From the NCBI RefSeq assembly GCF_001545035.1, contig NZ_FCOJ02000014.1, forward strand, positions 1 through 64,000: a DNA stretch of 64,000 bases. The letters run 5' to 3'. Of the stretch, positions 1 to 64,000 are shown piece by piece. This DNA comes from Caballeronia glebae. GTDB taxonomy: Bacteria > Pseudomonadota > Gammaproteobacteria > Burkholderiales > Burkholderiaceae. Position numbers and translations under genes: made by a program. The number at the start of each line of letters is the position of its first letter. Positions within the stretch are counted from its first letter, which is position 1. Under the pieces are notes generated by a model. It saw nothing but the letters and a program-made list of their open reading frames with translations. It was not told the DNA's origin and did no database searches.

Positions 1-273
1 GCTTACGTGGGCTCGCTCGTCGGCGCGATGTCGCATACGCAGAAGAAACCCGGCGTCGGCGGCCAAACCGAGGAGCCCGCGCGTCATGCGGGCGTGCTCG
101 TGGCCGTGCATGTCGCGCCGGAAACGCAGGACCAGGCGGCGTCGGTACTGCGCGAGGCAGGCGGAATGGAAATCGAGCGCGCGTCGGGACGCTGGCAACA
201 AGGCCGCTGGAGCGACTTCGATCCGCTGCAGCCGCCGCATCCGGTCGGCGACTTCGCGCAAACGCGCGCGTAA
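1..273 (+). CDS. C-terminal part of a small stress-type hypothetical protein
   Basis: The reading frame is open from the first base, so the gene starts upstream of the window; only about 90 C-terminal residues are visible. They begin with a Gly/Ala-rich stretch (YVGSLVGAM), which looks like the end of a glycine-zipper membrane segment. A soluble tail follows with a VLVAVHVAPE strand and the ending WSDFDPLQPPHPVGDF. This layout resembles small general-stress proteins with a glycine-zipper core, but I cannot name the family. A hairpin terminator follows directly. Function unknown. Confidence 0.7.
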   Translation, partial: AYVGSLVGAMSHTQKKPGVGGQTEEPARHAGVLVAVHVAPETQDQAASVLREAGGMEIERASGRWQQGRWSDFDPLQPPHPVGDFAQTRA

Positions 274-301
274 TCGTTCCTCGTTGCGCTATCGATGAAA
301 T

Positions 302-325
302 GCCCGCTTCACGCGGGCGTTCGTT
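302..325 (+). terminator. Rho-independent terminator after the first gene
   Basis: GCCCGC and GCGGGC pair across a five-base loop, and TTCGTTTT follows. It lies about 30 bp after the stop of the partial upstream gene and abuts the 3' end of the convergent small gene. Confidence 0.6.
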
Positions 326-577
326 TTAAACCCAGGGCGCGTTCGGTCGATTCAGCCGCGCGTCGGACCGAATGGCGCAGTCGGCAGGCAGCACGCGAGC
401 CTTCGCCTCATTCGCTATGGGCGGCTCGCAAATGCGCCCATACACCGCGCGCGACGCCGGCGCGGATTGCACTTCCGTATCGATAACTTGTTGACGGATA
501 TGCAAGGTCAGCGCCGCCGCGACCATGGCCACCAGCACCAGATACTCGCGATGTGCCAGCCGGTTGAAAAATTTCAC
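326..577 (-). CDS. Small single-pass membrane protein, unknown function
   Basis: This encodes 83 residues from a GTG start, chosen because AGGAG lies six bases upstream of it; the same frame continues further upstream without a comparable signal. Residues about 10-25 form one hydrophobic segment (YLVLVAMVAAALTLHI) after a short basic N-terminus, so the product should be an inner-membrane protein with a mostly periplasmic tail. That tail has two cysteines (RICEPP and ADCAIRSD) that could form a disulfide bond. I do not recognise the family. Confidence 0.6.
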   Translation of the reverse strand: MKFFNRLAHREYLVLVAMVAAALTLHIRQQVIDTEVQSAPASRAVYGRICEPPIANEAKARVLPADCAIRSDARLNRPNAPWV

Positions 578-761
578 TGCGTTCTCCTGTTGCCGTTTCG
601 TGCGCGCGTCTCGATCCGGACGCGCGCTGTAGTGCGTGCGGTGCAGCAGGTCTCGTGCCGCGCGCTCGTTCATGCGGGCACGCCGCGTGCGTAGTGAAGC
701 GGCGAGCCGCATCCCGCAGGGAGAGTGCGCCGTGACAATGTCAAACGAAAAGGAGGTTCAT

Positions 762-1214
762 ATGAGCACGAATGTCGTATCGGTACTCAACGATCTTGTC
801 GAAACCTCGAAGGACGGAGAAAAGGGCTTTCTCAAGGCCGCCGAGGATACGCGTGACCCAAGCCTCAAGCTGCTATTCCAGAATCGCGCGCAAAAGTGCG
901 CTGAAGGCGCGCGCGAATTGCAGGACGTGGTCGCACGCCTGGGCGGCAAGCCCGAAACCGGCGGATCGGTGGCGGGCGCGCTGCATCGCGGCTGGGTCGA
1001 TGTGAAGTCGGCCGTGACCGGCCACAGCGATCACGCGATTCTCGCCGAATGCGAGCGCGGCGAAGATGCCGCGAAGAAGAACTATCGTGAGGCGCTCGAC
1101 AAGGATCTGCCTGCTGATATTCGGGCGGTGGTCGAGCGCCAGTATCAGGGCGTGGTGGAGAACCACGACCGCATCCGCGATCTGCGCGATCAGTACGCAG
1201 CCGCGAAGTCCTGA
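762..1214 (+). CDS. PA2169/DUF2383 family four-helix-bundle protein
   Basis: The product has 150 residues and is almost entirely predicted helix. It begins with the VVSVLNDLVETSKDGEKGF pattern typical of DUF2383/PA2169-type proteins, which fold as ferritin-like four-helix bundles and are often stress induced. Repeated acidic and histidine residues (CERGEDAAKKNY, VVENHDRIRDL) sit where ferritin-like folds carry them, but I see no complete di-iron motif. The start is the ATG five bases after a perfect AGGAGG; an upstream ATG in another context lacks this. Biochemical role unknown. Confidence 0.85.
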   Translation: MSTNVVSVLNDLVETSKDGEKGFLKAAEDTRDPSLKLLFQNRAQKCAEGARELQDVVARLGGKPETGGSVAGALHRGWVDVKSAVTGHSDHAILAECERGEDAAKKNYREALDKDLPADIRAVVERQYQGVVENHDRIRDLRDQYAAAKS

Positions 1215-1256
1215 CGCGATGAAACGCGCGGCCCCGCCAACGGGCCGCACAAAAGC

Positions 1257-1281
1257 AAACGGCCGCGTGAAGCGGCCGTTT
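1257..1281. terminator. Bidirectional terminator between convergent genes
   Basis: AAACGGCCGC and GCGGCCGTTT form a perfect 10-bp stem with a five-base loop, flanked by A-rich sequence on one side and T-rich on the other. It sits between the stops of the DUF2383 gene and the convergent small secreted protein gene. Confidence 0.65.
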
Positions 1282-1317
1282 GTCCATCGAGCGTAAAAGC
1301 CGTAAGAGCGATGCGCG

Positions 1318-1539
1318 TTACTGCGGCTGGCCCTTGTCGTTCGTGCCGAGCGCCGAAGCCGCCGCCGCTGCCGACGCACCCTTCAGCTTGTGCGCCTTGT
1401 TCTGCTGATGCAGATTGGTGCCCTTCTGCTTCTTCGCCATGGGCGCCGAAGCTGCCGCGTCGGAGGCTGCCTGGGCGAACGCCGTCGTCGAGAATGCCAG
1501 CGCGAGCGCGCCGATCAATGCCATCTTTTTCGTCTTCAT
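1318..1539 (-). CDS. Small secreted Ala/Lys-rich protein
   Basis: This encodes 73 residues starting MKTKK with a clear Sec signal peptide (hydrophobic core about 6-20, cleavage after AFAQA). The predicted mature part is about 50 residues of low-complexity sequence rich in Ala, Lys and Gln (SAPMAKKQKG, HKLKGASAAAA). The start follows a GGAG element by six bases. Short periplasmic proteins of this composition are common in Burkholderiaceae and have no defined activity. It faces a shared terminator with the upstream convergent gene. Confidence 0.75.
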   Translation of the reverse strand: MKTKKMALIGALALAFSTTAFAQAASDAAASAPMAKKQKGTNLHQQNKAHKLKGASAAAAASALGTNDKGQPQ

Positions 1540-1859
1540 GAAGAGCTCCATTTTGCCGGGGCCTCTGAACGCCGGGCTACTGCGCATTCGTGAGCCACCT
1601 GTTTGAGTATCGACCTGTACGGTCGTTCTCGTTTTTAAGTTGCGAAGTGCTGCGAGGTGATGCGCACTGCGTTTTGCGTCATGCAAGAACTTGCGACTGA
1701 AACACCGGGCGGCAGAGCCAAACCCGATGCCTCCATGCGAGAACCCGCGCTTCGTCCGACTCCTCGCTTGCGGCGATTCGTCGAACCCCACGCGGGTTCC
1801 GACCTGCTGGCACTCGACCGCGGCCCGCCGTAGCGAAGCCGGGCATACGAACTATGCCA
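1540..1859. other. Intergenic region, 320 bp
   Basis: It holds the upstream region of the small secreted protein (minus strand) and the 3' flank of the BON protein gene. I see no convincing coding frame or RNA gene. Confidence 0.5.
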
Positions 1860-2201
1860 TTAGTTGGCGGCAATTTTAAGATGGTTCTTCACGGAAGCAA
1901 CACCCGATACGTTCGAGACGACTTCTTCCGCGGCGGTCTTGTCTTCGGCCGACGGCACCGAACCCGTCAGCGACACGATGCCCGCGTGCGTCTTCACGTG
2001 GATGTGCGTGGACTTGACGTTCTTCGCGCCGAGCAGATCAGCCTTCACCTTGGTGGTGATCGCGCTGTCGTCGACCTTCTGGCCGACCGACGTGCCGGAA
2101 CCGCTCGTCGACGATGCCGAATTGGTTTGTGCGCCGACGTTGAGCGCGAACACCACACACGCGATACCACCGGCTGCTCTGAGGATTTGAGTCGTCTTCA
2201 T
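1860..2201 (-). CDS. BON-domain periplasmic protein (OsmY-like)
   Basis: This encodes 113 residues: a signal peptide (about 1-25, ending NVGAQ), a Ser/Thr/Gly-rich linker, then one BON domain (about 43-113). The BON pattern is clear: DSAITTKVKADLLG, KSTHIHVKTHAGIVSLTGSV and the final VSGVASVKNHLKI. BON domains associate with phospholipid or envelope components, and OsmY-type proteins respond to osmotic and envelope stress. The start ATG follows GGGAG by six bases. It probably acts in the periplasm as a monocistronic stress gene. Confidence 0.88.
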   Translation of the reverse strand: MKTTQILRAAGGIACVVFALNVGAQTNSASSTSGSGTSVGQKVDDSAITTKVKADLLGAKNVKSTHIHVKTHAGIVSLTGSVPSAEDKTAAEEVVSNVSGVASVKNHLKIAAN

Positions 2202-2659
2202 GTCGATACTCCCATTTTTTCGATTTTGGTCTAGCGCCGCGTTCACGCATTCATTCCTGCGCTCGACGCGGCTCTTCGATTACGTCCGCGCCGTAGCACG
2301 CGGATCGTGACCATCGATCCGCAACTTGCGTGCCGGACCCCGCGACTACGCGATCGGACGAGCGCCTAAAACCGCTCGAAACCGCCATTCGGCAAGGCGT
2401 GCGTGCGCCGCCGAACAAATCGTCGACGGACATCGGAAGGCGTGCGCTCAGCCGCCGCCACACGCCGGAAACCCGCAGCGCTTTTGTCTGAGCGCGTGTA
2501 AAAACTGCGTGAAAGAGGCCTCGGAAAGGCTGCAAAAGGAGGGAGCGGGTCGTAGAAAACGTAGTCGCGGCACGAGCTTAACCTTCGATGGCACGGTCGT
2601 TGCTTTAATGTTCCGCAAACCTGTCCATTACGTCTAGAACAATCGAGGATTAGCAAGCA
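2202..2659. other. Intergenic region upstream of rpoN, 458 bp
   Basis: It separates the BON gene (minus) from rpoN (plus) and should hold divergent promoters for both. Open frames exist on both strands, but they are arginine-rich and lack convincing ribosome binding sites, so I call no gene here. No sigma-54 type GG/GC promoter was evident by eye. Confidence 0.45.
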
Positions 2660-4147
2660 ATGCCGCCTACACTCGAACTTCGCGCGAAGCAAACGCTCGC
2701 ACTCACGCCGCGCCTTCAGCAGTCGGTCCGTCTTCTCCAGCTCTCGTCGCTGGAGTTCCAGCAGGAATTGCGAAACGCACTAGACACGAACCCGTTTCTC
2801 GAATACGACGAGTCGCAGACCGACGACAACGCACTCGGCGCCGACAACGGCAATTCCATGAGCGATTCGACCTCGTCGCCCGCCGCCGACAACGCCGCCG
2901 AGACGCCGCTCGCGCCCGAGAACGGCATGGAAAGCGAGTCAAGCGCCGATGCCGCCTCGCGCGACGATTCCATGAGCGATTACTCGTCCGACCCGTTCGG
3001 TCGCAGCGCATCGCGCAATCACGGCGACGGCGAAGGCTCCGATCCCGCCGACTGGGTGCGCATCGAGCCGTCGTTGCACGAAACGCTCCACGACTCGCTG
3101 CGCCTTTATCAGTTGAACGAACGCGATCGCGCGGTCGCGCAACTCATCATCGAGGCGCTCGATGACGACGGCTATCTGCGCCAGGAATTGAGCGAACTCG
3201 CGAATGTCGTCCCCATCGAACCCCCGCTGCACGAGGACGAACTCAACATCGCGCTCAGGCTCGTGCAGTCGCTCGACAGACCGGGCCTCGGCGCGCGCAA
3301 TCTCTCCGAATGCCTGACGCTGCAACTCCAGGCGCTCGACGAAGAAACGCCTGGCCGCGCCGTCGCGCTGGAAATCGTCGGCCATCATCTGGAGCGTCTT
3401 GCGCGCCGTGAGCAAGCCGAATTGCAGAAGAAGATCGGCTGCAGCGCGGACGATCTGCGTATCGCCTGCGCGCTCGTGCGCCGCCTCGATCCGAAGCCGG
3501 GCGAGAGCTACGGCCAGAGCGAGGACAACTACGTGGTGCCCGACGTGATCGTGCGTCCAGTGAAAAAGCAGTGGGTCGTCACGATCAATCCGGCGGTGCT
3601 GCCGCGTGCGCGCATCCACCGCATGTACGCGGAATTGTTCGCGCAGTCGGCGGGCGCGAGCCGCTCGCCGCTCGCGCAGCAACTGCAGGAAGCACGCTGG
3701 CTGATCCGCAATGCGCAGCAGCGCTTCACGACGATTCAGCGCGTGGCCGAATGCATCGTGTCGCATCAGAAAGCGTTCTTCGACTATGGCGAGATCGCGC
3801 TGAAGCCGCTCGTGCTGCGCGACGTCGCCGATGAACTCGGCCTGCACGAATCGACCATCTCGCGCGCGACGGGCAACAAGTACATGTCGACGCCGCGCGG
3901 GATCTTCGAGTTCAAGCACTTCTTCCCGCGCGAGCTTTCGACGGAAAGCGGCGGCACGTGCTCGGCCGCCGCCGTGCGCGCGCTGCTCAAGGAGATGATC
4001 TCGAAGGAAAACTCGAACGATCCGCTCTCGGATGTCAGCCTCGCGAAGATGCTCGCGGATCAGGGCGTGATCGTCGCGCGCCGGACCGTGGCGAAGTATC
4101 GTCACCTGATGAAGGTGCCGCCCGCTGAATTGCGCCGACAGGCGTAA
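2660..4147 (+). CDS. rpoN: RNA polymerase sigma-54 factor
   Basis: This encodes 495 residues, a normal length for sigma-54. Region I (1-50) is the glutamine/leucine-rich activator-interacting segment (LALTPRLQQSVRLLQLSSLEF). Region II (about 50-125) is a long acidic, serine-rich linker. The core-binding domain follows. A helix-turn-helix (about 386-405, VADELGLHESTISRATGNKY) precedes the RpoN box ARRTVAKYR at 473-481, which reads the -24 element. It directs transcription of nitrogen, motility and stress genes with ATP-dependent activators. The usual rpoN neighbours (lptB upstream, hpf downstream) are absent, so this may be a second or relocated copy; two sigma-54 activators lie within 10 kb. 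Confidence 0.97.
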   Translation: MPPTLELRAKQTLALTPRLQQSVRLLQLSSLEFQQELRNALDTNPFLEYDESQTDDNALGADNGNSMSDSTSSPAADNAAETPLAPENGMESESSADAASRDDSMSDYSSDPFGRSASRNHGDGEGSDPADWVRIEPSLHETLHDSLRLYQLNERDRAVAQLIIEALDDDGYLRQELSELANVVPIEPPLHEDELNIALRLVQSLDRPGLGARNLSECLTLQLQALDEETPGRAVALEIVGHHLERLARREQAELQKKIGCSADDLRIACALVRRLDPKPGESYGQSEDNYVVPDVIVRPVKKQWVVTINPAVLPRARIHRMYAELFAQSAGASRSPLAQQLQEARWLIRNAQQRFTTIQRVAECIVSHQKAFFDYGEIALKPLVLRDVADELGLHESTISRATGNKYMSTPRGIFEFKHFFPRELSTESGGTCSAAAVRALLKEMISKENSNDPLSDVSLAKMLADQGVIVARRTVAKYRHLMKVPPAELRRQA

Positions 4148-4222
4148 CGCATTGCACGCTCGTCAAGCGCTCGGCGACGACCCGGTCAAGCGAGGCGCCT
4201 GAGCGACAAGAGCGTAGCCGAC

Positions 4223-4252
4223 AGGCCGTCCGTTCGCCAACGGCCTTCTTTT
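4223..4252 (+). terminator. rpoN terminator
   Basis: AGGCCGT pairs with ACGGCCT across a 10-base loop, followed by TCTTTT, 76 bp after the rpoN stop. Confidence 0.65.
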
Positions 4253-4260
4253 GTCGCCAT

Positions 4261-5172
4261 TCAGCGCCAGCCCGATGCGCGATGCGTGCGCTTTCTCGCG
4301 GCCGTAGCCGAAAGCTCCGCGCCGAGCAGAAACACGGCCGCCGAGTAGTAAAGCCACATGAGGATGACCGCGAGAGACCCGGCCGCGCCGAACATGTTCG
4401 CCGTGCCCGCGTGCGCGAGATAGAACGCGAAGAGGCGTTTGCCCGCTTCGAAGAGCATCGCGGCGGCGGCGGCGCCGAGCGCGGCGTCGCGCCATAGCAT
4501 GCGCGCGGTGGGCAGGAACTTGAGCAGCACCGTGAACGCGATCATCAGCATGCCGAGCGATATCATGCGCCGCGTGAGCCCCGACAGCACGATGAACGGG
4601 CTGCCGTCGCCCAGCACCCAATGGCCGAGAATCTCGACGAGCGTGTCGAGCACGAGCACCACCGCGACGAGCAGCCCCGAACCGACCACGAGCCCGAACG
4701 ACATCAGCCGCACGCGCAGCAGCGTGACGATGCTTTCGCGCGTGCTCACGGCGGGCGTCGGCCAGATGACGTTGAGCGCGCTGTGCAGCGATGAGAATGT
4801 CGCCGATGCGCCGATCAGCACGCCCGCGGCCGACAGAATCGCCGTGCTGCGCGCGATATCCGCATGCCACGCGTTCGCGACGATCGCTTCCAGCGCGTGC
4901 GCCGCGTCCACGCCAACGACGCCGCTGATCTCGTCGAAGAGCCGGCCTTGCACGGCATCCGCGCCGAAGAAGACGCTCGCCACGGCGATTACGATGACGA
5001 GCGTTGGAGCGAGCGAGAACGCAGCGAAGAACGCGATCGCCGCCGAGAACATCAAGCAGTGGTCCTGCGACCATTGCACGACCGGATCGGCGATCCACGA
5101 GAGCCAGCCGAAGCGCGACGTGCGGCCCGATGCGACGGGCGCGGATTGCGTGGCGGAAACGTCGTGATTCAT
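4261..5172 (-). CDS. YihY/BrkB family (UPF0761) inner-membrane protein
   Basis: This encodes about 303 residues with six predicted membrane segments, starting with the family hallmark region FSAAIAFFAAFSLAPTLVIV. Further typical blocks are ARSTAILSAAGVLIGASATFSSLHSALNVIW and, near the C-terminus, GAAGSLAVILMWLYYSAAVFLLGAEL. YihY/BrkB proteins were once called ribonuclease BN by mistake; their true role is unknown, with transport or envelope maintenance suggested. I start at the ATG giving MNHDVSATQ; a TTG 24 bases upstream is possible. The C-terminus is basic and cytoplasmic. It is convergent with rpoN. Confidence 0.88.
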   Translation of the reverse strand: MNHDVSATQSAPVASGRTSRFGWLSWIADPVVQWSQDHCLMFSAAIAFFAAFSLAPTLVIVIAVASVFFGADAVQGRLFDEISGVVGVDAAHALEAIVANAWHADIARSTAILSAAGVLIGASATFSSLHSALNVIWPTPAVSTRESIVTLLRVRLMSFGLVVGSGLLVAVVLVLDTLVEILGHWVLGDGSPFIVLSGLTRRMISLGMLMIAFTVLLKFLPTARMLWRDAALGAAAAAMLFEAGKRLFAFYLAHAGTANMFGAAGSLAVILMWLYYSAAVFLLGAELSATAARKRTHRASGWR

Positions 5173-5230
5173 CGTGAGCGTGGCGAGAAGTATCAACCGA
5201 CGATGTTAGCGCCGCGAAGCGAAGCGCGTG

Positions 5231-5268
5231 TAAAAAAGCGGCGCGCTCCGTCAAGAGCGCGCCGCTTT
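5231..5268 (-). terminator. Terminator after the acidic small protein
   Basis: A 13-bp stem (AAGCGGCGCGCTC with its complement) has a six-base loop, and on the minus strand a run of six T follows. It lies just downstream of the gene ending at 5292. Confidence 0.8.
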
Positions 5269-5291
5269 CGGCTTGCGTGCGGCAATGCGCG

Positions 5292-5636
5292 TCAGGATCG
5301 ATCGGCGGCGGGGTCGGCGTCCTCGTCGGCAAGGCCGCGCGTTTCATCCTCGATTCCGTCGGGCAGGATGTCGGCGTCGGCCTGGAGATTGTTGTCGCCA
5401 TCCGCCGACGCCGCTTCGCCCGTGCCATAGCGGTCCGTATCGCTGTTCAGCTCGGCGTCGGACTGGCCGAGCGCGTGGGCGTCGAGTTCATCCTCGATAT
5501 CGCCGGGATAGCGCTTTTCGCCCTGCACGTCCGAGCCGCTGTCCGACGAATCGCTCGGGCCGAGCGCGCCGGTGCCGTGTCCCTTGCCGTATTCCGCGCC
5601 GTCGTCTTCGGGCGGGTTCAATGTGCTTCCGCTCAT
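5292..5636 (-). CDS. Acidic, disordered small protein
   Basis: This encodes 114 residues rich in Asp, Glu, Gly, Ser and Ala with no hydrophobic core, so it is probably unfolded in solution. It begins MSGSTLNPPEDDGAEYG and ends DEDADPAADRS. AAGGAGGT lies upstream of two adjacent ATG codons; the second gives the better five-base spacing, so I use it. A strong terminator follows, which makes it a single-gene unit. The composition resembles hydrophilic stress-associated proteins found near stress genes in related genomes, but no activity is known. Confidence 0.75.
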   Translation of the reverse strand: MSGSTLNPPEDDGAEYGKGHGTGALGPSDSSDSGSDVQGEKRYPGDIEDELDAHALGQSDAELNSDTDRYGTGEAASADGDNNLQADADILPDGIEDETRGLADEDADPAADRS

Positions 5637-5708
5637 CATGACCTCCTTCGTTCGTGTCCACGGTGTTTGCGCAAGTCCCGTTCCGCGAACGTTTCGGCGC
5701 GAGGCATT

Positions 5709-5743
5709 AAAAAACCCCGCGCTTCTTGCGAAGCGCGGGGTCT
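5709..5743 (-). terminator. otsA terminator
   Basis: CCCCGCGCTT pairs perfectly with AAGCGCGGGG across six bases, and on the minus strand a run of T follows. It lies 27 bp past the otsA stop. Confidence 0.85.
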
Positions 5744-5769
5744 TGAATGCATGACGGTTTTCAGCGCTC

Positions 5770-7224
5770 TCAGGCTTTCGCCGCCGGACGCTTGGCTTCG
5801 GTCGTGCCCTGCTTCACCGTCTGGACAGTCTTTTCGGTGACGGAGGTCGCCGTCGCGACGCTGCGCAGGTCCGACAGGAAGGAATCGCGCCAGACGGAAA
5901 GATTGTTCTCGCGCAGCGGCGCCATCATGTCGGCGTGACGCGCCTGACGCTCGGCGAGCGGCATCGACAATGCGCGCTCCAGCGCCTCGGACATCTGCGA
6001 CAGATCGAACGGATTGACGACGAGCGCGCCCGGCAACTGATCCGCCGCGCCCGCGAACTGCGACAAGACGAGCGCGCCCGGATCGGCTGGGTCCTGCGAC
6101 GCGACATATTCCTTCGCGACGAGATTCATGCCGTCGCGCAGCGGCGTCACGTAACCGACCTGCGAGAGCCGGAACAGCGCCATTAGCAGATTGCGCTCGT
6201 ATTTACGGTTGAGATACTGGATCGGCGTCCAGTCGAGCTGCGCGAAACGCCCGTTGATGCGGCCCGCCTCGCCTTCCAGCGTCTGACGGATGCGCTGATA
6301 AGTCTGCACGTCCGAGCGCGTCGGCGGCGCGATCTGCACGAGCGACACGCGGCCGTGCCAGCCGGGCGCATTCAGCAACAGGCGCTCGAAAGCCTGAAAG
6401 CGCTCGACGAGCCCCTTCGAATAGTCGAGACGATCGACGCTCATGATGAGCTTGCGACCGCGCATGCTGTCACGCAGGGTCTTCACCGGCTTGCGATTCC
6501 CGAACTGCTCGGCGGCCTTTGCGATGGCGTCCGGATAGATGCCGATCGGATACGCGCCGACTTTCAGCATGCGGCCGAACGCCTGCAGCATGCCGTCGTC
6601 GTCGTTGTAATGGCCGCGGCTCGTGCGCACCACGTAGTCGAGGAACGACTGCTTGTCGTTGTCCGTCTGAAAACCGACGACGTCGTACTGGCACATCGCC
6701 GCGATCAGCTCCTCGTGCGGCGGCACGGTGCGCATGATCTCGGGCACCGGAAACGGAATATGCAGGAAGAAGCCGATCGGATTCGCGACGCCGAGCTTTC
6801 GCAACTCCTGCGCGAACGGGAGCATGTGATAGTCATGCACCCAGATGATGTCGTCGGGTTTGAGCAGCGTCTTCAGCTTCGCGGCGAGGCTCGCGTTGAC
6901 GCGCATATACCCCGCATATTCCTCGCGATCGAAGCGCGAGAGGTCGTTGCGATAGTGAAAGGTCGGCCACAGCGTGGCGTTCGAGAAACCTCGGTAGTAC
7001 TGGTCGTAATCGCGACGCGTCAGCCCGACGGTCGCGTAAGTCACTTTGCCGCTGTTCTCCAGAACAGGCGCGCCCGACTCGCCGACGATCTCGCCGCTCC
7101 ACCCGAACCAGACGCCGCCACTCTCCTTCAGCGCGTCCAGAACGCCGATCGCGAGGCCGCCCGCGCTGGGCTTGCCCTCCTGGATCGGTGCGACGCGATT
7201 CGATACCACGATCAATCTGCTCAT
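5770..7224 (-). CDS. otsA: Trehalose-6-phosphate synthase
   Basis: This encodes 484 residues matching GT20 trehalose-6-phosphate synthases in length and order of motifs. The N-terminal VSNRVAP and PSAGGLAIG bind UDP-glucose, WVHDYHMLP lies near residue 125, DRLDYSKGL near 265, and PLRDGMNLVAKEY near 363. It makes trehalose-6-phosphate from UDP-glucose and glucose-6-phosphate in the cytosol, the first step of trehalose synthesis for osmotic and desiccation protection. The phosphatase otsB is not adjacent, as is usual for monocistronic otsA in Burkholderia. A GAGGTGATG element precedes the start. Confidence 0.97.
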   Translation of the reverse strand: MSRLIVVSNRVAPIQEGKPSAGGLAIGVLDALKESGGVWFGWSGEIVGESGAPVLENSGKVTYATVGLTRRDYDQYYRGFSNATLWPTFHYRNDLSRFDREEYAGYMRVNASLAAKLKTLLKPDDIIWVHDYHMLPFAQELRKLGVANPIGFFLHIPFPVPEIMRTVPPHEELIAAMCQYDVVGFQTDNDKQSFLDYVVRTSRGHYNDDDGMLQAFGRMLKVGAYPIGIYPDAIAKAAEQFGNRKPVKTLRDSMRGRKLIMSVDRLDYSKGLVERFQAFERLLLNAPGWHGRVSLVQIAPPTRSDVQTYQRIRQTLEGEAGRINGRFAQLDWTPIQYLNRKYERNLLMALFRLSQVGYVTPLRDGMNLVAKEYVASQDPADPGALVLSQFAGAADQLPGALVVNPFDLSQMSEALERALSMPLAERQARHADMMAPLRENNLSVWRDSFLSDLRSVATATSVTEKTVQTVKQGTTEAKRPAAKA

Positions 7225-7414
7225 TACAGCATCACCTCATCGGTTGTCGTTGCATGCTCGAAGTGGCGATCAAGGGTACGCAAAAGCTGTGCCTTTTTGC
7301 TGATTTTATGAACGAACATTTGTATGAAGATGTTACGGACAAACGAAAACACGCGGCAAAGGCCCGCCGCGTAGAAATTTTTGTTCTTGTGCCGGATGCT
7401 GCGGCCGGCCGGAA

Positions 7415-7651
7415 TCACGAGTCCTGCTCGGAACCCAGATCGCGCTGATAGTCGATCCCTTCCTTCCGCACGCCGCCCTGATTGTGTTCGCCGTCGGGCG
7501 GCACGCCGGGCGCGGGACGGTTCTGCGACGCGGGATCGTGATCGGCGGGCGGTGCGGACGCGCCCTGCCCGCCGGCTGCCTTGGCGGCTTCGGCGCGTGC
7601 TTCGCGCTTGGACGAGTGACGCGCGGAGCGTCGAAGTGCGGGATGCCTCAT
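7415..7651 (-). CDS. Small hydrophilic Ala/Pro-rich protein
   Basis: This encodes 78 residues. The N-terminal half is basic and helical (MRHPALRRSARHSSKREARAE) and the rest is Pro/Gly/Asp-rich and likely disordered, ending YQRDLGSEQDS. The ATG follows GGAGG by six bases, a strong translation signal for a short gene. No family recognised. It is one of three short low-complexity genes around otsA, all on the minus strand. Confidence 0.65.
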   Translation of the reverse strand: MRHPALRRSARHSSKREARAEAAKAAGGQGASAPPADHDPASQNRPAPGVPPDGEHNQGGVRKEGIDYQRDLGSEQDS

Positions 7652-7731
7652 GATGCCTCCAGATAAGAAGGCCGTCGCGATAGTGACGTCGGCGGCGCCG
7701 GACGGATGCGCTGCGATGAGCGCGGCTTCAG

Positions 7732-7765
7732 AAAAAACGACCGGCGACAGAGCGTGTCGCCGGTC
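7732..7765 (-). terminator. Terminator after the proline-rich small gene
   Basis: GACCGGCGACA and TGTCGCCGGTC form a perfect 11-bp stem over a five-base loop, with six T residues on the minus strand. It isolates the gene ending at 7874 from the gene starting at 7651. Confidence 0.85.
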
Positions 7766-7873
7766 ATCGTTGCGTTTTCCGTTGTAATCCCTACGTATGG
7801 GATGAAAGTTATTCAAACCTGGCACGAATTCTGGGCATTGTCCAACGTCGGCTTCAAACGTCCTTCTGTCGCG

Positions 7874-8092
7874 TTAATACACGTGCGGTGAATCGCCGGG
7901 CCCTGGCGGCGGATCGCCGATCGGCTGCGACGGCGGTTCCGGCGGCTCGCGCGTCGGGTCCGGATTGGTGTCGGGCGGCATCGGCGCGGGCGGCGGCTGA
8001 TCGGGCGGCGTTACCGGCGGATCCGGCGGCTGCGGCGTCTGGGCTTCGATACCGGCGCCATCGGAAGCGCGATTCGACATGCTGAGTGACAT
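7874..8092 (-). CDS. Proline-rich small protein
   Basis: This encodes 72 residues. After a short N-terminus (MSLSMSNRASDGAGIEAQ) about half of the residues are proline, in PPDPP, PPDQPP and PPEPP blocks, with Asp and Gly, ending PGDSPHVY. It has no membrane segment or signal peptide. The start follows AAGGAG at a normal distance, and a terminator lies downstream. Such a chain would be extended and disordered; no family or function is recognised. Confidence 0.65.
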   Translation of the reverse strand: MSLSMSNRASDGAGIEAQTPQPPDPPVTPPDQPPPAPMPPDTNPDPTREPPEPPSQPIGDPPPGPGDSPHVY

Positions 8093-8254
8093 GATGGGCT
8101 CCTTGCGGTCTTGTGATCGTACTTTCCCCATCCGCGCCACCTCGATGCAACTGCGCGGATGTCATTCGATCGGCAGCAAGGGACATGCCCCTCGGACACA
8201 TCGGGTCTGCGCCCTCCTGAGACATTATCGGCGTAGAAAACGCGCCTGCCAATG

Positions 8255-8288
8255 AAAAACGCCTGCGGTTTTAATGGCCGCAGGCGTT
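8255..8288 (-). terminator. Terminator of the sigma-54 response regulator gene
   Basis: AACGCCTGCGG pairs with CCGCAGGCGTT, followed on the minus strand by five T residues, 26 bp past the stop at 8314. Confidence 0.8.
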
Positions 8289-8313
8289 GATTTCGTCTAA
8301 AGATAAGCGAAGT

Positions 8314-9717
8314 TCAAGGATTTTCGCTGTCGGAATCGCCCATGTCGCCGCCTTCGCCGACGGCCGCCTTGTTCGCATCTTCACCGTACTCGACGAGCCG
8401 GTTATAGAGCGTTTTCAGGCTGATGCCGAGGATTTCCGCCGCGCGCGTCTTCACGCCGCCGCACTGATCGAGCGTCGCGAGAATGAGCTGACGGTCGGCC
8501 TGCGCAAGCGACGTGCCGAACGGAATCGTCACCGCCGTGCCCGCCGACGGCTTCGACAGCGAAATTTGCAGCGGCACGGTCGCGGTGCTGTCCGAGTCCG
8601 ACGCCGACATGATGTACGCGCGCTGTACGTAATTCTTCAGCTCGCGAACGTTGCCGGCCCAGTTGTAAGACGCCAGCATTTCGCGCACTGCGGGCGGGAA
8701 AATCTTTTTCGTGTTGTAACGGGAGTTCAACTCGTCGAGGAAGGCCTGCCCGAGCAGTTCGACGTCCTTGCCGCGCTCGCGCAGGGGCGGCAGGTTGATC
8801 GGAAACACGTTCAGACGGTGATAGAGATCGAGGCGCAGTTTGCCTTCGAGCACCGCCTGCTCGGGATCGCGATTGGTCGCGGCGATCAGGCGCACGTCCG
8901 TTTCGAGCTCCTTCGTCGTGCCGACGCGCATGAACATGCCCGTCTCCAGCACGCGGAGCAATTTCACTTGCAGCTCGATCGGCATTTCGGTGATTTCGTC
9001 GAGGAACAGCGTGCCGCCGTTCGCGCGTTCGAAATAACCCTTGTGCTGGCGATCCGCGCCCGTGAACGAGCCGCGCTCGTGGCCGAACATTTCCGATTCG
9101 ATCAGGTTCGGCGAAATCGCGCCGCAGTTCACCGCGATGAACGAATGCTTGCGGCGCAGGGAAAGCTCATGCAGCGTCTGCGCGGCGACTTCCTTGCCGG
9201 TGCCCGACTCGCCGATGAGCAGCACTGATGCCGCCGTCGGCGCGACGCGGCCGATCTGGTCGTACACGGTCTGCATCGCGGGCGAATTGCCCAGCATCAG
9301 ACCGAAGCGGCCCATGCGGCGCAATTCGCCGCGCAAGGTGCCGATTTCGGCTTTCAAATCACCAGCGCGCGGCAGGCGTGACAGGATGGCCTTCACGCGC
9401 TGCATGTTGATCGGCTTGACGAGGTAGTCGGCCGCGCCCATCTTGAGCGCGCTGACGGCGGATTCCACCGTCGCGTGACCGGTGATGACGATGAATTCGA
9501 CGCCCGAGCGCGGGTCGAGGTCCTCGAACAGGTCCACGCCCGTGCCGTCGGGCAGCTTGAGATCGGTGAACACGACGTCCGGCGTTTGCCGCACGAGCTG
9601 AATGCGCGCCTCGCGCAAATCGCCGGCGGTGGCCGTGGTCAATCCGTCTTCGCCGATGATCGCGGCTAGCGCCTCGCGGGTACTGGGATCGTCATCGACA
9701 ATCAATACGTGTGGCAT
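8314..9717 (-). CDS. NtrC-family sigma-54 response regulator
   Basis: This encodes 467 residues in three domains. The receiver (1-120) has acidic residues 8-10, phosphoacceptor Asp52, Thr79 and Lys101. The AAA+ domain has Walker A GESGTGKE at 169-176, the sigma-54 contact loop GSFTGA at 216-221 and Walker B LFLDE at 237-241. The C-terminus carries a Fis-type helix-turn-helix ([18 protein letters not shown]). It should activate sigma-54 promoters once phosphorylated. No sensor kinase is adjacent, so it is an orphan regulator here. The start MPHVLIVDD is the receiver's natural first strand; 12 codons upstream in frame are not needed. Its HTH end resembles the activator at 11710. Confidence 0.93.
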   Translation of the reverse strand: MPHVLIVDDDPSTREALAAIIGEDGLTTATAGDLREARIQLVRQTPDVVFTDLKLPDGTGVDLFEDLDPRSGVEFIVITGHATVESAVSALKMGAADYLVKPINMQRVKAILSRLPRAGDLKAEIGTLRGELRRMGRFGLMLGNSPAMQTVYDQIGRVAPTAASVLLIGESGTGKEVAAQTLHELSLRRKHSFIAVNCGAISPNLIESEMFGHERGSFTGADRQHKGYFERANGGTLFLDEITEMPIELQVKLLRVLETGMFMRVGTTKELETDVRLIAATNRDPEQAVLEGKLRLDLYHRLNVFPINLPPLRERGKDVELLGQAFLDELNSRYNTKKIFPPAVREMLASYNWAGNVRELKNYVQRAYIMSASDSDSTATVPLQISLSKPSAGTAVTIPFGTSLAQADRQLILATLDQCGGVKTRAAEILGISLKTLYNRLVEYGEDANKAAVGEGGDMGDSDSENP

Positions 9718-10072
9718 TGCGTTTCGAATTCTTCCTAAGCGTTTCAGGGTCACACGCCGTGTGGCGGCGTGGTCTTCTCCGCGCGGCGATGGTGCCGCAC
9801 GGGCCGGTGCGATTCGCAGTCACAACCGATCGGAGATAATCGGCGTCCCGCAAATGCGCAAAAATAAAATAATTTCCGATTTCTGCCCGCTTGGGCGAAA
9901 CCCGGCGTAAGTTTTTCCATTTAGGTAACTTATGGCCGACGTTTCACTGATTATAAGCGTTTATCAAGACGAAAAAGCACGCTGGTCCCGGCGTGCGTTT
10001 CATTGGTCGGTTCATTAATACAACCAACCGTTCAAAGCAAATCGGCGCGCTGGGCAGCGCTCCGAAAGCGAA
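9718..10072. other. Intergenic region, 355 bp
   Basis: It contains the upstream region of the sigma-54 response regulator (minus strand), including AT-rich sequence around 9855-9875, and the terminator at 9972-9996. I see no supported gene. Confidence 0.5.
9972..9996 (-). terminator. Terminator after the small membrane-protein cluster
   Basis: GCACGC and GCGTGC pair over eight bases, and on the minus strand five T residues follow. It lies downstream of the gene ending at 10073. Confidence 0.65.
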
Positions 10073-10309
10073 TCAGCTTCGCGGGAAGTGCCACGCATCG
10101 GTGGTGCCGCCGACCACGCCATGACCGTTCACGGCCCGCGCGCTCGCGCCGGTCGCCGGCGTGAGCACCTTGCCGCCCTCGTCTTCCCAGCGGCTCAGGT
10201 CGCGCGCGGTGCGGCGCCCGGCGCGATCCTGAGATTGCACCCATTTCCATGCAAGCACGCTGCCTACTGCGAACAGCGCGCCCAAAATTCCGATCGAAGG
10301 CCGTGCCAT
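10073..10309 (-). CDS. Small membrane-anchored protein
   Basis: This encodes 78 residues with one N-terminal membrane helix (PSIGILGALFAVGSVLAWKWV) and a polar tail containing RTARDLSRWEDEGG, ending DAWHFPRS. GGGAGAG lies at normal distance before the ATG. It is the last of three small membrane-protein genes on this strand (11120 to 10073). Family not recognised; likely envelope stress by context. Confidence 0.65.
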   Translation of the reverse strand: MARPSIGILGALFAVGSVLAWKWVQSQDRAGRRTARDLSRWEDEGGKVLTPATGASARAVNGHGVVGGTTDAWHFPRS

Positions 10310-10396
10310 TTGTGTTCTCTCCCATCACCAAAAAGAATCGCTGGCGTTATTAACGACAGCCGCCGCGATATGTCGCATCCGACTCGAGTGCGCGAA

Positions 10397-10714
10397 TCAG
10401 CGGGAAACCAGAAGCCCGACCAAAAAACCGACGCCCGCAGCAATGCCGAGCGACTGCCAGGGATTGTCCTTCACATATTTCTCGGTGCAATCGACGCCAG
10501 CGCGATAGCGGCTTTGCGCGCTCGCCTGCGCATCTTCCAGCGCGCCGCGCGCCGAATCGACGTGGTCGCGCAGACGCGAGCGCAGCACCTCGACGCCCTC
10601 GCCCGGCAGCGTGGCCGACAATCGGAGCAATTCCTCCGAATCGTTCAGCAGCACCTTGATGTCTTCGATGATCTTTTGCTTGCCCAACGCAAGCTGGACA
10701 GTCGTTTGACTCAT
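10397..10714 (-). CDS. DUF883 (ElaB/YqjD) family membrane protein
   Basis: This encodes 105 residues. A long amphipathic helix (LNDSEELLRLSATLPGEGVEVLRSRLRDHVDSARGAL) is followed by the family signature YVKDNPWQSLGIAAGVGFLVGLLVSR, a glycine-zipper membrane anchor at the extreme C-terminus. E. coli YqjD and ElaB are inner-membrane proteins that bind ribosomes and are RpoS dependent. The start MSQTTVQL is chosen as the family-like N-terminus. It follows the upstream membrane gene by 49 bp, so the two are probably cotranscribed. Confidence 0.88.
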   Translation of the reverse strand: MSQTTVQLALGKQKIIEDIKVLLNDSEELLRLSATLPGEGVEVLRSRLRDHVDSARGALEDAQASAQSRYRAGVDCTEKYVKDNPWQSLGIAAGVGFLVGLLVSR

Positions 10715-10763
10715 GGAATGTAGTCCTCGCCCAAGTGGGTTTGTATGGATCGGCCGACGCCGC

Positions 10764-11120
10764 TCAGCGGGTTTCGGCAACCGGCACGCCCGCCACGCGG
10801 AGGCGCGCGCCCGCCGCGATCCGCGCGCGCAGGCTGCGCACGATGCCGCTTGCCGTCAACGCCCCGCCCATCGCGCCGAACACGAGGCTCGTCACGTTCG
10901 CGGCGCGCGCGAGCGCGGGTGTGCCCGCCGCATAGCCTAGCACCGCGCACATCAGCGCGGTCACGAGCGCGACGGCGGCCCAGTGATAGATGTCGATCGG
11001 CTCGCCGGACGTGAGTTCCTGGCGATGGCCCGTCGAATTGTGCGCGCGTCGCGTCCGGCTCGGCCGCGGGGGGCTCATGCGCGGCTGCGCGGCCCCGTCG
11101 AAACTGAAAAAGTCTTCCAT
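10764..11120 (-). CDS. Membrane protein with two transmembrane helices
   Basis: This encodes 118 residues: a soluble N-terminus (MEDFFSFDGAAQPRMSPPRPSR) and two hydrophobic helices, about 46-65 (WAAVALVTALMCAVLGYAAG) and 75-95 (NVTSLVFGAMGGALTASGIV). A basic tail follows. The ATG follows GAGAGAGG. It probably heads a small operon with the DUF883 gene. I do not recognise a family. Confidence 0.65.
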   Translation of the reverse strand: MEDFFSFDGAAQPRMSPPRPSRTRRAHNSTGHRQELTSGEPIDIYHWAAVALVTALMCAVLGYAAGTPALARAANVTSLVFGAMGGALTASGIVRSLRARIAAGARLRVAGVPVAETR

Positions 11121-11709
11121 GATGCGTTTGCCTCTCTCGACCATCCTCGTGTGTGCGCCTCGGAGACGGTGCTCGTCGGCGAACTTTGGAATATGAGTCA
11201 CGATACGGCAACTTATGCAGCTTTCATGCCAGCGCCGTCGACCGGGCGGTAAAGCACGCATAGTGGACGCTTCAGCCGCCGATCGAGTAACAATTACGTC
11301 GTCGCGTTGTAAATTCTCAGTGTGGAACGGAGAACCTTGCCGGAAGCGCCGCCAGCGTCCCGCGCCGCTCAGACAAAATGCGCCGAGGCCTGGCCCACGC
11401 ATTGCCGCAATGTCGTTGCGAATGGTTAAATAGCGTTTATGAGGCAGGTTTCGTTTGCAATAACCGGCGCTGCGCAAGCGTCCGATGCAAACTTGCCTGG
11501 ACCGACGCTCCACCAGGAAAAGAGGGCTCGCCTGGCACGTGAGTCCGATGGGCAGCGCGCACGGGCGCGTCATATGCCGAAGCGCGCGGTCATCCACGGT
11601 TGCGCCGCTCGCGCGCGCCGTACCGCGCCCGGCCGACTGCAACCGGAGGCGCCCGCGCGAGCCGCCGCCCGCCTACTACACACGCAGAACTCAGGAACGA
11701 TCAGGACAC
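11121..11709. other. Divergent intergenic region, 589 bp
   Basis: It lies between the small membrane-gene operon (minus) and the sigma-54 activator (plus). A TGGCAC motif at about 11532 has no matching TTGC element at the right distance, so I do not call a sigma-54 promoter. No gene supported. Confidence 0.45.
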
Positions 11710-12777
11710 ATGGCGTCAACCGATCTGGATCAGCCACCCACTGTGGTCGGCGATACACCCGCGCAAAAAAAGCGCAACACGGGGGAAGTGCCGGGCTTGA
11801 AGTCCTATGGACTGCTCTTCGGCTCGTCGCCCGTGATGCAGGAGTTGTACACGCAAATCGAGCGCGTGGCCGCGACCGATGCGACCGCGCTCATCATCGG
11901 CGAGTCGGGCACCGGCAAGGAACTCGTCGCGCGGACGATTCACGACCTCAGCGCGCGCAAGGATGCGCCGTTCATCGCGGTGAACTGTGGCGCGATTCCC
12001 GATAACCTCATCGAGGCCGAGCTCTTCGGCCACGAAAAAGGCAGCTTCACGGGCGCGGTGCAGGGTCGCATCGGCTACTTCGAGCATGCGAACCGCGGCA
12101 CGCTCTTTCTCGACGAAGTGACCGAGATGTCGCCCGTTCGGCAGGTCAAGCTCTTGCGCGCGCTGGAAACGGGCACGTTCTTTCGCGTCGGCGGCAGCGA
12201 TCTCATCAGCTCGGATGTGCGCGTGATCGCGGCGACCAACCGCGATCCCATCGTGGCCGTGAAGGAAAACGGCTTGCGCGAGGACCTGATGTATCGCCTC
12301 GCCGTGTTCCCGCTGCGTGCGCCGCCCCTGCGCGAGCGCGATTCCGACCGCGAGCTGCTCGCACAACATTTCCTCTCCGAAATGAACGCGCAGGAAGGCA
12401 CGAGCAAGGCCTTCAGCAAACGCGCGCTCGACGTGCTGCGCACCTATTCGTGGCCTGGCAACGTGCGCGAACTGAAGAACACGGTCTATCGCGCGTTCAT
12501 TCTCGCGGAGAAGACGGTGGAGATCGCGCATCCGCATCTCGCGTCGCGCGTGAAGAAGCCGGTCACGCAGGGCGACGCGATGAACGTCTGGGTCGGCACG
12601 CCCCTCGCCGATGCGCAGAAGCAGATCATCCTCGGCACGCTCAAGCATTGCGGCGGCGACAAGCGGCGCGCCGCGAAGGCACTCGGCGTGAGCCTGAAGA
12701 CCCTGTACAACCGCCTCGGCGCGTACGAAAACGAGGACACCGAGGGCAGCGACACGGCGTCGAAGAGCGAAAGCTGA
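11710..12777 (+). CDS. Receiver-less sigma-54 transcriptional activator
   Basis: This encodes 355 residues with only a 33-residue N-terminal tail before the AAA+ domain. Walker A GESGTGKE is at 64-71, the sigma-54 contact loop GSFTGA at 111-116, and [11 protein letters not shown] is the Walker B block. A Fis-type helix-turn-helix ([23 protein letters not shown]) ends the protein. With no receiver or GAF domain it resembles PspF, which is always competent unless bound by a partner. The first ATG in the conserved frame follows CAGGA. Its C-terminus is strikingly like that of the orphan response regulator 2 kb away, so the two are probably paralogs. A terminator follows. Confidence 0.92.
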
Positions 12778-12809
12778 ATCGCTTTCCCGGCCTCATCCGC
12801 ATGGCTGAG

Positions 12810-12843
12810 AAGCGAGCGCGCACGACCGCGCTCGCTTTTTTTT
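12810..12843 (+). terminator. Terminator of the sigma-54 activator gene
   Basis: AAGCGAGCGCG and CGCGCTCGCTT form a perfect 11-bp stem with a six-base loop and an eight-T tail. Confidence 0.9.
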
Positions 12844-12918
12844 GCTCCGATCGATTCGCGGATCGAAACGTGCTCCTCTCGCTTGCAATTTCTTGCAAAT
12901 TTCTCAAGGCGGTAATTA

Positions 12919-12930
12919 GAAGCATGCTTC
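12919..12930. promoter_or_regulatory. Perfect 12-bp palindrome upstream of the lipoprotein pair
   Basis: GAAGCATGCTTC is fully self-complementary. It lies in an AT-richer stretch 135 bp before the first lipoprotein gene, just after two CTTGCAA direct repeats spaced 10 bp apart (12882 and 12892). It may be an operator; no known regulator is assigned. Confidence 0.3.
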
Positions 12931-13065
12931 AAAATGCGCGAAGCCTGCGCGTCGTGCCGTCTGCGCGTTGCCGGGCGGTGCCTTGAGCGCGAAACCTCAA
13001 GAAGATTCGAGCCCCTCGAACCCCGATGGCAAGCGTCGGGAACTGGAAGACGAAGGAAACGCAAC

Positions 13066-13620
13066 ATGCAGATCAGGGTTCATTGGCGCGGGCCGCGTGC
13101 CGCCGCGCTCGCCGCGATCATCTCGGGCGCCATGGCTTGCGTAAGCCTCAGTGGATGCAACTCGCTTTATAGCGAAGGCGCGACGACCGGCGCCGGTATC
13201 GCGGGCGCCGCAGTGGCGAACGCCGTCACGAGCAACGCCGCGGTCGCGACGGGCATCGGCCTGGGCGCGGTCGCCGCGGCGCGCGCGGGCGTGCAGTACA
13301 CGCAGCGCGTCATTCATACCAACACACAAGATCAGATCGCCTCGGTTGCCGGGCCGCTCGCGATCGGCGCGGTCGCGCCCTGGAAGATCGTGCATTCCGT
13401 GGCGATCGAAGAGGACGAGAAAGGCCGCGTAACGGTGAGCCGCACGATCAGCAGCGGCGTGCTCGATTGCAAGGAAATCGTGTTCTCCGTCGATCGCGAT
13501 GCGACGAAGGACCGCCCCGCCGGCAGCGCGTTTTACGTGGCGTCGGTGTGCCGTGACGGCAACAAGTGGAAATGGGCATCGGCCGAACCCGCCACGCCGC
13601 GCTGGGGCTCGCTGCAATGA
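13066..13620 (+). CDS. Predicted lipoprotein, first of a paralogous pair
   Basis: This encodes 184 residues with a lipoprotein signal peptide: a hydrophobic core (AALAAIISGAMACVSL), then lipobox LSGC with Cys31. The mature protein has a Gly/Ala-rich stretch (GAGIAGAAVANAV, IGLGAVAAARAG), probably a glycine-zipper helix. A beta-rich domain follows with APWKIVHSVAI and LDCKEIVFSV, ending KWKWASAEPATPRWGSLQ. The ending closely matches the next gene, so the two arose by duplication. The ATG follows AAGGAAACGCAAC. Function unknown. Confidence 0.8.
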   Translation: MQIRVHWRGPRAAALAAIISGAMACVSLSGCNSLYSEGATTGAGIAGAAVANAVTSNAAVATGIGLGAVAAARAGVQYTQRVIHTNTQDQIASVAGPLAIGAVAPWKIVHSVAIEEDEKGRVTVSRTISSGVLDCKEIVFSVDRDATKDRPAGSAFYVASVCRDGNKWKWASAEPATPRWGSLQ

Positions 13621-14141
13621 CGCGGTCTTTCGACGTACCCTTTGCGCTGCGTCTAGGGCTCGTCGCGCTCGGCGCCGCCGCGTGCGTGAGCATGAGCGGT
13701 TGCGCATCGATCGGCGCCGCGACGGGCGCAGTGGCGGGCGTCGCGACCGGCGCGTTCACGACGAATCCGGCCATCGGCCTCGGCATCGGTATCGCGGTGC
13801 AGGCCGCCACCGACGCGGCCGTCAAGCGCGTGACCAGATCGCTGCATCAGGATCAGCAGGTCATGATCGCGGTGACGGCGGGCACGTCGCAGGTCGGCGA
13901 AACGCGGCCTTGGAAGGTCAAGCATACGTTGCCGGTCGAGAACGGCCACGGCGAGGTGCACGTGCTGCGCGAATTCAACAGCGCGCTCGCGAGCTGCAAG
14001 GAGTTCGCCTTTTCGGTCGTCGACGGCGACGATGCGAAAGCGCCGGCCGAATGGTTCATCGCGACGGCTTGCCAGCAGTCCGAAGGTTGGAAATGGGCGT
14101 CGGCGGAGCCGGCGGTCGAGCGCTGGGGCAATCTGCAGTAA
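13617..14141 (+). CDS. Predicted lipoprotein, second of a paralogous pair
   Basis: This encodes 174 residues. Its ATG overlaps the previous stop (ATGA), a sign of translational coupling, and this decides the start. The signal peptide ends in lipobox MSGC followed by ASIGAATGAVAGVATGAF, again a glycine-zipper helix. The mature domain mirrors its neighbour: RPWKVKHTLPV, LASCKEFAFSV and the ending WKWASAEPAVERWGNLQ. It probably acts in the envelope with its paralog. No established family function. Confidence 0.8.
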   Translation: MTRSFDVPFALRLGLVALGAAACVSMSGCASIGAATGAVAGVATGAFTTNPAIGLGIGIAVQAATDAAVKRVTRSLHQDQQVMIAVTAGTSQVGETRPWKVKHTLPVENGHGEVHVLREFNSALASCKEFAFSVVDGDDAKAPAEWFIATACQQSEGWKWASAEPAVERWGNLQ

Positions 14142-14164
14142 TTTTTTTCGCGGCTGGAAAACGA

Positions 14165-14195
14165 AAGCGCGGTTCCGTCACCGGCAACCGCGCTT
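14165..14195. terminator. Hairpin between convergent genes
   Basis: AAGCGCGGTT and AACCGCGCTT form a perfect 10-bp stem. T-rich flanks are weak on both sides, so it may terminate either the lipoprotein operon or the ABC operon. Confidence 0.55.
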
Positions 14196-14219
14196 CGTGT
14201 TCCTGCTTTCAGACGATGC

Positions 14220-15575
14220 TCAAGCCTCGACATCCTCCAGACTCAGCATCTCGGTCTGGTCGTTGTACGAGAAAATTTCCCCGTACCGGCCCCAGTCGAT
14301 CACCGCGTCGAGCGTTTGTTGCGCGGCCTTGTCGGAGAGAAAGTCCTCCAGTTCCTGCTCGAAGCGCACGCGCGGCGCGCGATGCCCCGGCCGCTCGTTC
14401 AGCACCTTCTTGATCCGCGCCGCCAGCGGCACATGCCGCTGCAGATGCTCCGCGAACATCATCTTGCGCTCCTGCGTGCCCAACTCGGCGAACACGCGCG
14501 CCTGCGGCGTCAGGAAAATGTCGCCCTCGCGGACATCGGCGAAACCGAGATGTTGCAGCACTTCCGCGACCGGGAAGAGATCGTCCACTTCGAGATGCAA
14601 TGTGCGCGCGATTTCCGGCATATCCGCGCGGCCGTGGTAGGGCTCGGCCGCGAGCGTTTCGATGAGACCCGCCATCAGATTGGTCGACACCGACGGCAGC
14701 CAGCTTCCCAGATCCAGCCCCTTCTTCTTCGCTTCGTCCATCTGACGCGCGGTCATCTTTGCGTAAATATCGTCGACGAGACGCCGGAACGCCGGGTCCA
14801 GACGATTGCGCGGATGCTTGAACGGCACCTTGATCTCGGCCATCACGCGGCCCGGATTCGACGACAGCACGAGGATGCGGTCGCACATGAACACGGCTTC
14901 CTCGATGTTGTGCGTGACGATCAGCACCGACTTGATCGGCATGCGCCCTTGCGTCCAGAGATCGAGCAGGTCGGTGCGCAGGTTCTCCGCGGTCAGCACG
15001 TCGAGCGCGGAGAACGGCTCGTCCATCAGCAGCAGGGTAGGATCGACGACCAGCGCCCGCGCGAAACCGACGCGCTGCCGCATACCGCCCGACAACTCGC
15101 GCGGATACGCGTTCTCGAAACCGTCGAGACCGATCAGATCGATCGCGGCAAGCGCGCGCTCACGCCGCTCGCGCGCGCCGACGCCCTGCGCTTCCAGACC
15201 CGCTTCCACGTTCTGCATCACGGTTAGCCACGGGAAGAGCGCGAAGGTCTGAAACACCATCGCGACGCCTTTCGCGGGCCCGCGCAACGGCTCGTTCAGA
15301 TAGGTCACGTCGCCGCCCGTCGGCTCGATCAGCCCGGCGATGATGCGCAACAGCGTCGACTTGCCCGAGCCCGAGCGCCCGAGCAAACCGACGATCTCCC
15401 CTTCGCGCAGCACGAGGTTCGCATCGTCGAGCACGAGCAGTTCGCCCTGTGTCTTGTTGAAGCCGCGGCTCACGTTCGAGACGCGCAGGATTTCCGCGCC
15501 AAGTCGCGGCGGCGTGCCTTGCGGGCGCTGAAAGCCCTGTGCAGCGGACGTCTGCGTATTTTTCAGGTTCTGCAT
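14220..15575 (-). CDS. ABC transporter ATPase, nitrate/sulfonate type with AAA-associated C-domain
   Basis: This encodes 451 residues. Residues about 28-270 form an ABC ATPase of the nitrate/sulfonate/taurine class: Walker A GRSGSGKS, Q-loop VFQTFALFPWLTV, signature LSGGMRQRVGFARAL, Walker B LLLMDEPFSALD and the switch histidine in VLIVTHNIEEAV. The last 150 residues form an extra domain (VEVLQHLGF-type helical segment, then WGRYGEIFSYNDQTEMLSLED) found in a subset of these ATPases. It powers the double permease encoded 12 bp upstream. GAGGACGAG precedes the ATG. No binding-protein gene is adjacent, so the substrate is unknown. Confidence 0.9.
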   Translation of the reverse strand: MQNLKNTQTSAAQGFQRPQGTPPRLGAEILRVSNVSRGFNKTQGELLVLDDANLVLREGEIVGLLGRSGSGKSTLLRIIAGLIEPTGGDVTYLNEPLRGPAKGVAMVFQTFALFPWLTVMQNVEAGLEAQGVGARERRERALAAIDLIGLDGFENAYPRELSGGMRQRVGFARALVVDPTLLLMDEPFSALDVLTAENLRTDLLDLWTQGRMPIKSVLIVTHNIEEAVFMCDRILVLSSNPGRVMAEIKVPFKHPRNRLDPAFRRLVDDIYAKMTARQMDEAKKKGLDLGSWLPSVSTNLMAGLIETLAAEPYHGRADMPEIARTLHLEVDDLFPVAEVLQHLGFADVREGDIFLTPQARVFAELGTQERKMMFAEHLQRHVPLAARIKKVLNERPGHRAPRVRFEQELEDFLSDKAAQQTLDAVIDWGRYGEIFSYNDQTEMLSLEDVEA

Positions 15576-15587
15576 TGGAACTCGTCC

Positions 15588-17351
15588 TCAATCCAGCCGG
15601 AGTCTTGCTTCGGCGTAGGCGTATAGCGGGCGCCACAGCAGTCGGTTGAACAGCGTGACGAACAGCGACATCACAGCGATGCCGAGAATGATTTTCGGGT
15701 AGTCGCCCGCGGCGGTCGTCTGGGCGATGTACGCGCCGAGGCCGTGCGCGACGACCTCGGTCTTGCCCCACGACACCGCTTCCGCGACGATGCTCGCGTT
15801 CCACGCGCCGCCCGAAGCGGTGATCGCGCCGGTGATGTAGTAAGGGAAGATGCCGGGCAACATGCACTTCTTCCACCACTGCCAGCCGCGAATCTGGAAA
15901 TTGGTCGCGGCCTCGCGATAATCGTTCGGATAAGAAGACGCGCCCGCAACGACGTTGAAAAGGATATACCACTGCGTACCGAGCACGATGAGCGGCGAGA
16001 GCCAGATATCGGGGTTCAGGTTCCAGCGCACGATCGCGACGACGAATACCGGAAACAACAGGTTCGCCGGGAACGCGGCGAGGAACTGCGCGAGCGGCTG
16101 GACCTTCTCCGCGAGCGCCGGTCGCAGGCCGATCAGCACGCCGACCGGCACCCAGATCACCGAAGCGATCGCGATCAGCACCACCACGCGCAACAGCGTG
16201 ATGAAGCCGAGCACGAACACGTGTCCGACTTCGTTCCAGCTCACGCCCGTCGCGACGAACGACGCGACCTTCCACACCACGAACACCGTGATCAGCAGCA
16301 CGACCGTGCCCCACGCGATATCGCCCGTGCGCGTGGACGGCACCTTCGCGCGCAGCGGCAGGCCGACGTTCTCCAGCGCGCCTTGCAGCGACGGCAGCTT
16401 GATCGGCACGCGCGCCGCCTTCGCCAGAATCCAGCCCGCCGGCACGAGCAGACGGTGAATCAGGCGCGTGCGGCGGATCAGATCGAGCAGCCACGAAGAC
16501 GGCTCGTCGCCCGAACTCGTGTTCTCCATGCGGAATTTGTCGGCCCACGCGACGAGCGGACGGAACATCAACTGGTCGTAGGCCAGGATGACGACGATCA
16601 TCGCGAGGATCACCCAGCCGATCGCGGAGAGATTGCGCTCGCCGATAGCCGCCGCCAGATACGCGCCGATGCCCGGCAGCACGATCGTGCGGTTGCCGAC
16701 CGTGATTGCCTCGGACGCGACCACGAAAAACCAGCCGCCCGACATCGACATCATCATGTTCCAGATGAGGCCGGGCATCGAGAACGGCACTTCCAGCTTC
16801 CAGAAACGCTGCCAGTTGGTGAGGTGAAAGCCGCGCGAAACTTCGTCCAGGTCGCGCGGCACCGTGCGCAGCGACTGATAGAAGCTGAACGTCATGTTCC
16901 ACGCCTGGCTCGTGAAGATCGCGAAAATCGCCGCGCATTCGGCGCCGATCACACGCCCGGGGAACATGGCGAGGAAGAACGTCACGGTGAACGAGATGTA
17001 GCCCAGCACCGGCACCGACTGGAGGATGTCGAGAATCGGCACGAGCACGATGGACGCGCGCCGGCTCTTCGCCGCGAGCGTGCCGTAGACCAGTGTGAAG
17101 ATGAGCGACGCGACCATCGCCAGCAGCATGCGCAAGGTGGTGCGCAACGCGTATTCGGGGAGATTCGCGGGGTCGAGCGAGATCGCCTGGGTCTGCAGGG
17201 TCGAGATCGGCGCCAGGGTCTCGTGGAATCCGACGGCTGCGAGCGCGATGATGCAGATGATCATCGGGAACGCGACGAAATCCCAGCGGTTGGGCAGGAT
17301 CCGCCAGGCCGACGCATTCGCCGTGCGATTCAGATTGAAACCAAATTCCAT
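15588..17351 (-). CDS. Fused double ABC permease
   Basis: This encodes 587 residues with about 12 membrane segments in two halves, each with a BPD_transp_1 permease domain. The first EAA-type loop (DEVSRGFHLTNWQRFWKLEVPFSMPGL) is near residue 195 and the second (REAATNFQIRGWQWWKKCMLPGIFPYY) near 500. One polypeptide therefore supplies both membrane halves of an importer. I start at MEFGFNLN, preceded by GGGAGGG, rather than at in-frame codons further upstream. It is operonic with the ATPase. The family is annotated as nitrate/sulfonate-type, but no substrate can be read from the sequence. Confidence 0.9.
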   Translation of the reverse strand: MEFGFNLNRTANASAWRILPNRWDFVAFPMIICIIALAAVGFHETLAPISTLQTQAISLDPANLPEYALRTTLRMLLAMVASLIFTLVYGTLAAKSRRASIVLVPILDILQSVPVLGYISFTVTFFLAMFPGRVIGAECAAIFAIFTSQAWNMTFSFYQSLRTVPRDLDEVSRGFHLTNWQRFWKLEVPFSMPGLIWNMMMSMSGGWFFVVASEAITVGNRTIVLPGIGAYLAAAIGERNLSAIGWVILAMIVVILAYDQLMFRPLVAWADKFRMENTSSGDEPSSWLLDLIRRTRLIHRLLVPAGWILAKAARVPIKLPSLQGALENVGLPLRAKVPSTRTGDIAWGTVVLLITVFVVWKVASFVATGVSWNEVGHVFVLGFITLLRVVVLIAIASVIWVPVGVLIGLRPALAEKVQPLAQFLAAFPANLLFPVFVVAIVRWNLNPDIWLSPLIVLGTQWYILFNVVAGASSYPNDYREAATNFQIRGWQWWKKCMLPGIFPYYITGAITASGGAWNASIVAEAVSWGKTEVVAHGLGAYIAQTTAAGDYPKIILGIAVMSLFVTLFNRLLWRPLYAYAEARLRLD

Positions 17352-18090
17352 GCAAGGCCCTCCCCGTAAGGCTCTGTTCCGACCGCGCCGCGCGCGGGAT
17401 ATTGCTTGAGACGGCAAAAAGCCGTCAGGCGGGCAAGAAGCCTTCGCCCGGGACCGCCTCATGCTCAACGCAGGCGGACGCCGAAACGACGACGCGACGA
17501 CACGACGACACGCTCAGCGCGAACAACGGCGCCAGGCAGTCGCCGCTTCAGACTATCCCCGTGCTGAACCGGGCGACACTACACCAACCCGTGTGACAGG
17601 CACAACCTTCATGCGGTCCGGCCCGCCATTCCTGCGATGTTTCTGTTGCTCTTCGGCACGGCACGGGCAAAATGAAGGGCAGCCCGCGTCGAGTGCGCCC
17701 GGCGCTCGCGTGCTTTCGCTTCCTTTCAGTTTGGCTGCGGCTCGCCCGTTGCCGGACGGAGAATCGCCAGCGCGTTCGCCCGGCGCGCGTTCGTTGTGTT
17801 GGACACACGTCGCACGCCTTAAGAAGCCGCTTGATAGGCGGCAAAAAACATCGTCCAATCTTGGCTTATCACAAACAATAATTTGAGCGCCGATGCGATG
17901 CGAGACGCCCCATCCGAGACGGAAGACCGCCTGAGCCACGCCCGCAGCCCCGTTGCGAGCAAAAGCCGAATTGCGGCCTGCATCACGCGCATCGTGCGCA
18001 ACCCGCGCGCCCGCGTAGCCCGTGACGCGCTCACCGGACCGTTGTTCGGGCGGCGCCGCGCGCGCAGCCTGCGCCGCGCGTGAACAGCCA
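17352..18090. other. Divergent intergenic region, 739 bp
   Basis: It lies between the ABC operon (minus) and the GGDEF gene (plus), and must contain promoters for both. The stretch 17860-17885 is AT-rich and a plausible promoter for the plus gene. Open frames exist but are Arg/Ala-rich without ribosome binding sites; I call none. Confidence 0.45.
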
Positions 18091-19791
18091 ATGCGCGCGC
18101 GACCGATGAACAAGCTCATCCTGCACCGTGTGATCGCCACGCTCGGCCTGGCGGCGCTGGCTTTCGCGTGCTGGATCGCCGCCGGCTTGTTGTCGGACCG
18201 AATGGTACAACAGGAAATGACGTCGACGGTGCGCACCGAGCGTCAGATGGCGGCGTCGATCGTCGACAACATGGCGCAGGTCATCGCGAGCGACCTGGCG
18301 ATGTCGCGCGCCATTCCCGCCACGCTCGCGCAGATGGATTTCACGCAGCAAGCGCTCGCGGAGTCGCGGAATTATGCCTCGAACCCGGCCGGGACGGAAC
18401 TCGAACGCCGCAACGACTGGACCGCGCGGCCCGCGCTCGCAAAGGTCAATCACTTCCTGCACGACGCGCAGGGATTCTCCGGCCTCGACTCCATCTGGCT
18501 CGTCAACGACCGCGGCTTTTGCATTGCGTCGAGCAACGCCGCCGACGACGACAGCTTCATCGGCTACGACATGAGCGCTCGCGGCTATGTCACGCGGGCG
18601 CTGCTCGGCGGCTTCATCGAGATGTACGGCGTCGGGCGGCTGTCCGGCGAGCCGGGCATCTTCATCGCGGCGCCCGCTTACGAAGACGGCATCCTGGTCG
18701 GCGCGGTGATCGCCAAAGTGAGTATCGACCGGCTGCGGCACTGGGTTTCGCGCGCCGGCACCTTCGTGACCGACGAAAACGGCGTCGTCGTGATGGCGCA
18801 CGACGGCCGGCTCGAATACCAGGCGATGCCCAACGCGCCCGTCGCGCGCATGACGGAGCGCGAGCGCGTCGAGCACTATCGGCGCGAGTCGTTCCCGGAA
18901 TTGCGGGTGACGCACATCGGCGAGCAGATGCGCGCCTCCGAGCACTGGCTTGCGCCCGCGCTCGCGCAGACCTTCTACGCCGCGAACGGCAGCAACGTGC
19001 CCTCGCTCTACGACGAGCGCACGGGCCTGAATTCGGGACTGTCCGCGCATATCGTGCATCCGCTCACGAGCTGGCCGGAAATCAGCCGCAACCACAGCCG
19101 CGACCGCTTCCTCGTGTTCCTGACGATGCTCGGCGTCGTGACGCTCGCCATCGTCATCGCGACGTCGTACTCGCGCGAGCGGCGTCTGCACCGCGCGACG
19201 CGCGATCTCGCGGAACAGTTGCAATCGGCCAATACGCTGCTTTCGGCCGAAGCTCGCCACGACGCGCTGACGGGCGCCCTCTCCCGCCGATATTTCCTCG
19301 ACACGCTGCGTCATGAAGTGGAGCTTGCGCGTTCGGTCGGCACGCCGCTGTCGGTCGCGATCGCGGATCTCGATCACTTCAAGCAGATCAACGACCGCTT
19401 CGGACACGCGTCGGGCGATCGCGCGCTGGAGCATTTCGTCGAAGTGTGCCGCGCGCAGCTTCGTCCGAGCGATGCGATCGGGCGGCTCGGCGGCGAGGAA
19501 TTCGGCATTCTGCTGCCGCAAACCTCGCTCACCGATGCCCAGGCCGTGCTTGAGCGCCTGAGAAAGCGTTTTCATCACGAACACTGCGCGCATCTGCCGG
19601 ACGATGCGGCGCTGTCGGTGTCCATCGGCATCACGGAGCTCGCGCCCGACGACGCGCTCGAATGGATTCTCTCTCGCGCCGACCTCGCGCTTTACGAAGC
19701 GAAATCGCGCGGGCGCGACCGCAGCGAAGTGCGCCCCGCCGATCCCGGCCCGTCCACCCGGCATACCGAAGACACGCTGGCCGGCAAGTAA
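18091..19791 (+). CDS. Membrane Cache-GGDEF diguanylate cyclase
   Basis: This encodes about 566 residues. An N-terminal membrane helix (about 12-32) leads to a large periplasmic double-Cache-like sensor domain (VRTERQMAASIVDNMAQVIASDL through SIDRLRHWVSRAGTFVTDENG). A second membrane helix (about 343-362) follows, then a C-terminal GGDEF domain. The active-site loop reads GGEEF (about 467-471). RPSD lies exactly five residues before it, a canonical inhibitory I-site, so the enzyme should make cyclic di-GMP with product inhibition. No EAL domain is present. The start is the first ATG of two five codons apart; neither has a strong ribosome binding site. Confidence 0.9.
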   Translation: MRARPMNKLILHRVIATLGLAALAFACWIAAGLLSDRMVQQEMTSTVRTERQMAASIVDNMAQVIASDLAMSRAIPATLAQMDFTQQALAESRNYASNPAGTELERRNDWTARPALAKVNHFLHDAQGFSGLDSIWLVNDRGFCIASSNAADDDSFIGYDMSARGYVTRALLGGFIEMYGVGRLSGEPGIFIAAPAYEDGILVGAVIAKVSIDRLRHWVSRAGTFVTDENGVVVMAHDGRLEYQAMPNAPVARMTERERVEHYRRESFPELRVTHIGEQMRASEHWLAPALAQTFYAANGSNVPSLYDERTGLNSGLSAHIVHPLTSWPEISRNHSRDRFLVFLTMLGVVTLAIVIATSYSRERRLHRATRDLAEQLQSANTLLSAEARHDALTGALSRRYFLDTLRHEVELARSVGTPLSVAIADLDHFKQINDRFGHASGDRALEHFVEVCRAQLRPSDAIGRLGGEEFGILLPQTSLTDAQAVLERLRKRFHHEHCAHLPDDAALSVSIGITELAPDDALEWILSRADLALYEAKSRGRDRSEVRPADPGPSTRHTEDTLAGK

Positions 19792-19911
19792 GCCGACCGG
19801 TCGACGCGGCGAGTCGGCGCACGGTCATGCGCCTGTCGCGACGCGCGGGCATCGCACAGGTATCATCGATGTTCGAAATCGAATGCCGCTGGCGTGAATC
19901 GGGAGAATTGC

Positions 19912-20175
19912 ATGAAGGGAAATCTGGTCATCGTGTGCCGGGATCAGGACGCAGAAACGTTCGACCACCTGCTCGCCGAGTACGGCTCTTTTCAGACGCG
20001 GCTATCGTCGACGACGTGGTTCCTGAAAATCGATCTCGCGCCCGAGGTGATTCAGGAGGAGATTCTCTCGCGCCTCGGCAAGTACACGACGCACTACATC
20101 TTCGAGGCGTCGACGGTGACGTACAACACGGTGGACAGCGAAGCGGCGTCGGCGCTCGAAACACTGTTCGACTGA
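19912..20175 (+). CDS. Small Cas2/SinR-like ferredoxin-fold protein (putative)
   Basis: This encodes 87 residues. The predicted order is strand (KGNLVIVCRDQD), helix (FDHLLAEYGSF), strand pair (QTRLSSTTWFLKIDLA), helix (PEVIQEEILSRLG), strand (THYIFEAST). The central LSSTTWFLKIDLAPE block resembles the dST-W-hv-TDLs.e motif of SinR-type and other standalone Cas2-like proteins. No CRISPR array or cas gene is near. The ATG follows GGGAGAATTGC. It lies 120 bp after the diguanylate cyclase gene and may be cotranscribed. The family call is by pattern only; if wrong, it is a conserved hypothetical of unknown role. Confidence 0.55.
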   Translation: MKGNLVIVCRDQDAETFDHLLAEYGSFQTRLSSTTWFLKIDLAPEVIQEEILSRLGKYTTHYIFEASTVTYNTVDSEAASALETLFD

Positions 20176-20206
20176 CGCCGCGCCGCCTCTCTCATAAAGC
20201 GCGCCG

Positions 20207-21547
20207 TTACAGCGCGCGCTCCTCGTGCTGCGAGCCGGCGCGGCGCTCCTGCAACGTCCGCGTGGCGATATCGAACGGAAAGGTCATCACGACCTGCAAT
20301 CCGCCCTCGGCACGATTGCCGATCTCGCATTCGCCGCCCGCGCGCCGCGCGAGCCGCTCCACGATAGCAAGCCCGAGCCCGCTATGGCCACTGCCTCCGC
20401 GCGCCGGATCGAGCCGCACGAATGGCCGGCTCGCCTTGATGAGATCCTCCGGCGCGATGCCCTTGCCGTGATCGGACACCATCAACACCCAGCCACTGGC
20501 TTCCCGCCGCGTCTCGATGACGACCGGCGGCGCACCGTACGCATGCGCGTTGTCCAGCAGATTCGACAGCAGCCGGTCAAGCGACGCCGCCGGCAGCGCG
20601 AAAGCGGGCCCCGCTTCGAGTTTCAGGCGGATCGGCTGCGCGCCCGGCGACACCGCGCGATACGCCCGCGCGATCCGTTCGCATTGCTCGTCGACGGGAA
20701 CCGGCTCGCTGCCGTCCGGGCGGTCGTGCGCGAACACGAGGAATTGATCGACGATATGCGCCATCGAATCGACGTCGCGCACGACGCCGTCGCGCAATTT
20801 CTCGTCGTCCATCATTTCGGCACGCAGACGCAGTCGCGCGAGCGGCGTCTTCAGGTCGTGAGCGACGCCCGCGAGCATCACGGCGCGGTCGTTCTCCGTC
20901 TGCGACACTTCGCGGACCATCTGGTTGAAGCCGTGCGTGAGTTGCCGCAATTCGCGCGGACCGCGCTCCGGCACGGGAGGCGTCGGCTGGCCGCGCCCGA
21001 AGCGCCCGACCGCCTGCGCAAGCGAGCGCAGCGGATACTGCAACTGCCACGCGCCGAACAGCGCGGCAAGCACGGCGGTCGAAAAGATCAGCGCGAGCCA
21101 TAAAAGCATGCGGTCGCGCGAACGCGGCGGACGCAACGGCTGCACCGGCACGACGATCCAGCCGTCGTCCTTCGCGCCGTGCACCCACACGCTCGGCGGG
21201 CCGCCGGGCTCGTTCAGGCGGACTTCGGTGCCGTCGGGGAGACGATCTTTTAGGTCCTCGACGAAACGCTGCAGCGGCGGCGGCGTGTCTTCGTCGGGCT
21301 GCTTCGGCACATCCGGACTATTGAGCGCCACGAGGCGCACGCGCGGAGGCAAGGGCTGATCGGGCGCTTTGGCGATGTGCTGGCGCACCGCCTCGACGAG
21401 GAACACGGCCTCCTCGACGGCGAAACGCGTCTGCACGTTGTCGCGCTCGAAGCGGATGATTGCGAACCACGCGACATGCGACAGCACCAGCATGCCGATG
21501 ACGATGACGACCAGCCGGCCGAAGAGCGTGTCAATTGCCCGGCGCAT
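20207..21547 (-). CDS. EnvZ/CpxA-type sensor histidine kinase
   Basis: This encodes 446 residues. Membrane helices at about 10-30 and 148-167 bracket a periplasmic sensor region of about 115 residues. A HAMP linker follows, then a dimerisation box with phosphoacceptor His230 (GVAHDLKTPLARLRLRAE). The catalytic domain has the N box NLLDNAHAYG and G boxes DHGKGIAPED and GHSGLGLAIV. It overlaps the end of the response regulator gene by 17 bp, so the two are translated together. Gene order and a Spy/CpxP-like target nearby suggest envelope-stress sensing. Confidence 0.93.
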   Translation of the reverse strand: MRRAIDTLFGRLVVIVIGMLVLSHVAWFAIIRFERDNVQTRFAVEEAVFLVEAVRQHIAKAPDQPLPPRVRLVALNSPDVPKQPDEDTPPPLQRFVEDLKDRLPDGTEVRLNEPGGPPSVWVHGAKDDGWIVVPVQPLRPPRSRDRMLLWLALIFSTAVLAALFGAWQLQYPLRSLAQAVGRFGRGQPTPPVPERGPRELRQLTHGFNQMVREVSQTENDRAVMLAGVAHDLKTPLARLRLRAEMMDDEKLRDGVVRDVDSMAHIVDQFLVFAHDRPDGSEPVPVDEQCERIARAYRAVSPGAQPIRLKLEAGPAFALPAASLDRLLSNLLDNAHAYGAPPVVIETRREASGWVLMVSDHGKGIAPEDLIKASRPFVRLDPARGGSGHSGLGLAIVERLARRAGGECEIGNRAEGGLQVVMTFPFDIATRTLQERRAGSQHEERAL

Positions 21548-22253
21548 TTTGCTCGCCGTCCGGCACGAACACGTAACCGCGCCCCCGCACCGTCTGGATG
21601 AAGCGCGGCGCCGACGGATCGGTTTCCAGGATGCGGCGCAGGCGCCACACCTGCACGTCGATGCCGCGATCGGTGCCGTCGTATTCCGGACCGTGCAGCA
21701 GTTCGAGCAGGCGCTCGCGCGTGAGCGTGCGCATCGGGTTGTTCACGAAGATCTTGAGAAGCGCGAATTCGCTGCCCGAGAGCGTGAGCGGCCGGTCGTC
21801 CTGTTGCAGCGTGCGCGACTGGAAATCCAGCCTGAAGCGGCCGAACGAGAACGGCTCGCGCTGTTCCGGCGCGGCGGACGGAATCGTGCGGCGGCGGCGC
21901 AGCACGGCCTGCACCCGCGCGAGCAGTTCGCGCGGATTGAACGGCTTGCCGAGGTAATCGTCCGCGCCCAGTTCCAGGCCGACGATGCGATCCACGTCAT
22001 CCGCGCGCGCGGTCAGCATGATGACGGGAATGTCGTCGCCGGACGCGCGCAGCTGCTTGAGCGCGGTCAGGCCGTCGACGTTCGGCATCATCAGATCGAG
22101 CACGATGAGATCGGGCCGCTCGCGCTCGATGCGGCGTTCGAGACCGCCGGCGTCATGCAGCACCGAAACCTCGATGCCCTGCCGGACCAGATAGTCGCGC
22201 AGAAGGTCGCGCAGTTCGGCGTCGTCGTCGACGACAAGTATTTGCGTAGTCAT
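21531..22253 (-). CDS. OmpR/CpxR-family response regulator
   Basis: This encodes 240 residues. The receiver (1-118) has Asp9-Asp11, phosphoacceptor Asp53, Thr81 and Lys103. The C-terminal winged helix shows the OmpR pattern (LTLSGSEFALLKIFVNNP, LLELLHGPEY, RRILETDPSAPRFIQTVRGRGYVFV). It pairs with the overlapping sensor kinase. Its gene is divergent from a Spy/CpxP-like chaperone gene, and the 245-bp gap contains CpxR-type GTAAA-N5-GTAAC boxes on both strands, which suggests autoregulation plus control of the chaperone. Confidence 0.93.
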   Translation of the reverse strand: MTTQILVVDDDAELRDLLRDYLVRQGIEVSVLHDAGGLERRIERERPDLIVLDLMMPNVDGLTALKQLRASGDDIPVIMLTARADDVDRIVGLELGADDYLGKPFNPRELLARVQAVLRRRRTIPSAAPEQREPFSFGRFRLDFQSRTLQQDDRPLTLSGSEFALLKIFVNNPMRTLTRERLLELLHGPEYDGTDRGIDVQVWRLRRILETDPSAPRFIQTVRGRGYVFVPDGEQNAPGN

Positions 22254-22309
22254 GGGATGGAGTTTAGCGCGTGAGTCAGACCTCTAATGATGACAGGCCT
22301 GCCATAAGG

Positions 22310-22324
22310 GTTACGGGGTGTTAC
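22310..22324 (-). promoter_or_regulatory. CpxR-type box facing the response regulator gene
   Basis: On the minus strand this reads GTAAC-N5-GTAAC, a direct repeat with 10-bp period like the CpxR consensus GTAAA-N5-GTAAA. It lies 57 bp upstream of the response regulator start. Confidence 0.6.
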
Positions 22325-22338
22325 CACGAAAGCGGGGC

Positions 22339-22353
22339 GTAAACCGGCGTAAC
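22339..22353 (+). promoter_or_regulatory. CpxR-type box facing the Spy-like gene
   Basis: On the plus strand this reads GTAAA-CCGGC-GTAAC, one base from the CpxR consensus pair. A further GTAAC half-site lies at 22370-22374, two helical turns from the second half. It sits about 145 bp upstream of the Spy-like start. Confidence 0.6.
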
Positions 22354-22498
22354 AAGCCTGAGCCTTGCCGTAACACGCGGGCCGTCGCGAACCCCTACGC
22401 TGTGTCTCACCGACAAGCGCAAGACCTCGACGCACTGTCTGACACGTCGACCAGGGCCTCGCGGCTTCGGCTTCGAAAACAATCAAGGGAGTACCAAG

Positions 22499-23095
22499 AT
22501 GGCCAAGCAATACCGCATCCTCACCGCCGCCGCTGCCGCAATCGCGCTCACCTTCGGCACGGCCTACGCCGCTACGACCGACGCGCCGTCCGCGCCGCCT
22601 CCCGGAGCTCCGGCCATGATGGGCGGTCACGGCGGTCCCGGCGGCCACCGCATGGAAATGCGCATGCAAAAGCAACTGGACGAACTGCACGGCCAGTTGA
22701 AGCTGAACGCGGATCAGGAAAAGCTGTGGCAGACCGCGCTCACGACGATGAAGCAGAATCATCGGGCGATGCGCGAAAGCCACAAGCAGATGCGCGATCA
22801 GTTCAAATCGATGGAAAACCAGCCGATCCTCGACCTGAACGCGATGCACGCCGCGCATCAGAAGATCGAGCAGCAGAACGAGCAACTGCGCGAGCAGACC
22901 GCGACTACATGGCTGAATTTCTACAACTCGCTGAACGACCAGCAAAAGACGACCGTCAGCACGGCGCTCAAGAAGCACTTTGCGAAGATGCACGAGCACC
23001 AGCACAAGATGCATGAGCGCTGGGGCAAGCAGCACGGCGGCCCGGACGGCGCTCCGGGTGCGGCGGCGGGCGCATCGGCCACGCCGAAGCCGTAA
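22499..23095 (+). CDS. Spy/CpxP-like periplasmic chaperone
   Basis: This encodes 198 residues: a signal peptide (about 1-24, ending AYAATT), a Pro/Gly/Met/His-rich N-terminal region (PPPGAPAMMGGHGGPGGHRMEM), then a long helical LTXXQ-type domain. The motif LNADQEKLW is near residue 76 and LNDQQKTTV near 145. Met and His clusters at both ends could bind metal. Spy and CpxP are small alpha-helical periplasmic chaperones induced by Cpx/Bae systems. The ATG follows AAGGGAGT. It diverges from the two-component genes, so it is a likely target. Confidence 0.85.
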   Translation: MAKQYRILTAAAAAIALTFGTAYAATTDAPSAPPPGAPAMMGGHGGPGGHRMEMRMQKQLDELHGQLKLNADQEKLWQTALTTMKQNHRAMRESHKQMRDQFKSMENQPILDLNAMHAAHQKIEQQNEQLREQTATTWLNFYNSLNDQQKTTVSTALKKHFAKMHEHQHKMHERWGKQHGGPDGAPGAAAGASATPKP

Positions 23096-23111
23096 GTCGG
23101 CCGGGCGCATG

Positions 23112-23147
23112 AAAAAAGGCCGCGGGGCATGCGCTCCGCGGCCTTCT
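23112..23147. terminator. Bidirectional terminator
   Basis: AAGGCCGCGG and CCGCGGCCTT form a perfect 10-bp stem, with six A before it and T-rich sequence after it. It serves the Spy-like gene and the convergent pirin gene. Confidence 0.8.
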
Positions 23148-23164
23148 TCACATCCGGACGACGA

Positions 23165-23863
23165 TCAGGCGAGGTCGAACAGCAGGACTTCCGCGTTATC
23201 GCCGTTTTCGAGCGTGACCTTCGATACGTCTTCGAGCTTCGCGGCGTCGCCCGCTCCGAGCGCCTCGCCATTCACCGTCAGCGCGCCTCGCGCCACGTGC
23301 GCGTACACGCGGCGGCCCGCCGGCACGTCGAAGTCCGCGCGCTCTTCACCGTTGAAAAAACCCGCGAAGATGCGCGCATTCGCGCCGATCCTGACCGAGC
23401 CGTCCGTACCTTCGGGCGATGCGATCACGCGCAGACGGCCGCGCTTTTCATCGTCCGCGAAGCGCTTTTCCTCATACCCGGGCTCGCCGCCCGGCGCATC
23501 CGGAATGATCCAGATCTGCAGGAAGTGCGCGGTTTCCGTCGGCGAGCCGTTGAACTCGCTATGGCGCACGCCGGTGCCGGCGCTCATGCGTTGTACGTCG
23601 CCGGGACGGATGGTCGAGCCGTTGCCCATGCTGTCGCGGTGCGCGAGCGCGCCTTCGAGCACGTAGCTCACGATTTCCATATCGCGATGGCCGTGCGCGC
23701 CGAAACCCTGGCCGCCCGCGACGCGATCCTCGTTGATCACGCGCAGCGCGCCGAAGTGCGTGTGCTCGGGATCGTAATAGTCGGCGAAGGAGAAGGTGTG
23801 ATACGAGTCGAGCCAGCCGTGGTTAGCGTGACCCCGTTCGTTGCTGCGGCGAATCTCGATCAT
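23165..23863 (-). CDS. Pirin family protein
   Basis: This encodes 232 residues with the pirin bicupin pattern. HTFSFADYYDPEHTHFGALRVINED opens the N-terminal cupin, with metal ligands in GFGAHGHRDMEIVSYVLEG and in ATGVRHSEFN-type GTGVRHSEFN near residue 95. The C-terminal cupin is degenerate. E. coli YhhW of this family has quercetin 2,3-dioxygenase activity; the physiological role is uncertain. It forms a single-gene unit ending at a shared terminator. Confidence 0.92.
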   Translation of the reverse strand: MIEIRRSNERGHANHGWLDSYHTFSFADYYDPEHTHFGALRVINEDRVAGGQGFGAHGHRDMEIVSYVLEGALAHRDSMGNGSTIRPGDVQRMSAGTGVRHSEFNGSPTETAHFLQIWIIPDAPGGEPGYEEKRFADDEKRGRLRVIASPEGTDGSVRIGANARIFAGFFNGEERADFDVPAGRRVYAHVARGALTVNGEALGAGDAAKLEDVSKVTLENGDNAEVLLFDLA

Positions 23864-24356
23864 GATGTTTGCTCCCGCCCAAGGCGTTCGTTTGCGATGG
23901 AGAGAATGTAAGGGCGACGCCGCTTTGAAACAACGCGCGCCGGGGCACTACATCGTTGCGCCGATGCAGGTAATCGGACTCATCCGGCTTCGCACTCGCG
24001 CGCTCGTCCGCTTCGGGTAAAATACCGCGCTTTTCCGGGCGGCGACGGTGCGGATCGCCCGCGACGCATCAGCGCACCGGCGAATACGGGAAGAAGTGCC
24101 GAAAACGAGCGCCCAGACCAAGCGAGCCCGCCGCGACGCAGCCATTGCACGTCGGCAGGGTTAGCGGCAACGGCAGCGCGCAATTTTGACCAACTAGAAT
24201 ACCGACCGCTGGCCGTCATACGGAGGCAGGCCAACAAGGACAGCCGAAACGCGCGGGGAACGCGCCATCGAGCGCGATCGGCTGAGGGGAAACATGAAGA
24301 TATTCGCATCGCGCGCCGCAATCGATGCACGCTAGGCACCTTACCAAGGAATCACC
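23864..24356. other. Intergenic region upstream of hisQ, 493 bp
   Basis: A binding-protein gene is expected here in related operons but is absent. The region holds a 13-codon reading frame with a good ribosome binding site (24294-24335) and a TAAAAT element near 24017. No other gene is supported. Confidence 0.45.
24294..24335 (+). other. Short leader-like reading frame before hisQ
   Basis: GAGGGGAAAC precedes an ATG, and the frame reads MKIFASRAAIDAR then TAG, ending 21 bp before the hisQ ATG. It could be a translated leader, or the scar of a lost binding-protein gene whose first codons survive. Coding status unproven. Confidence 0.3.
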
Positions 24357-25043
24357 ATGTTGCAAGGCTACGGTCCGCTGATCCTCGCGGGCACCTGGCA
24401 GACCGTCAAGCTGGCGGTGCTGTCGCTCGTGTTCGCCTTCGTGATCGGTCTGATCGGCGCGGCGGCGAAGTTGTCGAGAAACCGCGTGGCGTCGGGGCTC
24501 GGCACTGTGTACACGACGCTCATCCGCGGCGTGCCCGATCTCGTGCTGATGCTGCTGCTCTTCTACAGCATCCAGATCTGGCTGAACCTGTTCACCGACG
24601 CGATCGGCTGGGATCAGATCGACATCGATCCGTTCCTTGCCGGCATTCTGGTGCTCGGCTTCATCTACGGCGCGTATTTCACCGAGACCTTCCGCGGCGC
24701 GTTCCTCTCCGTGCCGCGCGGCCAGCTCGAAGCGGGCGCGGCCTACGGCATGACGCCTTGGCAGACCTTCGCGCGCATCATGTTTCCGCAGATGATGCGT
24801 TTCGCGCTGCCGGGCATCGGCAACAACTGGCAAGTGATGGTCAAGGCGACGGCGCTCGTGTCGATCATCGGTCTCGCGGACGTAGTCAAGGCTTCGCAGG
24901 ACGCGGGCAAGGGCACGCTGCGTTTCTTCTTCTTCACGCTTTTCGCGGGCGCGATCTACCTCGCGATCACCACGATCTCGAATCTCGTGCTGATCTGGCT
25001 GGAACGGCGCTATTCCATCGGCGTGCGCAAGGCCGACCTCTAA
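24357..25043 (+). CDS. hisQ: Basic amino acid ABC permease HisQ
   Basis: This encodes 228 residues with five predicted membrane helices, a normal HisQ length. Family landmarks are TLIRGVPDLVLMLLLFYSIQIWL and the cytoplasmic EAA loop EAGAAYGMTPWQTFARIMFPQMMRFALPG, which contacts the ATPase. It forms half of the membrane pore of a histidine/lysine/arginine/ornithine importer. The start follows AAGGAATCACC. The hisM gene begins 26 bp after the stop. No periplasmic binding-protein gene is adjacent, so the substrate call rests on family resemblance. Confidence 0.9.
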   Translation: MLQGYGPLILAGTWQTVKLAVLSLVFAFVIGLIGAAAKLSRNRVASGLGTVYTTLIRGVPDLVLMLLLFYSIQIWLNLFTDAIGWDQIDIDPFLAGILVLGFIYGAYFTETFRGAFLSVPRGQLEAGAAYGMTPWQTFARIMFPQMMRFALPGIGNNWQVMVKATALVSIIGLADVVKASQDAGKGTLRFFFFTLFAGAIYLAITTISNLVLIWLERRYSIGVRKADL

Positions 25044-25069
25044 TCGGTCCATTACAGGGCGGCAGGGAC

Positions 25070-25783
25070 ATGATCGAAATTATCCAGGAATACTGGAAGA
25101 ACTACCTCTTCACCGACGGCTACCGCATCACCGGTCTCGCGATCACGATGTGGCTGCTGGTCATTTCCATCGGCCTCGGCTTTTGTCTTTCGGTGCCGCT
25201 CGCGGTCGCGCGGGTGTCGAAGAACAAGCTGCTGTCGCGTTCGGTGTGGCTCTACACGTATGTGTTTCGCGGCACGCCACTCTATGTGCAACTGCTGCTC
25301 TGCTACACGGGGCTTTACAGCTTGCAGGTCGTGCGCGATCACATGCTGCTCGCCGAGTTCTTCCGCAGCGGCATGAACTGCACGCTGCTCGCGTTCACGC
25401 TGAATACGTGCGCCTACACCACGGAAATTTTCGCCGGCGCGATCAAGGCGACGCCCTACGGCGAGATCGAAGCCGCGCGCGCATACGGCATGTCGGGCTT
25501 CACGCTGTATCGTCGCGTGATTCTTCTGTCGGCGTTGCGGCACGCACTGCCGTACTACAGCAACGAAGTGATCCTGATGCTGCACGCGACCACCGTCGCG
25601 TTCACGGCGACCGTGCCGGACATTCTCAAGATCGCGCGCGACGTGAACTCGGCGACGTATCAGTCGTTCGAGGCGTTCGGTCTTGCTGCCCTGCTCTACC
25701 TCTGCATTTCGTTCGCGCTCGTGTGGCTGTTCCGCCGCGCCGAGCATCGCTGGCTCGCTTATTTGCGGCCGCAAGGCAAATAA
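25070..25783 (+). CDS. hisM: Basic amino acid ABC permease HisM
   Basis: This encodes 237 residues with five predicted helices. It starts [23 protein letters not shown], as HisM proteins do. [17 protein letters not shown] and the EAA loop [32 protein letters not shown] identify the family. It pairs with HisQ in the importer. I use the ATG after GGGCGGCAGGGAC; the longer frame upstream lies inside hisQ. The ATPase gene follows after 25 bp, so this is one operon. Confidence 0.92.
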
Positions 25784-25808
25784 GACCACCGCCGCTCAAG
25801 GACCGTTC

Positions 25809-26588
25809 ATGATTTCCCAGCAGCACAAGCTTTTCGCCGACGACATTCACAAGCAGTACGGCAGCAACGAAGTTCTCAAAGGCGTGTCGCTGAAGGCCAA
25901 GGCCGGCGACGTGATCAGCATCATCGGCTCGTCGGGCTCGGGCAAGAGTACGATGCTGCGCTGTATCAACTTCCTCGAACAGCCGAATCAGGGGCGCATC
26001 TTCGTCGACGGCGCCGAAGTCCGCACGCTGAGAGACAAGACCGGCGCGCTGAAAGTGGCGGACCCGAAGCAATTGCGGGAGGTTCGCGCGAAATTGTCGA
26101 TGGTCTTCCAGCACTTCAATCTCTGGTCGCACATGAATGTGCTGGAGAACGTGATCGAGGCGCCCGTGAACGTGCTCGGCCTTTCGAAGAAGGAAGCGGA
26201 GGATCGCGCGCGTATGTATCTGGAGAAGGTCGGGCTCGCGCCGCGCCTGGAAAAGCAGTATCCGTCGCATCTTTCGGGCGGGCAGCAGCAGCGCGTGGCC
26301 ATCGCGCGCGCGCTCGCGATGCATCCCGATGTCATGCTCTTCGACGAGCCGACCTCCGCGCTCGATCCCGAACTCGTCGGCGAAGTCCTGAAAGTGATGC
26401 AGACGCTGGCCGAGGAAGGCCGCACGATGATCGTCGTCACGCACGAAATGGCGTTCGCGCGCAATGTCTCGAACCACGTGGTGTTTCTGCATCAGGGACG
26501 TATCGAGGAAGAAGGCCATCCGGATGCGGTGTTCGGCAACACGAAGAGCGAGCGCCTGAAGCAGTTCCTGTCGGGCAGTCTGAAGTAA
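25809..26588 (+). CDS. hisP: Basic amino acid ABC ATPase HisP
   Basis: This encodes 259 residues. Walker A is GSSGSGKST, the Q-loop [17 protein letters not shown], the signature [15 protein letters not shown], Walker [15 protein letters not shown], and the switch histidine is in [12 protein letters not shown]. The HisP-type insert [18 protein letters not shown] is present. It energises HisQM. The start MISQQHK is the only ATG close to the family N-terminus; the frame upstream runs back into hisM. A bidirectional terminator follows. Confidence 0.95.
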
Positions 26589-26631
26589 GCGCGAATAAGC
26601 GCGACCGCTGCCAGAAGCAACCTTCCACTCC

Positions 26632-26660
26632 AAAAAAAGCGTCCTTGAGACGCTTTTTTT
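26632..26660. terminator. Terminator of hisQMP
   Basis: AAAAAAGCGTC and GACGCTTTTTT form an 11-bp stem over a CTTGA loop with a T run, symmetric on both strands, 44 bp after the hisP stop. Confidence 0.9.
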
Positions 26661-27152
26661 GCGCCCGGGGCCGGGAGTTTCGACCTCTTTCGCGCCCTTA
26701 TTCGACCTAGCGCTGCGACGGGCGCGCGTCAATAGGAGACAAACCTGACCCTGAAACCTACATGACGCCGAAGCCCTGATGGAATAAGGCTTTGCGGGAT
26801 GTTTCCCATCCTGTGGGTCGCATGCCTACCACATGGGCATTGCATTTTTGACACAAACGCGCGGCGATCGTCATTTTTCTTTGGCGACCATAACGTAATT
26901 TGTTAAATTGGTAACGAAAGTACCAAAACGAAGTACGCAAAAAGTAGTTTTACTTCAAAAAGTCCAAAAGAAACTGAGGAACGACACCGATCGACGGATC
27001 GGCGTCAGGTTCGCGCCCACGACGTGCGAATCGTCACTAGCACCACAGCCCGCGCGTGTCCTTCCTCTGAAAACAATTTTCGGTTGGGTGCGCTCGCATC
27101 GAACCACACAGCAGCACTTGGGTTCTATTTCTTGACAGGGTTGGAGGAGATG
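26661..27152. other. Upstream region of the first porin, 492 bp
   Basis: The stretch 26880-26970 is AT-rich and holds a porin promoter and an AGTAGTTTTACT dyad. It aligns by eye with the region upstream of the second porin (28470-28545). No gene seen. Confidence 0.6.
26942..26958 (+). promoter_or_regulatory. Imperfect HexR-like dyad upstream of porin 1
   Basis: AAGTAGTTTTACTTCAA matches 13 of 17 positions of the palindrome between zwf and gtsA, counted by hand. It lies downstream of a TTGTTA/TACCAA promoter-like pair starting near 26900. The TF assignment is an inference. Confidence 0.35.
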
Positions 27153-28301
27153 ATGAAGAAAGCTTTGCTCGCGTCGGCAGCACTGCTGGCGTTCAGCGCG
27201 GGGGCGTACGCTCAAAGCAGCGTCACGCTATATGGCCGCCTGGACGCGGGGCTCGAATACATGAACGGTGTGCCGACCGGTCCGGCCGGCGCGCCTGCCA
27301 CCGGTAGTTCGCACCGCTTCAAGGCGGAAAGCGGCGACTGGGGCACGAGCTTGTGGGGTTTGAAGGGCGTCGAAGATCTCGGCGGCGGTTATCGCGCCGT
27401 GTTCCAGTTGGAAGGCAGCTTCAACACCATGACCGGTCAAGGCCCGGGCGGCGGCGGTCTCTTCAATCGTTGGGCAACGGTCGGTATCGCCAACAATCAG
27501 TTCGGTACCCTGTTGCTGGGTCGCGAGCTCTTCATTGCGAACGGCGTGTGGGACTTCGATCCGTTCGGCCAGTCGAACTGGTCGTCGGCATCGCTGGTCC
27601 GTGGCCGCAACTGGCCGCAGTCGAGCAACAACATTTCGTACCAGTCGCCGAAGTTCGCTGGCCTCGACTTCTACGGTCAGTACTCGCTGTCGAACGCGAC
27701 GAACTGGAATGGTAACGGCACGACGCCGCAAGGCCGCGAGGCTGGCGCGTACGTCACATACACGACGCCGCTCTTCCAGATCCGCGGTATGTACGACGAA
27801 ATCCGCAACCCGGCAAACGGCACGCTGGGCGGCGCGTACAACCCGATCGACGGCGGCAACGGCGGCAACGGCGCCTACGCCTATTCGCGTGAATACACGG
27901 CGATGTTCAACGTGTTCCTCGGCCAGTTCAAGATCCAGGGTGCTTACCAGGCGATTCGCAGTTCGGGCATGACGGGCCAGTTGCCCGGCCAGCCGACCAC
28001 GATCGACCACGAGTGGGGCGGCGTGACGTGGCAAGCAACGCCGGCAGCGGCGCTGATCGCTGCGGTCTACCACTCGAACGGCAACAACGGCGCGGGTAAC
28101 GCGACCATTTACACGGCTGGCGGTTCGTACAACCTGTCCAAGCGCACCCTGCTCGACTTGCAGGTCGCGACGGTGCAGAACAGCAAGACGGCGAACTATG
28201 GCCTGAACGCCAACAACTTCGGTACGGCTGCCTCGACGGACAACCCGTTCCAGGGTCACAGCCAGACCGGCGTGTACGCAGGTATCCAGCACTCGTTCTA
28301 A
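27153..28301 (+). CDS. Gram-negative general porin (copy 1)
   Basis: This encodes 382 residues: a signal peptide (1-21, LLAFSAGAYAQ) and a 16-strand porin of the betaproteobacterial OpcP/Porin_4 type. It begins SSVTLYGRLDAGLEYM and ends with the aromatic outer-membrane sorting residue in GVYAGIQHSF. Blocks such as HRFKAESGDWGTSLWGLKGVEDLGGG and YREY-type alternating strands are typical. It forms passive channels for small solutes in the outer membrane. Two ATGs are adjacent; the second has the better five-base spacing from GGAGG. The next gene is a closely similar copy of identical length. Confidence 0.95.
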   Translation: MKKALLASAALLAFSAGAYAQSSVTLYGRLDAGLEYMNGVPTGPAGAPATGSSHRFKAESGDWGTSLWGLKGVEDLGGGYRAVFQLEGSFNTMTGQGPGGGGLFNRWATVGIANNQFGTLLLGRELFIANGVWDFDPFGQSNWSSASLVRGRNWPQSSNNISYQSPKFAGLDFYGQYSLSNATNWNGNGTTPQGREAGAYVTYTTPLFQIRGMYDEIRNPANGTLGGAYNPIDGGNGGNGAYAYSREYTAMFNVFLGQFKIQGAYQAIRSSGMTGQLPGQPTTIDHEWGGVTWQATPAAALIAAVYHSNGNNGAGNATIYTAGGSYNLSKRTLLDLQVATVQNSKTANYGLNANNFGTAASTDNPFQGHSQTGVYAGIQHSF

Positions 28302-28363
28302 TCGACGGGTCTGACCGAAGAGTTTTTTTAGAAGGTTTTCACGCTGCTGCGAGAGGCGCGTAT

Positions 28364-28399
28364 CGGTGCGGTGCCCGAAAGGGTATCGCACCGTTTTTT
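28364..28399 (+). terminator. Porin 1 terminator
   Basis: CGGTGCG and CGCACCG close a stem extended by TGCCC/GGGTA with a GAAA loop, followed by six T. Confidence 0.85.
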
Positions 28400-28479
28400 A
28401 TTTGAGCGCGACGATTCAAGGCACCGACGCTCGACATGACGAACACGGTTTCGGACGCGTTTCAGCTCACGCACGATAT

Positions 28480-28507
28480 TTGTCAAATCGACAACTAAAA
28501 CTACAAT
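28480..28507 (+). promoter_or_regulatory. Predicted sigma-70 promoter of porin 2
   Basis: TTGTCA and TACAAT are separated by 16 bp. The layout matches the upstream region of porin 1 and resembles the -10 of the gts promoter. Confidence 0.5.
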
Positions 28508-28522
28508 AACGCGCTTCTAACA

Positions 28523-28539
28523 AAGTAGTTCTACTCCAC
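28523..28539 (+). promoter_or_regulatory. Imperfect HexR-like dyad upstream of porin 2
   Basis: The core AGTAG-TT-CTACT is a perfect inverted repeat starting 17 bp after the predicted -10 box, where a repressor would act. It matches 11 of 17 positions of the zwf-gtsA palindrome by hand count. Confidence 0.35.
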
Positions 28540-28696
28540 AATTCCTCCCGCATTCAGGAACGGCGCGGATCGCCGCATCATCGCAATGCTTCGTCATCCG
28601 CACGTTTCTTCGACAGCCGCGTTCGGTTCGATGCCTTCGCATCGAGCCCGGCAACAATCACAGATGCACTTTTTTGACAGGGTTTTGGAGGGGATG

Positions 28697-29845
28697 ATGA
28701 AGAAGGTTTTGCTCGCGTCGGCGGCACTATTGGCGTTCGGCGCAGCGGCGCATGCACAAAGCAGCGTGACGCTGTTCGGCCGTCTGGACGCGGGACTCGA
28801 ATACATGAGCGGGGTGCCGACGGGCACCGGTCCGAACGGCGCCGCGACCGGCAGCACGCATCGCTTCAGAGCCGAAAGCGGCGACTGGGGCACGAGTCTG
28901 TGGGGCCTGAAGGGTGTCGAGGATCTGGGCGGCGGCAACCGGGCCGTGTTCCACCTGGAAGGCAGCTTCAACACGATGAATGGACAGGGACCGGGCAACA
29001 ACGGCCTCTTCAATCGCTGGGCGACCGTCGGTGTCGAAAACGACAAGTTCGGTACCTTTCTGCTGGGCCGTGAGCTCTTCATCTCGAACGGCGTGTGGGA
29101 CTTCGATCCGTTCGGCCAGTCGAACTGGTCGTCGGCGTCCCTCGTGCGCGGCCGTAACTGGCCGCAGTCGAGCAACAACATTTCGTACCAGTCGCCGAAG
29201 GCCGCGGGCTTCGACTTCTACGGCCAGTACGCGCTTTCCAACGCGACGAGCTGGAACGGCAACGGCAGCACCGCCCAAGGCCGCGAGGCAGGCGCACAGA
29301 TCACCTACACGGCGCCCTACTTCCAGGTACGCGGCATCTACGACGAGATACGCAATCCGAACGACGGCACGCTTGGCGGCGCTTACGTTCCGGTGAACAA
29401 GGCGAACGGCAACGGCGCCTACGCCTACTCGCGCGAATACACGGCGATGTTCAACGTGTTCCTCGGGCAGTTCAAGCTTCAGGGCGGCTATCAGGCCATT
29501 CGGACGGCCGGCATGGCGAACCTGCTGCCGGGCCAGCCGAGCACGCTCGATCACGAATGGGGCGGCGTGACGTGGCAGGCGACGCCGGCAGCCGCGCTGA
29601 TCGGCGCGGTGTATCACGTGAACGGCAACAACGGCGCGGGCAATGCGACCATCTACTCGGTCGGTGGTTCGTACAACCTGTCCAAGCGCACCCTGCTCGA
29701 CTTGCAGGTCGCCACCGTGCGCAACAGCAAGAGCGCGAACTACGGCCTGAACGCCAACGACGCCGGCACGTCGGCCGCGACCGACAATCCGCTCGTCGGG
29801 CGCAGTCAGTCCGGCGTGTACGCGGGCATCCAGCACTCGTTCTGA
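28697..29845 (+). CDS. Gram-negative general porin (copy 2)
   Basis: This encodes 382 residues, exactly the length of copy 1, and is alignable end to end. Most strands are identical and the differences fall mainly in predicted loops (for example GTGPNGAATGSTHRF, PVNKANGNGAYAY). Signal peptide ends AAHAQ; the last residue is Phe in IQHSF. The last third (SYNLSKRTLLDLQVATV) is nearly identical, even at DNA level, to copy 1, which suggests recent duplication or gene conversion. GGAGGGG precedes two adjacent ATGs; I use the second. Confidence 0.95.
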   Translation: MKKVLLASAALLAFGAAAHAQSSVTLFGRLDAGLEYMSGVPTGTGPNGAATGSTHRFRAESGDWGTSLWGLKGVEDLGGGNRAVFHLEGSFNTMNGQGPGNNGLFNRWATVGVENDKFGTFLLGRELFISNGVWDFDPFGQSNWSSASLVRGRNWPQSSNNISYQSPKAAGFDFYGQYALSNATSWNGNGSTAQGREAGAQITYTAPYFQVRGIYDEIRNPNDGTLGGAYVPVNKANGNGAYAYSREYTAMFNVFLGQFKLQGGYQAIRTAGMANLLPGQPSTLDHEWGGVTWQATPAAALIGAVYHVNGNNGAGNATIYSVGGSYNLSKRTLLDLQVATVRNSKSANYGLNANDAGTSAATDNPLVGRSQSGVYAGIQHSF

Positions 29846-29875
29846 CGCGCGCCGGGACGGTCGAAGCCACAACGC

Positions 29876-29910
29876 AAAGGGCCACCGATTCGCATCGGCG
29901 GCCCTTTGTT
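29876..29910. terminator. Bidirectional terminator between porin 2 and glk
   Basis: AAAGGGCC and GGCCCTTT pair, with an inner ACCGAT/ATCGG stem. It lies between two convergent stops. Confidence 0.65.
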
Positions 29911-29930
29911 CATCGCGCGTCGATGGCGCT

Positions 29931-31841
29931 TCAGTCCCGCGCCATCCCCGCTGCGCCGTGGCTCAGCCAGTCGAGCACGGCGGCGGCGTCATCGTCGCCC
30001 GATTGACGCGCCTTCGCGACCGTCTCGCTGATCTTCGCGCCCGGCTTCGGCGCGGCACGGCGAATCGCGACGCCGACCGCGAGAATGTCGATGATCACGA
30101 GATGGAGAATGCGCGAGATCATCGAAAGCTGCGACTCGCGAATCTCGATGTGATCCGTCTCCAGCGCCACCGTCGCGCGCTTGGCGAGCGGCGTATTGCT
30201 CGACGTGATCGCTATGACCGTCGCGCCCTGCTGCATCGCCACTTCGAGCACGCGCAGAAGCTCGGGCGCCCTGCCCGACTTCGACACCGCCACGATCACG
30301 TCGCCCTTGCCGAGCAGCGCCGCAGAAGCAGCCTGCATGTACAGGTCGCCGTAAGCGATCGTCGGAATGCCGAAGCGGAAGAACTTGTAGTGCGCATCCT
30401 GCGCCACGATGTTCGAGTTTCCGAGCCCGTAAAACTCGATGCGGCGCGCGCCGTTGAGAATATCGATCGCGCGCTCGACGTTGTCGAAGTTCAGATGCTC
30501 GCGCAACTGAAGGATCGCGGACACGGTGTTGTCGAGCACCTTCGCGCCGAAATCGGTGGCCGTGTCGCCGAGATGAACCTGGCTGTGGCTCACCGGAATC
30601 GTGCCGGTCAAACCCGTCGCGAGCTTCAGCTTGAAGTCGGACAAGCCCTGGCAGCCGAGCGAGCGGCAAAAGCGGATCACGGTCGGCTGACTGACGTCGG
30701 CCTTGCGCGCGATGTCGATGATCGGATCGTTGATGATCGAGCGCGGGTGATTAAGCGCGAGATCGGCGACGCGACGCTCGGCGGGCGTCAGCGCGTCGCG
30801 CATCTGGCGAATGCGCTCGAACACCGCCGACGAGCCGCTGTTCGCGCGGTTCGACAACTGTTCCGCGAGAATCGCCGAAACGCCGAGAAACGCCGGATAT
30901 TCCGCCGTGATGATGTACGTCGGAATGCCCGCGAGATACTGCTGGAAGCGCCCTTTCGCCTCGAAGCGCTCGCGAAACGGCGACTTGTGGAACAGTTCGC
31001 CGAGCTTCAGCACGATGCCGCCGCCGATATAGATGCCGCCCAGCGCGCCCAGCGTCACCGCGATGTTGCCGGCAAACGTACCGAGGATCGCGCAGAAGCA
31101 GTTCACCGTTTCGAGCGCGAGCGGCTCGCCTTGCAGCGCGCGGTGCGTCACGTCGGCGGCGTTGAAGGTGTCGGCGACCGTCACGTCGTCGCGCTCCGCC
31201 AACGCCCGGTAGATCAACTCCAGCCCTTGCCCCGCGCACACGCGCTCGAACGACACGTGCGGAAACTTGCGGCGCGCGTAGCGCATGACGAGGTCTTCGC
31301 GCTCGTCGAACGGCGAGAACGTCGCGTGGCCGCCTTCGCTGCCGAGCGCGATCCAGCGGTCGTCCGCCGGAATCAGGCCGGAAACGCCGAGACCCGTGCC
31401 CGGACCGAGCAGACCGATCACGCTGTTCTGCCGCCGCGAGCCGCCGCCGACCTGTTCGCGCTGCGCGTCGGTGAGGCCGGGCAGCGCCATCGCGAGCGCC
31501 GTGAAGTCGTTCACGACGAGCAGCGTGTCGAAGCCGAGCGCGCGGCGCGTCGCCTCGATCGAGAAGCTCCAGTCGTGATTGGTCATCTTCACGTGATCGC
31601 CGTCGACCGGATTCGCGATCGCGATCGCCGCATGATTGACGCGGCCGACCTTCGTGTCCTTCAGATATTGCTGCATCACCTCCGCGATGCCGGGGTAATC
31701 GGCCCCCGGATAGACGCGGATCTGCCCGATCTCGCCGGATGCGGTCTCCAGCGCGAAGCGCGCATTCGTGCCGCCGATGTCGGCCAGAAGCCGCGGTCCG
31801 TCGGCGTGCTGAGTCGCTGTCTTATGCACACCAGTAGACAT
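29931..31841 (-). CDS. glk: Glucokinase fused to RpiR/HexR transcriptional regulator
   Basis: This encodes 636 residues in two parts. Residues about 15-335 are a glucokinase ([14 protein letters not shown] phosphate loop, [25 protein letters not shown]), which phosphorylates glucose. Residues about 345-425 form an RpiR-type helix-turn-helix ([32 protein letters not shown]). A SIS sugar-phosphate domain (about 465-600; [22 protein letters not shown]) follows, as in HexR, which senses KDPG. This fusion is known in Burkholderia. It overlaps pgl by 20 bp at the end of a zwf-pgl-glk operon, so the regulator is made with the enzymes it likely controls. Confidence 0.95.
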
Positions 31842-32532
31842 CGAGCTTCACTCCTTCAGCGTGGGCCAGCGTCGAGATGGCGTTCTTTTGCGGCGCGGCG
31901 AGCGCCGCGTTCAGTACGTCGAGTTTCGTTTGCCCGGCGATGAACAGATACAGTTGCCCGATCTGCCTGAGCGCCGACATCGACAGGCTCACGCGCGCAT
32001 GCGGCGCCGCGCCCGGGTGCACGGAGATGAAGCGGTCCGGCGTGGAAATGGCGAATTCCCATTCGGGCGAGTCGGCGAAGATCGAGGCCGTATGGCCGTC
32101 CTCGCCCATGCCGAGCACGGCCACGTCCGGCAGACGGCGGCGCGGGTCGGCATTCAATTCGGCGATGTGCGTTTCCAGCGGCTTGCCGGTATCGACGAGC
32201 GGCAGGAAGTACGCCGACGCCGCCGCGTTCTGCAGCAGCGTGTCGCGCGCGAACTGCGCGTTGCTCGCCGGGTCGGTCTCGGGCACCCAGCGGTCGTCGA
32301 CGAGCGTCACGTCGATATGCGCCCAGTCGAGCGGCTCGCGCGAGAGCGACTGCAAGAACGGTTTCGGACTCGTGCCGCCCGACACCGCCAGCGTGGCGTG
32401 TGCGGTTTGTCCCTCGGCATCGGCCGATGCCGCGCCTCTCGCCGCGAGGGACGCTTTCAGTGCGTCGCTCACGGCGTTCGCCAGCGCGTTCGAGTGGGCG
32501 CGCGAATCGTCGAAAGTATGAAGCTCGATCAC
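31822..32532 (-). CDS. pgl: 6-phosphogluconolactonase
   Basis: This encodes 236 residues, normal for Pgl (DevB/SOL family). Conserved blocks are [33 protein letters not shown] and the catalytic-region [19 protein letters not shown]. It hydrolyses 6-phosphogluconolactone between Zwf and the Entner-Doudoroff or pentose-phosphate steps. It starts 128 bp after the zwf stop and overlaps glk-hexR, so all three genes form one minus-strand operon. Confidence 0.95.
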
Positions 32533-32660
32533 TGCTCCTCCTGCATGTTCTGGTTTATCGATCCGCTTTCTGTTCGCGCCATCGCAATGACGGGCGAAGC
32601 GGTGTCCTGCATTCCCGTGCTCGCCGCGCGCCTCTTACGGGCAGCGTCGGCGCACGTCTC

Positions 32661-34121
32661 TCAATTCTCTTCTTCCAGCCAGCACGTGCCCGCCTGCGCG
32701 AGCATCGCGCTCGACGCGGCCGGTCCCCACGTGCCCGCCGCATACGGCTTCGGCTTGTTCGTCGCCGACGACCAGGCGTTCAGAATCGGCTCGACCCAGC
32801 GCCATGCCGCCTCCTGCTCGTCGCGCCGCACGAAGAGCGCGAGGCGGCCGCGAATCACATCGAGCAGAAGCCGCTGATACGCTTCCATCTGTCCTTCCTT
32901 GAAGAACTGATCGAACGCGAGATCCAGATGCACGCTCGCGAGGTTCATGCCCTCGCCGGGCTGCTTCGCCAGGCAGTAGAGGCGAATCGACTCGTTGGGC
33001 TGCAACCGGATCACGAGACGGTTCGCGCCCGCGCGCAATGCGTTCGCGCCGAGCGCCGAATGCGGCACCGCGCGAAAGTTCACGACGATTTCCGCGACGC
33101 GGTCCGCGAGCCGCTTGCCCGTGCGCAGGAAAAACGGCACGCCCGCCCAGCGCCAGTTCTCGATCTCCACCTTCAGCGCGACGAAGGTTTCCGTCGTGCT
33201 GTCGGGCCGCACGCCCGGCTCGGTCGCATACGCCGGCACCGCCGTGCCGCGAATCACACCCGCATGATATTGCCCGCGCACCGCGACGCGGCTGATGTCG
33301 CGCTCGTCGATGGGCTTGAGCGCGCGCAGCACGCGCAGCTTCTCGTCGCGCACGGAGTCGGAGTCCATGGAATGCGGCGGCTCCATCGTCACGATGGAGA
33401 GCAGTTGCAGCAAGTGGTTCTGCACCATGTCGCGCAACGCGCCGGTATTGTCGTAGAAGTCGCCGCGCGCTTCCACGCCCAGTTCCTCGGCGATCGTGAT
33501 CTGAATGCTCTCGACCCACTCCCGGCGCCACAGCGGCTCGAACAGCGCATTGCCGAAGCGCAGCGCGAGCAGGTTCTGCACCGGCTCCTTGCCGAGATAG
33601 TGATCGATCCGGTAGATCTGCTCTTCGTGGAAGATTTCGCCGACGGCGTCGTTGATCGCATTCGACGACTTCAGGTCGTAGCCGAGTGGCTTTTCGAGGA
33701 CGATGCGCGCGTTCTGGTTCAGGCCGACATCGGCGAGCGCCCGGCAGATTGGCACGAACAGCGACGGCCCCGTCGCGAGATAGAAGACCCGCGTGCCGTC
33801 GAACTGCGCGAGCGCGTCGCGCAAAACGACGAAGTCCTCCGCGCGGCCCAGATCCAGCCCGACGTACTCGAAGCGTTCCAGAAAGCTGCGCCACGTGGCT
33901 TCATCGACACCGTTCTTCGATACGTGCGGCTTCACGTGATCCTCGACCCAGGCGCGGTACTCGCCTTGCTGCTTGGCCTCGCGCGCGACCGAGACGATCT
34001 TGCCCGCCGGATCGAGCATGCCCGCGCGATGCGCCTCGAACAGCGCGGGAAGAATCTTGCGCATGGAGAGATCGCCGGTGCCGCCGAAGAGTACGAAGGT
34101 GAAATTCGAGTCGCTTTGCAT
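32661..34121 (-). CDS. zwf: Glucose-6-phosphate 1-dehydrogenase
   Basis: This encodes 486 residues. The nucleotide-binding start is FVLFGGTGDLSMRKILPAL, and the active-site signature RIDHYLGKEPVQN lies near residue 175. It oxidises glucose-6-phosphate to the lactone with NAD(P)+. The start MQSDSNF is the natural N-terminus directly before the Rossmann strand; frames further upstream have no support. It heads the zwf-pgl-glk operon. A HexR-like palindrome over its predicted promoter suggests repression relieved by KDPG. Confidence 0.97.
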   Translation of the reverse strand: MQSDSNFTFVLFGGTGDLSMRKILPALFEAHRAGMLDPAGKIVSVAREAKQQGEYRAWVEDHVKPHVSKNGVDEATWRSFLERFEYVGLDLGRAEDFVVLRDALAQFDGTRVFYLATGPSLFVPICRALADVGLNQNARIVLEKPLGYDLKSSNAINDAVGEIFHEEQIYRIDHYLGKEPVQNLLALRFGNALFEPLWRREWVESIQITIAEELGVEARGDFYDNTGALRDMVQNHLLQLLSIVTMEPPHSMDSDSVRDEKLRVLRALKPIDERDISRVAVRGQYHAGVIRGTAVPAYATEPGVRPDSTTETFVALKVEIENWRWAGVPFFLRTGKRLADRVAEIVVNFRAVPHSALGANALRAGANRLVIRLQPNESIRLYCLAKQPGEGMNLASVHLDLAFDQFFKEGQMEAYQRLLLDVIRGRLALFVRRDEQEAAWRWVEPILNAWSSATNKPKPYAAGTWGPAASSAMLAQAGTCWLEEEN

Positions 34122-34214
34122 GAGTCTCTGCGTGGGTTCGAGAGCGGATGAGAGTCGAATCGGGGCACGTCGCCCGGGGACCACGAATGAGACCGTAGTC
34201 CGATAAAATTTTTT

Positions 34215-34243
34215 TTGACACTGAATTGTAGTTTAACTACAAT
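34215..34243 (+). promoter_or_regulatory. Predicted sigma-70 promoter toward gtsABCD
   Basis: A perfect TTGACA is followed by a 17-bp spacer and TACAAT. The palindrome occupies the spacer and the -10. Transcription would start near 34250, giving a leader of roughly 455 nt before gtsA. Confidence 0.7.
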
Positions 34244-34252
34244 CCAAATCAA
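34225..34252 (-). promoter_or_regulatory. Predicted sigma-70 promoter toward zwf
   Basis: On the minus strand TTGATT, 16 bp, then TACAAT. Its -10 comes from the left arm of the same palindrome that provides the -10 of the opposite promoter. The zwf leader would be about 95 nt. Confidence 0.6.
34226..34242. promoter_or_regulatory. HexR-like operator palindrome
   Basis: TTGTAGTTTAACTACAA is a perfect 17-bp dyad around a central T. It fits the TTGT...ACAA pattern of HexR operators, and a HexR-like protein is encoded in the adjacent operon. It overlaps the -10 elements of both divergent promoters, so binding would silence zwf-pgl-glk and gtsABCD together. Confidence 0.75.
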
Positions 34253-34706
34253 GAGGAAATGTCATCTACAGAAAATTAGCAAAGTCAACCAGACGACTCT
34301 GGAGACGCGCTTTCCATAGGTGATCGTTCTGAGCGCATGTTAACGGAGCGCGCGGTTTGCCGCTTTTCACGGAAAGCGCCCCTTGCGGCTCGCATGCATT
34401 CAGGCCTCGCGCCTCGCCGTCGAACGCGCCTTTCGAGGCGCCGCTCGAACGACCGGGTAAAAATCAAAAGAGGAGACAAGCCGTTGCGATTGAACCCACT
34501 CATCTCTTGAGCGCCGTGCGGCCGTATATCGGTCTGCCGGCCCGGCTCGCCGCGTCCGTCGTGATGCGCGCCTGCCGCATCCCCGCCGACACCGCCGATT
34601 TCCGGCCATCCAGTTTTGCCGTTTTTATGACCACCGCTTCTTAGCCATGCTTCTGGCCGCATCGGGAGCCAATCGTTTCTTGTCAGGTGTCTGGAGGAGA
34701 TAAACA
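34250..34706 (+). other. Long predicted 5' leader of gtsA
   Basis: About 455 nt separate the predicted start site from the gtsA ATG. It contains a compact hairpin GCGCCT-TTCG-AGGCGC at 34426-34441 without a T tract. No convincing gene is seen. A second, closer promoter cannot be excluded. Confidence 0.4.
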
Positions 34707-35960
34707 ATGAAAGTCCGTAAGCTAATGGGCGCGCTTTGCGCCGCAGGTCTTCTGTGTGGCGCGACGGCGTCGGCGGTTCAGGCTGCCGAAGCCGTTTCCG
34801 TGTTGCACTGGTGGACGTCCGGCGGCGAATCCAAGGCTGTCGGCGTGCTCAAGGACGACATGACGAAGCAGGGTTACACCTGGAAAGACTTCGCTGTCGC
34901 GGGCGGCGCGGGCGCGGCCGCGATGACCGCGCTGAAGACGCAGGTCATCTCGGGCAATGCGCCCTCGGCGGCGCAGATCAAGGGTCCGCTCATCCAGGAA
35001 TGGGCCGAGCAAGGCGTGCTGGCGCCGATCGATTCCGTCGCGGGTGACTGGAAGAAGAACCTGCCGCCGGAAATCGACAAGATCATCCACGCCGACGGCC
35101 ATTACGTCGCCGCGCCGTTCTCGGTGCATCGCGTGAACTGGCTGTATATCAACAAGGCCGCGCTGGACAAGGCCGGCGGCAAAGTGCCGGCCAACTGGAC
35201 CGAGTTCTTCCAGGTCGCGGACAAGATGAAAGCCGCGGGCATCATGCCGATCGCGATGGGCGGCCAGCCGTGGCAGGACCTGACGCTGTGGGAAGACGTC
35301 GTGCTCTCGCAAGGCGCGGACTTCTACAAGAAGGCGATCGTCGATCTCGACCAGAAGACCTTGACCTCGGAGAAGATGGTTCAGGTGTTCGACACGGTCC
35401 GCAAGATTCAGGGCTACTTCGACAACGGCCGCACGGGCCGTGACTGGAACCTCGCGACCGCGATGGTCATCAACGGCAAGGCCGGCATGCAGTTCATGGG
35501 CGACTGGGCCAAGGGCGAATTCGCCGGCGCGGGCAAGAAGGCGGGGTCGGACTACATCTGCGCGCCGGTGCCGGGCACCGAAAAGGCGTACACGTTCAAC
35601 GTCGACTCGTTCGTGTTCTTCCAGCAGAAGGGCCAGAAGACCGCGACGCCGGGCCAGCTCGCGCTCGCGAAGACCATCATGACGCCGGAGTTCCAGGAGC
35701 AGTTCAGCCTGAACAAGGGCTCGATCCCGGTCCGCCTGGGCGTGCCGATGGATAAGTTCGACGACTGCGCGAAGAAGTCCTACGCTGATGAACAGACGGC
35801 GATCAAATCGGGCGGCTACGTTCCGTCGCTCGCGCACGGCATGGCTCAGGGCGACGCCGTCGCCGGCGCGATGACCGACGTCGTGACGAAGTTCATGAAT
35901 TCGTCGCAGGATTCGAAGAGCGCGGTCGCCGCGCTCGCGAACGCCGCCAAGACGAAGTAA
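34707..35960 (+). CDS. gtsA: Glucose/mannose-type ABC binding protein
   Basis: This encodes 417 residues: a signal peptide (about 1-26, AVQAAEA) and a type 1 solute-binding fold of the sugar class (AVSVLHWWTSGGESKAVGVLKDDM). Typical sugar-binding aromatic blocks are TLWEDVVLSQG and AGMQFMGDWAKGEF. It binds sugar in the periplasm for GtsBC. Its place next to zwf, pgl and glk points to glucose, as in Pseudomonas GtsA. GGAGGAGA precedes the ATG. A stable hairpin separates it from the permease genes and probably raises its expression over theirs. Confidence 0.88.
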   Translation: MKVRKLMGALCAAGLLCGATASAVQAAEAVSVLHWWTSGGESKAVGVLKDDMTKQGYTWKDFAVAGGAGAAAMTALKTQVISGNAPSAAQIKGPLIQEWAEQGVLAPIDSVAGDWKKNLPPEIDKIIHADGHYVAAPFSVHRVNWLYINKAALDKAGGKVPANWTEFFQVADKMKAAGIMPIAMGGQPWQDLTLWEDVVLSQGADFYKKAIVDLDQKTLTSEKMVQVFDTVRKIQGYFDNGRTGRDWNLATAMVINGKAGMQFMGDWAKGEFAGAGKKAGSDYICAPVPGTEKAYTFNVDSFVFFQQKGQKTATPGQLALAKTIMTPEFQEQFSLNKGSIPVRLGVPMDKFDDCAKKSYADEQTAIKSGGYVPSLAHGMAQGDAVAGAMTDVVTKFMNSSQDSKSAVAALANAAKTK

Positions 35961-35968
35961 GGCCGCAT

Positions 35969-36004
35969 CCGCCCGGCGCGTGTGCACATGCACGCGCCGG
36001 GCGG
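35969..36004 (+). promoter_or_regulatory. Stable intercistronic hairpin between gtsA and gtsB
   Basis: CCGCCCGGCGCGTG pairs perfectly with its complement at 35991-36004 over an eight-base loop, directly after the gtsA stop. There is no T tract, so it more likely protects the gtsA mRNA 3' end or limits read-through than ends the operon. Confidence 0.65.
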
Positions 36005-36130
36005 GCAAGACAGAGCAGGACTGCATCTGTTACGTCGCATCATTCAGCGCCAGCAGGCATTCGCCACAGAAGCGCCAATCAGTGCACCTAAACGCACGAA
36101 AGCGCCGGCGCATCTTCCAGGAGTCGAGTC

Positions 36131-37069
36131 GTGACTGCCTCCATCGCCGCGGACAAGAAACCGCAAAATCCGCCCCGTCGCGCCTCGCCGACGGCGGCGC
36201 TCGCCGATCGCCTGATCCCGAAGCTGGTGCTCGCTCCCAGCGTCTTGATCGCGCTCATTTTCGTGTACGGCTTCATCGCCATTACCGGGTATCTGTCACT
36301 CTCCGAATCGCGGCTCATGCCGCGCTACGATTTCGCGGGCTTCGACCGCTATAAACAGCTTTTCGCCAACGACGTCTGGTGGACTTCCGCCGCCAACCTC
36401 GGCTGGTTCGGCATTCCGTTCATCGGGATTTGCGTGTTCCTCGGCCTCTTCCTTGCGATCCTTCTCGACCAGAAGATCCGCAACGAAGGCGCACTGCGCG
36501 CGATCTTCCTTTACCCGATGGCGCTCTCGTTCATCGTGACCGGCACGGCCTGGCAGTGGATTCTGAACCCCAGCCTCGGTCTGGAGAAAGTGTTTCATGA
36601 CTGGGGCTGGACGAGCTTCTCGTTCAACTGGCTGGGCGATCCGGACAAGGCGATTTTCTGCGTCGTGATCGCGGCCGTATGGCAATCGACAGGCTTCGTG
36701 ATGGCGCTGTTCCTGGCCGGTCTGCGTGGCGTGGACGCAGAAATCTTCAAGGCCGCGCAGATGGACGGCGCGGGCTTACCGACCATCTACCGCAAGATCG
36801 TGATTCCGAGCATGCGGCCGGTGTTCTTCTCGGTGCTGCTGATTCTCTGCCACATCACGATCAAGACCTTCGACCTCGTCGTCGCGTTGACGGCGGGCGG
36901 TCCGGGCACGTCGTCGTCGCTGCCGGCCATCTTCATGTACACGTTCTCATTCAACCGCGGGCAACTGGGCGTGGGCGCCGCATCGTCGATGATGATGCTC
37001 GCCACGGTCGTCGCGGTGCTCGTGCCGCTCATGTATCTCGAATCGAGGAGCACCCGCAATGCAGCCTAA
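36131..37069 (+). CDS. gtsB: Sugar ABC permease (MalF type)
   Basis: This encodes 312 residues with six predicted helices. After a cytoplasmic tail, LVLAPSVLIALIFVYGFIAITGYLSL is the first helix. The EAA loop is EIFKAAQMDGAGLPTIYRKIVIPSMRPVF, and the end matches sugar permeases (AASSMMMLATVVAVLVPLMYLES). It pairs with GtsC. A GTG start follows AGGAG by seven bases; the gene overlaps gtsC by 11 bp, so they are translationally coupled. Confidence 0.9.
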   Translation: MTASIAADKKPQNPPRRASPTAALADRLIPKLVLAPSVLIALIFVYGFIAITGYLSLSESRLMPRYDFAGFDRYKQLFANDVWWTSAANLGWFGIPFIGICVFLGLFLAILLDQKIRNEGALRAIFLYPMALSFIVTGTAWQWILNPSLGLEKVFHDWGWTSFSFNWLGDPDKAIFCVVIAAVWQSTGFVMALFLAGLRGVDAEIFKAAQMDGAGLPTIYRKIVIPSMRPVFFSVLLILCHITIKTFDLVVALTAGGPGTSSSLPAIFMYTFSFNRGQLGVGAASSMMMLATVVAVLVPLMYLESRSTRNAA

Positions 37070-37916
37070 GATGACTTTGAGCCGCGCCGTCATCTACGCG
37101 GTGCTGATTCTCTTCGCGCTCTACTTCCTGTTCCCGATCTACGTGATGCTGTCGACGTCGTTCAAGGATCTCGACCAGCTTCGCACGGGCAACCTGCTCA
37201 CGCCGCCCACGCACTGGACGTTCGCGCCGTGGGTGAAAGCCTGGCAGGAAGCGTGCACGGGCGTGCGCTGCGACGGCATGGAGCCGTTCTTCATGAACTC
37301 CGTGCGCATGGTGATTCCGGCCGTGCTGATCTCGTCGTTCGTCGGCGCGTTCAACGGCTATGTGCTCACGCACTGGCGCTTTCGCGGCGCGGACGGCCTG
37401 TTCACGATGCTGCTCGTCGGCTGCTTCATCCCGTTTCAGGCGATCCTGCTGCCGATGGCGCGTTTGCAAGGCTTTCTCGGCCTTTCGAACACGACGACCG
37501 GCCTCGTGATGGTCCACGTGATCTACGGCATCGCGTTCACGACGATGTTCTTCCGCAACTTCTACGTGAGCATTCCGGCGGAGCTCGTGAAGGCGGCGCG
37601 CATCGACGGCGCGGGCTTCTTCACCATCTTCACGAAGATCCTGCTGCCGGTGTCGCTGCCGATTTTCATGGTGTGTCTGATCTGGCAATTCACGCAGATC
37701 TGGAACGACTTCCTGTTCGGTATCGTGTTTTCGGGCGTGGATTCCATGCCGATCACGGTGGCGCTGAACAACCTCGTGAATACATCGACGGGCGTGAAGG
37801 AATACAACGTCGACATGGCGGGCGCGATTATCGCCGCATTGCCGACGATCCTCGTCTACATGATCGCGGGACGTTATTTCGTGCGCGGGCTGACGGCCGG
37901 CGCGGTGAAGGGTTAA
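37059..37916 (+). CDS. gtsC: Sugar ABC permease (MalG type)
   Basis: This encodes 285 residues with six predicted helices. The MalG-type features are YFLFPIYVMLSTSFKDLDQL and the EAA loop ELVKAARIDGAGFFTIFTKILLPVSLPIFMV, and it ends AGRYFVRGLTAGAVKG as these permeases usually do. It overlaps the gtsB end by 11 bp and is followed after 30 bp by the ATPase gene. Together they form the membrane core of the predicted glucose importer. Confidence 0.92.
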   Translation: MQPKMTLSRAVIYAVLILFALYFLFPIYVMLSTSFKDLDQLRTGNLLTPPTHWTFAPWVKAWQEACTGVRCDGMEPFFMNSVRMVIPAVLISSFVGAFNGYVLTHWRFRGADGLFTMLLVGCFIPFQAILLPMARLQGFLGLSNTTTGLVMVHVIYGIAFTTMFFRNFYVSIPAELVKAARIDGAGFFTIFTKILLPVSLPIFMVCLIWQFTQIWNDFLFGIVFSGVDSMPITVALNNLVNTSTGVKEYNVDMAGAIIAALPTILVYMIAGRYFVRGLTAGAVKG

Positions 37917-37946
37917 TCGAGAAGTATCGAGAGATAGAGGATTCAC

Positions 37947-39065
37947 ATGGCAAGCCTTTCCATCCGTGACGTGTACAAGACCTACCCGAACGGGGTGCCG
38001 GTTCTAAAGGGCGTCAACATCGATATCGAGGACGGTCAGTTCCTGATCCTGGTCGGCGGCTCGGGCTGCGGCAAGTCGACGCTGCTGAACATGATCGCCG
38101 GGCTGGAGGACGTGACGCAGGGCGACATCATGATCGACGGCAAGACGGTGAACAACCTGTCGCCGAAGGATCGCGATATCGCGATGGTGTTCCAGTCCTA
38201 CGCGCTCTACCCTTCGATGAGCGTGCGCGACAACATCTCGTTCGGCCTCAATATCCGCAAGGTGCCGAAGGACGAGCAGAAGAAAATCGTCGATCGCGTG
38301 TCGGAGACCTTGCAGATCGGTCATCTGCTGGACCGCAAGCCGGGGCAACTGTCGGGCGGTCAGCGTCAGCGCGTCGCGATGGGCCGCGCGCTGGCCCGCG
38401 ATCCCGTCATGTTCCTGTTCGACGAGCCGCTTTCGAATCTCGACGCGAAGCTGCGCATCGAGATGCGCTCGGAGATCAAGCTGCTGCATCAGCGCCTCGG
38501 CACGACGATCGTCTACGTGACGCACGATCAGATCGAGGCGATGACGCTCGGCGATCGCATCGCGGTAATGAAGGACGGCATCGTGCAGCAGTTCGGCGCG
38601 CCGCAGGACATTTACGACTCGCCGTCGAATCTTTTCGTCGCGGGCTTCATTGGCGCGCCGCCGATGAACTTCATCACCGGCAAGCTCGTCGAGTCGGGCT
38701 CGGGCGTGGGGTTGCAGCTCGATACGGGCATCGCGCAGAAGGTGCTGAATCTGCCGTTCGATGCGGGAAGTCTGCGCAACAAGGTCGGTCAGGACGTGAT
38801 TGTCGGTCTGCGTCCGGAGCGCATCACCGATTCGCGCAGCGCGCACGATGTATCGGATGCGAGCCTGCAGCCGGTCGATGTGCGCGTCGACGTGATCGAG
38901 CCGACCGGTCCGGACACGCTCGTGTTCGCGCAGGTGAACGGCAAGCGCATCGTGTCGCGTGTGCATCCCGCGTCGAATCCGAAACCGCTGTCGAACATGA
39001 CGCTGCTCTTCGATGTTTCGAAGGCCGTGCTGTTCGATCCGCAGACGGAGGAGCGGCTCGCCTGA
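37947..39065 (+). CDS. gtsD: Sugar ABC ATPase (MalK/UgpC type)
   Basis: This encodes 372 residues. Residues 1-235 are the ATPase: Walker A GGSGCGKST, Q-loop VFQSYALYPSMSVRDN, signature LSGGQRQRVAMGRAL, Walker B VMFLFDEPLSNLDAKLR, and switch His in TIVYVTHDQIEAMTLGDR. The C-terminal 130 residues form the OB-fold regulatory domain of MalK/UgpC proteins (VGLRPERI, VDVIEPTGPDTLVFAQVNGKRI). It energises GtsBC, and such subunits can serve several sugar importers. A terminator follows the stop by 34 bp. Confidence 0.93.
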   Translation: MASLSIRDVYKTYPNGVPVLKGVNIDIEDGQFLILVGGSGCGKSTLLNMIAGLEDVTQGDIMIDGKTVNNLSPKDRDIAMVFQSYALYPSMSVRDNISFGLNIRKVPKDEQKKIVDRVSETLQIGHLLDRKPGQLSGGQRQRVAMGRALARDPVMFLFDEPLSNLDAKLRIEMRSEIKLLHQRLGTTIVYVTHDQIEAMTLGDRIAVMKDGIVQQFGAPQDIYDSPSNLFVAGFIGAPPMNFITGKLVESGSGVGLQLDTGIAQKVLNLPFDAGSLRNKVGQDVIVGLRPERITDSRSAHDVSDASLQPVDVRVDVIEPTGPDTLVFAQVNGKRIVSRVHPASNPKPLSNMTLLFDVSKAVLFDPQTEERLA

Positions 39066-39098
39066 CGCGAGCGCCAGGCTGCGGTTCGCCCGACTTCG

Positions 39099-39125
39099 AA
39101 CGCCACGGCTCGCCGTGGCGTTTTT
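39099..39125 (+). terminator. gts operon terminator
   Basis: AACGCCACGG and CCGTGGCGTT form a perfect 10-bp stem with a short loop and five T residues. Confidence 0.85.
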
Positions 39126-39207
39126 CATTGCGCCGCGTAACAAGGCACGATCGACGCGCAATCAAGGCACAATCGGCGTTTTGCATTCCGATTACGCTCC
39201 CGCCCGC

Positions 39208-41319
39208 ATGACTCTTTTCTCCTCGCATCCCGAACTCGCCTGGACCACGTCCGAAGGCCCCGACCCTTTCATCGGCCTCGAAGCGCTCGACGACGCGCGC
39301 GTGCAGGCCTGGGTCGATGCCCAGAATCGCCGCACCGAAGCCGCTTTCGGCGACACGCCCGGCGCGCGCGCGCTCGCCGGGCGGCTCGAAAAGGCGTACA
39401 CGTCGAAAGATCGCATCGTCACCTGCTCGCGCTATGGCGACTGGGCCTACAACACGTGGCAGGACGACGCGCATCCGCTCGGCATCGTGCGCCGCACGCC
39501 GTGGAGCGCGTGGCTCGCGGGCACGCCCGAATGGGAAACGATCCTCGACGTCGACGCGCTCGATCTGAACGCGAACGAAACCGACGACACCCGCTGGGCG
39601 CTCGCCGACTTCGACATGCTCTACCCCGGCTACGACCGCGCGCTCGTGAGCCTGTCGCCGGGCGGCTCGGACGCGTGCATCGTGCGCGAGTTCGAGATCG
39701 CGTCGCGAAGGTTCGTCGCGGATGGCTTCGCGCTGCCCGATGTCGGCAAGCACGACATTTCGTGGATCGATCGCGACACGGTGTACGTCGGCTGGGACGA
39801 CAGCAGGACGAACCCGCGCCCCGCGCTGACGACATCGGGATTTCCGCGTCAGGCGCGCCGCTGGAAACGCGGCACGCCGCTCGCGGACGCGCCCGTCGTG
39901 TTCGAGGGCAATCGGCGCGACGTGTCGGCGGGCGTGGACTACGATCCCATCGAGAAGCTGCATCTCGCGTCGCGCGCGGTCACGTTCTACGACACGCTCA
40001 ATTATTGGCTCGACGAAACCACCGGCGAATGGCGGCAGTACGACGTCCCTCAGCACGCGGAAATCGAGCACTGGAACGGCTGGCTCTTCGTGACGCCGCG
40101 CAAGTTCTGGAACGCAGGCGGCCGTCGCTACGCGCCCGGCACGCTGACCGTCATTCGCCGCGACGCGTTTCTCGCGGGCTCGCGCCAGTTCACGGCGCTC
40201 TTCACGCCGTCGGAGCGCCTCGTGCTCGCGGGCATCGACTTCACGAAGCATTGGCTGATCGTCTCGCAGATGGACGACGGCACGCCGCGCGTCACGCTGC
40301 TGCGCCCGGACGCCAATCTCGACGGCGAGTGGCAGGCGCGCGAATTCGCGCTGCCGGAAGCGAGCCAGTCGTGGGTCGATTCGATCGACAGCGAACGCGA
40401 CGACACCGTGCTGATTCACGTCGAGCACTTTCTGATGCCGCCGTCGCTGCATCACGCGGATCTCGCGAGCGATGCGCCGTGGCGACTGCTCGCGCGCCTT
40501 CCGGCGCAATTCGATGCGACCGGACTCGCCGCCGTGCGCCGCCACGCGATCGCGCCCGACGGCGAGCGCATTCCTTATTGGCTGATCGGCAAAGACATCG
40601 AAACGACCGCCGAAACGCGCCCTTGCCTGCTCTACGGCTACGGCGGTTTCGAAGTCGCGCTCGATCCGGGTTATGACGCGACCACCGGCATCGCGTGGCT
40701 CGAACGCGGCGGGCTGTACGCGGTCGCGAATATTCGCGGCGGCGGCGAGTTCGGCCCGGCGTGGCATCAGGCGGCGTTGCGCGAGAACCGTCAAATATCG
40801 TTCGATGATTTCATCGCGGTGGCGCAGGCGCTCGTCGATGGCGGCGTCACGACGCCGAAGCAACTCGCCATTCGTGGCGGCAGCAACGGCGGCCTGCTCA
40901 CCGCCGTGTGCATGGTGCAGCGGCCGGCGCTGTTCGGCGCGGTGCTCTCCGAAGTGCCGCTGCTCGACATGGCGCGCTTTCATTTGCTGCTGCAAGGCGC
41001 ATCGTGGATCGACGAATACGGCGATCCCGACGACGCGGGCGATCTTCGTCATCTGATGGCGTACTCGCCGTATTGGAACGTGAAGGCGGACGTGGCTTAT
41101 CCGCCGGCGCTGTTCACATCGTCGACGAGCGACGACCGCGTGCATCCCGGCCACGCGCGCAAGATGGCCGCGAAGATGCAGGCGCAAGGCCACGCCAACG
41201 TCTGGTATCAGGAAACCGGCGATGGCGGCCACGGCGCGGGCGTCGAACCGGAAGCGGTCGCGCAGGCGGAAGCGGCGGCCTTTACGTTTCTCGCGGCGAC
41301 GATCGGCCCGCTCGCCTGA
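39208..41319 (+). CDS. S9A prolyl oligopeptidase family serine peptidase
   Basis: This encodes 703 residues: an N-terminal seven-blade beta-propeller (about 1-430) and a C-terminal alpha/beta hydrolase. The catalytic triad is visible as Ser559 in RGGSNGG, Asp642/643 in SDDRVHPGH and His675 in DGGHGAG, in the order and spacing of prolyl oligopeptidases. No signal peptide, so it is cytosolic and probably cleaves short proline-containing peptides. The start MTLFSSHPE is the first ATG consistent with the family; a longer frame upstream runs through the gts terminator. It ends one base before the convergent exporter gene. Confidence 0.92.
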   Translation: MTLFSSHPELAWTTSEGPDPFIGLEALDDARVQAWVDAQNRRTEAAFGDTPGARALAGRLEKAYTSKDRIVTCSRYGDWAYNTWQDDAHPLGIVRRTPWSAWLAGTPEWETILDVDALDLNANETDDTRWALADFDMLYPGYDRALVSLSPGGSDACIVREFEIASRRFVADGFALPDVGKHDISWIDRDTVYVGWDDSRTNPRPALTTSGFPRQARRWKRGTPLADAPVVFEGNRRDVSAGVDYDPIEKLHLASRAVTFYDTLNYWLDETTGEWRQYDVPQHAEIEHWNGWLFVTPRKFWNAGGRRYAPGTLTVIRRDAFLAGSRQFTALFTPSERLVLAGIDFTKHWLIVSQMDDGTPRVTLLRPDANLDGEWQAREFALPEASQSWVDSIDSERDDTVLIHVEHFLMPPSLHHADLASDAPWRLLARLPAQFDATGLAAVRRHAIAPDGERIPYWLIGKDIETTAETRPCLLYGYGGFEVALDPGYDATTGIAWLERGGLYAVANIRGGGEFGPAWHQAALRENRQISFDDFIAVAQALVDGGVTTPKQLAIRGGSNGGLLTAVCMVQRPALFGAVLSEVPLLDMARFHLLLQGASWIDEYGDPDDAGDLRHLMAYSPYWNVKADVAYPPALFTSSTSDDRVHPGHARKMAAKMQAQGHANVWYQETGDGGHGAGVEPEAVAQAEAAAFTFLAATIGPLA

Positions 41320-41320
41320 T

Positions 41321-42532
41321 TCAAACCTTCACGGGCGCCGCATGGGAGCGCAGCACCAGCGTGCGCCCGGCGAAAGTGAGCACGCCGGACACGCCGATCA
41401 CGATGCCCATGCCGTGCGGCGAGACATCGTGAAAAAGCCCGACCGCGAGACTCGCGAGCGCGCCGAGCGCGAGCTGCATCGCACCGAAAACGGCGGCGGC
41501 CGCGCCCGCGTTGTGCGGATAGCGATGCATGAGTTCGGTCGTGCAATTGGCCGACAGCAGCCCGACCACGCCGACCACGAAAAACAACGTCACGACGATC
41601 GACCACAGGCCGCCCCAACCCGTCAGCGAAACGAGCGCGACCGCGAGCGCCGCCGCGACGCTCACGAACGATGCGGCCGAAATCATTTTCATCGCGCCGA
41701 CGCGGCCGACGAATTTCGTGTTGAGCACATTCCCCGCGATGATGCCGACGATGTTCAGTCCGAACAGAAGCCCGTAATACTGCGGCTTCACGTGGAAGTA
41801 ATCGATATAGACGAACGGCGTCGCGGTGATGTACGCGAACATCGACGCGAAGGCCATGCCGCCGCACATCATGTGGCCCCAGGTGACGGGATCGGTCAGC
41901 AGATGCCCGTAAGCGGCGAACGACTTGCCGACCGCCGCGCTCGCGCGCTTTTCCTTCGGCCACGTTTCCGGCACGCGCAAATACGCCGTCACCGCGCACG
42001 TCAGACCGAAGAGCGTCAGCGCGACGAACACGATGCGCCAGCCGCCGAGCAATAACAGTTGCCCGCCGATCAGCGGCGCGAGCAACGGTCCGATCGAGGT
42101 GACGATGGAAAGCATCGACAGCACGCGGGCGGCGTCGCCCGGTTCGTGGGCGTCGCGGGCGATCGCGCGCGCGAGCACCGAAGCCGCGCCCGCGCCGAGC
42201 GCCTGCAGGAAGCGCACGAAGACGAGCGCATCGATGGAAAACGCCGCCACGCAGCCGATGCTCGCGATCGCGTACAGCGCGATGCCGCCGAGCAAGACGG
42301 GCCGGCGGCCATAGGCGTCGGACATCGGGCCGTAGAGCAGCATGCCGAATGAAAAGCCGAACATGAAGCTCGTCAGTGTGCTTTGCGCGGCGGCCGGGCT
42401 CGTGCCGAACGAGGCGGCGAGCGAGGGCAGGCTCGGCAGATACATGTCGATCGACAGCGGGCCGCACGCGGCGAGCGCGCCGAGCAACAGAATCAAACGG
42501 CCATCGGGCCGGCGCCGGGTGGTGTCGGACAT
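41321..42532 (-). CDS. Bcr/CflA family MFS drug exporter
   Basis: This encodes 403 residues with 12 predicted membrane helices. The DHA1/Bcr signatures are present: LALGALAACGPLSIDMYLPSLP in the first helix, the A motif GPMSDAYGRRPVLLGG between helices 2 and 3, and the antiporter-type motif in helix 5 (LAPLIGGQLLLLGGWRIVF). It should export drugs or small molecules by proton exchange. I use the ATG giving MSDTTRRRPDG, the usual Bcr-type short basic N-terminus. The stop faces the peptidase stop across one base. Confidence 0.92.
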   Translation of the reverse strand: MSDTTRRRPDGRLILLLGALAACGPLSIDMYLPSLPSLAASFGTSPAAAQSTLTSFMFGFSFGMLLYGPMSDAYGRRPVLLGGIALYAIASIGCVAAFSIDALVFVRFLQALGAGAASVLARAIARDAHEPGDAARVLSMLSIVTSIGPLLAPLIGGQLLLLGGWRIVFVALTLFGLTCAVTAYLRVPETWPKEKRASAAVGKSFAAYGHLLTDPVTWGHMMCGGMAFASMFAYITATPFVYIDYFHVKPQYYGLLFGLNIVGIIAGNVLNTKFVGRVGAMKMISAASFVSVAAALAVALVSLTGWGGLWSIVVTLFFVVGVVGLLSANCTTELMHRYPHNAGAAAAVFGAMQLALGALASLAVGLFHDVSPHGMGIVIGVSGVLTFAGRTLVLRSHAAPVKV

Positions 42533-42709
42533 GGAGTTCGAGAGACGGGGAAGAGTGGATGCGGCGCAGCCTTTCGGTGACATCTTCCGTGACATCGTGC
42601 CGCGCCAGGCGAGCGACCATTGTACGCGACGCGTCGTCGCGATCCGGCCCTGAGCGCCGCGTTACGCTAAGCTCGTCGCACTTTTTCCGTTTTCCTTTCG
42701 TCCGATCCG

Positions 42710-43237
42710 ATGACCGCCTTTTTGCTGATCTGGAGCCCCAAAAAGTGGCCGTGGCCGGCGTTGCCCGAGCTCGCGCGGCGCGTGGCCGCGGGCGATGCCG
42801 TCGCCGATGCGTGGGGCTGCGGCACCGCGCGCGGGCTCTTGCCGGGCGACCGCGTGTTCGTGCATCGCGTGTCGCAGGAGCCGAAGGGCGTGTTCGCGTC
42901 GGGCTGGGTGACGCGCGCGCCCTACGAAGTGCCGGATGCGGCCAGCAAACGCGGCTATCGGCTGTGCATCGACTTCGTTTATGACTGGCTCGTCGATGCG
43001 CACGAGCAAGTCGTCGTCACGCGCGACGAATTGCGCGCGCATCCGTTCTCGGTGCAGACGTGGGACGCGCAGATGTCCGGCACGCTGATCAAGCCGATCG
43101 CCGAGGGCGCGCTGGAAAAACTATGGGCCGCGCGCACCGGACGGCGCCCGCGCCACGCTGCCCCGCTCGCGGGCGAACCCACGCCGGGCCAGGCGAGCGC
43201 CCCGCGCAAGCGCGCAAAGCGATCGACGTCGGCCTAG
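42710..43237 (+). CDS. EVE/PUA-like domain protein (putative)
   Basis: This encodes 175 residues. The first 125 begin [15 protein letters not shown] and include [31 protein letters not shown], a pattern like the ligand-binding pocket of EVE domains, which bind modified nucleobases in DNA or RNA. The last 45 residues are basic and disordered ([25 protein letters not shown]) and may help bind nucleic acid. The start follows a weak ribosome binding site. It stands alone before hemL, with no restriction or methylase gene nearby. The family call is by pattern and moderate in certainty. Confidence 0.55.
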
Positions 43238-43395
43238 ACCGACACGGCTCCCTCGCAACGACTCCGGTACAATTTCAGCATCGTTTTTCGCGTCGGACGG
43301 CGCGTTTCGCGCGCCGCGCCGACATTGCAGCAGCGGCCGCCGGGCGCGTGTTCCTCGCGACTCCCGCATCCACTTTTCAGCGCAGGCCTCCATCC

Positions 43396-44679
43396 ATGTC
43401 CAAGAATCAAGCTCTCTTCGAACGCGCGCAGCGAACCATTCCCGGCGGCGTCAACTCGCCGGTGCGGGCGTTTCGCTCGGTCGGCGGCACGCCGCGTTTC
43501 ATCGAGCGCGCGCAAGGCGCGTATTTCTGGGATGCGGAAGGCAAGCGCTATATCGACTACATCGGTTCGTGGGGCCCGATGATTCTCGGCCACGTCCATC
43601 CGGAAGTGCTCGACGCCGTGCAGCGCGTGCTCGCGAACGGCTTCTCGTTCGGCGCGCCGACGGAAGCCGAAATCGAAATCGCCGAGGAAATCTGCAAGCT
43701 CGTGCCGTCGATCGAGCAGGTGCGCATGGTGTCCTCCGGCACCGAAGCGACGATGAGCGCGCTGCGCCTCGCGCGCGGCTTCACGGACCGCAGCCGCATC
43801 ATCAAGTTCGAGGGCTGCTATCACGGGCACGCGGACAGTCTGCTCGTCAAAGCCGGTTCCGGCCTGCTCACGTTCGGCAATCCGACTTCGGCCGGCGTGC
43901 CCGCCGACATCGCGAAGCACACGACCGTGCTGGAGTACAACAACGTCGAACAACTGAACGAGGCGTTCAAGGCGTTCGGCCCGGAAATCGCGTCGGTGAT
44001 CGTCGAGCCGGTCGCGGGCAACATGAACCTCGTGCGCGCGACGCCCGAGTTCCTCGACGCGCTGCGCGAGCGCTGCAGCGAATACGGCTCCGTGCTGATT
44101 TTCGACGAAGTGATGTGCGGCTTTCGCGTCGCGCTCGGCGGCGCGCAGCAAGTCTATGGCATCAAGCCTGATCTCACGTGCCTCGGCAAGGTCATCGGCG
44201 GCGGCATGCCGGCGGCGGCGTTCGGCGGACGCCGCGACATCATGGCGCATCTCGCGCCGCTCGGCGGCGTCTATCAGGCGGGCACGCTGTCGGGCAACCC
44301 GATCGCGGTGGCCGCGGGCCTGAAAACATTGAAGCTGATCCAGCGCCCGGGTTTCTACGACGATCTCGCGAAGCAGACGCGCAAGCTCGTCGATGGCCTC
44401 ACCCGCGCCGCCCGCGATGCAAAGGTGCCCTTCTCCGCCGATTCGATCGGCGGCATGTTCGGCCTGTACTTCATGGATCAGGTGCCGGGCAGCTTCGCGC
44501 AGATCCAGCAAGGCGACACGAAGCGCTTCAACGCGTTCTTCCATGCGATGCTCGACGCGGGCGTGTACTTCGCGCCGTCGGCGTTCGAAGCGGGCTTCGT
44601 GTCGAGCGCGCACGACGACGCCATCGTAGACGCGACAATCGACGCGGCGCGCGGCGCATTCGCGTCGCTCGCCGCCTGA
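43396..44679 (+). CDS. hemL: Glutamate-1-semialdehyde 2,1-aminomutase
   Basis: This encodes 427 residues, the standard HemL length. It begins [25 protein letters not shown] and carries the PLP-binding Lys265 in [17 protein letters not shown] and the active-site [14 protein letters not shown] block. It isomerises glutamate-1-semialdehyde to 5-aminolevulinate in the C5 route to heme. The ATG at the family N-terminus is used; the longer upstream frame is not. The ribD gene follows 17 bp after the stop, so cotranscription is likely. Confidence 0.97.
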
Positions 44680-44696
44680 CGCTACCGGGCGCGCCG

Positions 44697-45791
44697 ATGT
44701 TCTCGCAAACCGACTTCACGCACATGGAGCGCGCGCTCGCGCTCGCATCCAAGGGCATGTACACGACGACGCCGAATCCGCGCGTCGGCTGCGTGCTCGT
44801 CAAGAACGGCGAAGTGATCGGCATGGGCTACACGCAGCCGGCCGGCCAGGATCACGCCGAAGTGCAGGCGCTGAAAGACGCCCGCTCGCGCGGCAAGGAC
44901 CCGCGCGGCGCTACCGCGTATGTGTCGCTGGAACCGTGCAGCCATTTCGGGCGCACGCCGCCGTGCGCGCATGCGCTCATCGACGCGCACGTCGAAAAAG
45001 TAATCGCCGCGATGGAAGATCCGAACCCGTCGGTGTCCGGTCGCGGTCTCACGATGCTGCGCGACGCGGGCATCGACGTGCGTTGCGGGCTGCTCGCGAA
45101 CGAGGCGCACGAACTGAACATCGGCTTCGTGTCGCGCATGACGCGCCGCCGTCCGTGGGTGCGCATGAAGGTCGCGGCGACGCTGGACGGCCGCACGGGC
45201 CTGCCCACGGGCGAGAGCCAGTGGATCACGGGCGAAGAGGCGCGCGCCGACGGCCACGCGTGGCGCGCCCGCGCCTGCGCGATTCTCACCGGCATCGGCA
45301 CGGTGCGCGAGGACGATCCGCAACTGACCGTGCGCGCGGTCGACACGCCGCGCCAGCCGCAACGCATATTGATCGACAGCCGTCTCGACGTGCCGATGCA
45401 CGCGCGCATCCTCGACGGCGCGCCGCCGTGGATTTTCCATTGCGCCGACGCCGATCCCGAGCGCATCGACGCGCTGCGCGAAAAAGGCGCGGATCTGATC
45501 GAATTGTCGAACGAGCACGGCAAGGTCGATCTGCCCGCGATGCTCACGGCGCTCGCCGATCGCGGCATCAACGAATTGCACGTGGAAGCGGGCCACAAGC
45601 TGAACGGCTCGCTGCTGCGCGAAGGTTGCGTCGACGAACTGCTGATCTACCTCGCGCCGAGCCTGCTCGGCAGCGCGCCCGGCATGTTCGACTTCGCGCC
45701 GCCCGACACGCTGGATGCGCGGCCGCATCTGAAATTTCATCGCATCGACCGGCTCGGCGACGATCTGCGCATTCTCGCGCGCAACGTCTGA
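44697..45791 (+). CDS. ribD: Bifunctional riboflavin deaminase/reductase
   Basis: This encodes 364 residues. The N-terminal deaminase has its zinc site complete: His53-Ala-Glu55, Cys81 in EPCSHFGRTPPC and Cys90. The C-terminal reductase (about 150-364) contains KVAATLDGRTGLPTGESQWITG and GIGTVREDDPQLTVR. It carries out two steps of riboflavin synthesis after GTP opening. It lies between hemL and ribE, with 45 bp to the latter. No FMN riboswitch is seen upstream. Confidence 0.96.
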   Translation: MFSQTDFTHMERALALASKGMYTTTPNPRVGCVLVKNGEVIGMGYTQPAGQDHAEVQALKDARSRGKDPRGATAYVSLEPCSHFGRTPPCAHALIDAHVEKVIAAMEDPNPSVSGRGLTMLRDAGIDVRCGLLANEAHELNIGFVSRMTRRRPWVRMKVAATLDGRTGLPTGESQWITGEEARADGHAWRARACAILTGIGTVREDDPQLTVRAVDTPRQPQRILIDSRLDVPMHARILDGAPPWIFHCADADPERIDALREKGADLIELSNEHGKVDLPAMLTALADRGINELHVEAGHKLNGSLLREGCVDELLIYLAPSLLGSAPGMFDFAPPDTLDARPHLKFHRIDRLGDDLRILARNV

Positions 45792-45836
45792 GCGAACCAC
45801 GATCCGATCACGCACCGACTCAAGGAAACGAAGCCG

Positions 45837-46451
45837 ATGTTTACAGGAATTGTCGCGGCCGTGGGCCGTATCGAAAAAGTCACGCCGCTCGGCACGGCGC
45901 CGGAAGCGGGCGTTCGTCTGACGGTCGCCGCGGGCGCTCTCGATCTCGCCGATGTCGAACTCGGCGACAGCATCGCGATTCAGGGCGCGTGCATGACGGT
46001 GATCGAAAAATCGGCTGACACGTTCGATGTCGACGTGTCGCGCGAAAGCCTCAACAAGACCGTCGGCCTCGGCGACGCTGGCGTCGGCGTGAATCTGGAA
46101 AAGGCGTTGCGCGCCCACGACCGCTTGGGCGGCCATCTCGTTTCCGGTCACGTCGATGGGCTGGGCGTCGTGTCGAAGTTCGAACCTGTCGGCGAATCGC
46201 ACGAGCTGCGCATCGTCGCGCCGAAGGACATCGGCAAATATCTGGCCTACAAGGGCTCGGTGACGGTGAACGGCGTGAGCCTCACGGTGAACTCGGTCAG
46301 CGACAGCGCCGACGGCTGCGAATTCTCCATCAACCTGATTCCGCATACCGTCGAAGTGACGACGCTCAACGCGCTTGCCAAAGGCGCGAAGGTCAATCTG
46401 GAAATCGATCTGATCGCGCGGTATGTCGAGCGGATGATGAACGCATCGTGA
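45837..46451 (+). CDS. ribE: Riboflavin synthase alpha subunit
   Basis: This encodes 204 residues with two tandem lumazine-binding repeats: MFTGIVAAVGRIEKV with GACMTVIEK, and LGGHLVSGHVDGLGVV with TVNGVSLTVNSVSD. Both repeats are complete, so the trimeric enzyme should convert two lumazines to riboflavin. AAGGAAACG precedes the ATG. It follows ribD by 45 bp, and ribBX starts after a 173-bp gap that contains a TAAAAT element, so an extra promoter there is possible. Confidence 0.96.
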   Translation: MFTGIVAAVGRIEKVTPLGTAPEAGVRLTVAAGALDLADVELGDSIAIQGACMTVIEKSADTFDVDVSRESLNKTVGLGDAGVGVNLEKALRAHDRLGGHLVSGHVDGLGVVSKFEPVGESHELRIVAPKDIGKYLAYKGSVTVNGVSLTVNSVSDSADGCEFSINLIPHTVEVTTLNALAKGAKVNLEIDLIARYVERMMNAS

Positions 46452-46624
46452 TCTGAGCGTTTTCTCGCGCGGGCCGCACACGCGGCGCCTCCCGCGCTTA
46501 TCGACCCGTCCGAAAGGCGTAGTCCGACTTCCCGCCCGCCTGAGCGCCGATTTCACCGACGAGCCATCGGCCGTGGCGTAAAATACGCGCTTTCCCCAAA
46601 CCGGACCCCGCACGGGACGCCATC

Positions 46625-47788
46625 ATGTCGCTCGCCTCCACTCCTGAGATCATTGCTGAACTGAAAGCCGGCCGGATGGTGATCCTCGTCGACGAAGAAG
46701 ACCGCGAAAATGAAGGCGATCTCATCGTCGCCGCCGAATTCGTCACGCCCGAAGCCATCAACTTCATGGCGAAGCACGGCCGCGGCCTCATTTGCCTCAC
46801 GCTCACGCAAGAGCGCTGCAAGCTGTTGAACCTGCCGCTCATGACGCATCGAAACGGCACGCAGTACGGCACGGCGTTCACGGTGAGCATCGAAGCCGCC
46901 GAGGGCGTGACGACCGGCATTTCCGCCACCGACCGCGCGAAAACCGTCGCCGCGGCCGTCGCGCACGACGCGCGCGCCGAGCACATCGTCCAGCCGGGCC
47001 ACGTGTTCCCGATCATGGCGCAACCAGGCGGCGTGCTCGTGCGCGCGGGCCATACGGAAGCCGGCTGCGACCTGACCGCGCTCGCAGGCCTCACGCCCGC
47101 TGCCGTGATCTGCGAGGTCATCAGGGACGACGGCGAAATGGCGCGTCTGCCCGACCTCATCGAATTCGGCGAGCAGCACGGCATCATGATCGGCACCATC
47201 GCCGATCTGATCCACTATCGCAGCCGCACCGAGTCGATCATCGAGAAAGTCTGCGAGCGCACGATGCAGACCGCGCACGGCCCGTTCCGCGCAGTGCTGT
47301 ATCGCGACGAGCCTACGGGTTCGCCGCACATCGCGCTCGTGCGCGGCACGCCGAGCCCGGACCGCGCAACGCCGGTGCGCGTGCACGAACCGCTCTCCGT
47401 GCTCGATCTGCTCGAAATCGATTCGTCGACCCACTCCTGGACCATCGACGCCGCGATGAAGGAAATCGCCGCGCGCGATCTCGGCGCAATCGTCATGCTC
47501 AATTGCGGCGACACGAAAGAACATCTCGTCGACGTGTTCCGCGCCTTCGACCAGAAGGACAAGGCGGCCGAACTGAAGCGCCGCCCGATCGACTTCAAGA
47601 CCTACGGCATCGGCGCGCAGATTCTGCGCGATATCGGCGTCGGCAAGATGGAAGTGCTCGCGAATCCGCGCAAGCTCGGCAGCATGTCGGGCTACGGGCT
47701 CGAAGTGACGGGCTTCGTGCCGATGCCAGGCTGCCCCGCCACCGCCGCGCCCGCCGAATCCGCCATTACTCAGTTGCGCTCGGCCTGA
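46625..47788 (+). CDS. ribB: DHBP synthase with degenerate GTP cyclohydrolase II domain
   Basis: This encodes 387 residues. The N-terminal half is an intact 3,4-dihydroxy-2-butanone-4-phosphate synthase: DEEDRENEGDLIVAAEFVT, THRNGTQYGTAFTVSIEA, GHVFPIMAQPGGVLVRAGHTEAGCDL. The C-terminal half resembles GTP cyclohydrolase II, but the zinc site CxTGDxxGSxxCDC is gone; the equivalent segment reads VRVHEPLSVLDLLEIDSSTHSW with no cysteine. It should therefore supply the butanone phosphate only, as described for RibBX proteins. A separate ribA is needed elsewhere in the genome. Next in order is ribH. Confidence 0.9.
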   Translation: MSLASTPEIIAELKAGRMVILVDEEDRENEGDLIVAAEFVTPEAINFMAKHGRGLICLTLTQERCKLLNLPLMTHRNGTQYGTAFTVSIEAAEGVTTGISATDRAKTVAAAVAHDARAEHIVQPGHVFPIMAQPGGVLVRAGHTEAGCDLTALAGLTPAAVICEVIRDDGEMARLPDLIEFGEQHGIMIGTIADLIHYRSRTESIIEKVCERTMQTAHGPFRAVLYRDEPTGSPHIALVRGTPSPDRATPVRVHEPLSVLDLLEIDSSTHSWTIDAAMKEIAARDLGAIVMLNCGDTKEHLVDVFRAFDQKDKAAELKRRPIDFKTYGIGAQILRDIGVGKMEVLANPRKLGSMSGYGLEVTGFVPMPGCPATAAPAESAITQLRSA

Positions 47789-47842
47789 GACCGCCGGCCG
47801 CTCAACCCTATTCCACACAATTCCACGGGAAGGACTCAATTC

Positions 47843-48346
47843 ATGGAAATCGGACAATACCAGCCGAACCTCGACGGTGACGGCTTGCGCATCGGCATCG
47901 TGCAGTCGCGCTTCAACGAACCGGTGTGCAACGGCCTCGCCGACGCCTGCATCGAGGAGCTTGAGCGCCTCGGCGTGATCGGCCCGGACGTGCTGCTCGT
48001 CACCGTGCCCGGCGCGCTCGAGATTCCGCTCGCGCTGCAAAAGCTCGCGGAATCCGGCCAGTTCGACGCGCTGATCGCACTCGGCGCCGTCGTGCGCGGC
48101 GAGACGTATCACTTCGAACTCGTGTCGAACGAAAGCGGCTCGGGCATCTCGCGCATCGCGCTCGACTTCGGCGTTCCGGTCGCGAACGCCGTACTGACGA
48201 CCGAGAACGACGAGCAAGCCGTCGCCCGCATGACCGAGAAGGGCCGCGACGCCGCGCGCGTGGCGGTCGAAATGGCAAATCTGTCCGTCGCGCTCGAACA
48301 GCTCGACGGCGATGACGAAGACGAAGAAGACGAGGACCGCGCATGA
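47843..48346 (+). CDS. ribH: Lumazine synthase
   Basis: This encodes 167 residues with the lumazine synthase pattern: [32 protein letters not shown] and [21 protein letters not shown]. It condenses the RibB product with the RibD product to form lumazine. The C-terminal tail is acidic ([13 protein letters not shown]) and probably flexible. GGGAAGG precedes the start. The stop overlaps nusB by four bases (ATGA). Confidence 0.96.
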
Positions 48347-48780
48347 AGAGCGCACGACGCCGTTCGCGCGAACTCGCGACGCAAGGGCTTTATCAGTGGC
48401 TGCTGTCGGGCGCGCCCGCCAGCGAAATCGACGCGCAACTGCGCAATTCGCAGGGCTTCGACAAGGCCGACCAGGACCATCTCGACGCGATCCTGCGCGG
48501 GGTGATCAAGGAATCCGACGCGCTTTCCGCGCAGTTGCAGCCGTGCCTCGATCGTCCGATCGAGCAGTTGTCGCCGGTCGAGCGCGCGGTGCTGCTAGTT
48601 GCCGCGTTCGAGTTCAAGCATCACCTCGACGTGCCGTATCGCGTCGTCATCAACGAAGCGGTCGAGCTGACGAAAACCTTCGGCGGTTCGGATGGCTACA
48701 AGTACGTCAATGGCGTGCTCGACAAGCTCGCCGTTGCCATGCGGCCCAACGAGGCGCAGGCGCGCGGCCGCGGAGCGTAA
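48343..48780 (+). CDS. nusB: Transcription antitermination factor NusB
   Basis: This encodes 145 residues, all helical, with [16 protein letters not shown] at the start and the conserved [52 protein letters not shown]. It binds boxA RNA with NusE in rRNA antitermination. The ribH-nusB overlap is widespread in proteobacteria. The next gene's ATG follows the stop with no gap. Confidence 0.96.
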
Positions 48781-49974
48781 ATGACCGCCGTTTCGGAACC
48801 GCTCGTCAGGCTCGCTGCGCGCGTCGGCGCGATCGAGCCGTTCTACGTAATGGAACTGATGAAAGAGGCTCAGGCGCTCGAACGCGCGGGCCGCGACATC
48901 ATCCACATGAGTATCGGCGAGCCGGATTTCACCGCGCCCGAGCCGGTCACGAACGCCGCCGCCGACGCCCTGAAGCGCGGCGTGACGCAATACACCAACG
49001 CGCTCGGCATCCACGCGCTGCGCGAGGCGATCGCGCGGCATTATCGCGATACCTTTGGCCTGACGGTCGATCCGGAGCGGATCGTCGTGACGGCGGGCGC
49101 GTCGGCGGCGCTGCTGCTCGCGTGCATGGCGCTCGTCGATAACGGCGACGAAGTCCTCATGCCCGACCCGTGCTATCCGTGCAACCGGCATTTCGTGTCG
49201 GCCGCCGATGGCAAGCCGGTGCTCATCGCGAGCGGTCCGGCCGAGCGCTTTCAATTGACGGCCGCGCACGTCGAGGAAAACTGGACCGACAAGACGCGCG
49301 GCGTGCTGCTCGCGTCGCCGTCGAATCCGACGGGCACGTCGATCGAGCCGGACGAACTGCGGCGCATCGTCGAGACGGTGCGCGCGCGCGGCGGCTTCAC
49401 GATCGTCGACGAGATCTATCAGGGTTTGAGCTACGACGCGAAGCCCGTGTCGGCGCTTTCCTTCGGCGATGACGTCGTCACCGTGAACAGCTTCTCGAAG
49501 TACTTCAACATGACTGGCTGGCGGCTCGGCTGGCTCGTCGTGCCGCACGCGATGGTCAGCGCGGTCGAAAAGCTCTCGCAGAATCTGTTCATCTGCGCGT
49601 CGGCGCTCGCGCAGCACGCGGCGCTCGCGTGCTTCGAGCCGGAGACGATTGCGATCTACGAAGCGCGGCGGCTGGAATTCAAGCGGCGGCGCGACTACAT
49701 CGTGCCGGCGCTGCGTTCGCTCGGTTTTGGCGTACCGGTCGTGCCGGACGGCGCGTTCTACGTCTACGCCGATACGACGACGGTTCATCACCCCGCCGCC
49801 GGCGACAGCGACGCGCTCACGCACTCGATGCTGCACGACGCGGGCGTCGTGCTCGTGCCGGGCGCGGATTTCGGGTTCCATGCGCCGCAGCGCTACATCC
49901 GGCTGTCGTACGCGACATCGCACGCGAAGCTGGAGGAAGCGGTTCAGCGGCTGGGCGCGTTGTTCCGTCGATAA
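48781..49974 (+). CDS. Class I/II PLP-dependent aminotransferase
   Basis: This encodes 397 residues of the aspartate-aminotransferase fold. PLP-site blocks are MSIGEPDFTAPEPV, SPSNPTGTSIE and the lysine block VNSFSKYFNMTGWRLGWLV (Lys near 240). It starts directly at the nusB stop, so it is cotranscribed with the rib-nusB operon, as in other Burkholderiaceae. The exact substrate cannot be read from the sequence. A terminator-like hairpin lies 25 bp past the stop. Confidence 0.92.
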   Translation: MTAVSEPLVRLAARVGAIEPFYVMELMKEAQALERAGRDIIHMSIGEPDFTAPEPVTNAAADALKRGVTQYTNALGIHALREAIARHYRDTFGLTVDPERIVVTAGASAALLLACMALVDNGDEVLMPDPCYPCNRHFVSAADGKPVLIASGPAERFQLTAAHVEENWTDKTRGVLLASPSNPTGTSIEPDELRRIVETVRARGGFTIVDEIYQGLSYDAKPVSALSFGDDVVTVNSFSKYFNMTGWRLGWLVVPHAMVSAVEKLSQNLFICASALAQHAALACFEPETIAIYEARRLEFKRRRDYIVPALRSLGFGVPVVPDGAFYVYADTTTVHHPAAGDSDALTHSMLHDAGVVLVPGADFGFHAPQRYIRLSYATSHAKLEEAVQRLGALFRR

Positions 49975-49999
49975 CCGGTTTTTGCGCAGCACGCGGACG

Positions 50000-50027
50000 A
50001 AAAAAAGGGCACCCACGGGTGCCCTTT
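50000..50027. terminator. Bidirectional terminator
   Basis: AAAGGGCACC and GGTGCCCTTT form a perfect 10-bp stem with a four-base loop and a poly-A/T flank that favours the minus strand. Confidence 0.75.
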
Positions 50028-50050
50028 CCCATTTGCATCTGCCTAAAGCC

Positions 50051-51199
50051 TTACGCGCCGAACTCCGCCCCGACGTGCTTCGTCTCGCCGTCGCCATCGT
50101 CCTGCGAGGCCGATTTCTTCGACGAATCGATCGTCACGTGAACGCGTTTGTCTGCCGCTGTCGATGCGAGAACCTGCTTCGGCGCGGCCTGAACCGGCGC
50201 TTGCGGCGCGTTGACCGGCACGTTGCGGCCACGCGCGACATCGCGCAGACGCGTACGCTCGGCCAGCACTTTCGCGCCGTAACCGCCGTCGTCCTGCGTC
50301 GTCGAGCCGACGTAGTAGCGAAGCCCGCCCGCCACCGAACCGCCGCGCGCGATGCAATCCTTCAGCACGAGCGCGCCGACCTTGATGTTCGCGAGCGGAT
50401 CGAGCGCCGCGTGCGAGCCGCCGAAGTACTCGAACTTGTCGGAATGAACCTTCGACATGACCTGCATCAGGCCCTGCGCGCCGACGCCGCTTTCAGCATA
50501 CGGATTGAAGCCCGATTCGATCGCCATCACGGAAAGCAGCAGCAGCGGATCGAGGCCGACTGCGCGACCCGTGTCGAACGCGGCGCGCACGAGTTCCGTG
50601 ACCGGCTCTTCCGCCACACGATAGCGCCGCGCGATGAAGTTTGCGACGAGCTTCTGCTCGCGCGCCGAGACGAGCACGCGATCATCGCGCGCATCGGCGA
50701 CGACGCGTTGCGTGGGAATCAGGTTCGCGAGCATGCCGACGGACGGCATGGTGCGCGGATCGAGGCCATTGGGCGACACGGCGAGGCTGATGCCGCCGGT
50801 GAGCTGACGGGTGCTGGCGTCGTCGCTCGCGGCCGCGCCGAGCGACGGGCTCGTTGCGCCGGGCGCCTTGTCATTGACCAACGGCGGCGTGTTCGCGGCG
50901 ACGTTCACGGCCTGCGCGGTATCGCCAGGCGCGCGATGCACGGCCGAGAACGGCGGCAGCGGCTCACCCGCGAGCAGACGCGCCGGACCGGCCTGCACGG
51001 CGGCCGACACGAACGGCATGATCTTTGCGGCGAAAGTCGTGCGCCAGGAAGGCAGCAGCCAGAGTGCGAGCGCGCTGACCACGGCCGCGCAACCGACCAC
51101 GGCGAAGAGATGGTGACTCAAACGGCGTCCACGACGTAGCACAACGCGCACTATCTGCGCGGCGCGGGTGTCGGAACCCCACAAAACCGAAGCGTTCAT
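50051..51199 (-). CDS. Membrane-anchored lytic transglycosylase (SLT domain)
   Basis: This encodes 382 residues. Residues 31-50 are a signal-anchor helix after a basic cytoplasmic tail. A long Ala/Pro/Thr linker follows, then an SLT domain (about 180-320) with catalytic Glu228 in LSVMAIESGFNPYAES and the GAQGLMQVM and LANIKVGALVLKDCI blocks. It cleaves peptidoglycan between MurNAc and GlcNAc. The ATG follows GGGAG at normal distance; a TTG four codons earlier is not needed. The tail is basic and disordered. Confidence 0.9.
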   Translation of the reverse strand: MNASVLWGSDTRAAQIVRVVLRRGRRLSHHLFAVVGCAAVVSALALWLLPSWRTTFAAKIMPFVSAAVQAGPARLLAGEPLPPFSAVHRAPGDTAQAVNVAANTPPLVNDKAPGATSPSLGAAASDDASTRQLTGGISLAVSPNGLDPRTMPSVGMLANLIPTQRVVADARDDRVLVSAREQKLVANFIARRYRVAEEPVTELVRAAFDTGRAVGLDPLLLLSVMAIESGFNPYAESGVGAQGLMQVMSKVHSDKFEYFGGSHAALDPLANIKVGALVLKDCIARGGSVAGGLRYYVGSTTQDDGGYGAKVLAERTRLRDVARGRNVPVNAPQAPVQAAPKQVLASTAADKRVHVTIDSSKKSASQDDGDGETKHVGAEFGA

Positions 51200-51588
51200 C
51201 GAGACTCCCAATGTTGCATGATTTGCGCAGATGAATACGAATGAAGCACGTATTCAAAACACAAATCAGACACCGCTCACTCTCGGTAAGCGTAAGCGGC
51301 ATCGGGGATACGGCATGCGCCGTCTGGAAAGCCGATCCGGCAAAAACCGCCGGGTTGCGCGACACGAACTTCGTGTCCTGAATGCGCACGTGGCTTTCCA
51401 CGCGAAAAACCGGCGCGAGAAACGCCGGCCGTGACAACCAACAGCCATGAATCGCCGGGCAGGAGCGGCGCAGGCGACGCATGTGCGTCTGAAAGACCTG
51501 AGGCTAAGGTAAAAAGTTTCAAAACCTGCAACGAATGACAAGCGATTCTAACAGGGTTTAATGATCCGTCAATGCTATAGGCTTTTGT

Positions 51589-51613
51589 TTCAATAACTTA
51601 CAGTTATATTGAA
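51589..51613. repeat. AT-rich inverted repeat
   Basis: TTCAATAACT and AGTTAT-A-TTGAA pair around TAC with a small bulge. Confidence 0.45.
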
Positions 51614-51621
51614 CAGTGTTC
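51611..51621. repeat. 11-bp palindrome overlapping the first dyad
   Basis: GAACA-G-TGTTC is a perfect inverted repeat that shares its first bases with the AT-rich dyad, a layout expected of an operator. Confidence 0.35.
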
Positions 51622-51785
51622 AGCGCCCGAAATGCACGTCTCGCGGGCGATTTCGAGCGGATTTCGCTGAATGTCGCCCAACGCACTGACGCCGACGCAG
51701 GTAAAATCGACAATCGCTTAGCGCGCAGCCGTCCCGCCCGTCGAGTTTCGGCTCCGGGCGCCTTCGAGCCCAACTCCGACCATCG

Positions 51786-53384
51786 ATGAAATACAAAGAT
51801 CTGCGCGACTTCACCGCCCGCCTCGAAGCGCTCGGTGAACTCCGCCGCATTCGGCAGCCCGTCTCTCCCGTTCTCGAAATCACCGAAGTCTCCGATCGCG
51901 TATTGCGCGCGGGCGGGCCGGCCTTGCTATTCGAAGCGCCCACAGGCCACACGATGCCCGTGCTCGCAAACCTGTTCGGCACGACCCGGCGCGTCGCGCT
52001 CGGCATGGGTATCGAGACGGAAGCGCAGACCGGTTCCGATGTGAGCCTCGGCAGCGACGTCGCCGCGCTGAGCTCATTGCGCGATGTCGGCAGGCTGCTT
52101 TCCGCGCTAAAAGAGCCCGAGCCGCCGAAGGGCCTGAAGGATGCGGGCAAGCTGCTCTCGCTCGCGAAAGCCGTGTGGGACATGGCGCCGAAGTCGGTCA
52201 GCGCGCCGCCTTGCCAGGAAATCGTGTGGGAAGGCAAGGATGTCGATCTCAACCGGCTGCCGATCCAGACATGCTGGCCCGGCGACGCCGGACCGCTGCT
52301 CACCTGGGGCCTCACCGTCACGCGCGGGCCGAACAAGCCGCGCCAGAATCTCGGCATCTATCGGCAGCAGTTGATCGGGCACAACAAGCTCATCATGCGC
52401 TGGCTCGCGCATCGCGGCGGCGCGCTCGATTTCCGCGAGTTCGCGCTTGCAAATCCCGGCAAGCCGTATCCCGTGGCGGTCGTGCTCGGCGCCGATCCCG
52501 CGACGATCCTGGGCGCCGTGACGCCCGTGCCGGATTCATTGTCCGAATATCAGTTCGCCGGGCTCTTGCGCGGCTCGCGCACCGAGCTCGCGAAGTGCCT
52601 CACGCCGGGCGTCGACACGCTGCAGGTGCCGGCGCGCGCGGAGATCGTGCTCGAAGGCTTCATCCATCCGCAAGACGGTGCGCCGCCGCCTGCGCCGAAA
52701 GGCGCGCCGCCGCGTCCATCGGCGGGGGCGTCGGCGCAATACGAGCACGCGCTCGAAGGCCCGTATGGCGATCACACCGGCTACTACAACGAGCAGGAAT
52801 GGTTTCCGGTCTTCACCGTCGAAAAAATCACCATGCGCCGCGACGCCCTGTTCCATTCCACGTACACGGGCAAACCGCCCGACGAACCCGCCGTGCTCGG
52901 CGTCGCGCTGAATGAAGTCTTCGTGCCGCTGTTGCAGAAGCAGTTCAGCGAGATCACCGATTTCTATCTGCCGCCCGAGGGCTGCAGCTATCGCATGGCG
53001 ATCGTACAGATGAAGAAGAGCTATGCGGGCCACGCCAAGCGCGTGATGTTCGGCGTATGGAGCTTCTTGCGGCAGTTCATGTATACGAAGTTCATCGTCG
53101 TGGTGGACGAAGACGTGAACGTGCGCGACTGGAAGGAGGTGATCTGGGCGATCACGACGCGAGTCGATCCGACGCGCGACACCGTACTGGTCGACAACAC
53201 GCCGATCGATTACCTCGACTTCGCATCGCCCGTCGCGGGTCTCGGCTCGAAGATGGGGCTCGACGCGACCAACAAGTGGCCCGGAGAAACGAACCGCGAA
53301 TGGGGACGCCCGATCGTCATGGACGAAGCCGTGAAACGACGCGTCGATGCGCTCTGGACTGAAATCGGACTGGATAAACCATGA
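51786..53384 (+). CDS. ubiD: 4-hydroxy-3-polyprenylbenzoate decarboxylase UbiD
   Basis: This encodes 532 residues. UbiD-family landmarks include [22 protein letters not shown], the prFMN-binding [23 protein letters not shown], and the catalytic E-D-E region ([23 protein letters not shown]). It decarboxylates the ubiquinone precursor using prenylated FMN. An insertion rich in Pro and Ala (about 298-316) is present. The stop overlaps the next gene by four bases (ATGA), so it is translationally coupled to the asparaginase gene. Confidence 0.95.
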
Positions 53385-54376
53385 TCGCGGCCACGCTCTA
53401 TCGAGGCGATGTCATCGAGAACACGCACGCGGCGCACGTCGCGGTCGTCGATGCCGATGGACGCCTCATCCATTCCTTCGGCGATCCTCAGCGCGTGACA
53501 CTGCCGCGCTCGGCCGCGAAGCCCGCGCAGGCGCTCGCCATCATCGAGACTGGCGCGCTGGAACGCTTCGGCTTCAGCGACGAAGACCTCGCGTTGATGT
53601 GCGGATCGCACAGCAGCGAGCCGCGCCATATCGAGCGCGCGCTCGCGATGCTCGCCAAGTCGAATGCGAGCGAGAGCGATCTGCGCTGCGGCGGCCATCC
53701 ACCGATCTCGGACGCCGTGTTCAAAGACTGGATCAGGCGCGATTTCACGCCGACCGCCGTCTGCAGCAACTGCTCCGGCAAGCACGCCGGCATGCTCGCG
53801 GGCGCGCGCGCGATCAACGCGCCGCTCGCCGATTACAACTTGTCCGGTCATCCGTTGCAGGTGCACGTGAAGCGCACGGTGGCACGCGCCGTCGATCTCG
53901 CCGACGACCAAGTGCAATGGGCCATCGACGGCTGCAACCTGCCGACGCCCGCCTTCCCGCTCGACCGTCTCGCGCGGCTTTTCATGAAGATTGCCGCCGC
54001 GCCGGAAAGCTCGCCGCTCGCGCGCATTCATCGCGCGATGACGTCGCACCCCGAACTCGTCGCGGGCGAAGGACGCTTCTGCACGCTGCTGATGCAGGCG
54101 TTCGGCGGCGCGCTCGTCGGCAAGACGGGCGCCGATGCCAGCTATGCGATCGGCGTGCGGCGCGAGCAAGGTCCGATCGGCATCGCGGTGAAAGTCGAGG
54201 ACGGCAACACGTCCGTGGTCAATGCGGTCGTCGTCCACGTGCTCGACGCGCTCGGCATCGGCACGCAACAGCAGCGCGACGCGCTCGCCGCCTTCCGCAA
54301 TCCGCCGACGCGAAACACGATGAACGTGCCGACCGGCCGTCTCGACGTCAGCTTCACGCTTCACAACCATCAATAA
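53381..54376 (+). CDS. Asparaginase (PF06089 family)
   Basis: This encodes 331 residues of the rhizobial-type asparaginase family, unrelated to E. coli AnsA/AnsB. Conserved parts are [62 protein letters not shown] with two active-site-region cysteines, and [12 protein letters not shown]. It probably hydrolyses asparagine to aspartate in the cytosol. It is coupled to ubiD by an ATGA overlap and followed after four bases by the LysE gene. Confidence 0.88.
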
Positions 54377-54380
54377 AAAT

Positions 54381-55049
54381 ATGCATTCGTGGTCGTTGCT
54401 GTCGGACGGTTTCTTTCTGTCGCTGTCGCTGTGTCTGGATATCGGGATTGCCAACGTCGCGATCATTTCGCTCGCGCTGTCGCACGGTTTCAAGCCGGGA
54501 ATGGTGCTCGGGCTCGGCACGTGTTTCGGCGATCTCTTCTATGCGGCGCTCGCGCTCGCGGGCATGTCGGCGTTGTTGCAGTTCTCGGCCGTGCGCTGGG
54601 TCGTATGGATCGGCGGCGCAATTGTGCTGCTCTTTCTGACGTGGAAAATGGCGCGTGAAGCGCTCAATCCGGCGTCCGCGCCGCCCGTCGAAGGCGAAGC
54701 GGATCTCACCGTGCCGCGCCCGAAACACTGGAAAAGCTTCGCGCGCGGATGCCTGCTCGCGGTGTCCTCGCCGAGCGCGATTCTTTGGTTCGCGGCGGTC
54801 GGCGGCGCGCTCATCGCCAAGGCCGGCGCGACGAGTCCCGTCAGCGCCTCCGTGTTTCTCATCGGCTTCTTCTGCGGCGGACTGGGCTGGACGATCTTCA
54901 TCTGCACGCTCGCGAGCCACGGCAGAAAGCGCGCCGGCACCCGGCTGCTGCGCGCGTGCCACGTGATGTCCGCCGTGCTCTTCGCGTACTTCGCGTACAG
55001 CGTGATCGTCAACGGCTACCGCGATCTGATCGTGAACGCGGCGTCGTGA
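54381..55049 (+). CDS. LysE/RhtB family exporter
   Basis: This encodes 222 residues with six predicted membrane helices and the LysE pattern DGFFLSLSLCLDIGIANVAIISLALSHGFKPGMVLGLGTCFGDLFYA plus ISVSSPSAILWFAA-like LLAVSSPSAILWFAA. It should export an amino acid or derivative. It begins four bases after the asparaginase stop, so the three genes from ubiD form one operon. Substrate not readable. Confidence 0.9.
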   Translation: MHSWSLLSDGFFLSLSLCLDIGIANVAIISLALSHGFKPGMVLGLGTCFGDLFYAALALAGMSALLQFSAVRWVVWIGGAIVLLFLTWKMAREALNPASAPPVEGEADLTVPRPKHWKSFARGCLLAVSSPSAILWFAAVGGALIAKAGATSPVSASVFLIGFFCGGLGWTIFICTLASHGRKRAGTRLLRACHVMSAVLFAYFAYSVIVNGYRDLIVNAAS

Positions 55050-55059
55050 CGATCCGCGT

Positions 55060-56025
<966 letters not shown>

Positions 56026-56105
56026 CGGCGTGAGAGCGGGAGGTGAGGAGGATCACCATTGTCCCAGTTCCATCGCGAAATTCAAAAGCACCGCGCTAAA
56101 CGCAG

Positions 56106-56131
56106 AAGGCGATGCAAACATGCATCGCCTT
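56106..56131. terminator. Terminator-like hairpin
   Basis: AAGGCGATGCA and TGCATCGCCTT form a perfect 11-bp stem over four bases; the T tract is weak. It lies just past the stop of the PXPV protein gene. Confidence 0.55.
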
Positions 56132-56153
56132 CTTTATAGACCGCTCACGCCGA

Positions 56154-56468
56154 TCAGTGACGCCAGTAGCCCGGGCCGTGGCGATAGTAACCATGATGCC
56201 GATAATACGGCCGGCCATAGTAGCCGTAACCGCCGTAACCACCATAGCCGCCGACGACCACCGCAGGCGGCGGCGCGTACACGACGGGCGGAGGCGGCGC
56301 AATGTACACGGGCTGCGGCGGCGCCATATACACCGGCGCGGGCGGCGCGGCATAGACCGGATAAGCCGGCACTCCGATACCCACGCCAATCGAGACGTGC
56401 GCCTGCGCCGCGCTGACGAATCCCGCGCCGAGCGCGCCAGCAACCAACAAACCACCGAGCTTTTTCAC
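56154..56468 (-). CDS. Secreted PXPV-repeat protein
   Basis: This encodes 104 residues from a GTG start five bases after GAGGAGA; that signal decides the start. A signal peptide (about 1-24, FVSAAQAHV) is followed by repeats of the form APPxPVYxAPP, the PXPV repeat seen in small betaproteobacterial secreted proteins. The C-terminus is Tyr/Gly/His-rich (GYGGYGGYGYYGRPYY, HHGYYRHGPGYW). It is probably an envelope structural protein; no activity known. Confidence 0.82.
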   Translation of the reverse strand: MKKLGGLLVAGALGAGFVSAAQAHVSIGVGIGVPAYPVYAAPPAPVYMAPPQPVYIAPPPPVVYAPPPAVVVGGYGGYGGYGYYGRPYYRHHGYYRHGPGYWRH

Positions 56469-56733
56469 TTTCGTTCTCCTCGCCGCTTCGCATGATGGCC
56501 GGTCCAGGTGCCTCACGAGCGACGGTATGCGTTGAATTTAGCGAAAAAGGCGATCGATCGGCGGCACCAATTGTTGCAAATTGCAAGTTCCTTAACGTCG
56601 CCGAACGATTGAAAGCCAGGCGAAGGTCGCAATCGTGCTCCGATCGACCGTTCGGCGGACCTGAGCGGCCGAAGCGGCACGCAAAAGCCGTACAAAGGCG
56701 AAAAGCGCGTAACGTCTATTTACAAAAGAACGG

Positions 56734-56770
56734 AAAAGCCCCGCCGGACAATGCGCCCAGCGGGGCTTTT
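56734..56770 (-). terminator. Terminator of the 53-residue gene
   Basis: AAAAGCCCCGC and GCGGGGCTTTT form a perfect 11-bp stem with T-rich sequence on the minus strand, 37 bp past the stop at 56808. Confidence 0.8.
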
Positions 56771-56807
56771 CATGTAATACGAGAGACTCTTGAAGTAAGT
56801 GCGCTTT

Positions 56808-56969
56808 TCAGCCTACTTTCACATAAGCGAATTCACGCGTGACATTGGGCGGCACATACGCACCACCGATCACGACCCGAGGCGTCAGGCGCTTTTTTTG
56901 GTCCCACCAGCGCCGCCGCTGGGCTTGGCTCAAGAATCGCAAATGCTTTCGATAAGAGAAAATGCTCAC
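56808..56969 (-). CDS. Small basic protein, 53 residues
   Basis: A GTG start lies five bases after GGAGG and the frame ends just before a strong terminator; these two signals, not homology, support the call. The product is rich in Arg, Lys and aromatic residues (SYRKHLRFLSQAQRRRWWDQKKRL) and ends PNVTREFAYVKVG. The N-terminal half is probably a basic amphipathic helix. Family unknown; it might bind nucleic acid or membranes. Confidence 0.55.
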   Translation of the reverse strand: MSIFSYRKHLRFLSQAQRRRWWDQKKRLTPRVVIGGAYVPPNVTREFAYVKVG

Positions 56970-57797
56970 GGCAACCTCCGAACGTAGCGAATGAAACCTG
57001 ATGGGAGTGCCGGCGGCGTCGCGCCACGCGTTTTCTCCCGCTGAACTCGTCTTCTCTTTAGTATTGAGCGCTCTGTTCGTTCCTCGATGTACGCAAAGAA
57101 ACCAAGTCTTCACGTCGATGCACGATTGATGTGTGTTTGGCCACATTCAGCGGAAAGCGCACATTCCGATCGGAAAAATCGCCCTTTTCCGAAATCCCGC
57201 AGGCTCTCCTGGAAGAAACAATTTGCCTCGGCCAAGTGACCTGTTCTTTTCGCTTTCCGTATTTATATCCTGCCAGTTTTGCATGAAATGCGCTTTTCGC
57301 GGTCGTCTCAAAATGGCAACACCTAGGGTTTTCCGATGCTGACGTTTGATGTCCCCGAGTCTCTCGTCAGTCGCTTTCACTTGCCTTTCGAGCAATTGCC
57401 CGATCAATCGCTCGCGCCGCGTGCGACAACGTCCCCAAGCGGCCGCAAAGCCATGTTAAGGTGACGTCCGGCACCCCATCAGGCAGGCCTGATGGGCGGG
57501 GAATTCGAATCGCCGCAATCAAAAATCGCGAAGCTTCGTCGAACGGCGTGCGTGCAATGAGCGCGCGAACGCGCATGATGCGCCGCGCGCCGCAATGGCT
57601 TCGACAAGCTACTCAAGCCCAGAGAACGAACAATGATCAAAGTCAGCAATCACGATTCGCGCCGCGCGGACGGCCGCTTCCCCGACACCACTTGCGGGCG
57701 GCTCTGCGCCCGCTAGCCCTTTCGATTTTCTTCAACTTTTCGCTCACACGACCCGGCGCACGTCGCGGCGCTGCTTACGCATCCTAGAGGACCCGAG
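56970..57797. other. Intergenic region, 828 bp
   Basis: It lies between the 53-residue gene (minus) and the YggT gene (plus). It holds a long dyad at 57475-57496 and AT-rich sequence around 57160-57330. No gene is supported by both a start signal and a plausible protein. Confidence 0.45.
57475..57496. repeat. 22-bp inverted repeat
   Basis: CCCATCAGGC and GCCTGATGGG are perfect complements separated by two bases. No T tract follows, so it looks more like an operator than a terminator. It lies 300 bp upstream of the YggT gene. Confidence 0.45.
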
Positions 57798-58358
57798 ATG
57801 TTCGGCGATATCGCCCGTTTTCTGCTCAACACCGTTTTCACCCTGTTCGGCGCGGCGCTGCTGCTGCGTGCATGGATTCAGGTCGTGCGCATGCCGCCCT
57901 ACAACCCCGTGTCGAACGCCGTGATGCAGGCGACCAACTGGCTCGTGCTGCCGCTGCGCAAGATTCTTCCTGGCGGGAAGATCGACTGGGCGAGCATCGT
58001 CGCGGCGTTCATCGCGTCGGCTGTCTATGTGACGTTGATGGTCGTGCTCGCGGGCGTCGATCCGACGCTCATGGCCCCGATCCTTCTGCTCGTCGCGTTG
58101 CTGACGGTCATCAAGTGGGCGCTGAACCTGATCATCTGGGTGACGATCCTGATGGCGCTGCTGTCGTGGCTTAATCCGCAGTCGCCGGCGATGCCGCTGC
58201 TCTTTCAGATCACCGCGCCGTTTCTCGACCCGCTGCGGCGCATTTTGCCGCGTCTGGGCGGCATCGATATTTCGCCGATCCTGCTCTTCGTGATCGTGCA
58301 GGTGCTGTTGATGGTCGTGACGCGCGTCGCGGTGTCGATGACGCTGTTCGGCATCTGA
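57798..58358 (+). CDS. YggT family membrane protein
   Basis: This encodes 186 residues with two YGGT repeats: LRAWIQVVRMPPYNPVSNAVMQATNWLVLPLRKILPG and the second MALLSWLNPQSPAMPLLFQITAPFLDPLRRILPR. Four to five predicted membrane helices. YggT proteins are linked to osmotic shock resistance and cell division in some bacteria. GAGGACCCGAG precedes the ATG. A tRNA gene follows 48 bp after the stop. Confidence 0.92.
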   Translation: MFGDIARFLLNTVFTLFGAALLLRAWIQVVRMPPYNPVSNAVMQATNWLVLPLRKILPGGKIDWASIVAAFIASAVYVTLMVVLAGVDPTLMAPILLLVALLTVIKWALNLIIWVTILMALLSWLNPQSPAMPLLFQITAPFLDPLRRILPRLGGIDISPILLFVIVQVLLMVVTRVAVSMTLFGI

Positions 58359-58406
58359 GGCGCAATTGCGCCACGGGACGCGTTGCGCTTACAATAGCCG
58401 GCTCGT

Positions 58407-58481
58407 GCGGGCGTCGTATAATGGCTATTACCGTAGCTTCCCAAGCTACTGACGTGGGTTCGATTCCCATCGCCCGCTCCA
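58407..58481 (+). tRNA. tRNA-Gly (CCC anticodon)
   Basis: The 75-nt sequence folds as a tRNA: acceptor GCGGGCG/CGCCCGC, anticodon stem GTAGC/GCTAC around TTCCCAA with anticodon CCC, T loop GTTCGATTC, discriminator T and an encoded CCA end. TACAAT at 58390 is a likely -10. A UUCG-type terminator follows. Confidence 0.95.
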
Positions 58482-58492
58482 GAATCCCAGCG

Positions 58493-58516
58493 AAAGCCGC
58501 CTTCGAGGCGGCTTTT
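58493..58516 (+). terminator. tRNA-Gly terminator
   Basis: AAGCCGCC and GGCGGCTT pair over a short TTCGA loop, followed by TTTTTAGTTT. Confidence 0.85.
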
Positions 58517-58548
58517 TAGTTTCGCGCATCTGTTTCCTTCATCGCCTC

Positions 58549-59289
58549 ATGAGCCACGATTCCCAAGACGAAGCCGACGACAACGGCACCCACCAGCCCG
58601 ACGTCAACGAAGCCTCCACGCTGCGGCATCGGCGCATCCGCAGCTTCGTCACGCGCGCGGGGCGAGTCTCGGTGGGGCAGCAGCGCGCGATCGACGATCT
58701 CGGTCCGCGCTATGTCGTGCCCTATGCGCCGCAGCTCGCCGACTGGGACGCGCGTTTCGGCCGGAAAGCGCCGCGCGTGCTCGAAATCGGCTTCGGCATG
58801 GGCGCGACGACAGCGGAAATCGCGGCCGCGCGTCCGGGCGACGACTTCATCGGCGTGGAAGTGCATGAGCCGGGCGTCGGCGCGCTGCTTAAGCTGATCG
58901 GCGAAGAAGGGCTCGGCAACATCCGCATTCTTCAGCATGACGCCGTGGAAGTGCTCGAACACATGATCGCGCCCGACAGTCTCGACGGCGTCCACATCTA
59001 TTTCCCCGATCCGTGGCACAAGGCGCGCCATCACAAGCGCCGCCTGATTCAGCCGAAGTTCGTCGCGCTCCTCGTATCGCGCATGAAGCCCGGCGGCTAT
59101 ATGCATCTCGCGACCGACTGGCAGAACTATGCCGAGCAGATGCTCGAAGTGCTGTCGGCGGAACCCGCGCTCGAAAATACCGCCGACGGCTACGCGCCGC
59201 GTCCGGATTTCCGTCCGGTCACGAAGTTCGAGCGACGCGGCATGCGGCTCGGCCACGGCGTTTGGGATTTGATGTTCCGCCGCCGCTGA
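58549..59289 (+). CDS. trmB: tRNA (guanine-46-N7) methyltransferase
   Basis: This encodes 246 residues. The SAM site is [20 protein letters not shown], the acidic residue follows in [12 protein letters not shown], and the hallmark [20 protein letters not shown] is complete, with the C-terminal [19 protein letters not shown]. It makes m7G46 in tRNA. The N-terminal 25 residues are acidic and variable. It follows the tRNA terminator, so it has its own promoter. Confidence 0.96.
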
Positions 59290-59308
59290 ACAGAACACTT
59301 CCTGCAAA

Positions 59309-59351
59309 AATGCAAAACGCCACGGCTCGCTGAACCGTGGCGTTTTGCATT
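59309..59351. terminator. Strong bidirectional terminator
   Basis: A perfect 17-bp stem (AATGCAAAACGCCACGG and its complement) with a nine-base loop lies between the convergent trmB and uppP stops. A and T runs inside the stem suit both directions. Confidence 0.85.
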
Positions 59352-59370
59352 GGGCGCGACGAAAACCGGA

Positions 59371-60204
59371 TCAGTCGGCCCAGCTCAATCCGCCGCTATA
59401 TCCGACGATCAGGATCAGCAAGCCGAAGCCGATGCGATACCACGCGAACGCCGTGAAATCGTGCGTTGCGACGTAGCGCAGCAGCCAGCGCACGCAAGCG
59501 AAGGCGCTGACGAAGGCCGCGACCATTCCGATCGCGAACAGCCCGAAATCGTCCACGGTCAGCGTGCGCCAATACTTGGCCATTTCGTAGAGCGTCGCGC
59601 CGAAGATGATCGGAATGGCGAGGAAGAAAGAAAACTCCGTCGCCACGCGCCGTTCGAGCCCGAACAGCATGCCGCCGATGATCGTCGCACCGGAACGCGA
59701 AGTGCCCGGGATCAGCGCGAAGCATTGCGCGAGGCCGACCTTGAAGGCATCCGCGTAGGAAAGATCGTCGACGGAATGCACGCGCGTGATGACGCCGCGT
59801 TCGCGCTGACGCGACTCGGCCCACAGAATGACGATGCCGCCGACGATCAGCGCCACCGACACCGGCACCGGCGAGAACAGCACCGCCTTGATGTGCTTTT
59901 CGAGCAGCAGGCCGAGCACGACGGCCGGAATGGTCGCGATGATCACGTTCAGCGTGAAGCGCCGCGCGTCGGCGCGTACCGGCAGGCCCGTGATCACGGT
60001 GCCGATCTTCGCGCGGTATTCCCAGCAGATTGCGAGAATCGCGCCGAACTGGATGACGACGTCGAAGGTTTTCGATTGCGCGTCGGTGAAATTCAGCAAG
60101 CTGCCCGCAACGATCAAATGCCCCGTGCTCGATACCGGCAGAAACTCGGTCAAGCCTTCCACGACGCCCAGAATGAGCGCCTTCACCATCAATATCCAGT
60201 CCAT
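59371..60204 (-). CDS. uppP: Undecaprenyl-diphosphate phosphatase
   Basis: This encodes 277 residues with about eight predicted membrane helices. The catalytic motifs are [14 protein letters not shown] (16-29) and PGTSRSGAT. It recycles undecaprenyl pyrophosphate for cell-wall synthesis and can give bacitracin resistance (BacA). The start [13 protein letters not shown] is normal for the family. It is single-gene, convergent with trmB. Confidence 0.96.
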
Positions 60205-60266
60205 CCGTCAGCCCTTGTTCGCCGTTTAGCTATGGGTTTTAGAGCACATTGCGCAGAGATTTCGAC

Positions 60267-60860
60267 TCACTTTTCGACGATCTGCACACGTATGCCGTTT
60301 GTAAGGACAGTGATTGTACCGGGTTCGTAAGACACCCCGGCGAACTGAAGTTCCTCGGGCTTGAACGTGTGGATCGGATAGCGGTCGAGCAATTGCGCGG
60401 CGAGTTGCGCGCCCACCGACGCGATCTGCTGGTTGTACTGCGCGGCGTCGCCGGTGAACTGCGCATCGTCGACGGACGGCGAGGCGAGAATCACCGAACG
60501 GCTCGGCGCATCGTAGGCGAGCTGCGTCGAGAGCGTGAACGCGCCGACCACGGGATTCGGCATGAAGGGTGTGGACAAACGCGCATCGACATGCACGGTC
60601 ACGCGATTGCGATCCGGCGCCATGCCAACGACGGGATTGCTCAGGACGACATCGAATATCTGCGAAGCCGTGCGTTGCAGCGGGAACTTGCGCGCGACGG
60701 CGGCTTGCACTTGCTGTGTCGCGAATGTGTAGTGGTCCGGAATGAACGGGAATATCGAGTTCGAGGCAGCGTAAGCCTTCGATGTGAGCGTGAGTGCGGA
60801 CAGCGACATCAGCCCTGCCAGCACGAACCGGCGCCGCAGCGGCGCGACGGGTTCAGTCAT
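60267..60860 (-). CDS. DUF1439 periplasmic protein (YceB-like)
   Basis: This encodes 197 residues. The N-terminus (PLRRRFVLAGLMSLSALTLTSKAYAAS) is a signal peptide with two or three arginines before the core, so Sec or Tat export is possible; no lipobox is seen. The mature part has the DUF1439 alternation of strands and loops (VVLSNPVVGMAPDRNRVTVHVDARLS, YPIHTFKPEELQFAGVSYEPGTITVLTNGIRVQ). Such proteins bind lipid-like ligands in the periplasm by structural analogy. Function unproven. Confidence 0.8.
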   Translation of the reverse strand: MTEPVAPLRRRFVLAGLMSLSALTLTSKAYAASNSIFPFIPDHYTFATQQVQAAVARKFPLQRTASQIFDVVLSNPVVGMAPDRNRVTVHVDARLSTPFMPNPVVGAFTLSTQLAYDAPSRSVILASPSVDDAQFTGDAAQYNQQIASVGAQLAAQLLDRYPIHTFKPEELQFAGVSYEPGTITVLTNGIRVQIVEK

Positions 60861-60938
60861 GCGTGATCCTCCAATACTTATTACTTATTCTTGAAATTCG
60901 CGCCGGCTGGCGCGCCCCGCGTTTTGGACCGCCGATCG

Positions 60939-61226
60939 TCAGGACAGTTGCGCCGGCTGCGTCGCCATCTCAAGCCGCTCGATCCACGTCAACGCATATT
61001 CGCGCGTCTGCCCGCACATCTCGGTCGAAGGCTGCAAGCCGCCACAACACGCCGGCCTGCGCGGATCGCCGAAAATCCCGCAGCGCAGATCGTCGCCCAA
61101 CTGGACGCAACGTTCGCCCGCGCGCTTGCCGTCCGGCATTCCCGGAATCGGACTCGAAATGGACGGCGCGATGCAGCAGGCGCCGCAGCCCTCGCGGCAG
61201 GCATGAGACGAAGAATCGATGGTCAT
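60939..61226 (-). CDS. YkgJ-type cysteine-cluster protein
   Basis: This encodes 95 residues with eight cysteines, including CREGCGACC near the start and the later [13 protein letters not shown] and RPACCGGL. The CxxxCxxCC pattern resembles YkgJ/YcgN proteins that bind zinc or an iron-sulfur cluster. I start at [10 protein letters not shown], the first ATG close to the first cysteine. It is convergent with the DUF1439 gene's strand neighbours and divergent from hemN. Confidence 0.82.
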
Positions 61227-61370
61227 GGCGATACAGAACAGCGCAAAGACGACATTCTCCCACGCCTCTTCGTCGCGCTTGGTCAAATCGCTGCTATTGG
61301 GCTGCGACCTTATCACGCAACGGCCGCGCTTATCGTCCGGCTACACTCGGACGATCCCCAGAGGTCCGCC

Positions 61371-62753
61371 ATGACTCCCGCCGCCCCGCTCTTTCGCCCC
61401 GACCTGCTCGCGCGCTACGACGCGCACGGCCCGCGCTACACGTCCTACCCAACCGCCGTCCAGTTCACCGACTCGTTCGACGCCGCGCATTACCGCGAAG
61501 CCGCGGGCAAATCGAACGCGAACGCCGATCTCTCGCTCTACTTCCACATTCCGTTCTGCGACACCGTCTGCTTCTACTGCGGCTGCAACAAGGTCGCGAC
61601 GAAGAATCGCGCGCACGCTCGCCCGTACCTCGATCGCATGAAGCGCGAACTGGCGCTGCAAGCGGCGCTCTTCGACCGCTCGCGCCCGGTCACGCAGCTT
61701 CACTGGGGCGGCGGCACGCCCACCTTCCTCTCGCACGACGAGATGACCGAACTGATGTCCGCGACGCGCGAGCACTTCAATCTCGTTCCGGACGAGCGCG
61801 CCGAATATTCGATCGAAGTCGATCCGCGCGAGGCGTCGGCGGAAACGATCGCGTTGCTGCGCGCACTCGGCTTCAACCGGATCAGCCTCGGCGTGCAGGA
61901 CTTCGACGAACGCGTGCAGCGCGCCGTCAATCGCATCCAGCCGCGCGAGATGACCGAAACGGTGCTCGACGCCGCCCGCGACAACGGCTTCAAGTCGGTG
62001 AGCGTCGATCTGATCTACGGCTTGCCGCATCAAAGCGTCGAGAGCTTTTCGCGCACGCTCGACGCGATCGTCGAACTGAAACCGGATCGCGTGTCTGTGT
62101 TCGGCTATGCGCACATGCCGTCGCTCTTCAAGATGCAGCGTCAGATCGACGACAGCGCGCTGCCCTCGCCCGCCGTGCGCCTCGCGATTCTGGAGCGCGT
62201 TATCAGCCGCATGAGCGAGGCGGGCTATGTGTACATCGGCATGGATCATTTCGCGCTGCCCGGCGACGAGCTCGCGCGCGCGTTCGAAGCCGGCACGCTC
62301 CAGCGCAACTTCCAGGGCTACAGCACGCATGCGGATTGCGATCTGATCGGTATCGGCGCGTCGTCGATCGGGAAGGTCGGCGATGTCTACGCCCAAAACG
62401 CCCGCGAACTCGCCGACTACACCGCCGCGATCGACGCGGGCAATCTCGCCATCGCGCGCGGCGTGCGTCTGTCCGCCGACGACACACTCCGCCGGGAAGT
62501 CATCATGCGCCTCATGTGCGGCGGCGCGCTGCGTTTCGACGACATCGCGAGCGCGCACGGCATCGACTTCCCCGCCGCTTTCGCCAACGAACTCGCGCGC
62601 CTCGCGCCGATGGCCGACGACGGCCTCATCGAACTCTCGCGCGACGCGATCCGCGTGCTGCCGGCGGGCCGCATGCTGGTGCGCAACGTCGCGTCGGTAT
62701 TCGACCGCTATCTGGGTCAGTCGAGCTTGCGGCGCTTTTCGCGCACGATCTGA
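61371..62753 (+). CDS. hemN: Oxygen-independent coproporphyrinogen III oxidase
   Basis: This encodes 460 residues. The radical-SAM cluster motif is Cys63-x3-Cys67-x2-Cys70, followed by Cys72 (CDTVCFYCGC), the HemN arrangement. GGGTPTFL and the C-terminal HemN domain (YSTHADCDLIGIGASSIGKVGDVYAQN) are present. It converts coproporphyrinogen III to protoporphyrinogen IX without oxygen. The start follows GAGGT. No FNR box is evident by eye in the 144-bp upstream gap. Confidence 0.95.
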   Translation: MTPAAPLFRPDLLARYDAHGPRYTSYPTAVQFTDSFDAAHYREAAGKSNANADLSLYFHIPFCDTVCFYCGCNKVATKNRAHARPYLDRMKRELALQAALFDRSRPVTQLHWGGGTPTFLSHDEMTELMSATREHFNLVPDERAEYSIEVDPREASAETIALLRALGFNRISLGVQDFDERVQRAVNRIQPREMTETVLDAARDNGFKSVSVDLIYGLPHQSVESFSRTLDAIVELKPDRVSVFGYAHMPSLFKMQRQIDDSALPSPAVRLAILERVISRMSEAGYVYIGMDHFALPGDELARAFEAGTLQRNFQGYSTHADCDLIGIGASSIGKVGDVYAQNARELADYTAAIDAGNLAIARGVRLSADDTLRREVIMRLMCGGALRFDDIASAHGIDFPAAFANELARLAPMADDGLIELSRDAIRVLPAGRMLVRNVASVFDRYLGQSSLRRFSRTI

Positions 62754-62899
62754 GCGATGTTCGATCGGCGTCGGTGGCTTAGAATGACAGCCACCTTGGG
62801 CGTCCCGGCTCTCAGTCACGGCGTCCATCCACTCACTGCCGATGCGAAGCGCCGGACGTTGCCGGCTTCTCGCAGACGGCAACGCCACTGCCCGACGCC

Positions 62900-64000
62900 A
62901 TGCCGACCACTTCGCCGCAGTTCGCCCCTCTCGCCCAACTTGCCGCCGATCTGAAAAGCGGCCGCACGACGAGCCGCGCGCTCGTCGAGACGGCGCTCGA
63001 ACGTATCGCCGATCCGGCGGGCCAGGGCGCAACCGTTTTTCTGCATGTCGATGCCGCTCACGCCCGCGCCGCCGCCGACGCCCACGACGCGCTGCGCCGC
63101 GCCGGCACCGTGCTCTCGCCGCTCGCGGGCATTCCCGTGTCGATCAAGGATCTCTTCGATATCGAAGGCGAGGTGACGCGCGCCGGCTCGAAGGCGCTCG
63201 CCCACGCCGCGCCCGCCACGGCCGATGCCGTGACGGTTGCGCGCCTGCGCCGCGCGGGCGCGGTGATCGTCGGACGCACCAACATGAGCGAGTTCGCGTT
63301 CTCGGGCCTCGGGCTCAATCCGCACTACGGCACGCCGCGTTCGCCGTGGCGCGCGGACGTGCCCGGCGACGCGCGCATCGCGGGTGGCTCGTCGTCGGGC
63401 GCGGCGGCATCGGTCGCGGATGGCATGGCCGCCGTCGCGCTCGGCACCGACACCGGTGGCTCCATTCGCATTCCGGCCGCGCTGTGCGGGCTCACCGGCT
63501 TCAAGCCGACCGCGAGCCGCATCCCGAAGCAAGGCGGCGTGCCGCTCTCGAAGACGCTCGATTCGTTCGGGCCGATCGGCGTGTCGGTCGCGTGCTGCGC
63601 GCTCGTCGATCGCATTCTCGCGGGGCGCGATCCCGGCGTGCCCGCAACGCGCCCGCTCGACGGCGTGCGCCTCGGCGTGCTGACGAACTACGTCATCGAT
63701 GGCGTCGAAGCGCCCGTCGCCAGCGCGGTCGCCGCGGCTGTCAATCATCTCGCCGCGGCCGGCGCGCTCGTGGAAGACGTGCGTTTCGCGCCGCTCGACC
63801 GCCTGCCGGAAATCAACCGCTATCCGCTCGTCGCGATCGAAGCGTACGCGTGGCACCGCAAGCTGATGGCCGAGCGCGGCGGCGAATACGATCCGCGTGT
63901 GCTCGCGCGCCTGCAACGTGCCGAAGCGGCGAGCGCGGCGGACTACATCGACTTGTGCGAGGCGCGCGCCGCGATGATCGAAGCCGCGCGCACGACCCTC
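62900..64000 (+). CDS. Amidase signature family enzyme (3' end outside window)
   Basis: 367 codons are open to the window edge, so the gene is partial. The Ser-cisSer-Lys triad is visible: Lys83 in IPVSIKDLFD, cis-Ser near 164 in GGSSSGAA and nucleophile Ser188 in GTDTGGSIRIPA. It hydrolyses an amide, but this family includes GatA, indoleacetamide and allophanate hydrolases, and no diagnostic domain is visible. The ATG has no strong ribosome binding site; it is the first in the frame that fits the family. Confidence 0.9.
   Translation, partial: MPTTSPQFAPLAQLAADLKSGRTTSRALVETALERIADPAGQGATVFLHVDAAHARAAADAHDALRRAGTVLSPLAGIPVSIKDLFDIEGEVTRAGSKALAHAAPATADAVTVARLRRAGAVIVGRTNMSEFAFSGLGLNPHYGTPRSPWRADVPGDARIAGGSSSGAAASVADGMAAVALGTDTGGSIRIPAALCGLTGFKPTASRIPKQGGVPLSKTLDSFGPIGVSVACCALVDRILAGRDPGVPATRPLDGVRLGVLTNYVIDGVEAPVASAVAAAVNHLAAAGALVEDVRFAPLDRLPEINRYPLVAIEAYAWHRKLMAERGGEYDPRVLARLQRAEAASAADYIDLCEARAAMIEAARTTL

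Follow-up and report, generated by a model that had tools for sequence, protein, structure and literature searches.

The window, by which we mean the whole 64,000-nucleotide stretch of Caballeronia glebae DNA that was analyzed, carries two divergent operons. On the minus strand lies zwf, for glucose-6-phosphate dehydrogenase (32661..34121, ATG at 34121; Pfam, TIGR00871), whose product shares up to 97% identity with its counterparts in named Caballeronia species, followed by pgl, for 6-phosphogluconolactonase (31822..32532, minus strand; Pfam PF01182, name assigned from context). The terminal gene of this zwf-pgl operon (29931..31841, minus strand) encodes a glucokinase joined to HTH_6 and SIS domains (Pfam), and the original prediction that the adjoining operon ends with a glucokinase-HexR fusion is thus borne out. 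The protein scores 1226.5 bits against the NCBIfam equivalog NF010701 (bifunctional transcriptional regulator/glucokinase; cut-off 920), and 243.8 against the stand-alone HexR subfamily model NF008451, which is under the cut-off of 296; both the HTH_6 and the SIS domain are present in its C-terminal, HexR part. On the plus strand, gtsA (34707..35960, ATG at 34707) encodes a periplasmic sugar-binding protein whose top PDB match is 5dvf, a sugar-ABC binding protein (E 9.4e-131), and which also matches the glucose-binding protein 2b3b (E 1.6e-27). Two permease genes (36131-37069 and 37059-37916) and an ATPase gene (37947-39065) on the same strand complete its ABC transporter (Pfam); the plus-strand operon encodes an ABC sugar importer. 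Just past the end of glk-hexR, two tandem, similar plus-strand open reading frames (ORFs) of 425 and 419 aa (27024-29845) presumably resemble Burkholderia-type porins.

Between zwf and gtsA lies a perfect dyad, TTGTAGTTTAACTACAA (34226..34242), which is a candidate operator of the HexR type. Its 8-bp arms flank a central T, and extend to 9 bp when A34225 and T34243 are included (19 bp in all). Reading and recomputing this 17-mer showed that it does give TACAAT on both strands, as had been claimed, and the two -35 elements lie where they had been placed. Toward gts, the predicted sigma70-type core promoter (34215..34243, plus strand) consists of TTGACA (34215-34220), a 17-bp spacer and TACAAT (34238-34243), the last being the right arm plus T34243; toward zwf (34225..34252, minus strand), it consists of TTGATT (34252-34247), a 16-bp spacer and TACAAT (34230-34225), formed by the left arm and A34225. 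Starts placed 7 bp past each -10 box would fall at about 34250 (plus) and 34218 (minus), some 32 bp apart. A promoter scan of 34050-34750 returned three sites, against 0.1 in shuffled sequences: the gts-ward one (11/12), the zwf-ward one (9/12), and a plus-strand match at 34680-34708 (9/12), which overlaps the gtsA start codon and therefore cannot be the gtsA promoter.

The dyad is the sole site in the window within three mismatches of TTGTAGTTNAACTACAA (mean in shuffles, 0.02). When TGTARTWWWAYTACA was sought in the same genome with at most one mismatch, three places were found, and the only exact match is the zwf-gtsA dyad; the two others both lie inside ORFs (648 and 658 aa; contig C82), and were rejected as further HexR targets. 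Symmetry alone was also rejected as evidence, as the window contains about as many perfect 17-bp odd palindromes as chance predicts (4 observed, 3.8 expected). Since such palindromes are not rare, the weight of the argument is carried by conservation and by the match to promoter and HexR patterns. Likewise, a palindrome laid over one -10 box automatically yields its mirror image, so that the second TACAAT is not independent evidence; the only independent evidence for a second promoter is the second -35 element, of which the last three bases vary. The reading that we consider probable is a repressor-gated two-way promoter, at which the HexR part of the fusion would act through the shared dyad.

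Conservation was examined in 161 locus rows, comprising the window, 80 named loci obtained by protein search (Caballeronia, Paraburkholderia, Trinickia, and records labelled Burkholderia) and 80 others. They fall into 95 gts-type rows with HexR (93 after removal of two duplicates), 35 edd-type rows with HexR, 7 with HexR and neither partner, and 24 without an adjacent hexR; these relatives share ancestry, and locus counts are not counts of independent events. A search of the orthologous zwf gaps, suggested as a check on the original prediction, found the identical 17-mer in all 80 named loci, centered 64-146 bp ahead of the aligned start of zwf (on its upstream side). In 79 of the 80, gtsA is divergent and hexR lies downstream; in the remaining one (L074), the contig breaks off too early. 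Among the 95 gts-type loci, the right TACAAT is present in 95 and the left one in 94; taking the best -35 hexamer among spacings of 16-18 bp, TTGACA stands at 17 bp toward gts in 94, and the zwf-ward -35 begins with TTG in 94 (93 at 16 bp, one at 17 bp). One of the 95, L135 from another family, has an imperfect dyad (12/14) and is outside the profile of the 94 loci with a perfect dyad. In that profile, every base of 34212-34243 is the same in all loci, and conservation of the zwf-ward -35 (34247-34252) is 95-100%. The constraint is thus unequal: none of the 94 loci departs from the gts-ward promoter, and the zwf-ward -35 is kept mainly as TTG. The prediction of a HexR-type bidirectional switch stands insofar as promoter elements are conserved on both sides and the operator tracks the fusion (see below), but constraint on its two halves differs.

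In an 81-row alignment, little else in the zwf-gtsA gap is conserved, except for two blocks in the gts leader. The leader itself (34244..34706, plus strand) is very long, some 457 nt separating the gtsA ATG (34707) from the predicted start, and its conserved blocks lie at 34452-34541 and 34660-34706. The former contains a Shine-Dalgarno-like AAAAGAGGAGAC, then a TTG-started frame of 8 codons (LHPEPLIS, LRFDTLIS and similar) ending in TGA, as well as two predicted hairpins (alifold -8.07 versus -1.89, sd 1.65, in 30 column shuffles); it is possibly a leader peptide or an attenuator. An Rfam search of 34100-34800 gave a single match, far under the gathering score of its family, and none above threshold. 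Upstream of the gts-ward -35, GTAGTCCGATAAAA and a T-tract (34195..34214, plus strand) form a possible auxiliary HexR half-site and UP-like region for gts. GTAG is 95% and the next T 89% conserved in the 94 gts-type loci; GTAG is found at a similar distance in some edd-type loci and is absent in others, and GTAGT is missing at the dyad of genome G230 and degenerate in loci L112-L119 of genus g4. GTAGT lies about 33 bp, or roughly three helical turns, from the dyad and may be a further HexR half-site.

The divergent gene is not always gts. In 35 fetched HexR-linked loci, including 10 from genus g4 of the same family, it is edd; the operator-on-promoter module is therefore not tied to gts. Of these 35, all but three score 12 or 13 out of 14 in the arms (32 loci), and the three score 8-10; the set includes two loci outside g4 (L154, L155) in which edd is about 2 kb off and no dyad is found. 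An edd-ward -35 of the form TTGNNN stands at 17 bp in 25 of the 35 (TTGACA in 11 of these), and a -10 of the form TACNNT in 27. As many relatives have edd opposite zwf, the proposed switch is not confined to the pairing of import with catabolism. Genus g114 offers a further comparison: its four HexR-positive loci, which are not mutually independent, have no intact gts within about 3 kb upstream, and their gts-ward -35 reads TCGACG (L094, L175), TTAACA at 16 bp (L095) or TTGGCA (L097), with the right -10 still TACAAT. Such decay is as expected if the gts-ward -35 serves the divergent operon.

It could be argued that only the gts- or edd-ward promoter is real, the zwf-ward TACAAT being a side effect of the operator's symmetry, with transcription of zwf starting elsewhere. 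The higher scan score and the invariance of the gts-ward promoter agree with this, as does the left -35 outside g4, where TTGNNN at 16 bp is found in only 2 of 25 edd-type HexR loci. In genome G230, moreover, the left box is TACATC although glk-hexR lies on that side, and the two-way geometry is therefore lost there. We nevertheless hold this single-promoter explanation to be unlikely, because a TTG-type left -35 is kept in 94 of the 95 gts-type loci and in all 10 fetched g4 loci (TTGACA at 17 bp on the right, TTGNNN at 16 bp on the left) despite changes at the other bases, and because the scan of 34050-34750 found no minus-strand promoter other than the zwf-ward one. All but one of the 95 gts-type loci thus show the full two-way geometry, as do the 10 fetched loci of a single edd-type genus, but it is rare elsewhere, which makes it mainly a feature of this clade.

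The distribution of the dyad was then compared with that of the fusion in 150 genomes of the family, which are related, so that co-occurrences are not independent events. With fusion-type HexR defined by at least 60% identity to the HexR part of the fusion (all 78 such matches lie in open frames of at least 625 aa), the exact core TGTAGTTNAACTACA is present in 76 of 78 genomes with it and 1 of 72 without. The core is changed by one base in the two fusion genomes that lack it, and the single non-fusion case is a 1.2-Mb genome without a HexR match. Among the 77 genomes with the exact core, the dyad could be placed in 75, and lies at most 700 bp upstream of zwf in 73. In the two others (G212, G230), it lies away from zwf, between gts and glk-hexR, with TTGACA-17-TACAAT toward gts; the zwf-side dyads of these genomes are broken at L100 (12/14, right arm) and gone at L104 (10/14). 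G212 has two dyads, near opposite ends of the gts/glk-hexR gap (L170:2518 and L170:3978; 13 and 12 matching arm bases out of 14). In the same genome, a second gts adjoins zwf (L100). Of the 14 arm bases, 10, 13, 13 and 11 are retained in four reduced genomes without a HexR match at E <=1e-20 (L101-L103, L105). At L105, which belongs to a 1.2-Mb genome without a HexR match, the dyad reads TATAGTTTAACTATAAT, with the consensus TATAAT on one strand, as if the operator had held the C of TACAAT. The candidate HexR-type operator therefore co-occurs with the fusion gene, as a site of the HexR regulon would.

Which HexR reads the dyad is a separate matter. The genome has six HTH_6 matches, and the closest paralogue of the HexR part of the fusion, HexR2 (43-44% identity), is encoded on contig C144, divergent from edd (L172), an arrangement found in all 25 HexR2 loci fetched, which are part of those listed. 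This HexR/RccR-like paralogue might read the dyad, instead of or alongside the fusion: it shares 43% identity with the HexR part, the dyad core has the form of the 15-bp RccR site TGTAGTAAAACTACA of P. fluorescens (PMC5489143), and in the genus of the window (six loci: L172, L181-L185) the top-scoring sites between edd and HexR2 reach 10/12 for both operator types, and thus do not discriminate between the two HexRs. Across all 25 gaps, however, a fusion-type TGTAGTNNNACTACA site at 11/12 or better occurs in none and a TGTAGANNNTCTACA site in 12. The recognition helices differ as well. In 92 fusion-type matches the helix is uniform, with an Arg-x-x-Arg pair, and the residue after RFC, the second Arg of the pair, is Arg in all 92, but among the matches of HexR2 in only 3 of 25. 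The first Arg was demanded by the search pattern, and one of 93 fusion-type loci gave no match. Arg-54 and Arg-57 of P. putida HexR have been proposed as DNA contacts (PMC5902321). Finally, genomes G274, G242 and G230 carry the dyad with the fusion-type HexR as the only one at E <=1e-50. Together, the operator and helix differences favor the fusion as the reader of the dyad, with cross-binding possible, and we regard a reading by HexR2 as improbable. Far less credible still is a pair of ordinary directional promoters around a conserved AT-rich block with no part for HexR: the T-tract and TTGACA are indeed generic promoter features, but the dyad tracks the fusion gene across genomes, adjoins it where that gene is not near zwf, and a full set of 14 arm bases is found in none of the 24 fetched zwf loci that lack a neighboring hexR.

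The edd/HexR2 gap of the same genome (L172:2427-2726) has candidate sites of its own, ATGTAGTATTTGTACAA and TAGTAGAAAAACTACAT, which are partly asymmetric. A genome-wide search with the edd-type operator pattern gave no signal (six one-mismatch places, against 17 for a reversed control). As edd is divergent from HexR2 and has its own candidate sites, control of the Entner-Doudoroff pathway may be split in this clade, with the fused HexR assigned to zwf/gts and the second one to edd.

We therefore return to the proposed two-way promoter under repressor control. In the absence of glucose, the HexR portion of the fusion would occupy the dyad as a dimer and cover both -10 boxes; apo-HexR bound there would block RNA polymerase in both directions and keep both operons shut. 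Once phosphorylated glucose flows into the Entner-Doudoroff pathway, KDPG would release HexR, as we infer from the Pseudomonas protein, and polymerase could fire either toward gts or toward zwf-pgl-glk/hexR. Because the promoter cores overlap, each -35 lying in the start region of the other, the geometry suggests one polymerase at a time. With the repressor gene last in the zwf operon, the loop would be autoregulated; the lack of autoregulation of the P. fluorescens HexR promoter (PMC5489143) counts against such a loop. In a much bolder version, which we offer as speculation and think improbable, one fused protein would phosphorylate glucose and gate the two-way promoter for the importer, the catabolic enzymes and itself, exclusive polymerase binding would set the ratio of import to catabolism, the kinase domain may relay the glucose/ATP state to operator release, and the module would be portable, with edd or gts on its far side.

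If correct, the preferred reading would provide a natural case in which one repressor binding event gates both directions of a two-way promoter; according to the abstract of PMC12825309, nothing is known on the control of bidirectional promoters. The loci also point to an exchange of the far-side gene (edd or gts) while operator and promoter stayed in place, and relatives that have or lack the fusion, and carry gts or edd, could readily serve as natural controls.

Single repressor sites over overlapping divergent promoters are familiar from bioA/bioBFCD with BirA and from argE/argCBH, where the regulators are other than HexR. The bidirectional promoters of E. coli (Warman et al. 2026, PMC12825309) are likewise pseudo-symmetric and let polymerase bind either way, one at a time, as would be the case here. 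They share one -10, however, with starts most often 18, and also 10 or 23, bp apart (PMC12825309), whereas here two separate -10 hexamers lie 7 bp apart, the predicted starts are about 32 bp from each other, and a repressor-type dyad spans both -10 boxes.

The HexR of Pseudomonas represses zwf, edd and gap-1 until KDPG releases it (PMC5902321, PMC5489143). The regulator proposed here resembles it in belonging to the RpiR family, in its putative control of zwf and in its half-sites TTGT/ACAA; the arms match, but the Pseudomonas operators have the form TTGT-N7/8-ACAA, compared with an N9 spacer at our dyad (PMC5902321). Those operators lie at +30/+1 (zwf), +16/+41 (edd) and -6/-18 (gap-1), and not across two -10 boxes, and Pseudomonas hexR stands on its own, divergent from zwf, whereas here it is fused to glucokinase at the end of the zwf operon. 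A table in PMC5902321 gives edd, gap-1 and zwf as HexR targets, and operons under HexR also hold transport genes (PMC5489143). Gammaproteobacterial HexR regulons include zwf-pgl with edd, eda and glk (Leyn et al. 2011, RegPrecise, via PMC5343134 and PMC3840689), and extend to glucose transport in Shewanellaceae and Vibrionales (PMC5343134). The glucokinase-HexR fusion has itself been reported in Paraburkholderia xenovorans LB400 (PMC12568896). Titles and abstracts on HexR, zwf, gtsA or edd in Burkholderia and relatives, a coverage that excludes the main HexR regulon paper and most subscription papers, gave no account of this promoter, and the main text of a B. cenocepacia dRNA-seq paper (PMC4603805) gave no glucose entry and none for the five gene numbers tried. 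The fusion, and HexR control of zwf and of glucose transport, are thus known already; what may be new is their conserved combination at this promoter.
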